From a virus: a stretch of 32,437 nt of DNA. Positions 1 to 32,437 of the stretch are shown here, one piece after another. Positions within the stretch are counted from its first letter, which is position 1. Each line of letters starts with the position of its first letter. Below the pieces are notes generated by a model. The model did no database searches and was not told the DNA's origin. It was given only the letters and a program-made list of their open reading frames with translations. The stretch lies in the IMG/VR virus record IMGVR_UViG_3300035430_000064, positions 1 to 32,437 of that record. One strand, 5' to 3'. The position numbers and the translations under genes are program-made.

Positions 1-130
1 AGGTGGGGGTTGATAGTTTGCGGTTTATGTCTTTTATGTGATCAAACACAGTCTTTTGCTGATCGTGAATGTCTGCAACTAAGTACTCTTTAGCGTTTAC
101 TGTGAGTGGGGTCTTGTCATGTTTGCCCAG
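1..130 (-). pseudogene. Damaged left copy of the 70-residue terminal gene
   Basis: This is the left counterpart of the gene at 31914-32126, cut by the window edge. The frame stays open from 130 to 1. The start codon position reads CTG instead of ATG, and many residues differ (for example GKHDKTPLTVNAKEY here against GKNEKTPITVNDKEY in the right copy). The changes are substitutions only and mostly alter the protein. Either they are base-call errors at a sequence end or the copy is truly decaying. The right copy is the version to trust. Confidence 0.6.
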
Positions 131-141
131 TTCATTATCTC

Positions 142-303
142 CTACTGTTTTGCTTTGCCGATGTTTACAGCTAGAACCTCTAGCACCTTGTAGAGCTTGG
201 CAATCCAAACGTCATCTTTCGGTGTAGGCGTTACAGCCGCGATGATAGACGCTACTGAGATAACGGCTGTTGCTATGTTGGCGATGTCAGAAATAGTTTC
301 CAT
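142..303 (-). CDS. Small hydrophobic protein (53 aa), repeat copy 1
   Basis: This 53-codon ORF begins METISDIANIATAV and ends with GKAKQ. Residues 4-24 are a continuous hydrophobic, Ala/Ile/Val-rich stretch able to form one membrane helix. A TPTPKDD turn follows, then an amphipathic tail with aromatic and Lys residues (VWIAKLYKVLEVLAV). Small proteins with a 'TPT..DD.W..KLYK' core are familiar to me from environmental phages, but I know no proven role. One membrane helix plus a charged tail, close to the lysis genes when the ends are joined, makes a holin or holin-accessory role possible. That is inference. An identical copy lies at 32138-32299. An AGGAT element lies about ten bases before the start. 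Confidence 0.8.
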   Translation of the reverse strand: METISDIANIATAVISVASIIAAVTPTPKDDVWIAKLYKVLEVLAVNIGKAKQ

Positions 304-344
304 TACCAAGGCATCCTATCGTCGTTACTCTTAGTTGTGGTTAA

Positions 345-464
345 TTAATCTACAAAACGCCCTTCAGCAAACAAGTGATGAAGCCTATGTGTAAAGATAA
401 GCCACACGAGTCCAACTAAAGTGTCTTCTGTGTACGTTCCTGCTTTGCATTTATAAGTCCACAT
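345..464 (-). CDS. Small conserved-looking phage protein (39 aa)
   Basis: This 39-codon ORF starts MWTYKCKAGTYTEDTL and ends EGRFVD. Its middle (LVGLVWLIFTHRLHHLF) is hydrophobic with a His-rich end. It starts five bases beyond the stop of the 105-residue gene, as expected for the last genes of a late operon. The terminal repeat boundary falls inside it, so the right end of the window carries only its 3' part. The stop TAA could be followed in frame by a short extension ending RMPW, and the neighbouring gene also ends in MPW. I recognise the type of small protein from marine phages but not a function. Confidence 0.75.
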   Translation of the reverse strand: MWTYKCKAGTYTEDTLVGLVWLIFTHRLHHLFAEGRFVD

Positions 465-469
465 AGCGT

Positions 470-787
470 TTACCAAGGCATCCCAGAGCCAGTGACAGGA
501 TTCTTCTGAGCTTCAATGTTGGCTGTCAGTGCCGCTTCAGTAGCGTCCTGATCAACTTCTGCGTGTACCCATACGAGTACGTCAGCTTCTGTCAGGCTGT
601 CATAAGCAACAAAGCCATCAGCGTCTGCGTCAGGTGTAAACCCACACGTACCGTATGATGATGCAGTGTAGGTCACAGCGTCGTCACCAGTACCAACAGT
701 TTCAGATTCAGTAACACGCCAGTGTGCAACGGTTACACCGCCGTCTGCCAAGTTACGCTCAAGGTTTGCGATTGTCCATGTAGCCAT
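470..787 (-). CDS. Hypothetical virion-region protein (105 aa)
   Basis: The product starts MATWTIANLERNLADGGV, an opening I know from a family of small phage proteins encoded just after tail-fibre genes (I believe DUF7936; the number should be checked). It is rich in Thr/Ala/Asp and predicted beta, and contains YGTCGF and VLVWVHAEVD segments. A clear AAGGAG ribosome site lies seven bases before the ATG, inside the end of the upstream gene. Stop and start of the two genes share one base (TAATG), so they are probably translationally coupled. Position suggests a minor structural or fibre-associated part, but no function is established. Confidence 0.8.
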   Translation of the reverse strand: MATWTIANLERNLADGGVTVAHWRVTESETVGTGDDAVTYTASSYGTCGFTPDADADGFVAYDSLTEADVLVWVHAEVDQDATEAALTANIEAQKNPVTGSGMPW

Positions 788-1068
788 TAGTTTGCTCCTT
801 GTGCGTCCATAGCAGTTTGATAAGCAGTGCGTACAGCGTCAGTCCATACTGCATTGCAGATACCTTGTACCTCAGTGCTTTCGCCTGAAATGTCCGTGTT
901 TGACCATGTGTCACCTGACTTGGTAGAACACTGCAGTACGTGTCGTGAAAAGCTACGACTAATTTCTACGCCGTCGTCATAGATGACTCGTGCAGTACGA
1001 ACCTGTACCGCTTTGTAGTCGCCTACTACTTCAATTTTGTCTTCGATGTTTGCTTCTGTTAATGCCAT
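787..1068 (-). CDS. Hypothetical virion-region protein (93 aa)
   Basis: The start MALTEANIEDKIEVVGDYK is typical of a small protein family that often accompanies the 105-residue gene downstream of it. The product has an alternating basic/hydrophobic middle (VQVRTARVIYDDGVEISRSF) suggesting a beta sheet, a CSTKSGDTWSN loop and an Ala-rich helical end. An AAAGGAG site seven bases before ATG is near-perfect and makes the start secure. It is co-transcribed with the tail-fibre genes and overlaps the next gene by one base. Its role is unknown. A structural or fibre-associated protein is the best guess from position. Confidence 0.8.
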   Translation of the reverse strand: MALTEANIEDKIEVVGDYKAVQVRTARVIYDDGVEISRSFSRHVLQCSTKSGDTWSNTDISGESTEVQGICNAVWTDAVRTAYQTAMDAQGAN

Positions 1069-1088
1069 TGTCTTTCTCCTTTAGTCCG

Positions 1089-1108
1089 TCTCAAGAGTCC
1101 ACTTGAGA
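1089..1108 (-). other. Intergenic stem-loop between fibre gene and trailing genes
   Basis: A perfect 7-bp stem (TCTCAAG with CTTGAGA) encloses a 6-base loop just after the fibre gene's stop and before the next ribosome site. No U-tract follows on either strand, so it is not a typical terminator. It may be an RNA processing or stabilising hairpin. Confidence 0.4.
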
Positions 1109-1111
1109 TAA

Positions 1112-2725
1112 TTAAGCTGATTCGTAAGTTACAGTTATATACATATCTTGATCTGCGTCTGTGTAAGTTGCAGACAGCGATGTTGCGGCATTATTGTTTA
1201 GAAACAAAGTTATTGTTGTATTATTGTTGTTTACAAAACCTGTAACGGAAACATTCTCTGTCAATCCTGTTAATCCGAAACTAAAAATAGACGGAATAGC
1301 CCTAGCGAATGAATCTAAAGACGTAAAAGGTAGTCCGCTAACTGTAATATCTCCTGTTGATCCGTTTTCATTCCAAGAAATGTACGCTTGCGCTTGAACC
1401 ATACGCCCTATTTTTGTGTATCTTCCTAACTGAACGGACTGCGTTGGCGTGCTTGTGCCGCTATAAACAACAGTTGGAGTCCACGTCCCTTCTTCGTAGT
1501 CGTCTAGCGTGTTCGCCGCCGCATACGTGCCGACTGCTGTGCCTAGCGTTACTCCGTTAGGAACAATGAGGTGGCCGCTTGCATCGATGCGCATGCGTTC
1601 TGTAGCGCCGTCGCTACCATCTACCCCAAAAGCTAATCCCGTTGTTACCGCCATAACCCTGCCAGCAATAACGCCATCTTTTGTTATTTGAACAGCAGTA
1701 TTGCCTGTACCCCCTATAGCAATCTTTGCATCAGCGGTCGGAGGTGTAGTTGTTCTTCCCACAAGCAAGTTGCCGCTTGCATCGATGCGCATGGCAGGGG
1801 TCAACGATACAGCGTTACCTGCTGTGCCAGAGGGTGCGTTGTAAAAAATATGATTACCAAACGACTGCTCGTACAGCGTTGCGGTCGATGAGGTACTGTA
1901 TTTAAAGCCGCCGTTGTAATAAACATTTTGTCCGCTATATAAATAACTAGTGGACTGTGAACCTGTAAAGCCGCCTTTAGTGACAAGCGAACTAAAAGTT
2001 GTGTCCCAGACTGGAGTGGTGTTTGATAGCCTGACTTGTCCTGAGCTGTCGATGCGCATGCGTTCGTTATAGGAGCCTGTAGAGGTATTTGTGGCAAACG
2101 CCATGCCTCCAACACTTCCAGCACCTTGATTGGCAATAAGAACAGTTTCTCCGCCACCAGAAGATTTATTCCAACCAATAGCTAAGCCTTGTTCAGCGTT
2201 ATCTAAAGTTGCCGAACCGACGTTTGTAGAAAAATATGAATAATCAAAACCGTCTACGTGCAACGTACCCGTAACGTCTATGCCTGTGGCGCTGGTGGCT
2301 AGACGGGCTAAACCGTCGTAATAAAAAGTGTTTGCACCGTTTGCAGAAAAAGTAGCGTATGTTTCTCCGTTTGTTGGATGCGCTAAAACAATATCAGCCG
2401 CACCTCTTAATCGCAGTCTTCCTGTTCCAGTATCATCAATATAACTATCGCTACCATCGTGATAAATTTTTAAGTCGCTACCCCCACCAAAGATGGCCTT
2501 GTCATTGTCGCCGAAGGACACGTCTCCAGTAAACGAGCCTGTCGTAAACGAACCTGCCGCAGGCGTAGTCCCACCAATGACTGTGCCGTCAATAGTTCCG
2601 CCGTCAATGTTTGCGGTTGTTGTGCCGCCGTAAGTTACTTTGACGTTACCACCTGAGCGAACAGCGATAAGCGTGTCGCCCCCTTGTATTACGCCGCCAT
2701 CTGATAATTCGCTGATTTTTGACAT
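1112..2725 (-). CDS. Tail fibre protein / probable receptor-binding fibre (537 aa)
   Basis: The short N-terminal block, residues 1-32 (ISELSDGGVIQGGDTLIAV), is the type that attaches fibres to the virion. A Gly/Thr-rich shaft follows with LKIYHDGSDSYI at 85-96, a signature of fibre proteins from environmental phages. Three copies of an 'MRIDxSGxL/V' beta-repeat are spread through the middle. From residue 411 a separate domain starts with EEGTWTPTV and runs to the end with LGRYTKIGRMVQAQ and an Asn/Thr-rich sheet. That domain type occurs at fibre tips and is the likely host-binding part. The gene lies downstream of a tail-fibre chaperone and the tip protein. Receptor binding is inferred from architecture. 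Confidence 0.85.
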   Translation of the reverse strand: MSKISELSDGGVIQGGDTLIAVRSGGNVKVTYGGTTTANIDGGTIDGTVIGGTTPAAGSFTTGSFTGDVSFGDNDKAIFGGGSDLKIYHDGSDSYIDDTGTGRLRLRGAADIVLAHPTNGETYATFSANGANTFYYDGLARLATSATGIDVTGTLHVDGFDYSYFSTNVGSATLDNAEQGLAIGWNKSSGGGETVLIANQGAGSVGGMAFATNTSTGSYNERMRIDSSGQVRLSNTTPVWDTTFSSLVTKGGFTGSQSTSYLYSGQNVYYNGGFKYSTSSTATLYEQSFGNHIFYNAPSGTAGNAVSLTPAMRIDASGNLLVGRTTTPPTADAKIAIGGTGNTAVQITKDGVIAGRVMAVTTGLAFGVDGSDGATERMRIDASGHLIVPNGVTLGTAVGTYAAANTLDDYEEGTWTPTVVYSGTSTPTQSVQLGRYTKIGRMVQAQAYISWNENGSTGDITVSGLPFTSLDSFARAIPSIFSFGLTGLTENVSVTGFVNNNNTTITLFLNNNAATSLSATYTDADQDMYITVTYESA

Positions 2726-2770
2726 CTCAATAACCTTTTAAATAGTTGGGTTAATTTTACACTATGACGA

Positions 2771-3247
2771 TCAATCTGGCTTGTTAGGCCATACCACTTC
2801 TGACTCGTCCGTCACATCTGAATTGCTTGCAGGCATATCTCGTAACGCTTGCCTGTACGTTGCCCACTCCGCTTTCTTTGCCGTACTTAATGGGCTGTCT
2901 GACATCTGCGTCCAATCGCTTGATGTAAGATAAAAGTCTCGCAAATTGCGAACCTCTCGTAAAACGTCAGCAGTTTTTTCTGCGTCACTGCCATCAACTA
3001 GCCCGTCATCGTATGTGTGCCATTTGCTTGGCCTAGCAGTAAGGACACCGTCAATCACCATCACATTGTCAGCTATGCCCAGATCGGCCCCTAAATCGCT
3101 TTGTAGGCTTTCTAGCTCTTGATCGCTGACCTCTACATAGCTTTCGTTATCGTCCAGCACAGAGGCAATACGAGCCTCGTCAGCCGTCAATAAACTCTGT
3201 GACCATACTGACCTATCGTTAAAAATAAAGTAGTGCTTCTGCGCCAT
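2771..3247 (-). CDS. Tail-fibre assembly chaperone-like protein (158 aa)
   Basis: The C-terminal half has the pattern RNLRDFYLTSSDWTQMSDSP followed by KKAEWATYRQALRDMP. This matches the phage tail assembly chaperone family I know as Phage_tail_APC (PF16778): a helix with 'R..RN..L..SDWTQ..D.PL', then 'W..YRQALRD.P'. The N-terminal half is a small variable domain (HYFIFNDRSVW). The gene sits between the tip protein and the fibre, where such chaperones usually lie. It starts two bases before the stop of the upstream tip gene. The expected role is assisting folding or trimerisation of the fibre encoded next. It is not expected in the finished virion. Confidence 0.85.
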   Translation of the reverse strand: MAQKHYFIFNDRSVWSQSLLTADEARIASVLDDNESYVEVSDQELESLQSDLGADLGIADNVMVIDGVLTARPSKWHTYDDGLVDGSDAEKTADVLREVRNLRDFYLTSSDWTQMSDSPLSTAKKAEWATYRQALRDMPASNSDVTDESEVVWPNKPD

Positions 3248-3249
3248 GC

Positions 3250-6200
3250 TTACCTCTTTAGCACGTTGAATTCTACGTCGCCCGAGAAAAGCGCCGTTGT
3301 GTCTGACGTGCCACCTGCTTTGTTAAATTGCATTCTTGCCTTCACTTTGACGACAGATGAGTTCGTGATTGTAAATCTGTTCAAGAACGTAAGGCCGTTA
3401 GTCGTTGCCGCCCCGCTGTAAATATTTGAGGTTGTGATTGTCAGTGTCTGTACTAACGTATTTAGCGAGTTATAGCAGAGAAGCTGTGTCCTGATATTTG
3501 CTCGCGCATAAGCGCTAAGCATCAACCCGCCGCCACTTGCACGAGGATACAAGAAGCTCGTAAACCTAACGAAAACGGGGTCAGTGTAATCATCAATATT
3601 AAAATAAGAGCTAGTAAAGTGCGTGACATAAGTCGACGAGTTTGCCGCCGTTGTATTTGTAAACCGCTGATTTTGAGATAGGGTGATCGCGTTGCTGGCA
3701 ACCGTGATTGTTCCTACTTGCCCATTGCCAATGGCTCCGCCGCTTATTGAGCCTGTAGCTATTAAGTCACCATCGACTTCGACATTAGCGCTAAAGCTGA
3801 CCGTTCCTGTAGTCGTATCAACTGCGAATGGTGTCGTCGTCTGTGACTCATCTGTAGACACAAGCGCAAATCTGTCTGCCTGTATTGTAAAGCTAGAGCC
3901 AGTGGCATCTGCTGTAGCCTTAAAGCCTGAGACGTTGCCACCAGCACTGACGGTTAAATACGCTTCCGCTTCTAGGTCAGTAATTGAGGTGCTGTTAGCC
4001 GACGCTGTGGTCGATGCGCCAGAAGCAACTGCCGCAGTAGCCGCAAGTCCCGTTGTAGGATCGTTTACAGTAGATGTCAGCGCGGTGATGCTTGACGCGT
4101 TAGAGGTGATATTACCTTCTGCCGTGGTGACTCGCGTTGTAAGTCCAGACACTGCTGTAGCATTGCTTGATATGCTGCCCTCTGCGGTCGTCAAATCAGA
4201 CTGTAGCGTTGTGATATCGCTTGCCTGACTTGTTATCGTGCCTTCTGCACTTGTCAGCCTTACGTCGATTCCAGAAATAGCCGTCGAATTCCCTGCGATA
4301 TCTAACTCAGCATTTGACAGGTCTACTTGCAGTGAAGCTATAGATGTAGCTTGTGAGCTGATAGATCCTTCGTTATTTGTGACCCGTGTGTTTAATCCTG
4401 ATATTGCTGTCGCATTTGCGGACGCATCATTTTCAACATCTGACAAACTGGATTGCAAAGAACTGATGTCCGATGCCTGCGAAGTGATAGACCCCTCTGC
4501 ACTTGTAACTCGTGTATCGATTCCGCTGATGGCTGTCGCGTTGGCGCTGACATTGCTATTTGTCGTCAAAAGGCTGGATTGTAGTGAGCTAATATCCGAT
4601 GCCTGAGAAGTAATCGACCCCTCGGCTGAACTTACCCTCGTAGTTAAATTCGACAGCGCTGTTGAGGTAGCGCTTATCTCATTTTCAGCATCTGACAAAT
4701 CTGATTGTAGCGTTATTACCGAACTGCTTAGTGTTGATATTTCGCCCTCTGCCGCAGTAGTGCGTGTCGTCAATCCGCTGATAGCGCTAGAGTTGCTAGA
4801 GATGTCGCCTTGTGCCGTTAAAAGCCCTGATTGTAGTGAGGTTATATCTGACGACTGAGCAACGATAGATGATTCGGTAGCAGTGACTCGGGTTGTTAAG
4901 CTGTCAATGGCGGTGGCGTTGGCTGATGATTCGCCATTTAAGGTCGTGAGGTCCGACTTGAGTTCTGTTATGTCTGTTGACTGCGTCGTTATTGTGTCTT
5001 CTGCCGACGTAATTCGCGAATCGAGCGTGTTCGTTGCGGCACTCGTGGCAGTAGCCACATCGGTTGGCAAATTAAGTAGAAGGTCGTTACCTGCCTCTGT
5101 GGTAATAACATCATCTGTCTCGCCTTGAATCTTGGTTAAGTCCTCAACGGCAACCTCTAGGGCGGTTATGTTGCTTGCGCTTAGGCTCGTGATATCGTTT
5201 TCGGCGCTCGTGATTCTGGTATCAAGCGTCGATATAGCGCTTGCGTTAGCGGAAACACCCGTCGTCCCATCGTTGACAGTGGATTCGAGTGCCGTGATAG
5301 ATGACGACTGCGAAGTAATAGACCCTTCAGCAGAAGTAAGACGCGTATCGAGTGAACTTACCGCGCTGGCGTTTGCTAAAACTCCCGACGTTGCATCGTT
5401 GACTGTCACCTCTAGCGACGTAATATCTGTTGCATTCGTTACGATGCTATTTTCTGCGGTTGTAACCCGCGTCGTTAGTGCGCCAAGTGCGTTGGATGTG
5501 GCTACGACTCCCGTCGATACATTGTTGACAGTGCTTTCTAGCGCGGTGATGTCTGTTGTGTTGCTGGATATAGTGCCTTCAGCGGTCGTAACGCGTGTGG
5601 TCAACCCGCTCAAAGCGGTTGAGTTCGTCGATATGTCGCCCTCTGCCGAAGTCAGGTCCGATTGCAGTTGGGTAATATTCGACGTGATCGAAGTGATAGA
5701 CCCCTCGGCTGAACTGACCCGCGTATCGAGTCCTGATATAGCCGTTGCGTTCGTCGTGATATCTGTCTGTGCCGTCGATAGACCTGACTGTGTGGTCGTC
5801 AAAGATGACTGTAACGTCGTAACGTCGCTCGATAGCGTGGTGATCGAGTTGCCCTGACTGACTGTGGTTGTGTCGAGTACGCTGATGGCGCTTGAGTTCG
5901 CGGATATGTTCGAGTTTGCTGTGTTTAGCCCTGACTGTAGCGTCGTGATCGCCGACGCGTTGCTCGCAATACGCGGGTCAGCCAGTGACTGCCATGCAGA
6001 GCCATCCCAGTAATAAGGCTCATTGCTATCATCTGAGTCATACCATCGAGAGAAAGTCGGTATTGGATCAGGAACACCGCCAACGCCTGCAACTGGCGCT
6101 GAAGCCTGTACGAATATATCGCTCGTTCCACTAGTTAAATCAACTACAGTCGCTTCAAGGTTTGCCAGCGTCGTGTTAGTCGTGTTAATGCTGTTGTTAA

Positions 6201-8442
6201 TTGTCTGATTGCTTTCATTGACAAAGATCGCCACATCACCAAGATTCTGAATCAGCACGTCCTGACCTGTCTCAAGGTCTAAGACATCGCCCGACTCTAC
6301 TTGCACATTTAGAACATCAACAGCCTGAGCCGCACCGTTAATTAGATCGGCGACAGATGTTTCAATCTCTGTAATAGTGACTGCGCCGCTTGCTATCTGA
6401 GCAGTCGTGACTGCGCCATCGGCAATCTGATTACTGCCAACCGAATCGTCGCCTAAGTCTGACTGAGTTGCCGTGACCGATGTGCCTGAGTTATTGGTGG
6501 TTCCTGTAAATGACCCTTTATTGCCTGAGAAGTCGACCGCTCGCAGAAAAAAGTATTTGGTTATCTCGCCAGCACCTACTGGATGAATGTATTCCTCGCC
6601 TGCGATCTTCCGTGTCGGCGAGTCACCGACCGATGGCACTGTGTTGGCATCTTTGACGTGCACCTCAGTAAACGCATAGTCGAGATCGGTTGGGTTAGTC
6701 CAGGTCGCTGTAATAGCGCGAATGCCGCCAGTAATTCCGCCCAGGGTAACGGCACCAGGTGCAGTCGTATCGCCTATCAGCGTCCTGGTTTCCGTCACAA
6801 AGCCACTGCGAACGCCCAGCGTGTTAATTGATCTAACTCTAAATGTGTATTCAGATCCAACCTTGAGCCCAAACAGGTCGACCGTAGTCTCGCTGGTGCG
6901 CACGAAATTGCTATATGTCGACGCACTTGTAAGAGCCCATTGCACCTCGTATTCGCTGACAAATGCGTCATCCGCCTCTGTCCAGCTTAGGGTTACAGCT
7001 GTTTGAACGCTACCATCAGGACCGAGCGCCGAGTCTTCACTGGCGATTGGCAATGTAGGCGCCGTAACATCAAACGGGTTCGGTAGTGTCGTATCCTGGT
7101 TGTCCAGCTCCTCATCACCCTCAAACCAGGTGTATACGTTGTTATATTCGATCAGCTGCAGATCTACTTCGCCGCTATCCTTGATCCGCGTAGAGACCAC
7201 ACGCATGAGCTGACGGGCCGCTCCTGTCCACCCTAGGCTTGGCTGCTCCAATCGCACAACATCGCCCACAGCGATATCCATGGCCTCTGACGTGGCTGTA
7301 AGCGTTACTGATCGAGTATTGCGCCTGGACGCCTCACATACGATCCTGGCCATCTCCCTGGCCTGGTACAGGCTGGTGATCGTGTTGAGGTTGATCTCGC
7401 GTACCAGCTCCTCGTCATTGTCCTCGCTCAGAAACGTCAGGAAATCGCTATTCGGGTCTGTCGACTTGACGGGATAGGTGACGGAATCCATTTGCCAGTT
7501 GGCTTGAGGATTCGGGAATTTAGCTATGACGCGATTGAAGCGCTTGCCCTTTCCCGCGTCTGTAACCGTTATATCGGACAGTATATTGTCAGGCGTGAGG
7601 TCGAATGTGCTCGTCTCCTCTTTATCGACTATCAGGCCATATTTGCCATCGGTGTATGGCAGCAATCCGCGCATACCCTGCAGCATCTCTTTGACGTTAT
7701 CGAATACAGTCTTGCCAGTATCCAGGCGAGCGTTGCAGTCGACACGAGTGATCGATGGGCCGCCAGTGTATGACGTGACTGTGCCGTCGTATTCGTTCGC
7801 TGCTGCGATGAATTTTGTATCATCGATGGCGCTAGTCGGTAGGCCCTTGCCGTATCGCGTATTAGTCAGATAGTCGCGCAAGCATAGCGCTGGATTGTTG
7901 CTATAGGCCGTTGTGGATGTCCGAGGGTCGTAAACCTTGCGGCCTCTAATAACGCACTGAATCTCTGGTATGCCACCGAAAACGTCCTGGTCGTATTTAA
8001 TTCGTATTGCGAGATATGCAACACCGCGCAGCCTGTGATTAGCGCCCCAGTTATCGTCTGCCCCTGCCAACAAGCTGGCATATTGCTGCCCGTCCGTTCC
8101 GAGCTTTTTAGTGACCGATATCAAGCCGCTATAGTCCGAGTGCGTATGCAGCTTGTCGTTTACATAGATCTGATCGATGGCCTGTATTTCGCCCTCACAT
8201 AGAGCGATCGCCATGTATAAATACTCGTTCTTTTTCTCTCCGCCAGTAGACACAAACACGCGGACACCGCCGACCTTTCTGCTGCCATAAACGACGGGTA
8301 TAGGGTCGATGTTGCTTTGCTTGTTTACCAGTGCGCCCTGGGCCTGATCGTCAAAGTCGTCAAAGTCGACACCAATCAAAAAGCCGACGATGTCGCCCAG
8401 TAGTCCCGTGATGCCTTTTATGATGCTGGAAAAAATACCCAT
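3250..8442 (-). CDS. Lambda J-like tail tip / central fibre protein with long repeat stalk (1730 aa)
   Basis: This is the largest gene of the window. Residues 1-450 form the tip region of the lambda J type (COG4733 style): an N-terminal hydrophobic helix, then IPVVYGSRKVGGVRVF and EYLYMAIALCEGEI. Two fibronectin type III-like domains follow, at about 457-555 and 557-650 (each opens with an APT/APG turn; SEYTFRVRSIN is visible). Residues 773-820 contain a small YYWDGSAWQSLADPR motif. Residues 820-1495 are about 16 tandem repeats of 42 residues with the core 'AISGLDTRVTSAEGSITSQ', Ser/Thr-rich and six heptads long, probably a trimeric coiled-coil stalk. A beta-rich C-terminal domain (about 1520-1730) ends in VEFNVLKR and may contact the host. 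The start overlaps the stop of the upstream L-like gene. Confidence 0.9.
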   Translation of the reverse strand: MGIFSSIIKGITGLLGDIVGFLIGVDFDDFDDQAQGALVNKQSNIDPIPVVYGSRKVGGVRVFVSTGGEKKNEYLYMAIALCEGEIQAIDQIYVNDKLHTHSDYSGLISVTKKLGTDGQQYASLLAGADDNWGANHRLRGVAYLAIRIKYDQDVFGGIPEIQCVIRGRKVYDPRTSTTAYSNNPALCLRDYLTNTRYGKGLPTSAIDDTKFIAAANEYDGTVTSYTGGPSITRVDCNARLDTGKTVFDNVKEMLQGMRGLLPYTDGKYGLIVDKEETSTFDLTPDNILSDITVTDAGKGKRFNRVIAKFPNPQANWQMDSVTYPVKSTDPNSDFLTFLSEDNDEELVREINLNTITSLYQAREMARIVCEASRRNTRSVTLTATSEAMDIAVGDVVRLEQPSLGWTGAARQLMRVVSTRIKDSGEVDLQLIEYNNVYTWFEGDEELDNQDTTLPNPFDVTAPTLPIASEDSALGPDGSVQTAVTLSWTEADDAFVSEYEVQWALTSASTYSNFVRTSETTVDLFGLKVGSEYTFRVRSINTLGVRSGFVTETRTLIGDTTAPGAVTLGGITGGIRAITATWTNPTDLDYAFTEVHVKDANTVPSVGDSPTRKIAGEEYIHPVGAGEITKYFFLRAVDFSGNKGSFTGTTNNSGTSVTATQSDLGDDSVGSNQIADGAVTTAQIASGAVTITEIETSVADLINGAAQAVDVLNVQVESGDVLDLETGQDVLIQNLGDVAIFVNESNQTINNSINTTNTTLANLEATVVDLTSGTSDIFVQASAPVAGVGGVPDPIPTFSRWYDSDDSNEPYYWDGSAWQSLADPRIASNASAITTLQSGLNTANSNISANSSAISVLDTTTVSQGNSITTLSSDVTTLQSSLTTTQSGLSTAQTDITTNATAISGLDTRVSSAEGSITSITSNITQLQSDLTSAEGDISTNSTALSGLTTRVTTAEGTISSNTTDITALESTVNNVSTGVVATSNALGALTTRVTTAENSIVTNATDITSLEVTVNDATSGVLANASAVSSLDTRLTSAEGSITSQSSSITALESTVNDGTTGVSANASAISTLDTRITSAENDITSLSASNITALEVAVEDLTKIQGETDDVITTEAGNDLLLNLPTDVATATSAATNTLDSRITSAEDTITTQSTDITELKSDLTTLNGESSANATAIDSLTTRVTATESSIVAQSSDITSLQSGLLTAQGDISSNSSAISGLTTRTTAAEGEISTLSSSVITLQSDLSDAENEISATSTALSNLTTRVSSAEGSITSQASDISSLQSSLLTTNSNVSANATAISGIDTRVTSAEGSITSQASDISSLQSSLSDVENDASANATAISGLNTRVTNNEGSISSQATSIASLQVDLSNAELDIAGNSTAISGIDVRLTSAEGTITSQASDITTLQSDLTTAEGSISSNATAVSGLTTRVTTAEGNITSNASSITALTSTVNDPTTGLAATAAVASGASTTASANSTSITDLEAEAYLTVSAGGNVSGFKATADATGSSFTIQADRFALVSTDESQTTTPFAVDTTTGTVSFSANVEVDGDLIATGSISGGAIGNGQVGTITVASNAITLSQNQRFTNTTAANSSTYVTHFTSSYFNIDDYTDPVFVRFTSFLYPRASGGGLMLSAYARANIRTQLLCYNSLNTLVQTLTITTSNIYSGAATTNGLTFLNRFTITNSSVVKVKARMQFNKAGGTSDTTALFSGDVEFNVLKR
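3960..5970 (-). repeat. About 16 degenerate tandem repeats of 126 bp inside the tip gene
   Basis: A period of 126 bp (42 codons) is visible in the DNA: near-identical GAAGTxATxGACCCCTC segments recur, for example near 4480 and 4606. Repeats are degenerate in DNA but keep the protein pattern, so selection acts on the stalk structure. Copy-number change by recombination would lengthen or shorten the fibre. Confidence 0.8.
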
Positions 8443-8996
8443 TATTTACGGCCCCACTTCAAGTCTCGGATTGTGTTCGCTGCATACTCAAACCCGACAT
8501 CGCCAGGGAAATACTGCTGCTGCGAATTATTGTTTGTCAGGCGTCCTGATTTCTTATCAAAGTCTGCCCAGTGACTTGCTGCCTCGACTATGACCTCCGA
8601 TGAGGTTTTACGCTCTGTGACCTCGAAACGAGTCAAGCGTCCATCAAACGCAATGAACGGCGCGCCAACAATAGAACCATCAGCTGCAATCGCTGCTTTT
8701 TGCACCAGGATTTGACGGTTCACATAGTCGCTACTGAGGAATAGCGAGATATAGGTCTGCTCTACACCTGAGAGCGACAGTGACATCGTATTGACTCGCA
8801 GCTCCCTGGACTCTTTAGGCTCGCCCACATTCAAAACGTGATCACTGACCGAGTAGGTGTTTGAGCTGTACGTGATATCGTGCGCGTAGTCGGTCAGGCG
8901 TATGCCACTACCTACGTCAATATATATTAGATTACATAATCTAAAGCCGTCTTTAGCCAGCTCTGTCTTTAGTGTGGAATTTAACCCTCTCGGCAT
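8442..8996 (-). CDS. Lambda L-like minor tail protein (184 aa)
   Basis: The product has the start NSTLKTELAKDGFRLCNLIY, then RLTDYAHDITYSSNTY, and ends with FEYAANTIRDLKWGRK. These features belong to phage minor tail proteins that lie between the distal tail protein and the J-like tip protein (lambda gpL or DUF2163-like proteins). It overlaps the tip gene by one base and the upstream gene by one base, which implies coupled expression in a fixed ratio. Lambda gpL caps the tail tip and can bind an Fe-S cluster through cysteines. I see only one Cys (in RLCNL), so cluster binding is not supported here. Confidence 0.75.
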   Translation of the reverse strand: MPRGLNSTLKTELAKDGFRLCNLIYIDVGSGIRLTDYAHDITYSSNTYSVSDHVLNVGEPKESRELRVNTMSLSLSGVEQTYISLFLSSDYVNRQILVQKAAIAADGSIVGAPFIAFDGRLTRFEVTERKTSSEVIVEAASHWADFDKKSGRLTNNNSQQQYFPGDVGFEYAANTIRDLKWGRK

Positions 8997-9571
8997 TAGA
9001 GCACCTCAATGAAGTCGATCTCAAAGTTGTACCTATCATAACCCGAGAGAGCCCACTGCTGGACCTCATTTTCCAGGCGAACCTTAAACGGCACGTTATT
9101 GTACGTCAGGGCTGAATTATCAGGCACCGCAGCGATCAGTCCTGGCTGTATGCTTAGATTTGCAGATAGCGAGCTAAAGTCAGCAGTGACCATATATACC
9201 TTGTCATGGCTTGCGAACTTAACGAAATCACCAGCTTTAATTGTGCCAGTACCACCGTCAACCCTTACTGTAGTGTCACCAGCCGTATGCGCTCCGACTG
9301 CCGCCATAGCGCCCGTCCTAGTGCCGCTTGAGTCACTTATCACGGGTGGCACGACAGTAAAGTCCTCGACACCGCCTTCCTGAGACATAACAAACGCAAA
9401 GATAGGCGCAAACTGTGCCCGTGTAAGGTCGTTATAACGCCCTGTAAGGGCCCATCGCTGCGACCCTATGGATCGTACCTGGGTGCGCCCGTTTCGTGCC
9501 TCAGAGCGAACTGTGGCGTGCCTGGACGTAATGCTAACCCGTGAGAACTCGGGATCTGTTGGATAACTCAT
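8996..9571 (-). CDS. Lambda M-like minor tail / distal tail protein (191 aa)
   Basis: The gene lies directly after the tape measure gene, the place of lambda gpM. Its product is predicted mostly beta, with RSIGSQRWALTGRYNDLTRA near residue 35 and a C-terminal ALSGYDRYNFEIDFIEV segment. Both ends resemble distal-tail proteins that form a ring under the tail tube. A central Gly/Thr/Val insertion (about residues 80-150) looks like an added beta domain. The ATG overlaps the tape measure stop. The role in attaching the tip to the tube is inferred from order and fold type, not from a catalytic motif. Confidence 0.72.
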   Translation of the reverse strand: MSYPTDPEFSRVSITSRHATVRSEARNGRTQVRSIGSQRWALTGRYNDLTRAQFAPIFAFVMSQEGGVEDFTVVPPVISDSSGTRTGAMAAVGAHTAGDTTVRVDGGTGTIKAGDFVKFASHDKVYMVTADFSSLSANLSIQPGLIAAVPDNSALTYNNVPFKVRLENEVQQWALSGYDRYNFEIDFIEVL

Positions 9572-11598
9572 GCTAGTGACGGCCTCCCTTGATCATTTAG
9601 GGCCTCATTGATCACGCTGATGATTACGCCTCTGCGTTGCACCAGTAGTTCATCAAATCCCTGGGTGTCATTTGCTGATATGTTAAACGATACATTTGCC
9701 GTCTTGTTTACGGTCTGGCTATTCTCGTTTCTGATAGCCTCGTTTGGGGTGATAGATCCGCCGCCATTGCCCATCGTTAGTATTTCGGGTCCACGCTCAC
9801 CGACCATATAAGACTCGCCAGGTCGCACCTGACCGCCTAGAGCGCGTCCTGTGAGCGATTGTGTCGCGTATTGTGCGCCAGTAGCCAGAATTGCAGCAGC
9901 TGCCGCAGCGCCCAATGCTGGGCCTATGAAGGGTATGCCAGCCAGCGACTTGTATGCGGACATGGCTGCCGTGTATGCGTCCGACATGATCTTCTTGGCG
10001 TTCTCGCGCTTCTCTGCGCTCGCCAGGTTTACGGCAACCCGCAAAGCTGCCTTTGACTTCTTATCCTTCGCGTCAAATAACAGATTCTCCATGTTAATCA
10101 GTGCGTCTGTCAGCTCGAGAGATCCCTGGCCTCGATCTGCCGCTTCCTTCTCTGAGATTTCAGCACGACGTGCAGCCCCGTGTTCCGCGATTTCAGTGAC
10201 TGCAGCCTCGTATTCCTCTTGTGCGAGTTTGCCTGCCTCGAGCCTTTCGTTGAGTATCTCAAGCTGCCTTGTCTCCTTTCTCTCCAGCGCCTCTATCTCA
10301 GTATCATTGAGCGCCATGATCATTTCGAGTGTTTTGGCTGCCTCTGCAGCTTTCTTGCTCTCGTCCTTTGCCTCGGCTTTTGCTTTATTCTCAATGGCCG
10401 CTGTAGCCGCCTCAGCAGCCTGTGCTTCGTCGTATAGGGCGCCAGCTCGTTGTGCAAGTGCGGCAATCTTTTCGGGAGCGAATCCCTCGGCCTCAGCCTG
10501 TCTTACTACTGACAAAATAGCGAGAGCGCGGCCTGTAAGCCCCGCCGTGGCCGCTTCCTCCTCCATCGCGGCAATCATGCCCTGGGCTGAGTTTGCATAC
10601 TCTGAGCTTGATTCCGATGCGTCCTGTATCGCGCCTGGTATATCCGCCAGGGCCTTCGACAAAAACTCCGCTTGTTCCTCTGCGGTCTGCATTGTCATTG
10701 CCGCCTGCAATACAGGCAGAGCCATTTGAGCGAACTTGTCAGTGACACCGTCGACCTGCAATAGCTCATTGACCATCGCGGTGACAGATGCAGCAGCGCC
10801 CTCATTGCCAGCCGCCATCGAATCAATTGCAAGGCGCAGATTGTTGGCTTGTTCCGTGGATATGCCCATTTGCTCGGCATATGCTTTCAGACGAGTCTCG
10901 TTGCCCCTCGCCATGCCGCCTGCTGTTAGGTGCGTAACGCTCAATTCATCAAGGCTATCGATCATTAGTTGCTGGGCTGCTGTAGCGTTCTGCAGCGCCT
11001 CCACGTACTTCACGCGAAGCTCGATTTCCGCCAGGTTGCGGCTTGTTTTCGCTAGTCTAAGGAATGAGTCACTGAGCTTCATCGCCCCAGTAGCTGCATC
11101 CTCCGACATGATCTTTCCGATATCTGTGAGGGATTCCTCGAGATCGTCTGCCGACTTTTCGGCGCCCATCATCGCGGGAATCAATACGCTACCGACTGCA
11201 GCGCCAATACCTACGATAGCGCCGAGCAGTGGCACGCCTAAAACGAAACCCAAGTCAGCCGCCTGGACGCCGACCGCTCGCATGGGGTTTTGACCAGCAG
11301 CTATTTGACCAGCCAGCTGCTCGAATTGGATGCCAGCCATACCAGCTTTTCGGCCTAGACCGCCGATTCGGTCGCCTGCATCGTTTGCTGCTGGTGGTAA
11401 TCCTGGGGGGATGGCTCCACCTACTGCTTCGGGGAGCTTTTCCAGTGGAGGAATGGCGCCTTTCGCCGCCTCCTCGATGTCCTCGATCGCTTCCTCGACA
11501 GCAGCGGCTGATTGGCTGAACTTATCTAGGTCCGCCTTGCCTTTTTTGACACCTGTCGTGTCGACTTTTAGCGTTAATGATCCGACTTCAGTGGCCAT
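9568..11598 (-). CDS. Tail tape measure protein (676 aa)
   Basis: This is a long, Ala/Glu-rich, mostly helical protein. It has an N-terminal beta turn (VGSLTLKVDTTGV), a first hydrophobic Gly/Ala stretch at about 110-147 (LGVPLLGAIVGIGAAVGSVL), long coiled coils at about 380-500 and a second hydrophobic stretch at about 555-585 (GPALGAAAAAAILATG). The C-terminal GGQVRPGESYMVGERGPEIL motif is common at the ends of tape measures. By the usual rule of about 0.15 nm per residue it predicts a tail of roughly 100 nm, consistent with a siphovirus. It follows the G/GT chaperones, which should coat it during assembly. A distal AGGAG site precedes ATG. Confidence 0.92.
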   Translation of the reverse strand: MATEVGSLTLKVDTTGVKKGKADLDKFSQSAAAVEEAIEDIEEAAKGAIPPLEKLPEAVGGAIPPGLPPAANDAGDRIGGLGRKAGMAGIQFEQLAGQIAAGQNPMRAVGVQAADLGFVLGVPLLGAIVGIGAAVGSVLIPAMMGAEKSADDLEESLTDIGKIMSEDAATGAMKLSDSFLRLAKTSRNLAEIELRVKYVEALQNATAAQQLMIDSLDELSVTHLTAGGMARGNETRLKAYAEQMGISTEQANNLRLAIDSMAAGNEGAAASVTAMVNELLQVDGVTDKFAQMALPVLQAAMTMQTAEEQAEFLSKALADIPGAIQDASESSSEYANSAQGMIAAMEEEAATAGLTGRALAILSVVRQAEAEGFAPEKIAALAQRAGALYDEAQAAEAATAAIENKAKAEAKDESKKAAEAAKTLEMIMALNDTEIEALERKETRQLEILNERLEAGKLAQEEYEAAVTEIAEHGAARRAEISEKEAADRGQGSLELTDALINMENLLFDAKDKKSKAALRVAVNLASAEKRENAKKIMSDAYTAAMSAYKSLAGIPFIGPALGAAAAAAILATGAQYATQSLTGRALGGQVRPGESYMVGERGPEILTMGNGGGSITPNEAIRNENSQTVNKTANVSFNISANDTQGFDELLVQRRGVIISVINEALNDQGRPSLA

Positions 11599-12286
11599 AC
11601 TGGTGGCGCTCCTCGATATTTACTCAGCCCAATGATCGCGCTGACTTCCCAGGGGTCCAATTTTACACCCGTGAGCTGCTCATATGCCGCTATCTCTACA
11701 TATGAGTGAGTCGGCAACGACGTATACGCTTTCCAGGCATCGTCGTGATCGGTGCTCAGTCTTGGCGCTGATAAGAGGTCTGGCGGCGTGACGCCCGTCG
11801 TTTTCTCGACCTGTTTCAGCGTTTCAAATCGGCTGATGTCAGAGCCATCAGGGTGCGAGTGAATCCACATACACCACCGACCGAACGCCACGAACTCATC
11901 GGTCAGCCGCTTATAAAATTTTCGCCAGTACCCAGGAACTCGAGAAGCTGACCGACTACGCCAGGTGCGTCCTGGTATAGCTCTCGGGCGTTCTTCTTGC
12001 TGAACTCGTAGTCCTCGCCGTCTTTGACAATACCGCGCCAATCAAGCGTCACAGAAATTAGGGCGTCGACGTCCATCTTGTCGAAGTCTAAGCCGTCTTC
12101 TTTGCCTTGGCTTTTAGCCTTCAGTATCTGAGACGTCTGTGATTTCTTGGCAGCTCTCCACTCGCGGGAGTCGGCCCCCATGATCGTGATAAACACGTCT
12201 GTGGGCTCTCCGTTGAGTGGATTTTTGATATTGCACTCAGCTCCCTGCGCGTGCGCCTGGGCTGTAGCTAACTGCGCGAAGTCCAT
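11574..12286 (-). CDS. G-T fusion tail assembly chaperone made by -1 frameshift (about 237 aa)
   Basis: The second frame (stop at 11574) has no convincing start of its own but is open through the last codons of the 127-residue G-like gene. A slippery heptamer A AAT TTT at 11921-11915 lies in the correct phase four codons before the G stop. A slip of -1 would join G residues 1-124 to a 113-residue T part beginning YKRLTDEFVAFGRW. In lambda, G and the frameshift product GT together load the tape measure and recruit tail tube subunits. Position between tube and tape measure, size and overlap all match. The T stop overlaps the tape measure start by about 25 bases. Confidence 0.88.
11903..12286 (-). 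CDS. Tail assembly chaperone, lambda G-like (127 aa)
   Basis: This is the zero-frame product ending LLEFLGTGENFISG. It is acidic and helical, with a DVFITIMGADSREWRAAKKSQ segment near residue 30. The pattern of 'I.I.G.DS..wr' followed by Lys-rich helices is common in G-type chaperones of siphoviruses. It starts with ATG sharing a base with the tail tube stop (TAATG). It should be made in excess over the frameshifted G-T form. The protein is expected to coat the tape measure during tail building and be absent from the virion. Confidence 0.87.
   Translation of the reverse strand: MDFAQLATAQAHAQGAECNIKNPLNGEPTDVFITIMGADSREWRAAKKSQTSQILKAKSQGKEDGLDFDKMDVDALISVTLDWRGIVKDGEDYEFSKKNARELYQDAPGVVGQLLEFLGTGENFISG
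11915..11921 (-). promoter_or_regulatory. Programmed -1 ribosomal frameshift site A AAT TTT
   Basis: In the G frame the codons read GAA AAT TTT ATA AGC GGC TGA. The heptamer A AAT TTT fits X XXY YYZ exactly. After a -1 slip the tRNAs re-pair on AAA TTT and translation continues TAT AAG CGG CTG, which is the T frame. The zero-frame stop is nine bases beyond the heptamer. Confidence 0.88.
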
Positions 12287-13203
12287 TAGGCGTTAGTACG
12301 AGTAATTTTGATCTGCGAATCGTCTAAGCTGTCGTACAGCGCAACAAAGTCCATCGCTATCGTCACAGCACCCTCACCCGACACGTCAGGCTGTCCGCTG
12401 TTGTACTTCACGTTTGAGAAGTCAAACTCGTAGCTGTTGCCATCCAGGTCTGTCAGAGTCAGCGTGATGCTAGACGATGTCTCGTTCAAGAACTTCTCGT
12501 ATAGCGTCTTGCTCTGGAAGTACGTGGTCAGCGTGCCAGTGACTCGAGATCGGCCAATCGATGGGCGGTTTGTAGTCTGGCTGCCAACCGAGAACAACGG
12601 CTCGATGCCATTCTCCAGGGTGAACTCGACCGACGTGACCGTCGCGATTGAGCTGCCACCTTCGCTTATTGACCCAGTAAATGAGTCAAATGGAACCTTG
12701 CCAGCATCAGCTAAGAACGTGGAGCCAGTGATTGCTGCCGTTCCTAGCGTCAAGTCCTTGCCGACTACGCCGAACGTGCAGCCGACCATGGCGTTTGGCG
12801 ACACTGACAAAGCCATCGAGTTAATCTCGCAGCCCTTGTACGTGTGGAACTCAGGCGTAGCCAGGTCAGCGAACTTACGCTGTATCGTGAAGGATCGGCG
12901 AGTCGTGCCTGCTTTGAGTACGTCGAGAGCCCAGGTGCCACATAGGGCCGCCTCGATCAGGTCGTCGAATGATTCATACTCCAGCTCACAAGTGACTTCT
13001 CCGCCCACGGTCTTGTTGCCGTGACGGAAGTCTTCAACCATGCGATCGCCTCTCAGCTTCTCGCTCTCGACGGCATCCTTGGATACGTTGAGGGTCGTTC
13101 CTGTGTGTGGAAGTGGGGAAAACGCGGGAGTCGACGGCGTCGTGCCATACGTGGTCTCCGCGATATAGTGTAGGCTGTGCTGTGCACCGTTTGCGAATGT
13201 CAT
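12286..13203 (-). CDS. Major tail tube protein (305 aa)
   Basis: The N-terminus has HYIAETTYGTTPSTPAFSPL, typical of the tail tube family often called Phage_tube_2. It is followed by a GDRMVEDFRHGNKTVGGEV region and a long beta-rich body with SFTGSISEGGSSIATVTSVE. Lambda-type tube proteins carry an Ig-like C-terminal domain. Here the C-terminal part (about 210-305) is beta and includes LTLTDLDGNSYEFDFSNVKY. It sits between the tail terminator gene and the G/GT chaperones as in lambda (U-V-G-T-H). Hexameric rings of it should form the tail tube around the tape measure. Confidence 0.9.
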   Translation of the reverse strand: MTFANGAQHSLHYIAETTYGTTPSTPAFSPLPHTGTTLNVSKDAVESEKLRGDRMVEDFRHGNKTVGGEVTCELEYESFDDLIEAALCGTWALDVLKAGTTRRSFTIQRKFADLATPEFHTYKGCEINSMALSVSPNAMVGCTFGVVGKDLTLGTAAITGSTFLADAGKVPFDSFTGSISEGGSSIATVTSVEFTLENGIEPLFSVGSQTTNRPSIGRSRVTGTLTTYFQSKTLYEKFLNETSSSITLTLTDLDGNSYEFDFSNVKYNSGQPDVSGEGAVTIAMDFVALYDSLDDSQIKITRTNA

Positions 13204-13604
13204 GTTCTGGCCTCAGTATATGTCTGGAAGTCTATCGAGACGGGCACGAAGTACCACTCCTCGTCCAAAATAGCGGGCCCGATCGAAACTGATCGAACTC
13301 GCAAGCTCTGGCTATTATACGTCAAAACTGTACCTCTCTTGAACGTATTAGCCACTGTATCCACCTCTGACGGTCTCCCTGAGCCCCGAGGTGCGACGAC
13401 ATCGACCTGGTAAATACCATTGGTCTCATCCTTGCCAGAGCCGCCCAGGGAAGCCTGGATAGTGTCTGCTGGTAGGAATGCTGCTCGCAGGTAGGTCGTA
13501 CCAGCCTGCGGTGTATATGGGATATTAGGGAATGCCACTGGCGTCCCTGTAATCGTGGCGAGCTGCGTGTCTAAAGCTGCCTGTATGTCATTAAATACCG
13601 TCAT
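13200..13604 (-). CDS. Tail terminator-like protein, DUF4128 type (134 aa)
   Basis: The start MTVFNDIQAALDTQLATI and the middle YLRAAFLPADTIQASLGGSG, with IYQVDVVAPRGSGRP following, are the pattern of the DUF4128 family, which is related to the lambda gpU tail terminator. Such proteins form a hexamer that ends tube growth and joins the tail to the head. It lies between a Z/gp10-like gene and the tail tube, the classical place. The start overlaps the upstream stop, and its own stop overlaps the tube start by four bases, so it is part of a tightly coupled block. Confidence 0.85.
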   Translation of the reverse strand: MTVFNDIQAALDTQLATITGTPVAFPNIPYTPQAGTTYLRAAFLPADTIQASLGGSGKDETNGIYQVDVVAPRGSGRPSEVDTVANTFKRGTVLTYNSQSLRVRSVSIGPAILDEEWYFVPVSIDFQTYTEART

Positions 13605-13966
13605 TATTTTGACGCCTGTTCAATGAATGTCTTGTACTCGCCGAGAGTAACGCGGACAACGCCCTGCGGTGCTTGCTGCGACCAGCCATATTCGATCCGC
13701 TCGGCATACGGCAGGTTGTTGGTCATATAGAACGTGTTTCCTGCGACCATCTTGGTGGCTGTATTCACCAGGTTAATCTCATTGCCTGCGCCAGGATCTT
13801 TGCCCGTCGCTGGCGCGTCTATGCTGAACTGCCAATTGTTGCGGAATCGACCCGTGTCTACTGGCGAGCGCTTGATGATCTTGCTGCCCATACCGATCAA
13901 CGTGCCTCTAACTACCTTCTCAGGCAGATCGGCGAAGTCTTTAATGGCAGCCGTCAGCGTCTTCAT
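13604..13966 (-). CDS. HK97 gp10 / lambda Z-like tail completion protein (120 aa)
   Basis: The motif IIKRSPVDTGRFRNNW at about residues 29-45 is a hallmark of the HK97 gp10-like family, where 'SPVDTG.[LF]R..W' recurs. The C-terminus has LPYAERIEYGWSQQAPQGVV, also typical ('Y...[IL]E.G.S..AP.G.v'). In lambda, gpZ at this position completes the tail end and is needed for correct DNA placement in the connector. Stop and start overlap with neighbouring genes on both sides. The assignment is strong by motif and order. Confidence 0.88.
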   Translation of the reverse strand: MKTLTAAIKDFADLPEKVVRGTLIGMGSKIIKRSPVDTGRFRNNWQFSIDAPATGKDPGAGNEINLVNTATKMVAGNTFYMTNNLPYAERIEYGWSQQAPQGVVRVTLGEYKTFIEQASK

Positions 13967-14313
13967 TTGCGTATCTGCAGCTCGCTAACCAGGGCGGTAT
14001 CTGCTGGCTGGTTGGTGCTTATTGAAACTACGCGATAAACGTCTGAACCGATCGCGACCGTATCTCCGACCTCATAATCATGGGCCTCAGACACGAGCCT
14101 CCTGTCTCCAGCCAATACAGTTTGATCAGCAGAGTCAGCATCGCGATAATCAAACAAAACGCCATTCTTGGTGAATGTGGACGTGGTATCACTCGTCGCC
14201 CCTGTCCCTGGGTCATACGCTCCCTTTGACGTCCGTGTGAACGTCAGCTCCTGTCCGAATTTAGCCAGCAGAGTCTCTGCGGTCTTGGCTAGTAAAGCGT
14301 AATTAAAGCTCAT
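13963..14313 (-). CDS. Head-tail joining protein / stopper (116 aa)
   Basis: The protein has a short N-terminal helix and then a beta-barrel-like body with GQELTFTRTSKGAYDPGTG, GDRRLVSEAHDYEVGDTV and DVYRVVSISTNQPADTALV. Small barrels of this sort lie between the adaptor and the Z-like gene in many siphoviruses and act as head-tail stoppers (SPP1 gp16 or lambda FII type). Order and length fit. The ATG lies inside the end of the adaptor gene (4-base overlap). Stopper is the best call, but I see no diagnostic motif. Confidence 0.75.
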   Translation of the reverse strand: MSFNYALLAKTAETLLAKFGQELTFTRTSKGAYDPGTGATSDTTSTFTKNGVLFDYRDADSADQTVLAGDRRLVSEAHDYEVGDTVAIGSDVYRVVSISTNQPADTALVSELQIRK

Positions 14314-14798
14314 GTGCGTGACACGCTGTTTACACCATGGATGATTTTACGAACTGCGTGATTGAATGCAGGCGTTCGCTTTCTCATCATGGAATTGCTG
14401 CTGTAAGTCACTCGAATATCGCCGATCTGCTCAGATTCTGTCTGGCGCTCTTGCGGATTGAGTGCGCTATCGCCATCAAGCTCGATTTTTGTCAGCTCAT
14501 ACATTGCGTTTTTTACTTCTTTTGGGATCTCATTAGAGTCGACGTCATAGTGATCGACAAATACGCGATCTCTAGGCCACTGCAGCGCCTGCGTCTCTGT
14601 GTGCTTTAGTCCTAAGAAGTTTAGGGACTCAAAATAGTCCATTGCGCGGAGTATGGCGTGGCTGATCTTTGCATCGCTATGGCTGTGCGTTATGCCGCGA
14701 TCTGTTGCCCAGTTATCCCAGGCGGTAACAGTGATATACGAGTTCGCATTCGATACGAGCGAACCATCTTCAATTATCAATGTGACCTCTTCCGCCAT
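14310..14798 (-). CDS. Head-tail adaptor, DnaT-like fold family (162 aa)
   Basis: The N-terminus (IIEDGSLVSNANSYITVTAWDNWATDRG) and the later LQWPRDRVFVDHYDVDSNEIP are the pattern of phage connector proteins often annotated 'putative DnaT-like ssDNA binding protein'. In those, SYit....dYw..rG and qWPR.....dG...d...iP..vk.A are conserved. Despite the name, the position right after the coat gene indicates a head completion/adaptor role on the portal. A GAGGAT ribosome site is placed just beyond the terminator U-tract of the coat gene, so its expression depends on readthrough of that terminator or on a separate start. Confidence 0.8.
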   Translation of the reverse strand: MAEEVTLIIEDGSLVSNANSYITVTAWDNWATDRGITHSHSDAKISHAILRAMDYFESLNFLGLKHTETQALQWPRDRVFVDHYDVDSNEIPKEVKNAMYELTKIELDGDSALNPQERQTESEQIGDIRVTYSSNSMMRKRTPAFNHAVRKIIHGVNSVSRT

Positions 14799-14805
14799 AA
14801 TATCC

Positions 14806-14837
14806 TCGCAATAAAATAAATGGGGCCCGAAGGCCCC
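14806..14837 (-). terminator. Rho-independent terminator after the coat gene, UUCG tetraloop
   Basis: Bases 14822-14837 form a perfect 6-bp all-GC stem, GGGGCC/GGCCCC. On the minus strand the loop is UUCG, the very stable tetraloop. The RNA continues AUUUAUUUUAUU. It lies seven bases after the coat stop and would lower transcription into the connector and tail genes while favouring coat protein. Confidence 0.85.
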
Positions 14838-14843
14838 TGGGTA

Positions 14844-15761
14844 TTAGCCCAATACATGACCAATGAAGTCAGCCTTCCAGGCTTTTACGCCCCATGAAGC
14901 CGCTACTTCGATCATTGACTTGCGGTATCCGCGATATGAACGAACCTCAAATACGAGGCCGCTGTGTGGGTCTTGAACCACAATCGCGTCATCAGCTGCA
15001 TCGCCACCGTTTGGAACTGCTGGAGCGCGCATTGCAAGCTCCATGGCAGCGCGGTGCATTGCGATGTTGTACGCAGTGCCAGCAGCAGAGTAAACGCCGC
15101 CAGACTCGCGTAGAGCCATACCTTGCAGGTCGAGCAATACGCCCTGGCGAAGCAAGTCAGTGCCGCCAGCAGTGTTTGCTGATTGCAGGTTTGCCAGGTT
15201 GCGAAGGTTTGCACCAGCCGCTGTGTTGATGATCAGAGACACCTGACCGTCATTTGGTGGCATACCGTTGTCGACCAGCTCCTTGCGGATGTCTGCGATC
15301 AGGTCGAAGTTAGACGCGAATGGAACGACTCCACCAGTGCCTACTGATCCCGCTGGAGTAGCTGTACCAGCTGCCTCACCGAGGTCTGCTTCGATCTCGT
15401 TGCAGAGTGTTCGCATAGCTTGCTTGATCTGATCACCGTAGACAGTCTCGAAGCCGATACCATTGTTTAAGTGACGTACATCTTCACCTGTGTATGGGAT
15501 CTGAACAGCGCGGCTGTTGTTGATGGTCAGTGTCTTGTTGTCGACAGTCTGATCAGTACCCTCGGGGATAGTCATCGCCTCAGATACGTCTACGGCTGTC
15601 GCAGCGCGAGTGAATGAAGCACGAACGACGTCGCCCTTCGCTGCTCGCTCTGAGCCGTTTGCATTGATAGTTGACGCGGGGATGAAGCCGACTAGCTCCC
15701 TGCCCACGACATCAGCAGCTTTGTAGATGTCGGCTGCTAGGTCTGTAAGTACGTTAGCCAT
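14844..15761 (-). CDS. Major capsid protein, P22 coat-like (305 aa)
   Basis: The protein starts MANVLTDLAADIYKAADVVG and has VVGRELVGFIPAS, RAVQIPYTGEDVRHLN and a C-terminal half ending WGVKAWKADFIGHVLG. This fits the 'P22 coat protein 5' family of HK97-fold capsid proteins, which use a separate scaffold and lack a covalent maturation protease. The gene has a perfect AAGGAGG ribosome site seven bases before ATG and a strong terminator after it, both fitting very high expression. It follows the scaffold gene immediately. Confidence 0.92.
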   Translation of the reverse strand: MANVLTDLAADIYKAADVVGRELVGFIPASTINANGSERAAKGDVVRASFTRAATAVDVSEAMTIPEGTDQTVDNKTLTINNSRAVQIPYTGEDVRHLNNGIGFETVYGDQIKQAMRTLCNEIEADLGEAAGTATPAGSVGTGGVVPFASNFDLIADIRKELVDNGMPPNDGQVSLIINTAAGANLRNLANLQSANTAGGTDLLRQGVLLDLQGMALRESGGVYSAAGTAYNIAMHRAAMELAMRAPAVPNGGDAADDAIVVQDPHSGLVFEVRSYRGYRKSMIEVAASWGVKAWKADFIGHVLG

Positions 15762-15772
15762 TGTCGGCCTCC

Positions 15773-16420
15773 TTAATCATCGAAAAGTTGACCGCCTGAC
15801 GCAAAGAACTCAGCTCGCTGCTGATGCCCCATTGCCTCAAAGTCGGCCCTGCTTACTTCACTTGATCGTTCTTGGGCCCTGCCTTCTGAACGTGCGGCGC
15901 CGCCGCCAGCTGCCTGACTCCCATCAACTAAGAACGGTAAACGCTCTTTGATGCTGCTTGTCAGGTCACTAAGTGTGGACACAGTCAATTGACCGCTATC
16001 GTCCGTCACTCGGATCTCCCCATCAACAAACGCAAGCCTCTGGCTTATCTGTTGCTGCAAGAGCGAGGCTTTTGCCACGTCCTTGGTCAATCCACTTGCA
16101 AGTTTACCAGATTCTGCGTCAATGCGCGCCTGTATGCGCTCCTGCTGCATTTTCTCTATTTCCTGGCGGTATCTATCAGCCTCAGACTTTTGTGCCTCAA
16201 ACAGCTGTTTGTAGTCGTTCTCGGCCTTTGCCTTTTCTTCAGCCTGTTGCCTGGCTAACTCTTGAGCCTCCTCAGCTTCGCGCTGCTTGGCCTTTTTCTC
16301 GGCTAACAGCTGGTCATTCTTGCTCTTTAAGCCAGATACCTGCTGCTCAACCATGCTCTGCAGCTGCGCTTCAATTGCTGCTTTCTGCTCCTCGTTTAGT
16401 TCGATACCTTCAATTTCCAT
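15773..16420 (-). CDS. Capsid scaffolding protein (215 aa)
   Basis: This is a strongly charged helical protein. Residues 8-110 are rich in Gln, Glu, Lys and Ala with long coiled coils (AEKKAKQREAEEAQELARQ). The C-terminal part has a Gly/Ala linker (GSQAAGGGAARSEGRAQ) and a final helix-turn SRADFEAMGHQQRAEFFASG. Such endings are usual in scaffolds that dock onto the coat. It sits directly before the coat gene. The scaffold should guide procapsid assembly and then leave. A GAGGTG ribosome site precedes ATG. No protease domain is fused to it. Confidence 0.88.
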   Translation of the reverse strand: MEIEGIELNEEQKAAIEAQLQSMVEQQVSGLKSKNDQLLAEKKAKQREAEEAQELARQQAEEKAKAENDYKQLFEAQKSEADRYRQEIEKMQQERIQARIDAESGKLASGLTKDVAKASLLQQQISQRLAFVDGEIRVTDDSGQLTVSTLSDLTSSIKERLPFLVDGSQAAGGGAARSEGRAQERSSEVSRADFEAMGHQQRAEFFASGGQLFDD

Positions 16421-16440
16421 AATTCACCTCTGGTGGTTTG

Positions 16441-16455
16441 TGCGGCTCTGCCGCG
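16441..16455 (-). other. Short GC hairpin after the 53-residue gene
   Basis: Immediately after the stop at 16456, GCGGC-TCT-GCCGC can fold into a 5-bp stem with a 3-base loop. No U-tract follows on the minus strand, so termination is not supported. It may stabilise or process the mRNA. Confidence 0.3.
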
Positions 16456-16617
16456 TTACTTTGCTTTCTCAATGAGGAATAAAGACTCCTCTAAATCTGC
16501 CTGCTGCTCATCAGGCAAAAACGCCATCAAGCGCCTGACTTCGGCGATATCTGCCTTGGTCACATTGCGCTTGTTCGTAATTTTGGTGATCGCCATCCAG
16601 GCGTCATCTCTATCCAT
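16456..16617 (-). CDS. Small head-region protein (53 aa)
   Basis: This ORF encodes MDRDDAWMAITKITNKRNV, then a helical ADIAEVRRLMAFLPDEQQA and an acidic end closing with IEKAK. A GGAGG ribosome site lies a few bases before the ATG, inside the last codons of the MuF gene, and the genes overlap by eight bases. Together these support a real gene. The product is small, helical and charged. It has no motif I recognise. It lies between the MuF protein and the scaffold, so a head-assembly or accessory role is possible. Confidence 0.78.
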   Translation of the reverse strand: MDRDDAWMAITKITNKRNVTKADIAEVRRLMAFLPDEQQADLEESLFLIEKAK

Positions 16618-18463
16618 ACGCTCCCTCCAGGAGTTTCTCTATTAAGTCGATAAAAAGTTGATCAGCCTTATCCTTTCGCCCTAGGAAATACAGCGAGAAG
16701 TTTTCCGCAAACCACTCCTCGTAATTTGTATCGCCATACTCTGACGATGACTTCCGCTTTTTAGCGGAGTATTTACCGCTACGAAACAGCTTTTCGACGG
16801 GCGGCAAAACACGACGGCCATACTTAACGTCCATCTTTGCGCCATACATTTGGTGTATGTGGTGGCCCAGCTCGTGAAATATGGTCGATCTGAACTGATC
16901 AAAATCGTTGTCCTGGTAACTCCTTGCCGACCAGGGTCGACCTCGAAACCAGTACGTCCCACCCTCGTTTGTCCAGGTGCTCAATTTCGACTGATCCCTG
17001 TTTCGACGCTCTCCATTTGTGAGCCCTTTAACCCGAGCACCCATAGTATTTGGATTGATGCCCATGATCGCATCGCCCATGTCGGCGTTTGTGCGACCTC
17101 CTGTTTTCACAAACCCCTGCAGTCTCGGCACGTTGAAGGCATCACAAAGCCGATCCATGTCATCAAGGCACGCCTCAAGCGCGACCAGGGTATCGTCATC
17201 AAACAATTCAAGTTGATCGAATTTAGCGCCCTGGGTGCGCCCATAAAATCTCGAATATCCCCAGTGTCTCTCGTCCTCGGCATTGTTCTTAGCCCATGCT
17301 TCGAGCCTCGATTTTGCTTTGGCAGCAGATAAGAGTTGTATCTCCTCCATACGCCTAGGATTAATATCGCCTAGCGGCTTGGCTGGCGTAGTAAATGTAA
17401 GCTCGTCAGGATCGGCGCTAAAAGTCGCCTGCTGCTGCATCATCGGCGCGAATTGCTTATCGACGCCACGCAGCTGATCAAGAGATATAGGTCTCCCTTG
17501 CTCGTCGACAAACTTATCCAGGGTTATATTGCCCTCCCTAAATAACTTGGCCCTTCCTGGCCCGAGAACTTTATCCTGGAAGCTCTGTGGCTGCGTTTTA
17601 AGCCACTTTGAGTATGTTGTCGATGCTGGTACAGGGCTGACTCCATCGGCTCCCACGGATGGCCTAGTGCCTCCCTCTGGCCCAAGGTCATATTCTGGAT
17701 TTACCACCATCGTGATGGTTGATCGACAATTGAAGTGCGCGGGTGGCTTGGGGTCTTTGTCGAAGTCTCGATAAATGACGCCGTCCCTGGACATACAAAC
17801 CAGGCTCGTCCTGGCGTCTAACGTCGCGACCCACTCATACCCCTGGATCACATCATCATTCTCTTGCATTGATAGCGTGCGAGTCTGATTCGATACGTGA
17901 TTGGTCGCTGTCCTGGCTACTGTCGCCGCTCTGCGCCCCAGCAATGGCTCGAGATCACCTACGCGCTTGGCCAGCTCCTGGTTCGTGTAACCAAATACAG
18001 CCGCCTCTCTGATCTGAACTTCTATTTGATTTTTTGTATGGCGGTCGAACTCGTCTAGCATCCTGATCATCGAGTATCCAGGGGAGCCTGGTATATTGAT
18101 TAGGCTTGTATTCATTGCCGTATAGATCTGGCCTGGCGTAGGGATTGCTGCTGTGACGCCTAGCTGACCGATCACACCCGCATTGAACTCAGCCTCATAC
18201 TCGCCAAAATCCAGAAGGGCCTCGAGCAGCTCATCGCGATATGAGCCCTGCTCGGCAAGCATATATTGATACAGGTCGCCTCCTTGCTGCAGTATTCGCT
18301 GCCGACTGAAGCTCGTGAGTCCTGGCTGATCAAGCCGCTCGATAACGCTCATCAGTAGATCGGATATAAACTCCGAGGCTCGTTCTTCTCGTCCACGGGC
18401 ATACCGCAGAACGAATATCTGATGCCTGGTTAAAGCATTGAGGATCTCATCGTTTGCCGACAC
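16610..18463 (-). CDS. MuF-type minor head protein fused to C-terminal HExxH zincin domain (617 aa)
   Basis: Residues about 140-255 are a MuF/SPP1 gp7 head-morphogenesis domain: RAATVARTATNHVSNQTRTL, then LDARTSLVC (C223) and PPAHFNCRST (H243, C246), the classic signature. Such proteins bind the portal and few copies enter the head. Residues about 380-617 form a separate domain with STIFHELGHHIH (H530, E531, H534) and EEWFAENFSLY (likely third Zn ligand E587), the HExxH plus 'E.FAE.F' pattern of gluzincin-type metallopeptidases. It may be a capsid-borne effector injected with DNA or a virion-processing protease. This is inference. The start is GTG and overlaps a tiny Lys-rich gene by 17 bases. 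Confidence 0.87.
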   Translation of the reverse strand: MSANDEILNALTRHQIFVLRYARGREERASEFISDLLMSVIERLDQPGLTSFSRQRILQQGGDLYQYMLAEQGSYRDELLEALLDFGEYEAEFNAGVIGQLGVTAAIPTPGQIYTAMNTSLINIPGSPGYSMIRMLDEFDRHTKNQIEVQIREAAVFGYTNQELAKRVGDLEPLLGRRAATVARTATNHVSNQTRTLSMQENDDVIQGYEWVATLDARTSLVCMSRDGVIYRDFDKDPKPPAHFNCRSTITMVVNPEYDLGPEGGTRPSVGADGVSPVPASTTYSKWLKTQPQSFQDKVLGPGRAKLFREGNITLDKFVDEQGRPISLDQLRGVDKQFAPMMQQQATFSADPDELTFTTPAKPLGDINPRRMEEIQLLSAAKAKSRLEAWAKNNAEDERHWGYSRFYGRTQGAKFDQLELFDDDTLVALEACLDDMDRLCDAFNVPRLQGFVKTGGRTNADMGDAIMGINPNTMGARVKGLTNGERRNRDQSKLSTWTNEGGTYWFRGRPWSARSYQDNDFDQFRSTIFHELGHHIHQMYGAKMDVKYGRRVLPPVEKLFRSGKYSAKKRKSSSEYGDTNYEEWFAENFSLYFLGRKDKADQLFIDLIEKLLEGAYG

Positions 18464-18560
18464 GCGGCTTGGCCTTCGCCTTCATCTTCTTCTTGGCTGC
18501 TGCGGCTTTCTTCTTGCCCTCAGCTGTATATGGATACTTCTTTCCCGCTACATTCGGCAT
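18447..18560 (-). CDS. Tiny Lys/Ala-rich basic protein (37 aa)
   Basis: The product begins MPNVAGKKYPYTAEGKKK, continues with an Ala/Lys run and ends PRVGKR. About half of its residues are Lys, Arg or Ala. A GAGGTGAG ribosome site precedes the ATG, and the stop lies inside the start of the MuF gene. I recognise 'GKKYPYT..GK.AA.KA' as a small protein type seen in environmental phages near the portal. It could bind DNA or a negatively charged head part, but the role is unknown. It is one of four consecutive small basic proteins. Confidence 0.75.
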   Translation of the reverse strand: MPNVAGKKYPYTAEGKKKAAAAKKKMKAKAKPRVGKR

Positions 18561-18568
18561 ATCTCACC

Positions 18569-18850
18569 TCACCATTTGGATTTATTGGCCCAGTAGGCCG
18601 CTGACATCTTACCCTTTGCAATGTTCTTTGCGTGACGCGCCTTGAATGACTTGCGCCTGGCAGCTGCGGACTTGCTCTCGCCTTCACGCTTAGGTGATCC
18701 CAAGACGCCCTGCTGCCCATAGCGGATCAGTTTAACCTTATCGCCCTCTTTCGCCAGGACGACGTGAGATTTGGTGGCGTGCTTTGGCGTGCGCTTTGGC
18801 TTGTTAAAGCCTGACAGCCCATATCTTTCGAGTCGCGGATCTTTCGCCAT
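18569..18850 (-). CDS. Small basic head-region protein (93 aa)
   Basis: The start at MAKDPRLERYGLSGFNKPKR is chosen because its ATG shares a base with the upstream stop (TAATG). A longer version from 18895 would overlap the upstream gene without a ribosome site. The middle (KSHVVLAKEGDKVKLIRYGQ) is a small beta element, and the C-terminus (RRKSFKARHAKNIAKGKMSA, then AYWANKSKW) is very basic. I associate this pattern with a conserved marine-phage family (I believe DUF6321; to be checked). Its function is unknown; a DNA- or capsid-binding protein is plausible. Confidence 0.8.
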   Translation of the reverse strand: MAKDPRLERYGLSGFNKPKRTPKHATKSHVVLAKEGDKVKLIRYGQQGVLGSPKREGESKSAAARRKSFKARHAKNIAKGKMSAAYWANKSKW

Positions 18851-19110
18851 TACTTGTCTCGCTTCTTCTTGCGGTGCTTTTGTATCTGCTTCCACTGAGC
18901 TGCGTCGACTGTGCGAGCCTTTCCGCCTGTGAGTACCGAATTTACCCTAGCCATCGCCCACTGTGATGGACTGACGCCAGGACGTCGGCCAGAGGTGACA
19001 GCTGCGCCCATACCTTTGACATAGATAGCCTTGAGGGCGCCGTATGGCGCATTGGCTTCCTTTGCCTTGCGCTTGAGGGCCTTCTCAGCCCTCTCATTTA
19101 CCTTTGCCAT
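18850..19110 (-). CDS. Small basic head-region protein (86 aa)
   Basis: The start is set at MAKVNERAEKALKRKAKEAN with a GAGG element upstream. A longer frame upstream would overlap the previous gene by most of its length. Visible parts are APYGALKAIYVKGMGAAVTS, SPSQWAMARVNSVLTGGKAR and a Lys/Arg-rich end. The 'SQWAMARVNSFL' helix occurs in small phage proteins of the DUF5824/5872 type (identity to be checked). It belongs to the basic cluster between portal and MuF genes. The function is not known. Confidence 0.78.
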   Translation of the reverse strand: MAKVNERAEKALKRKAKEANAPYGALKAIYVKGMGAAVTSGRRPGVSPSQWAMARVNSVLTGGKARTVDAAQWKQIQKHRKKKRDK

Positions 19111-19306
19111 ATCGCCTCTCATACGCTGCTGTGTGCTTGCTTTTCCTGGTCTTGGCTTTCTTATCGCCAGCCAGATCGCCCAGCACTCTGCCTTTTTTAC
19201 GCATCTCATCAAGCTGCTGCAAGCGTAACCGCCTGGCCTGGCCCGTAAGTCCCGCCACATACTTCTCTGGGACGCTGTAGCCTGATGGTGTCTTGACGTT
19301 GGCCAT
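19094..19306 (-). CDS. Small basic head-region protein (70 aa)
   Basis: The product starts MANVKTPSGYSVPEKYVAGL and ends SKHTAAYERRYGKGK. It is helical and strongly basic in its second half. The ATG shares a base with the portal stop, so it is translated right after the portal. The phrase 'VKTPSGY.VP..YV' recurs in small proteins of environmental phages. The role is unknown; it is the first of the four basic proteins that separate portal and MuF genes. Confidence 0.78.
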   Translation of the reverse strand: MANVKTPSGYSVPEKYVAGLTGQARRLRLQQLDEMRKKGRVLGDLAGDKKAKTRKSKHTAAYERRYGKGK

Positions 19307-20706
19307 CAGCTCATTACTGGGGGAAGGTCGCCCAGCTCCTCTTTGACGTCTTCCAGGGATCGAGTGCCGTCGATAATGCCTGCAGCCTTCAAGCGATTAA
19401 AGATGTCCTGGTCGCTGATGATCTGCCTATCCATGAGCGTGACCATCGACATAATGAGCTGCGGATCGACAGACTTGTCATAGAACTCGCGATTGATCTC
19501 GATGACTACCTCGTCAGGCGTTCCCATGAACTCAGCGCACCATCGGACACATTGCTGCAGTGCGGCAGATAGGTTGCCCACGATGTCGCCCAGGACGCTG
19601 TTCTCCGATGCGAATCGTATCCTGGCGCCCTCTGCTGTCTCATTGCTGCCTCGATCGGTAATGATACGTGCACCGATTGCGACCATGGCCTGCTCTTTCG
19701 CTCGCATCGCTTCCATAACGAGCTGATTAGCTTGTGGCTGCAGCAGAGTGGCGCCGCCCGTCTCCCCTAGGATATGACCAGCACGAGATCCCAGCTTGAT
19801 GCCTTCGGGATTCGCCTCGAAGAACTCATCGGCGTTGAGGCTATGCGTAATAAATAGCGTGGGCTGCCCTGTGATGAAGCAGCTCTCCTCGTAGTCGGCT
19901 GAGTTGCGATAGTGCGCGATATTGACGTCAGCGATATCTGACAGTGGCGCATCGTCAATTGTCGAGTCGTTATTCTTGCTACCCACGAAAATGCCAGGGA
20001 TGCGGCCCCAGGTGCTGCCGTCTGACCGTCTTGGGTAGATCTCGTCACTATAGGGCATCTCGTCGCGATAGACCTGCTGTGTATAGCCATCCTCTCGCAG
20101 TCTTAGTACGCGGTATTGCACTTCCATATCATGGCCAAACTCATCATCGCCCGAGCGATAATCCTCAGCCAGGACGACCATAGTCAGCACCTTGCGGCCT
20201 GCCATCGTTTCGGTGCACCAGTTGATCACCTGCTCTGCGCTGTACGGAATAACGGACGCTTTAAGGTCTAAGCGAGCGATATCCTCAAGAGAGAGATCAC
20301 CATCGGCCTGGGGATAGTCAACCAAAAAGAATGCTCTACCTGTCTCAAGTAGGTTTGACAGCTCATCCTTTGCCAGCTGCTCTATGCCTAGGCCGTCACC
20401 ACTCGCGTCATCGATCAAATACTCCAATCCAGGCGGAACCTCAATCTTGGGCTCCTTTCGGAATGCAGCACCGACCAGGGCGTTTTTTGTGCGTCCCGTG
20501 AAGTTGGTAAACAGTGCTCGCTTCAAATACTGACGATATCGGACTGACTGAGCCCCTAAAGCGTCGTCATTGCTCTCTGCATCGGGTACGGGTAGATAGG
20601 TATGGCGCTTATCTTTAACCGCCACTGAGCCTCTCACAGCGTCTCTCGTCTTAGTCCACGAAGGCTTGTACAGCTCATAGTTTGGGTGCTTGTTACTAAC
20701 GGACAT
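19306..20706 (-). CDS. Portal protein, DUF4055 type (466 aa)
   Basis: The N-terminus MSVSNKHPNYELYKPSWTKT, with RYRQYLKRALFTNFTGRTKN further on, and the C-terminal EVVIEINREFYDKSV are characteristic of the DUF4055 portal family, in which a dodecamer forms the DNA gate of the head. ATG at 20706 is preferred because AGGTG lies at good distance. A GTG three codons earlier is the longer alternative. It lies between terminase and the head genes as expected. The region AMVAIGARIITDRGSNETAE with the following helix is the part usually lining the channel. Confidence 0.9.
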   Translation of the reverse strand: MSVSNKHPNYELYKPSWTKTRDAVRGSVAVKDKRHTYLPVPDAESNDDALGAQSVRYRQYLKRALFTNFTGRTKNALVGAAFRKEPKIEVPPGLEYLIDDASGDGLGIEQLAKDELSNLLETGRAFFLVDYPQADGDLSLEDIARLDLKASVIPYSAEQVINWCTETMAGRKVLTMVVLAEDYRSGDDEFGHDMEVQYRVLRLREDGYTQQVYRDEMPYSDEIYPRRSDGSTWGRIPGIFVGSKNNDSTIDDAPLSDIADVNIAHYRNSADYEESCFITGQPTLFITHSLNADEFFEANPEGIKLGSRAGHILGETGGATLLQPQANQLVMEAMRAKEQAMVAIGARIITDRGSNETAEGARIRFASENSVLGDIVGNLSAALQQCVRWCAEFMGTPDEVVIEINREFYDKSVDPQLIMSMVTLMDRQIISDQDIFNRLKAAGIIDGTRSLEDVKEELGDLPPVMS

Positions 20707-20739
20707 GGGCGTCACCTAGTATTGTGAGTCGTAATTTTA

Positions 20740-21975
20740 TCATAGCGTAAACCTTATGGGCACATGAGCTACTGGCTTGACGATTGGCATCTCATACGCG
20801 ATCGGGTAGGTCGTCGCGTCGTTCTGGTGATCCCGCCCGTTTGACTTGTCAGGCTCGCCATTCTTGTACACCTGCTGCTCCAGGCACTCGGCTGTCACTG
20901 GGCACTTGGCTGCGTTGACCTTAACCCTGCCAGCCTCAAGCGCTGCATTCATCGCCAGGATGCGATCCTTGACCATAGGGTTTCGCTTGTTGACGCGAAC
21001 CCACAGACCAGCCTGCTCCAGTAGTGCGATATCCGACTTGGAAGCGTCGACAGTCTTGCGGCTCTTGCCGCTTGCGTCAGGGTAGATATACACCTGGTTC
21101 TCGCTGTATCGACTCTGAATGATCTTAACCATCTCAGGCGTGTCGTACATATTGACCAGCTCGTCGACAGCGTGCCAGGTACGGCCACCGTCGCGTTGAA
21201 CGTATACGGTCGCTGCCTGCTTGGTGACGTTAAAGTCGCAGCCAATGAATAGCGGCTCGCCTTCTCTGATCTCCTCGTCACTCGCACAAGCGTGACGGTT
21301 GTAGCTCGTATATACCGTTCCTGACGTGAGGTTGACAAACCGACCTTCAAGGTACGCTTGCAAGAGATGATCAGGGTAGGCGTTCTGCAATGACTCGATA
21401 TAGCCGTCAGGCAAATGTGGATTGCTTTTGGTTGGCGCCTGGATGATCTCATAGCCTGGCTTGGCCTCTTTTCGCCATTGCTCGTATACGAACTTAAACC
21501 CCTCGGGCGTTGTCGTCACTCCAATCGTATTGAAACCATTCTTTTTCTGGCGGTTTCTTGCTATTACCTGGCGCCATACGTGAGCAGCGTCATCTCGCTT
21601 CAGTGTATCCAGCTCATCGATATCGGCGTCTGCGTGCTCGTATCCGACTATGCGGCTGGGATTCTCCATCGATCGGAACATGATGGTTCCATAGCCTTGT
21701 ACGTCGATCTGATTAAGAGGCGTCTTTTGCAGCCTATACGGAATCTCTAGCTCTGTGAGGATCTGCTCAAAGCGCGGCCAGGCGATCATTCGTATCAGGT
21801 CATAGGTAGGCTCATAGAATCCGCGATTCACGCCAGGATTAGCGAGAAGGCCCGTTATACAGCGCAAGATGGCTGCCTCTGTCTTACCTGCTCCGAACCC
21901 AGCAACAAAAGCGGGGAACCTTGCCCCCGTCATCATGTATTTATACTGGGGAACCGTTGGCTCAATCGACGCCAT
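20740..21975 (-). CDS. terL: Terminase large subunit (411 aa)
   Basis: The packaging ATPase is clear: Walker A AGFGAGKT at 25-32, Walker B DADIDE at 116-121 with E121 as the catalytic acid, and coupling motif TTTPEG at 153-158. The C-terminal RNase H-like nuclease has GCDFNV (D246), YPDAS and a final DHQNDATTY acidic motif. The protein cuts concatemeric DNA and drives it into the head through the portal. The short length (411 aa) is normal for compact phage terminases. The start overlaps the small subunit by 14 bases. Terminal repeats in this genome suggest a cutter producing direct repeats, but the sequence alone does not prove the packaging mode. Confidence 0.95.
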   Translation of the reverse strand: MASIEPTVPQYKYMMTGARFPAFVAGFGAGKTEAAILRCITGLLANPGVNRGFYEPTYDLIRMIAWPRFEQILTELEIPYRLQKTPLNQIDVQGYGTIMFRSMENPSRIVGYEHADADIDELDTLKRDDAAHVWRQVIARNRQKKNGFNTIGVTTTPEGFKFVYEQWRKEAKPGYEIIQAPTKSNPHLPDGYIESLQNAYPDHLLQAYLEGRFVNLTSGTVYTSYNRHACASDEEIREGEPLFIGCDFNVTKQAATVYVQRDGGRTWHAVDELVNMYDTPEMVKIIQSRYSENQVYIYPDASGKSRKTVDASKSDIALLEQAGLWVRVNKRNPMVKDRILAMNAALEAGRVKVNAAKCPVTAECLEQQVYKNGEPDKSNGRDHQNDATTYPIAYEMPIVKPVAHVPIRFTL

Positions 21976-22252
21976 CAGGCTTAACTATGTTGACTACGAT
22001 GGGAGCTGCTTGATCGTTAATGATGTGCTCTTCCTTCATATCAGGCAGATACTTGTTGAGTAAGCGTAGGCGCTGCTCGTTGGCGACCTTGCGTTTTGTC
22101 AGCTCCTTATCAAACGTCTCTGAGGCCGTATCCAGCTGCTCTATTTTCTCAATGTTATCAAGTATGTATGTAACTGAGCCCCTGCTCGATAAATAGTCGC
22201 GCAGCTCGCTCTGTCTTATAGCTCTATTCTTTTGTGCTGCTGTCTTAGCCAT
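21962..22252 (-). CDS. Terminase small subunit-like protein (96 aa)
   Basis: This is a short helical protein directly before terL and overlapping it. It begins MAKTAAQKNRAIRQSELRDY, has central coiled-coil-like helices (ILDNIEKIEQLDTASETFD) and RLRLLNKYLPDMKEEHI before a C-terminal beta tail. The 'L.KyLPD.K..e.' ending before the large subunit is common in small terminases. The basic N-terminus could contact the packaging start on DNA. The call rests on position and helical composition rather than a diagnostic motif. Confidence 0.72.
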   Translation of the reverse strand: MAKTAAQKNRAIRQSELRDYLSSRGSVTYILDNIEKIEQLDTASETFDKELTKRKVANEQRLRLLNKYLPDMKEEHIINDQAAPIVVNIVKPDGVD

Positions 22253-22451
22253 CGTCGGGATGTCCGATATTTAGCGCCCAATATTCGCCTCTTTCATTAC
22301 CAGACCGAATGACGCCGACAGCGATCTCCCCTGGCTCCATTGGGTAGGTTTCGACAGTACCGTCAGAAAACGCCACCAAATACAGGCCAGGCTCGCGAGG
22401 CATCTCACCAGGAGCCACTGGGCTCCATAGGAGTGTTACGATCTGTTCCAT
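22245..22451 (-). CDS. Hypothetical protein at the head of the late operon (68 aa)
   Basis: The product starts MEQIVTLLWSPVAPGEMPRE and continues with a small beta domain (PGLYLVAFSDGTVETYPMEP, then GERGEYWALNIGHPDDG). An ATG five codons upstream (22466) is in frame, but it lies at the very end of the terminator U-tract. Neither start has a clear Shine-Dalgarno element. The stop overlaps the terminase small subunit start, so it belongs to the packaging block. It is the first gene after the strong terminator. The function is unknown. Confidence 0.7.
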   Translation of the reverse strand: MEQIVTLLWSPVAPGEMPREPGLYLVAFSDGTVETYPMEPGEIAVGVIRSGNERGEYWALNIGHPDDG

Positions 22452-22463
22452 AGGTCTATTGTA

Positions 22464-22504
22464 CATAAAAAAAGACCCCAGGGCCTGCCACGAACCTTGG
22501 GGTC
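22464..22504 (-). terminator. Strong rho-independent terminator before the late genes
   Basis: On the minus strand, GACCCCAAGG (with one G-U pair) pairs with CCCTGGGGTC across an 11-base loop, giving a stem of about 10 bp at 22474-22504. Seven U residues follow, then AUG. It stops transcripts coming from the accessory/early genes exactly at the border of the packaging and structural genes. Confidence 0.88.
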
Positions 22505-22509
22505 AAAAT

Positions 22510-22540
22510 AGGCGAAGCCAAAAGGAATAAAACCTCGCCT
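22510..22540 (-). other. Possible second stem-loop upstream of the late terminator
   Basis: AGGCGA (22510-22515) can pair with TCGCCT (22535-22540) over a 19-base loop, followed on the minus strand by AUUUU. This is too weak to call a terminator alone. It might be part of an antiterminator or RNA switch together with the main hairpin. Confidence 0.3.
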
Positions 22541-22551
22541 AGCCTTGAGCA

Positions 22552-22680
22552 TTACGAGTCGTCTGCCTCCTCCGCGCATTTCCAGCAAACGCTATCGTCG
22601 AATCGATCATCCTCGACGACAGACTCCTCTCGCCAATATCTCTGATGGCAAATAGGGCAGTCGAACGGGTACTCCATCAT
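22552..22680 (-). CDS. Tiny zinc-ribbon protein (42 aa)
   Basis: This ORF begins MMEYPFDCPICHQRYW and has CPIC at residues 8-11 and CWKC at 32-35, separated by an acidic stretch (EESVVEDDRFDD). Two CxxC knuckles with aromatic neighbours are a zinc-ribbon pattern. The ATG overlaps the upstream stop as ATGA, which supports translation. Such mini zinc ribbons may modulate transcription or bind nucleic acid, but no target can be named. It is the last gene before the strong terminator. Confidence 0.78.
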   Translation of the reverse strand: MMEYPFDCPICHQRYWREESVVEDDRFDDSVCWKCAEEADDS

Positions 22681-22877
22681 GATCTTACCCTCGTCATCCT
22701 ATCCAGGTAATTGGAATACCGTACTATCTCAAGTGGCGGCTCCTCATTCTCCGACAGCTTTACCACGCTAAAGTCATACAGTATCGCAGCGTCTTCTTTC
22801 CATCGCCTGGTCATTGTGTGAGCTGCCTGGAGCGCGATTTCCCACTCCTCCTCGAGCCATTCAATATCACCTTCCAT
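22677..22877 (-). CDS. Hypothetical accessory protein (66 aa)
   Basis: Start M at 22877 is preferred over an ATG four codons upstream because GGGGG lies at proper spacing before it. The product MEGDIEWLEEEWEIALQAAH is acidic at the N-terminus, then helical and basic (TRRWKED), and ends LDRMTRVRS. There is no motif I know. It follows a nuclease-like gene in the accessory block. Confidence 0.7.
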   Translation of the reverse strand: MEGDIEWLEEEWEIALQAAHTMTRRWKEDAAILYDFSVVKLSENEEPPLEIVRYSNYLDRMTRVRS

Positions 22878-22879
22878 AC

Positions 22880-23311
22880 TTACCCCCATTTGATATCAAG
22901 CTCGCTGTATTTAAACATAGGCTCTATGTCGTCACCGAGAGGCTTTCTCCCTGGCGGCGTTCCTCCTGCTATGCGTAGTTTCGGACTAGAGAGAACTTGC
23001 TCGCCGTCAGAGATCTTGACCATACCGAATCGCTGATTGTGATGAAAGAGCAGAAAAAACGGCTTGCCCGTGAATAGAGCCAGCTGACAGCCTTCGATCA
23101 TCTTTGGGACATTGACGCCAAGGAAAGGCGATTTGGTTTTGTAGACCTTAACCTCGGCCCACGCCACCACCTTACCATCTCGCTGATAGGCAGCATCGAT
23201 GCGATACTTGGCGCCGTTTCCTAGCTTTGTCCACTTGGCCCCGTACTTATTCGCAAAGTGATCCAGGACCATGGCCTCATTAATGAGATCTTGTTTTGTC
23301 TCACGAAGCAT
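22880..23311 (-). CDS. PD-(D/E)XK-like nuclease family protein (143 aa)
   Basis: The start at MLRETKQDLINEAMVLDHFA is set by a GAGGT element; upstream in-frame ATGs overlap the neighbour and lack this. The core is YRIDAAYQRDGKVVAWAEVK: an Asp, a turn, and a hydrophobic strand ending in E-V-K, the arrangement D...ExK of PD-(D/E)XK nucleases. A preceding KYGAKWTKLGNGAK helix and a following KMIEGCQLALFTGKPFFLLF helix-strand agree with the fold. It might act in DNA processing, restriction-like defence or recombination. The C-terminal part with GGTPPGRKPLGDDIEPM is unusual and unassigned. Confidence 0.75.
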   Translation of the reverse strand: MLRETKQDLINEAMVLDHFANKYGAKWTKLGNGAKYRIDAAYQRDGKVVAWAEVKVYKTKSPFLGVNVPKMIEGCQLALFTGKPFFLLFHHNQRFGMVKISDGEQVLSSPKLRIAGGTPPGRKPLGDDIEPMFKYSELDIKWG

Positions 23312-23489
23312 CGCAGACCTCATCGGCAATCTCTTTATAGTCAGGCCAGTGACCTCCGAGAACCTGGTCGCAGTAGAACTGCTGCTCTGCAATCTCGTCC
23401 TCCATGTCCATGCTGCCTGCTATACCGACCAGCAGCAAAACAACAAACACAGCGCCACCATAGGCGATCTTTTCGTTGAGGGCGATCAT
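23301..23489 (-). CDS. Small N-anchored membrane protein (62 aa)
   Basis: The N-terminus MIALNEKIAYGGAVFVVLLL begins a transmembrane segment of about 18 residues (residues 9-26). A short acidic domain follows with two Cys and a HWPDYKE motif, ending in EVCDAS. The pattern of one TM helix, then 'YC..V....WPDY...' is seen in small phage proteins of unknown role. Inner-membrane insertion with the C-terminus outside is likely from the charges. It overlaps its neighbours by four and eleven bases. Confidence 0.75.
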   Translation of the reverse strand: MIALNEKIAYGGAVFVVLLLVGIAGSMDMEDEIAEQQFYCDQVLGGHWPDYKEIADEVCDAS

Positions 23490-23692
23490 ATATTTTCTCC
23501 CACTAAGTGGCGCAGTTGACGGAAGCCTGCTCTATCCTCAAGAAGGGCCTCCATTGTCCTATACTGCGTTTCCAGGATATATCGAGACTTCAGCACCTCG
23601 ACGACTATCGCTCGAATTTCTGATTGCGTCAGGTACAGATCAGGCTTTGCCAGGAATGCCTCGAGCACGATGTTTGATGGTGCGCGGCTCAT
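23486..23692 (-). CDS. Hypothetical accessory protein (68 aa)
   Basis: The product MSRAPSNIVLEAFLAKPDLY, followed by LTQSEIRAIVVEVLKSRYIL, is helical with alternating hydrophobic and charged faces and ends RQLRHLVGENI. It overlaps genes on both sides by four bases. No known motif is visible. It may be part of a small protein complex encoded by the accessory block. Confidence 0.7.
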   Translation of the reverse strand: MSRAPSNIVLEAFLAKPDLYLTQSEIRAIVVEVLKSRYILETQYRTMEALLEDRAGFRQLRHLVGENI

Positions 23693-23925
23693 AATCGCGC
23701 CTCCCTAGCGATGAACGCCTTAACAGTGCCGCTGAACTTGCTGGCTCGCTCGTTAAAGTCGGCCACATCTTTGAGGAATAACTCCTCGGGCAAAACGCCA
23801 GCCTCTTGCGCTTTATCGATCACGTAGATCCATTCGGCATCGGTGCAGTTGACCAGGGCAGAGCGACAGACTCGATCCATGACGCTCTTTTTGCTGGTGT
23901 CGATTTTGGTTACGCGGTTATTCAT
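23689..23925 (-). CDS. Hypothetical accessory protein (78 aa)
   Basis: The sequence starts MNNRVTKIDTSKKSVMDRVC and continues SALVNCTDAEWIYVIDKAQE, with a basic N-terminus, two Cys and a helical C-terminal half (VADFNERASKFSGTVKAFIA). The arrangement is compatible with a small nucleic-acid-binding helical protein, but there is no diagnostic motif. A GGAGGG-like element lies upstream. It is probably co-transcribed with the 125-residue gene. Confidence 0.72.
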   Translation of the reverse strand: MNNRVTKIDTSKKSVMDRVCRSALVNCTDAEWIYVIDKAQEAGVLPEELFLKDVADFNERASKFSGTVKAFIAREARL

Positions 23926-23951
23926 AACTTACCCTCCAGGTAAAGGGTCGC

Positions 23952-24329
23952 TTATGCGACCTGATCAAGATGATGAAGGCGACGGAAGCCGTTTGGCATG
24001 ACTTCCCAAGTTGAGCATCCGTCTGACAGCTTAATAGTCATCAGATCACCGACTGAGGTCGATCGCTCGCCGTAGCCTTTTGGATGCGCTTCTGCGATGA
24101 AGTTACAACGCTCGTTGTAGTCGCCGTTGTCGTGGATGATCTCGCCGTTAGAGAGCTGGAAAGTGCGCGGCTTGCTCCATGAGCCGTCGACGTTGTTGGT
24201 CCAACGAAAAGCGTAGGAAAGAGATTCGATTACATCGAGCTCATCAGGCGCGTCAACAATCGCTACCTCTTTGTCTTTACCGAAAACACCTGATTCGTTC
24301 ATTTCGCGATGGGTTACTAAAATATACAT
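23952..24329 (-). CDS. Hypothetical accessory protein (125 aa)
   Basis: The product MYILVTHREMNESGVFGKDK, then EVAIVDAPDELDVIESLSYA, begins with a beta strand like the 95-residue protein encoded at 30244 (also MYI-). It contains a YNERCNFIAEAHPKGYGERS region and ends with HHLDQVA. I do not recognise a family. AAGGA before ATG and a promoter-like element about 50 bases upstream make it the first gene of a transcription unit that runs to the terminator at 22464. Confidence 0.75.
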   Translation of the reverse strand: MYILVTHREMNESGVFGKDKEVAIVDAPDELDVIESLSYAFRWTNNVDGSWSKPRTFQLSNGEIIHDNGDYNERCNFIAEAHPKGYGERSTSVGDLMTIKLSDGCSTWEVMPNGFRRLHHLDQVA

Positions 24330-24351
24330 TTTTTGTTTCCTTTTGGTTGAT

Positions 24352-24367
24352 GGCGGTGTCCCCCGCC
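24352..24367 (-). other. 5' UTR hairpin of the accessory operon
   Basis: GGCGG (24352-24356) pairs with CCGCC (24363-24367) over a 6-base loop, in the untranslated leader between the proposed start point near 24370 and the ribosome site at about 24337. It may affect mRNA stability or access to the ribosome. Confidence 0.35.
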
Positions 24368-24376
24368 GACAAAAGA

Positions 24377-24405
24377 ATCATCTCAAAACCCCATATAGGC
24401 GTCAA
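24377..24405 (-). promoter_or_regulatory. Candidate sigma-70-type promoter of the accessory operon
   Basis: On the minus strand TTGACG (24405-24400) and GATGAT (24382-24377) are separated by exactly 17 bases. This gives five of six matches for the -35 and four of six for the -10 box. The predicted start lies about 40 bases before the 125-residue gene, in one of the largest intergenic gaps of the genome. Confidence 0.5.
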
Positions 24406-24422
24406 CCATTCTGGTGACATTT

Positions 24423-24445
24423 ATTATATTTTCGTCACTTTTGTC
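24423..24445 (-). promoter_or_regulatory. TATAAT box with GTGAC direct repeats
   Basis: A perfect TATAAT (minus strand, 24428-24423) lies shortly after the stop of the HNH gene. It is preceded by two GTGAC copies four bases apart and followed by an inverted GTCAC. No -35 box lies at good spacing. The repeats could be an operator or an activator site controlling the accessory operon. Confidence 0.35.
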
Positions 24446-24446
24446 A

Positions 24447-24833
24447 CTAATTGTATGAAATCCAGTTAAAGCCATCGGGATCTGATTCCCATTGTCGATA
24501 CTGCTCTCGGTAGAACTTGCCGATCTCCAGGCGCAGCTCCCTGGTCGTCTTAAATATCCCGTTCGACTTCTCTCTGAGAATTTCCAGGTGTCCAGGCCCA
24601 TACAGGTCATCAAGAAACATCATGAAACGAGCAGGCGACTCTCCCATCTCGCGATGGTGATAGCGGCACATCGTTATCGCGTTATCCATGGACCATCTCA
24701 CGGCTTTGTTGCGTCTGCCGTATATGTGGCAGCAGTCTAGACCTTCTCGCTTACCGCAGACCATACAGTGCTGATCTCGAGCCCTCACACACTTACTAAA
24801 CCAGATATCAGCTGAGTCCCTTTTGATCGACAT
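24447..24833 (-). CDS. HNH-type nuclease, NinG-like (128 aa)
   Basis: The start at MSIKRDSADIWFSKCVRARD is chosen by the strong GGGAGGAA ribosome site. CMVCGKREGLDCCHIYGRRN and NAITMCRYHHREMG give two Cys pairs and His residues in HNH/treble-clef order: CxxC, CH, then CxxHH. The pattern 'H..gR....vR....Na...C..cH' recalls NinG-family proteins of lambdoid phages, small structure-specific nucleases that help recombination with NinB and annealing proteins. Such partners are present upstream. Homing behaviour is not suggested because the gene is compact and in the operon. Confidence 0.8.
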   Translation of the reverse strand: MSIKRDSADIWFSKCVRARDQHCMVCGKREGLDCCHIYGRRNKAVRWSMDNAITMCRYHHREMGESPARFMMFLDDLYGPGHLEILREKSNGIFKTTRELRLEIGKFYREQYRQWESDPDGFNWISYN

Positions 24834-24984
24834 AATTTTCCTCCCTGTACCATCGCTCCCTGAGGATGGCCTTTTCAGTATTTGTGCAATCGCACGCCCA
24901 TCCATCGAGCAATCCATTGACCCAGACGGGTTTCATCGTTTTATAGCACTCAGTGCATTTGACCACTGGGGGCTGATCCATCAT
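24808..24984 (-). CDS. Small Zn-ribbon-like protein (58 aa)
   Basis: The ORF starts MMDQPPVVKCTECYKTMKPV. C10 and C13 form a CxxC knuckle. CDC at residues 31-33 may supply the other Zn ligands, and the end is basic (RERWYREEN). A GAGGTG ribosome site six bases before the first ATG supports the start. It overlaps the upstream gene by 35 bases and the NinG-like gene by 26, unusually long overlaps. It may assist nucleases encoded in the same block, but this is only positional. Confidence 0.7.
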   Translation of the reverse strand: MMDQPPVVKCTECYKTMKPVWVNGLLDGWACDCTNTEKAILRERWYREENYVDQKGLS

Positions 24985-25198
24985 TCAACACCTCAAAATT
25001 GGGCTCACTGTTAAGCACCAGGAGCCACTCCATGCCAAACTCCGTCGCATTGACTGCGACCCGTATCCCTTGCGGGAATGCTTTACATATCACCAGGCTC
25101 GACTCGTCTGGCGCTTCTGGGTGCGGTATGACCGCGTATATCGTCGACGCAAGAAGGAATATGATCGAATCATTCTCCAGGTGCGCTGCGAGTATCAC
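24950..25198 (-). CDS. Hypothetical protein (82 aa)
   Basis: The sequence begins MILAAHLENDSIIFLLASTI and continues YAVIPHPEAPDESSLVICKA, then GMEWLLVLNSEPNFEVLND. It appears to be a small alpha/beta protein with an uneven hydrophobic N-terminus; a membrane role cannot be excluded. It overlaps the metallophosphoesterase gene by four bases and the Zn-ribbon gene by 35. No family is recognised. Confidence 0.68.
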   Translation of the reverse strand: MILAAHLENDSIIFLLASTIYAVIPHPEAPDESSLVICKAFPQGIRVAVNATEFGMEWLLVLNSEPNFEVLNDGSAPSGQMH

Positions 25199-26349
25199 AC
25201 TTTCGGCCTTACCGTGATTCGGGCGACCTCACCATCGGTTGCATCGTAGGTAATTACCTTAGCGCCACGCTGCGACATCAGGCCCAGGCGGGTCGCGTAT
25301 GAGTCTCTAGAAGCGAGAGTCGGATGCTGCTCTGTAATCGCGCCAGCGTCTTCCAGCAGCCTCTCATGGTGATAATGGCCCGAGTGTATATAGGCGATCT
25401 TAGACTTTCCCCAGTCCTCTCGAAATCGTGGCTCGCTTGCAAACACCTTGGGTAAGCTGCCCATTTTGGCCTTATGCCCGTGATGGAAGCAGAGCATCGT
25501 GTCGCCATGTCGATACGCGTAATATGGGAAGTCGTTGTCGATAACCTCGAGCCTTGGCTCATTTGCGTACAGCTTGCGGATAAACTTGCGTAGCCAGATA
25601 GACCCAGCAAGATCGTGATTACCCTCCGCGCACACAAAAACGACCTTTTCGTATTTCTTGAGCATCATGCGGACAGCCTCGTCCATGACCGTCATGGCAA
25701 TATCGACTATGCGACTGTATCTCGAGTCCCCCTCAAGTAGATTTTTGCCAGACGGAGTGAGTTGGTCCAGACCGTCCCAGTGCAAAAAATCACCGAGATT
25801 GCAGAGCATCCCGATCTTGCTTTTGGGCGTGCTGTCGATCATCTCTTTGATGCTAGACAAAAACAAATCCCGCGCCATATTAGTGTCGTAGTCCTCGCTA
25901 GTTTCCTGTCCCCAACAATAAGCGCCCAGGTGAAAATCCGTAATGACCATCAGGGTCAAAAGATTTTGCTCGACCTTTGCAGGCTGCTTGATTGGCTTCC
26001 ACGGCTTGATGCCCTCGCAGGCCAGCTCGATGCGCTCGATCATTGCCTGGAACTGGACCTCCTTATCGGCCATCGATTTCACCCATTGGCCACTAGGTTT
26101 CCCGTCCGAATCGTAGTACGTGGACACCCCTTTCACGTTGAACCCATGCGGGACCGTATGCACCATGTCATGCGCGGGGGCATAACCCTGCGCTGCTGCC
26201 CTGGCCATAATGGTTTTCACCACGTCTCGGATGGTGTACTTGGAGCCCCCAAGCTCCTGGGAAATCCTGGTATAACCTAGGCCCTGCTCGTGTAATTCTA
26301 TGACTTTGCGCTGCCTTTCTGTGGTACAAAACCGCATTAATCCACTCAT
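25195..26349 (-). CDS. HTH-metallophosphoesterase fusion protein (384 aa)
   Basis: Residues 8-52 form a helix-turn-helix of the transposase/resolvase type (RQRKVIELHEQGLGYTRISQ, then ELGGSKYTIRDVV). Residues 130-384 are a calcineurin-like phosphoesterase with all metal motifs: TDFH (D138, H140), LGDF (D187), EGNHD (N244, H245), FHHGH (H290, H292) and SGHYHH (H325, H327). This is the catalytic set of DNA exonucleases and nucleotide phosphatases. The HTH could target it to a DNA site. It lies among recombination and nuclease genes. AAGGGGGG precedes ATG. The linker, residues 55-125, is unassigned. Confidence 0.87.
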   Translation of the reverse strand: MSGLMRFCTTERQRKVIELHEQGLGYTRISQELGGSKYTIRDVVKTIMARAAAQGYAPAHDMVHTVPHGFNVKGVSTYYDSDGKPSGQWVKSMADKEVQFQAMIERIELACEGIKPWKPIKQPAKVEQNLLTLMVITDFHLGAYCWGQETSEDYDTNMARDLFLSSIKEMIDSTPKSKIGMLCNLGDFLHWDGLDQLTPSGKNLLEGDSRYSRIVDIAMTVMDEAVRMMLKKYEKVVFVCAEGNHDLAGSIWLRKFIRKLYANEPRLEVIDNDFPYYAYRHGDTMLCFHHGHKAKMGSLPKVFASEPRFREDWGKSKIAYIHSGHYHHERLLEDAGAITEQHPTLASRDSYATRLGLMSQRGAKVITYDATDGEVARITVRPKV

Positions 26350-26783
26350 GTTCCCCCCTTGAGCTTCATGTATTCGGAATCAGCAGGGATTTTTAGCGTA
26401 ATGCCGTGATCTGCTGCCCATGCCCAAACCTGATCGAGATAGTCCATCATTTCGCCAGTTTTAAGCGCCTTAGTGCTCCTCAGTTGCCCAGGGATCACCG
26501 TGTTGTGGATTACTCGATCCTCAGTACCTAAAAATTTGTGCTTGCAGAGATCTTTCATGTCGTCTTCGTTTATCTCGTACCCCTTGGCCGTAAAGTGCTC
26601 GGCCATCTCGCGATACCAGACGTGCGAAAGTGCGTTTTGATTTAATGATCGTTTGTTTTGGTATGGCTTGGCCTCCCAGGCCACTGGCTTAGTGAAGTCC
26701 CACTCAGTCTCGAGCCAGCGCTGAAAGAAGGCGACACGCTCCTTGATCTGTTGCCTGTCTTTAATCAGCCAGAATTGACTCAT
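26346..26783 (-). CDS. NinB-like recombination protein (145 aa)
   Basis: The central 'NKRSLNQNALSHVWYREMAE' segment and the following YEINEDDMKDLCKHKFLGTE match the NinB (YbcN) pattern, in which 'rS..QN...w....Ia' and 'lck..f' are conserved. NinB proteins bind ssDNA and support recombination functions of lambdoid phages. The gene follows the helicase with an overlap of four bases and precedes the HTH-phosphoesterase. The full length is close to lambda NinB (about 146). I hold NinB as the best family, moderately sure. Confidence 0.78.
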   Translation of the reverse strand: MSQFWLIKDRQQIKERVAFFQRWLETEWDFTKPVAWEAKPYQNKRSLNQNALSHVWYREMAEHFTAKGYEINEDDMKDLCKHKFLGTEDRVIHNTVIPGQLRSTKALKTGEMMDYLDQVWAWAADHGITLKIPADSEYMKLKGGT

Positions 26784-27724
26784 GTGCGCGGGAACTCGAT
26801 GTGCATCGATCGATGGCTTTCGGCCTTTTTAAACGTCAGGCCCTTGCCTTCCCACAGGTTGATGTGACCCTCATAGGGCCCATTTCGCTGCTTGGCCACT
26901 ATTAGCTTCAAATCAGGCTCTGCCAAAATTAATTGCTCCTTATCGTTGAGCTTCTCGCCCATACCCTGGAACTGCTTTACCTTTTGTCGTCGTTTATTAT
27001 GCCAAACAATGAACAACAAGTGTGCCTGATCGACAATTGTAGCGCCTCCGCGCACGTCGAACCGTGTTGGCACGTACTCGTCACCACCCGTCTGCGGCTT
27101 CCTTACGTGATGAACCATGCAGATATGGACATCCTTAGCCTCTGCAATACCCAGCAGCTGATTCATAAATAAGCGCTCGCGCTCTGTGTCATCGGTAACG
27201 CCGCAGAATTGAAGGTTATCAACCAGGACGACCTTTACTCCTCGATCGGCCATGGCAATGATGCAGCCCAGCACCTCGAGAGGCTCGACACCGCCCAGGG
27301 CCCTGTACCAGTAGACGCGCTCCCCTGCCCACTTGAAGAAATCCTCGGCGAATCCCATAGGTGGCTGGTCGGCTGCTGCTGCCTGCTTGCACATCATAAA
27401 GGCCGTGTCGCTCATCTTCATCTCAAACGATGCCAGACCGACCTTTACGTGCTGCGCCAGGTGCGTCAGTACAAACGATGCGATGGTGCTTTTCTTGTGT
27501 CCGTTAATCCCGCACCAGACACTTACCTCGCCCGTCCGCAGCCGAACTTTATCGTGCGTATCTATCCAGGGAAGCGGGTATCCGTAGGTGACGGGGTCAG
27601 TTTGCACCCTATCGAAAAACGCTTTCTCGAAGTGCTCAATCTTTACCACGTCAGCCGCCTCGCTCATGGCGAAAACTTCCTGCAGCTCCTTGTCCGTGAA
27701 ATCCCTCTTTTCGATAACTCTCAT
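26780..27724 (-). CDS. DnaB-like replicative helicase, RecA-fold only (314 aa)
   Basis: The RecA core is visible: Walker A at 72-80, GINGHKKST, where the usual Gly of GK is a Lys. GLASFEMKM at 96-104 is the FEM motif, VVLVDN at 165-170 is Walker B with D169, ICMVHHVRKP at 201-210 is the H4-like motif, and RFDVRGGATI at 221-230 is the arginine finger region. The protein lacks a DnaB N-terminal domain and a primase domain. It follows the initiator gene, like lambda O followed by P, but the phage supplies a helicase core itself. It is probably the main fork helicase, partnered by a host primase and polymerase. Confidence 0.88.
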   Translation of the reverse strand: MRVIEKRDFTDKELQEVFAMSEAADVVKIEHFEKAFFDRVQTDPVTYGYPLPWIDTHDKVRLRTGEVSVWCGINGHKKSTIASFVLTHLAQHVKVGLASFEMKMSDTAFMMCKQAAAADQPPMGFAEDFFKWAGERVYWYRALGGVEPLEVLGCIIAMADRGVKVVLVDNLQFCGVTDDTERERLFMNQLLGIAEAKDVHICMVHHVRKPQTGGDEYVPTRFDVRGGATIVDQAHLLFIVWHNKRRQKVKQFQGMGEKLNDKEQLILAEPDLKLIVAKQRNGPYEGHINLWEGKGLTFKKAESHRSMHIEFPRT

Positions 27725-28317
27725 ATCTCTAGCTCTCTTATTGTTTCGTTTGACTCGAATTCATCCTCCCATCGCCGCCCATGTATCCAGGTCGATGCGT
27801 GAGGTATGTACCGCTGCTCAGTAGACCATGGATAAATGGCCAGTGCCTGCGTAGCAGCTTTTCGGTCTTTTTGGGTTAGTCGATCAAATGCAGTCTTGGC
27901 TTTTGCCTTGTTTGTCTTGCGTGGATAACCAGCCCAAAACTCATCGAATTCCTTATGGTTAATAATTGATGATTCATTGGTGGTTAGAGGTGTAATTTTA
28001 CTCCTATCTATAGGTGTAGTTTTACTCCTATCCATAGGTGTCATTTTACTCCTATCAATAGGCGTAATATTGACCCTATAGATGGTCGACTGTGAATAGC
28101 GCCGATGTCGAGTAATTAGCTGTTTTTCTTCTAGCACTTTGAGGGCTGTAATAAGCGTTTTACGGCTTACACATGACCGCCTGGTGATATCGTCATACGA
28201 AGGGTAACAGTAGCCATCCTCGTCAGCTCTATCAGCCAGGGCGATTAAAACGGCCTTCTGAGTTGAAGTCACATCGATCACGACATTAAGCGCCCAATTG
28301 ATAGCGGCAATACTCAA
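27721..28317 (-). CDS. Lambda O-like replication initiator containing the origin (198 aa)
   Basis: The N-terminal winged helix (about 5-80) has INWALNVVIDVTSTQKAVLI, then YPSYDDITRRSCVSRKTLIT, typical of phage replication proteins. Residues 84-110 consist of octapeptide repeats TPxDRSKx. They are the coding shadow of four 24-bp DNA repeats, the likely iterons. The C-terminal part (122-190) has EFDEFWAGYPRKTNKAKAKT and YIPHASTWIHGRRWED, the O-like C-terminal domain that binds a helicase partner. The start is TTG with an AAGGAG site six bases upstream and overlaps the primase-zinc-finger gene. This matches lambda O, which also carries its origin inside its gene. Confidence 0.88.
   Translation of the reverse strand: MSIAAINWALNVVIDVTSTQKAVLIALADRADEDGYCYPSYDDITRRSCVSRKTLITALKVLEEKQLITRHRRYSQSTIYRVNITPIDRSKMTPMDRSKTTPIDRSKITPLTTNESSIINHKEFDEFWAGYPRKTNKAKAKTAFDRLTQKDRKAATQALAIYPWSTEQRYIPHASTWIHGRRWEDEFESNETIRELEI
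27949..27987. other. AT-rich stretch next to the iterons (possible unwinding element)
   Basis: This 39-bp stretch between the iterons and the C-terminal coding part contains TTAATAATTGATGATTC and is clearly AT-rich compared with its surroundings. In lambda ori an AT-rich element next to the O-gene iterons is where the strands open. The same arrangement is seen here. Confidence 0.6.
27988..28083. repeat. Four tandem 24-bp iterons (candidate replication origin)
   Basis: Copies at 27988-28011, 28012-28035, 28036-28059 and 28060-28083 follow each other without gap. The first three differ from one another at only a few bases; the fourth is more divergent. Each has an imperfect palindrome (AGGTGTAA-TT-TTACTCCT). 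They lie in the middle of the initiator gene and keep its reading frame. Confidence 0.87.
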
Positions 28318-28724
28318 GAGGTCTCCTTCAATAGCTTATCGACAAACCCGTTTCGCTTGCCTCCCCTGATCAGCGCTTGACGGTAACGCTCCTTGTCCGA
28401 CGCCTTTATCCTGCTGCCCTGGTCAACGTGCGCCTCGTAGATCTCGACGACATAATCATCCAAATCATCGCCCTTAGTGCTACGCATGGGCGGGAAATTT
28501 CTATCGGTTGGCGGAAATAGGTCAGAAACGTCTACCTGTACGGCATCGCAGACCTCAAAAACAGAGCACCCAGCGTAGCAATAGATCAGGATTCTCCCGT
28601 CGTTGCCCTCTGTAATGCGTAAAGATGGCGATCTGTCGTCATGTGCTGGACATTGCGCCATGTAGCTCCCCTTGCCGCTTTTGCGGTATGATGGGAGTCG
28701 ATCAAGGAACTCTCCGAGATCCAT
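28314..28724 (-). CDS. Primase zinc-finger (CHC2-like) domain protein (136 aa)
   Basis: Residues 21-60 hold YMAQCPAHDDRSPSLRI and ILIYCYAGCSVFEVCDAV: C25, H28, C49 and C53 form the zinc site of CHC2-type phage primases ('CP.H.D..PS' and 'C..aGC'). The remaining part (about 70-136) is charged and helical, without a TOPRIM catalytic domain. So this is a zinc-binding module that may recognise template or bind ssDNA rather than make primers itself. AGGAGGG precedes ATG. The stop overlaps the TTG of the initiator. Confidence 0.82.
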   Translation of the reverse strand: MDLGEFLDRLPSYRKSGKGSYMAQCPAHDDRSPSLRITEGNDGRILIYCYAGCSVFEVCDAVQVDVSDLFPPTDRNFPPMRSTKGDDLDDYVVEIYEAHVDQGSRIKASDKERYRQALIRGGKRNGFVDKLLKETS

Positions 28725-28762
28725 GTTGTACCCTCCTAGCGACGTTACCGCGCCGCACCCCT

Positions 28763-28786
28763 GGGGCCTTATAGGCCCCTTTTTTT
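28763..28786 (+). terminator. Rho-independent terminator acting on the plus strand
   Basis: GGGGCC (28763-28768) pairs with GGCCCC (28774-28779) over TTATA and is followed on the plus strand by seven T residues. On the minus strand no U-tract follows the stem, so it acts on plus-strand RNA, although no plus-strand gene is accepted anywhere. The T-run also encodes the last codon and stop of the XRE regulator on the other strand. Confidence 0.7.
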
Positions 28787-29003
28787 ATTTGCTGGCTTTC
28801 TCGAACTCTTCGATTGAGACCCCCAGCGCTTCACAAATGCGGACAGCTGTGACGAATTTCATCGACTCCCCGCATCTCCATTTATGCACCGCCTGGCGCG
28901 AAACACCCAGGAATCGAGCAATATCTGAACTGCTCATTCCCAGGTCATCCTGCAGCGTTCGCAGTGCCCGACCCGTATCGTAGATCGGCTTGCTAGTCGT
29001 CAA
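28785..29003 (-). CDS. XRE-family HTH regulator (72 aa)
   Basis: The helix-turn-helix is plain: MSSSDIARFLGVSRQAVHKW at about 23-42, preceded by RTLQDDLG and followed by a helix with AVRICEALGVSIEEFEK. This is a Cro/CI-type fold with no further domain. It may repress early promoters. The start is TTG, overlapping the stop of the SSB-like gene as TTGA, with GAGG further upstream than ideal; no in-frame ATG is available near. There is no lysogeny module, so a Cro-like timing role is more likely than prophage repression. Confidence 0.85.
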   Translation of the reverse strand: MTTSKPIYDTGRALRTLQDDLGMSSSDIARFLGVSRQAVHKWRCGESMKFVTAVRICEALGVSIEEFEKASK

Positions 29004-29296
29004 AACGGCATATCCTCGTCAAGTGATGAATCGCCTGGCCTTGGTCCGCCTGGTCCCTGTGATGGTGGCGTCTCTAGGTTTTCGGGCACAAGCTGAAAAA
29101 CATACCCCTCTGGCGGCGTTATTTCCAGCCCCAGGTACTTGGCGCCGTTCTTGTTTGTGTTGATCCAGCCGCCCAGCTCTGCAACCTCGCCACAAACATT
29201 AATCGAACCACGATAATCGGGCTGGTTATCTTTCTCCTTGAACTGATTGCGGTGCAGGTTGCCTTTGTTCACTGGTGGCTTGTATGTGTTTTCCAT
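29000..29296 (-). CDS. Single-stranded DNA-binding protein-like (98 aa)
   Basis: The middle (YRGSINVCGEVAELGGWINT, then NGAKYLGLEITPPE) resembles a small OB-like fold. The C-terminal part is Gly/Pro-rich (PPSQGPGGPRPGD) and ends SSLDEDMPF, an acidic tip of the SSB type (DDDIPF-like) that recruits partners. The gene lies beside a Sak/DUF1071-type annealing protein. The protein is short for a canonical SSB, so a DUF736-like ssDNA-associated protein is an alternative. TAGGAGCG precedes ATG. Confidence 0.75.
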   Translation of the reverse strand: MENTYKPPVNKGNLHRNQFKEKDNQPDYRGSINVCGEVAELGGWINTNKNGAKYLGLEITPPEGYVFQLVPENLETPPSQGPGGPRPGDSSLDEDMPF

Positions 29297-29298
29297 GT

Positions 29299-29994
29299 CT
29301 ACGCTCCTAGTAGTTGTTTTGCTTGCTTGCGCTCATCAGCGGACAGTCGATTGCGAATGATCGATTTCTCGTAATCGGTGCACTCGGCCCATGCCTCTGC
29401 GAGCTTGCTGCCATCTTCTTGTTCGATGGCGGTTCGTATGTAGTCGACCTGGCCCTCAAAAAGCTCCTCAGCCTCTGTCAGCAGGTCGCGCCATGCAGCC
29501 TTAAAGGCTGTTTTTTCGCCCGATGGGGCGCCGTTGAATGCCTCGTTTTGCTCCTCCTCGCTGAGGCCGTTGATGTACTGGTGAAACTTAACCGAATCCG
29601 CCATGGCCTTTATGGCCTCGTCATAGGGCGACGTGGGCGGCAAATCCTCGCCACGGTAAATGTATAAGCCCAGGCCGTGCATACTAATGGCTTTAGCAAA
29701 GCAGCGCTGCATGGACGTATTGAGCTGAAACACGCTCGGGTTTTGGATCGGCTTGTTCCTGTGATCTAAGACAGGCAAGTGCATCCTATGCGACACGCCA
29801 TCGACTGTGACAGTGCACGACACCATGACCTCGCCATTCGCAAAGGTCACAGGCTCGTGATGCTCATAGGTTGCGTCTGGACACTGCTCACAAAGCATCT
29901 GCCAGGCTGACGCCCAGCTGATATAGGACAAATTGCCCTTTTTCTCGATGAACTCGCCTACATCGATTTTTGACAGCTCGCTGAATTTACTCAT
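29299..29994 (-). CDS. ssDNA annealing protein, Sak/DUF1071 type (231 aa)
   Basis: The signature KKGNLSYISWASAWQMLCEQ at residues 18-37 followed by P-A-T-Y-E identifies the DUF1071/Sak group of Rad52/Erf-like annealing proteins. FQLNTSMQRCFAKAISMHGL, then LGLYIYRGEDLP, is the second conserved block. These proteins anneal complementary single strands for phage recombination and often accompany an SSB-like protein, as here. The C-terminal third (about 150-231) is helical and variable. The start overlaps the previous gene by eight bases. Confidence 0.85.
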   Translation of the reverse strand: MSKFSELSKIDVGEFIEKKGNLSYISWASAWQMLCEQCPDATYEHHEPVTFANGEVMVSCTVTVDGVSHRMHLPVLDHRNKPIQNPSVFQLNTSMQRCFAKAISMHGLGLYIYRGEDLPPTSPYDEAIKAMADSVKFHQYINGLSEEEQNEAFNGAPSGEKTAFKAAWRDLLTEAEELFEGQVDYIRTAIEQEDGSKLAEAWAECTDYEKSIIRNRLSADERKQAKQLLGA

Positions 29995-30247
29995 AGGTCA
30001 GGTACTCCCCTTCGATGTATGAGGCTGACTCAAGATAGTGATGGCAGTTCCAATAGCCAGAGCTGTACGCAGCTGTCTCGCCCTTGTATTCGCCTCGCTC
30101 GCAGTCAGCAAAGCCAGCCAGCCACTCGCGGGATGACGATTGGATAAAATCCATATACGCCTTCTGCTTGTAGTCGTTATGCCTGGATGCGTGCAGCAAA
30201 ATGCTCAGTGCAAGCTCCTCTTGTATGGCTTTCATTGCGTCCATCAT
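29987..30247 (-). CDS. Hypothetical early protein (86 aa)
   Basis: The product starts MMDAMKAIQEELALSILLHA and ends SYIEGEYLTYE. It has ADCERGEYKGETAAYSSGYW and Tyr-rich segments and may be a small helical protein. GGAGGAAG precedes the double ATG, and the stop region overlaps the annealing gene start. No family is recognised. Confidence 0.72.
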   Translation of the reverse strand: MMDAMKAIQEELALSILLHASRHNDYKQKAYMDFIQSSSREWLAGFADCERGEYKGETAAYSSGYWNCHHYLESASYIEGEYLTYE

Positions 30248-30531
30248 GCTGCTTCCTCCATATCCAGGATATGACCCTCGATTGCATCCTCGTTTAGAAC
30301 GTGATGACAGCCGAATTTGCAGTGATGTAGGTCTACGGAAAACACGGTCTCGAGAAATACAGCTCCCTCGGCTTCGTGGTGTTCGACGCTCTTATCTGAG
30401 CGATAGCGGACGTCGAGGTCTTCGAAATCGACATCTAAAGCCACGGTATTGTCATCGATCCACTCGATAACTTCCGCGCCTTCGATCGCAGTCAGATCCT
30501 CGCCGTATGGGTAGTTAATGATGATATACAT
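30244..30531 (-). CDS. Hypothetical early protein, acidic (95 aa)
   Basis: The product MYIIINYPYGEDLTAIEGAE, then VIEWIDDNTVALDVDFEDLD, is strongly acidic with a His/Cys cluster (DLHHCKFGCHHVLNED), possibly metal-binding. GGAGGG precedes ATG. It is the first gene after an intergenic gap with promoter-like and operator-like sequences, so it probably begins the early operon. Small acidic first proteins of phages often act on host proteins, but nothing here proves that. Confidence 0.75.
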   Translation of the reverse strand: MYIIINYPYGEDLTAIEGAEVIEWIDDNTVALDVDFEDLDVRYRSDKSVEHHEAEGAVFLETVFSVDLHHCKFGCHHVLNEDAIEGHILDMEEAA

Positions 30532-30562
30532 TGTGTGTCCCTCCTTAATTGGACAGACACAG

Positions 30563-30591
30563 CGTATACCCGATGGCTGACACCGTCAACC
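30563..30591 (-). promoter_or_regulatory. Candidate early promoter with palindromic operator
   Basis: On the minus strand TTGACG (30589-30584) is followed after 15 bases by TATACG (30568-30563), or by TACGCT at 17 bases. An imperfect palindrome, GGTTGAC-GGT-GTCAGCC (30575-30591), covers the -35 box, the usual place for repressor binding. The first early gene starts about 30 bases further on. Confidence 0.45.
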
Positions 30592-30607
30592 AGGATGGTG
30601 ACTTATT

Positions 30608-30958
30608 TTATGCGTAGGTCCAAAGGACGGGGGTAGTTTTCCTATCGTCGACGTGCACGAAGCTCCGCGCTACACCCACAGAAAATCCCATTTTAAGGGC
30701 CTCGTGGACGATGTTCATGCGCTCAACGCCATTACTGACGGCTATGTCGGCAGCGATCCCCTGGCAATGCGTTCCTGTGCCTGGGGCGGCCTTAACGACC
30801 TCACTTGGATGGGAAGCATCGCGAAAACCTGACGTAATCTTGAAGGGGAATCCGCACTTGGTTCGCAGCTCGTCCAGGCGCAGCAGGAATGCCTCATCCA
30901 TGGCGTTGGTGTTAGTGTGTGTACAGTTGAATTCCTCAAGTCGGAAGTGGGTCAGCAT
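30608..30958 (-). CDS. M15-type peptidase endolysin (116 aa)
   Basis: This is a compact peptidase of the M15 type. FPFKITSGFRDASHP (R46) is followed by GTHCQGIAADI with H64 and D71, and SFVHVDD with H102: the three zinc ligands in the family order. Such enzymes cut peptide bridges of murein and work as phage endolysins. No cell-wall binding domain or signal peptide is visible, so release needs a holin, and a holin-like gene lies directly upstream (one-base overlap). Size is typical for minimal M15A domains. Confidence 0.88.
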   Translation of the reverse strand: MLTHFRLEEFNCTHTNTNAMDEAFLLRLDELRTKCGFPFKITSGFRDASHPSEVVKAAPGTGTHCQGIAADIAVSNGVERMNIVHEALKMGFSVGVARSFVHVDDRKTTPVLWTYA

Positions 30959-31335
30959 TATTTTTTCCGTAGGTTCATTAGTTTGTCAGCCCCACGTATA
31001 CCAAACGAAGCGCTTACGGCTAAGAATAGCAGATATTGATACCACTCAGGCAGGGTATCGAGTGCGGCGAATGCCATGTCTACGCGCTCAATAACGGCGA
31101 CATCATTCATGGCTATGGCATAACCGATCATAAAGATTGGAGCGGCCAGGCAAAGGGTCCAGAACTCGTCTTTCCAGCTATTACTGCTGGCGTCGGCCAT
31201 CTTGTTTTCCCAGGATGCGTCGTTCTGTATCACCTGCAGCTTGCGCTCGTGTGTCGCCTGCTTTTCTTCTGCCTTTCGCTTGAAGTGGTCGCCAATGAGG
31301 CCAGTAATCGGGCCGATCAAAGACTGCAACATCAT
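30958..31335 (-). CDS. Holin-like membrane protein, GTA-holin 3TM type (125 aa)
   Basis: The N-terminal 50 residues are amphipathic and basic (HFKRKAEEKQATHERKLQVI). SSNSWKDEFWTLCLAAPIFM begins the first TM helix (about 57-75), and WYQYLLFLAVSASFGIRGAD holds a second (about 98-115). The 'SWKDE[WF]..l....P' block and 'WY..l......sfGiR' end are typical of GTA-holin-like proteins. It would make membrane lesions to release the M15 peptidase. CGGAGC precedes a double ATG. It overlaps both neighbours. Confidence 0.83.
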   Translation of the reverse strand: MMLQSLIGPITGLIGDHFKRKAEEKQATHERKLQVIQNDASWENKMADASSNSWKDEFWTLCLAAPIFMIGYAIAMNDVAVIERVDMAFAALDTLPEWYQYLLFLAVSASFGIRGADKLMNLRKK

Positions 31336-31679
31336 TTTTGCTCCGTTGAGTAGAGTGACTCCATAGTCCCGATACGAATGGTCAAATCGTGAACCTCGTC
31401 CTGCATCTTTCTAAGATCTTGCACGTCAAGTTGAACGCCTTCAATCAACATATCCTGCCTAGCATCGTCGGGAAGGCTTCCCAATTCGCCTCTGGGCCAC
31501 AATATGCGAAACTCGGTGTTCCGCTCTATCTCCATCTGAGACTTGTCTAGCGAGTGTTCTATGGTGTTCAGGCGCTCTTGTATGCCGAAGTAAGCCATCG
31601 TTCCGATAGACGTGGCGACGACCATCGCAATTAGGTTGCGTATCGGAATGGTGATATCGGTAGAGTCGTTGATATCCAT
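31332..31679 (-). CDS. N-anchored coiled-coil protein, possible spanin-like (115 aa)
   Basis: The start at MDINDSTDITIPIRNLIAMV is preferred since it lies four bases after the upstream stop; a longer frame from 31718 overlaps the upstream gene. One TM helix (about 12-34, with MVVATSIGTMAYFG) is followed by coiled coils (RLNTIEHSLDKSQMEIERN). A conserved-looking block, FRILWPRGELGSLPDDARQD, is familiar from small marine phage lysis-region proteins. An anchored coiled coil next to holin and endolysin suggests an inner spanin, but the motif's role is unknown. Confidence 0.75.
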   Translation of the reverse strand: MDINDSTDITIPIRNLIAMVVATSIGTMAYFGIQERLNTIEHSLDKSQMEIERNTEFRILWPRGELGSLPDDARQDMLIEGVQLDVQDLRKMQDEVHDLTIRIGTMESLYSTEQK

Positions 31680-31683
31680 AGCT

Positions 31684-31869
31684 TTACTGTATCCATTGAG
31701 CGAATACCACTGCGCCAAAGATAAATGGGTACAGGGCGAATACCGCTGTCCTATTACTGGCTATGTCTTTGTGAGCCGCGTCTATTTTCTCATCAAGACG
31801 CCGTAAGCGTTCTTCGCAGAGTTGCTCGTGATGCGCTAGTTTCTCAAGTGCCTTCTCTGCCAAGTCCAC
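31684..31869 (-). CDS. XhlA-like coiled-coil/TM lysis accessory protein (61 aa)
   Basis: The N-terminal two thirds are a charged coiled coil (EKLAHHEQLCEERLRRLDEK), and the last 20 residues are a TM helix (FALYPFIFGAVVFAQWI). This cytoplasmic coiled coil with C-terminal anchor resembles hemolysin XhlA-type holin partners. The start codon is GTG. The GGGGG that could act as ribosome site is the 3' arm of a hairpin at 31876-31904, so translation might be controlled by RNA folding. It is the first gene of the lysis block after a promoter-like box. Confidence 0.78.
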   Translation of the reverse strand: MDLAEKALEKLAHHEQLCEERLRRLDEKIDAAHKDIASNRTAVFALYPFIFGAVVFAQWIQ

Positions 31870-31875
31870 AAAGAA

Positions 31876-31905
31876 TCCCCCATAAAAAGTAAAGTCTATG
31901 GGGGG
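31876..31905 (-). promoter_or_regulatory. Hairpin overlapping the ribosome site of the GTG gene
   Basis: CCCCCATA pairs with TATGGGGG (8 bp, extendable by a wobble) over a 12-base loop. On the minus strand the 3' arm is followed by ATTCTTTGTG, the start of the XhlA-like gene. It may stop transcription weakly or hide the G-rich ribosome site, linking lysis gene expression to RNA structure. Confidence 0.5.
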
Positions 31906-31907
31906 TA

Positions 31908-31916
31908 ATTATATCA
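31908..31916 (-). promoter_or_regulatory. Extended -10 promoter box TGATATAAT
   Basis: The minus strand reads TGATATAAT, a perfect TGnTATAAT extended -10. Its TGA is also the stop of the 70-residue gene. The -35 region is poor, which an extended -10 tolerates. Transcription would begin near 31901, at the start of the hairpin, and read into the lysis genes. Confidence 0.45.
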
Positions 31917-32126
31917 CTCGTCTGGCTCTTGCTCTAAGGATTCTGCAAGCATATTTACAAACGCGTCACGACCTACTGATAACTGGTCCACGTTGAACTT
32001 TGCGCTTGCTAGTTTGCGGTCTAAGTCTTTAATGTGATTAATCACAGTCTTTTGCTGATCGGTCATGTCCTCAACAAAATACTCTTTATCGTTTACTGTG
32101 ATTGGGGTCTTTTCATTTTTTCCCAT
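31914..32126 (-). CDS. Small helical terminal protein, DUF6447-like (70 aa)
   Basis: The start at MGKNEKTPITVNDKEYFVED is set by TAGGAGATAC upstream; a longer frame crosses the 53-residue gene. It has a short beta hairpin (TPITVNDKEYFVEDM), then two helices with HIKDLDRKLASAKFNVDQLS and VGRDAFVNMLAESLEQE. The plan 'I.v.g..Y.v.dLt..qk......Dl..ki......l.v...A....L...L' resembles DUF6447 phage proteins (identity to be checked). Its function is unknown. The terminal repeat begins inside it, so its upstream half is present twice. Confidence 0.82.
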   Translation of the reverse strand: MGKNEKTPITVNDKEYFVEDMTDQQKTVINHIKDLDRKLASAKFNVDQLSVGRDAFVNMLAESLEQEPDE

Positions 32127-32137
32127 GTCAGTATCTC

Positions 32138-32299
32138 CTACTGTTTTGCTTTGCCGATGTTTACAGCTAGAACCTCTAGCACCTTGTAGAGCTTGGCAAT
32201 CCAAACGTCATCTTTCGGTGTAGGCGTTACAGCCGCGATGATAGACGCTACTGAGATAACGGCTGTTGCTATGTTGGCGATGTCAGAAATAGTTTCCAT
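32138..32299 (-). CDS. Small hydrophobic protein (53 aa), repeat copy 2
   Basis: This is an identical second copy of the gene at 142-303, with the same METISDIANIATAV start, one probable membrane helix and a Lys-rich end. In a circular or concatemeric molecule there is only one such gene. It stands between the 39-residue gene and the 70-residue gene, just ahead of the lysis block. Confidence 0.8.
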   Translation of the reverse strand: METISDIANIATAVISVASIIAAVTPTPKDDVWIAKLYKVLEVLAVNIGKAKQ

Positions 32300-32340
32300 T
32301 ACCAAGGCATCCTATCGTCGTTACTCTTAGTTGTGGTTAA

Positions 32341-32437
32341 TTAATCTACAAAACGCCCTTCAGCAAACAAGTGATGAAGCCTATGTGTAAAGATAAGCCA
32401 CACGAGTCCAACTAAAGTGTCTTCTGTGTCAGTTCCT
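32341..32437 (-). CDS. Partial 39-residue gene at the right edge
   Basis: This is the 3' part of the gene found complete at 345-464, cut by the window end. Two bases (32430-32431) differ from the left copy and change YT to DT in the protein, probably a base-call error near the end. Joined across the ends, the gene is complete. Confidence 0.7.
   Translation of the reverse strand, partial: GTDTEDTLVGLVWLIFTHRLHHLFAEGRFVD

Follow-up and report, generated by a model that had tools for sequence, protein, structure and literature searches.

How are the packaging and structural genes of a phage transcribed when a terminator hairpin stands directly in front of them? The question is raised by a stretch of 32,437 nucleotides (hereafter the window), an IMG/VR record of an uncultured marine virus in which every gene recognized by family searches is on the minus strand. 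In minus-strand order, these genes encode a Sak-like annealing protein, an SSB-like protein, a Cro-like HTH protein, a primase fragment, an O-like replication protein, a helicase, NinB, an exonuclease-like phosphoesterase and a NinG-like nuclease; a run of small genes follows, then the hairpin, then the packaging and structural block. A first-pass annotation had described a stem of about 10 bp plus seven U at 22464–22504, had placed this terminator at the early/late border with its U-tract touching the first late gene and, seeing no good promoter between hairpin and terminase, had suggested that late expression depends on antitermination or on a phage-specific promoter that it could not recognize. 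The stem and the seven U are indeed present, on the minus strand. The elements with which we are concerned are listed below (SD, Shine–Dalgarno sequence).

24377..24405, minus strand: early-operon promoter, TTGACG-17-GATGAT, conserved in relatives; the operon ends at the terminator

24337..24346, minus strand: SD of the early operon's first gene, CCAAAAGGAA; complements the hairpin 1 loop

22509..22541, minus strand: hairpin 1, an upstream stem with a pyrimidine-rich loop (UUUU..UUCCUUUU); the stem sequence varies and the pairing is kept

22474..22504, minus strand: stem-loop of the putative intrinsic terminator; 10-position stem with one mismatch, fold −15.9 kcal/mol

22467..22473, minus strand: U7 tract of the terminator, invariant in sequence in five lineages

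22464..22466, minus strand: AUG directly after the U-run (GUG in L008), probably ahead of the transcript start

22458..22463, minus strand: candidate −10 box TACAAT, inside RTGTACAATA, invariant in five lineages

22245..22451, minus strand: 68-aa gene (MEQIV...) that opens the late block; start conserved in relatives, no SD

21962..22252, minus strand: 96-aa gene at the terS position, TerS-like by position alone

20740..21975, minus strand: terminase large subunit (TerL), matching PF03237, PF17289 and the PHROGs terminase

Megablast against cultured phages gave no match. A direct repeat of 300 nt (93% identity) occupies positions 10–309 and 32006–32305, at both record ends, so the genome is likely circular or terminally redundant and assembled from slightly different genomes. 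In the tail region, a very long gene (3250–8442) contains degenerate repeats at 4451–5725, spaced mostly by multiples of 126 nt, where the opposite strand has long open frames. Just behind the Cro-like gene, a plus-direction terminator hairpin (28763–28787; perfect 7-bp stem and T7) is present although no plus-strand gene was recognized. The early 5′ leader (GUCGGCGGGGGACACCGCCAUCAACC, 24330–24371, minus strand) is exactly conserved in six related contigs, in which the following gene differs, and possibly has a regulatory function. The 96-aa gene at the terS position (21962–22252) had no family match in Pfam or PHROGs; among close relatives with TerL 91–98% identical, this position is occupied by two unrelated types of gene, L003 and L005 carrying the other type, and the replacement, as the sequences read, is module exchange.

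The stem-loop, from 22504 to 22474, reads GACCCCAAGG-UUCGUGGCAGG-CCCUGGGGUC (z −2.0 taken alone). It is a GC-rich hairpin directly joined to a U-tract of at least six, as expected of an intrinsic terminator, and its U7 (22473–22467) is the sole T7 on the window's minus strand. A TerL search of viral contigs gave 80 loci; in the five lineages nearest the window (L001/2, L003, L005, L006/7 and L008) the operon-end position of the terminator is kept, one of them having an unrelated hairpin there, and a hairpin followed by U7–8 occurs at the same site in L001, L002, L003, L005, L006, L007 and L008. In four lineages, 37 of the 40 stem cells pair (92.5%) and two pairs show changes on both sides, a covariation count not above that of column shuffles for these four sequences. 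L008 and L207 carry a wholly different hairpin (AACCCCGCUCACUGUGGGGUU) in the terminator slot, which argues that selection acts on termination and not on sequence. Because the position is kept in relatives, even by an unrelated hairpin, the hairpin at 22504–22474 with its U7 is very likely an intrinsic terminator at the border between the replication/early genes and the packaging and structural genes, much as the first-pass annotation had it. The packaging and structural block does follow, but the 68-aa gene and the gene at the terS position come before TerL. With the intrinsic terminators known between phage operons this one shares the GC-rich stem, the U-tract, the operon-end location and the conserved position; it differs from the usual ones in that its U-run leads straight into a −10 box.

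It is at this box that the view of a locus lacking any good promoter ahead of the terminase breaks down: the U-run is followed directly by a conserved TACAAT, with 6 nt between it and the likely start codon. This TACAAT matches the sigma-70-type −10 hexamer (TATAAT-like) at five of six positions. All five lineages read TTTTTTT(A/G)TGTACAATA-NNNNN-ATGGAACAG behind the hairpin, and 16 of the 17 positions of the block TTTTTTTnTGTACAATA are invariant among them, as compared with 29 of the 67 third codon positions (43%) of the adjoining gene in the same sequences. Since these lineages are closely related, with 68-aa proteins 82–93% identical to the window's, the conservation of the block is limited evidence.

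We looked for a −35 hexamer at 16–18 nt and did not find one in this clade, the best match being 2/6 in the window and 3/6 in L207; a −35 inside the hairpin, as it occurs in other viral contigs (see below), was likewise not found. A TG stands directly against the TACAAT hexamer, which is one base too close for a proper TGn extended −10. With neither a −35 nor a TGn element of the sigma-70 kind, the TACAAT site is named here a candidate promoter, outside the canonical class. The earlier suggestion of an unrecognized phage-specific promoter thus came close to our best reading, namely a −10 box with no −35 match. From the sequence we infer that TACAAT serves as a promoter, and that this promoter is late.

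As to the start codon, an AUG (22466–22464) does lie directly behind the U-run, as had been remarked, but it is probably not where the first late gene begins, since the codon is GUG in L008 and distant homologues begin at MEQ or equivalent; this AUG was set aside. Homologues of the 68-aa protein down to 58–64% identity keep the MEQ (or equivalent) beginning, and AUG 22451 is most likely the start codon of the gene. The MYNRP ahead of MEQ is an open in-frame extension that could be coding. The 68-aa ORF had no family match in Pfam or PHROGs, and tblastn of the protein against cultured phages gave no match. AUG 22451 has no SD, its SD pairing being the weakest (tied) among the 43 gene starts considered, and it is alone among the 1030 ATGs of the window, counted on both strands, in having a 5/6 −10 box exactly 6 nt upstream. 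A −10 box at 6 nt, against an expected ~6 nt, and a missing SD are what a leaderless mRNA would show, and the late mRNA is presumably leaderless from AUG 22451.

More distant relatives retain part of this arrangement. L209–L212 are without the hairpin, yet TG-A-TACCAT (TGATACCAT), 6 nt and ATGGAGCAG keep the same layout; in the still more distant L214 and L217–L229, the succession of −10 box, 6 nt and start was not seen. A conserved structured RNA replaces the terminator in distant relatives (L209, 2880–2984; same site in L211, L213, L214, L217 and L218), upstream of the homologue of the 68-aa gene. It has the core ACGGCGRGCYGUGGCGUCGAAAG and two stacked helices that total 15 predicted pairs, 9 of them with changes on both sides, besides a possible pseudoknot (GCCCC/GGGGC). 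The L209-type RNA had no Rfam match in the sources searched, and Rfam gave nothing at gathering score on 12 related loci or on the L211 RNA; it is possibly a new RNA family.

Junctions of the same kind could be found in other viral contigs. With a hairpin cutoff of −8 kcal/mol or better, and among the matches listed, which are not a random sample and include some related sites, a hairpin was present upstream of T6-N-TG-TATAATA (T6-N-TGTATAATA) at 69 of 103 nonredundant sites and upstream of T6-N-TG-TACAATA (T6-N-TGTACAATA) at 27 of 92 nonredundant sites, against 9 of 108 sites (8%) for the permuted control TG-TAACATA (T6-N-TGTAACATA). Where hairpin and TATAAT occurred together, again among the matches listed, 40 of 66 sites had a −35-like hexamer (at least 4/6) 16–18 nt upstream, the chance expectation being roughly 11% if equal base frequencies are assumed; in 31 of these 40 listed sites the hexamer was at 17 nt, inside the hairpin. 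We also surveyed 269 terminators in 3.9 Mb of loci, excluding the pattern-selected sites, and counted 54 −10 boxes at 2–11 nt behind the T-run, about twofold the number (~26) expected from T-runs without a hairpin. Both the scans and the survey indicate that phages repeatedly place a promoter right against a terminator, an arrangement of which the window represents a variant: other junctions often have their −35 inside the hairpin, whereas the window's has no −35 match.

The nearest cultured relatives by TerL are the Guernseyvirinae (~51–53% identity); Dhillonvirus B2 (L474) stands at ~42%. In all five cultured relatives examined (Kagunavirus L470, Jerseyvirus L472, phiEap-2 L473, Otaku L475 and Dhillonvirus B2), a terminator is followed by TATAAT or TACAAT and then by terS. 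These phages thus resemble the window in the order of intrinsic terminator, −10 box, terS and terL. They differ in that their −10 box lies some 7–30 nt behind the T-run, whereas that of the window nearly touches it, and in that a structured leader of ~60 nt follows the −10 box, whereas the window lacks that leader. A promoter behind the border terminator therefore appears typical of this terminase lineage, which makes the case for antitermination weaker. The leader before terS in the cultured relatives (L470 2925–2996, L472 1924–1990, L473 1942–2017, L475 1835–1906 and L474 1733–1790) comprises two triloop hairpins, the second always with GAUGGUC. Its role may be that of a leader RNA or of a site recognized by terminase; the L470 leader gave nothing at gathering score against Rfam.

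In the open-access literature, we found a single near case of a phage terminator–promoter fusion: in Kayvirus vB_SauM-515A1, promoter p98 comes immediately after terminator t97, and the late promoters of that phage have a long −10 box and no −35 (PMC7698491). Kayvirus 515A1 belongs to another phage family and has another host, p98 is a weak early promoter, and the −10 sequence differs from that of the window. E. coli RNA polymerase that is kept on the DNA after intrinsic termination can restart at the nearest promoter (PMC6978380, PMC11347151); this was shown in vitro on other templates, and the near-zero distance of the −10 box in the window would be an extreme case. Post-termination restart and the 515A1 promoters are offered here as analogies for the window element. 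For the transcript itself, lambda cI has been named as a leaderless mRNA (PMC9031893). The likeness is that of a phage gene with a leaderless transcript; the difference is that cI is a repressor gene and not the head of a late operon. No terminator is known to adjoin cI.

On this evidence we consider it fairly probable that the module border is an intrinsic terminator fused to a late promoter, giving a leaderless late mRNA from AUG 22451. RNA polymerase crossing the early small-gene operon, from the promoter near 24.4 kb, would stop at the hairpin and U7. Transcription from the abutting TACAAT would begin at AUG 22451, give or take one nucleotide, and the resulting leaderless mRNA would cover the 68-aa gene, the gene at the terS position, TerL, the portal and the structural genes. 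As the terminator has an apparent late start signal right behind it, the early RNA probably ends where the late RNA begins, and the two operons would be insulated and separately controlled without a spacer. The missing −35 suggests an activator or other phage factor, a changed polymerase, or a second use of polymerase that the terminator has just let go.

Other explanations must be weighed against this one. Processive antitermination, whereby polymerase from an upstream promoter would be modified by a phage protein of the lambda Q/N type or by an RNA element, with TACAAT incidental, seems unlikely to us. It would suit the genome place, between the ninG-like genes and the terminase, which is the position of Q and its terminator (tR′ in lambda) in lambdoid phages, and the lack of a −35 behind or inside the hairpin; moreover, the early leader RNA, whose strong conservation does not depend on the gene behind it, might act in cis for antitermination. 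However, in the proteins that were compared with Pfam and PHROGs, those of small early genes included, no Q, N or other antiterminator and no sigma factor turned up, and a search covering sigma-70-like sites alone found none on the minus strand from 24377 to 22504, the interval ahead of the hairpin in which a lambda-Q arrangement would call for one. The window differs from lambda in the Q homologue and, by that search, the close upstream promoter, neither of which was found, as well as in having a −10 box downstream of its terminator, a feature that the cultured relatives share. Antitermination also leaves unexplained the invariant TGTACAATA, the 6-nt spacing to the ATG and the missing SD. We regard as slightly less likely again a plain leaky terminator, with the late block transcribed from upstream promoters and AUG 22466 or 22451 used without an SD, the U-rich stretch helping. 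Terminators leak and U-rich leaders can assist initiation, and a stem with one mismatch is of moderate stability (−15.9 kcal/mol); but structural proteins require high late expression, the hairpin is kept by selection and replaced in one lineage, and the conserved −10 box would be left unaccounted for. Finally, the palindromes lie just upstream of the terminase genes and might be DNA signals for terminase (pac/cos-like) instead of RNA signals. This is very improbable, given that U7 is strand-oriented, that the hairpin sequence is fully exchanged between lineages and that hairpin 1 is missing in L008.

Hairpin 1 itself, which the first-pass annotation had mentioned as an optional upstream stem (22510–22540), proved to be a real, maintained structure at 22541–22509 (−14.4 kcal/mol, z −3.8): its pairing persists in four lineages whose stem sequences differ considerably, L008 being the one from which the hairpin is absent. 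The two hairpins could be the 3′-terminal part of a small regulatory RNA whose loop UUCCUUUUGG pairs with the SD CCAAAAGGAA and shuts off the early operon's first gene. We find this reading doubtful, marginally more so than a leaky terminator, and it is compatible with the terminator–promoter fusion, not exclusive of it. In four lineages, the complementarity between loop and SD amounts to ~8 to 13 pairs; the window's sense strand has a single AAAAGGAA, the SD of the early operon's first gene; and L008, which is without hairpin 1, is also without the CCAAAAGGAA SD and has a different one. There is a weak likeness to two-hairpin sRNAs as well (ncS54, E 0.0024, 22.5 bits vs a cutoff of 43), while Rfam gave nothing at gathering score on the window, which thus contains no member of a known sRNA family by that search. 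Against shuffled loops, on the other hand, the duplex energies in the four lineages gave P values of 0.006, 0.018, 0.059 and 0.36, for a match noticed after the fact, and another ribosome-binding site in the window (29994) scores higher. The SD target side hardly varies, hence no covariation between loop and SD is seen. The pairing of the hairpin 1 loop with the SD is, on these comparisons, suggestive. Highly doubtful in our estimation is a combination of the two ideas, a 100-nt element that would end the early operon, provide a 3′-end sRNA loop covering the SD, and carry a −35-less leaderless late promoter fed by released polymerase.

If terminator and late promoter are indeed fused at the early/late border, no antiterminator would be needed there in this phage group, one compact element being enough to stop one operon and start the other. 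The junction of hairpin, U-run and −10 box can be found by a simple pattern and would improve operon prediction in uncultured phages. It would also be a natural test case for the restart of polymerase at the nearest promoter, which here lies a few bases from the terminator.
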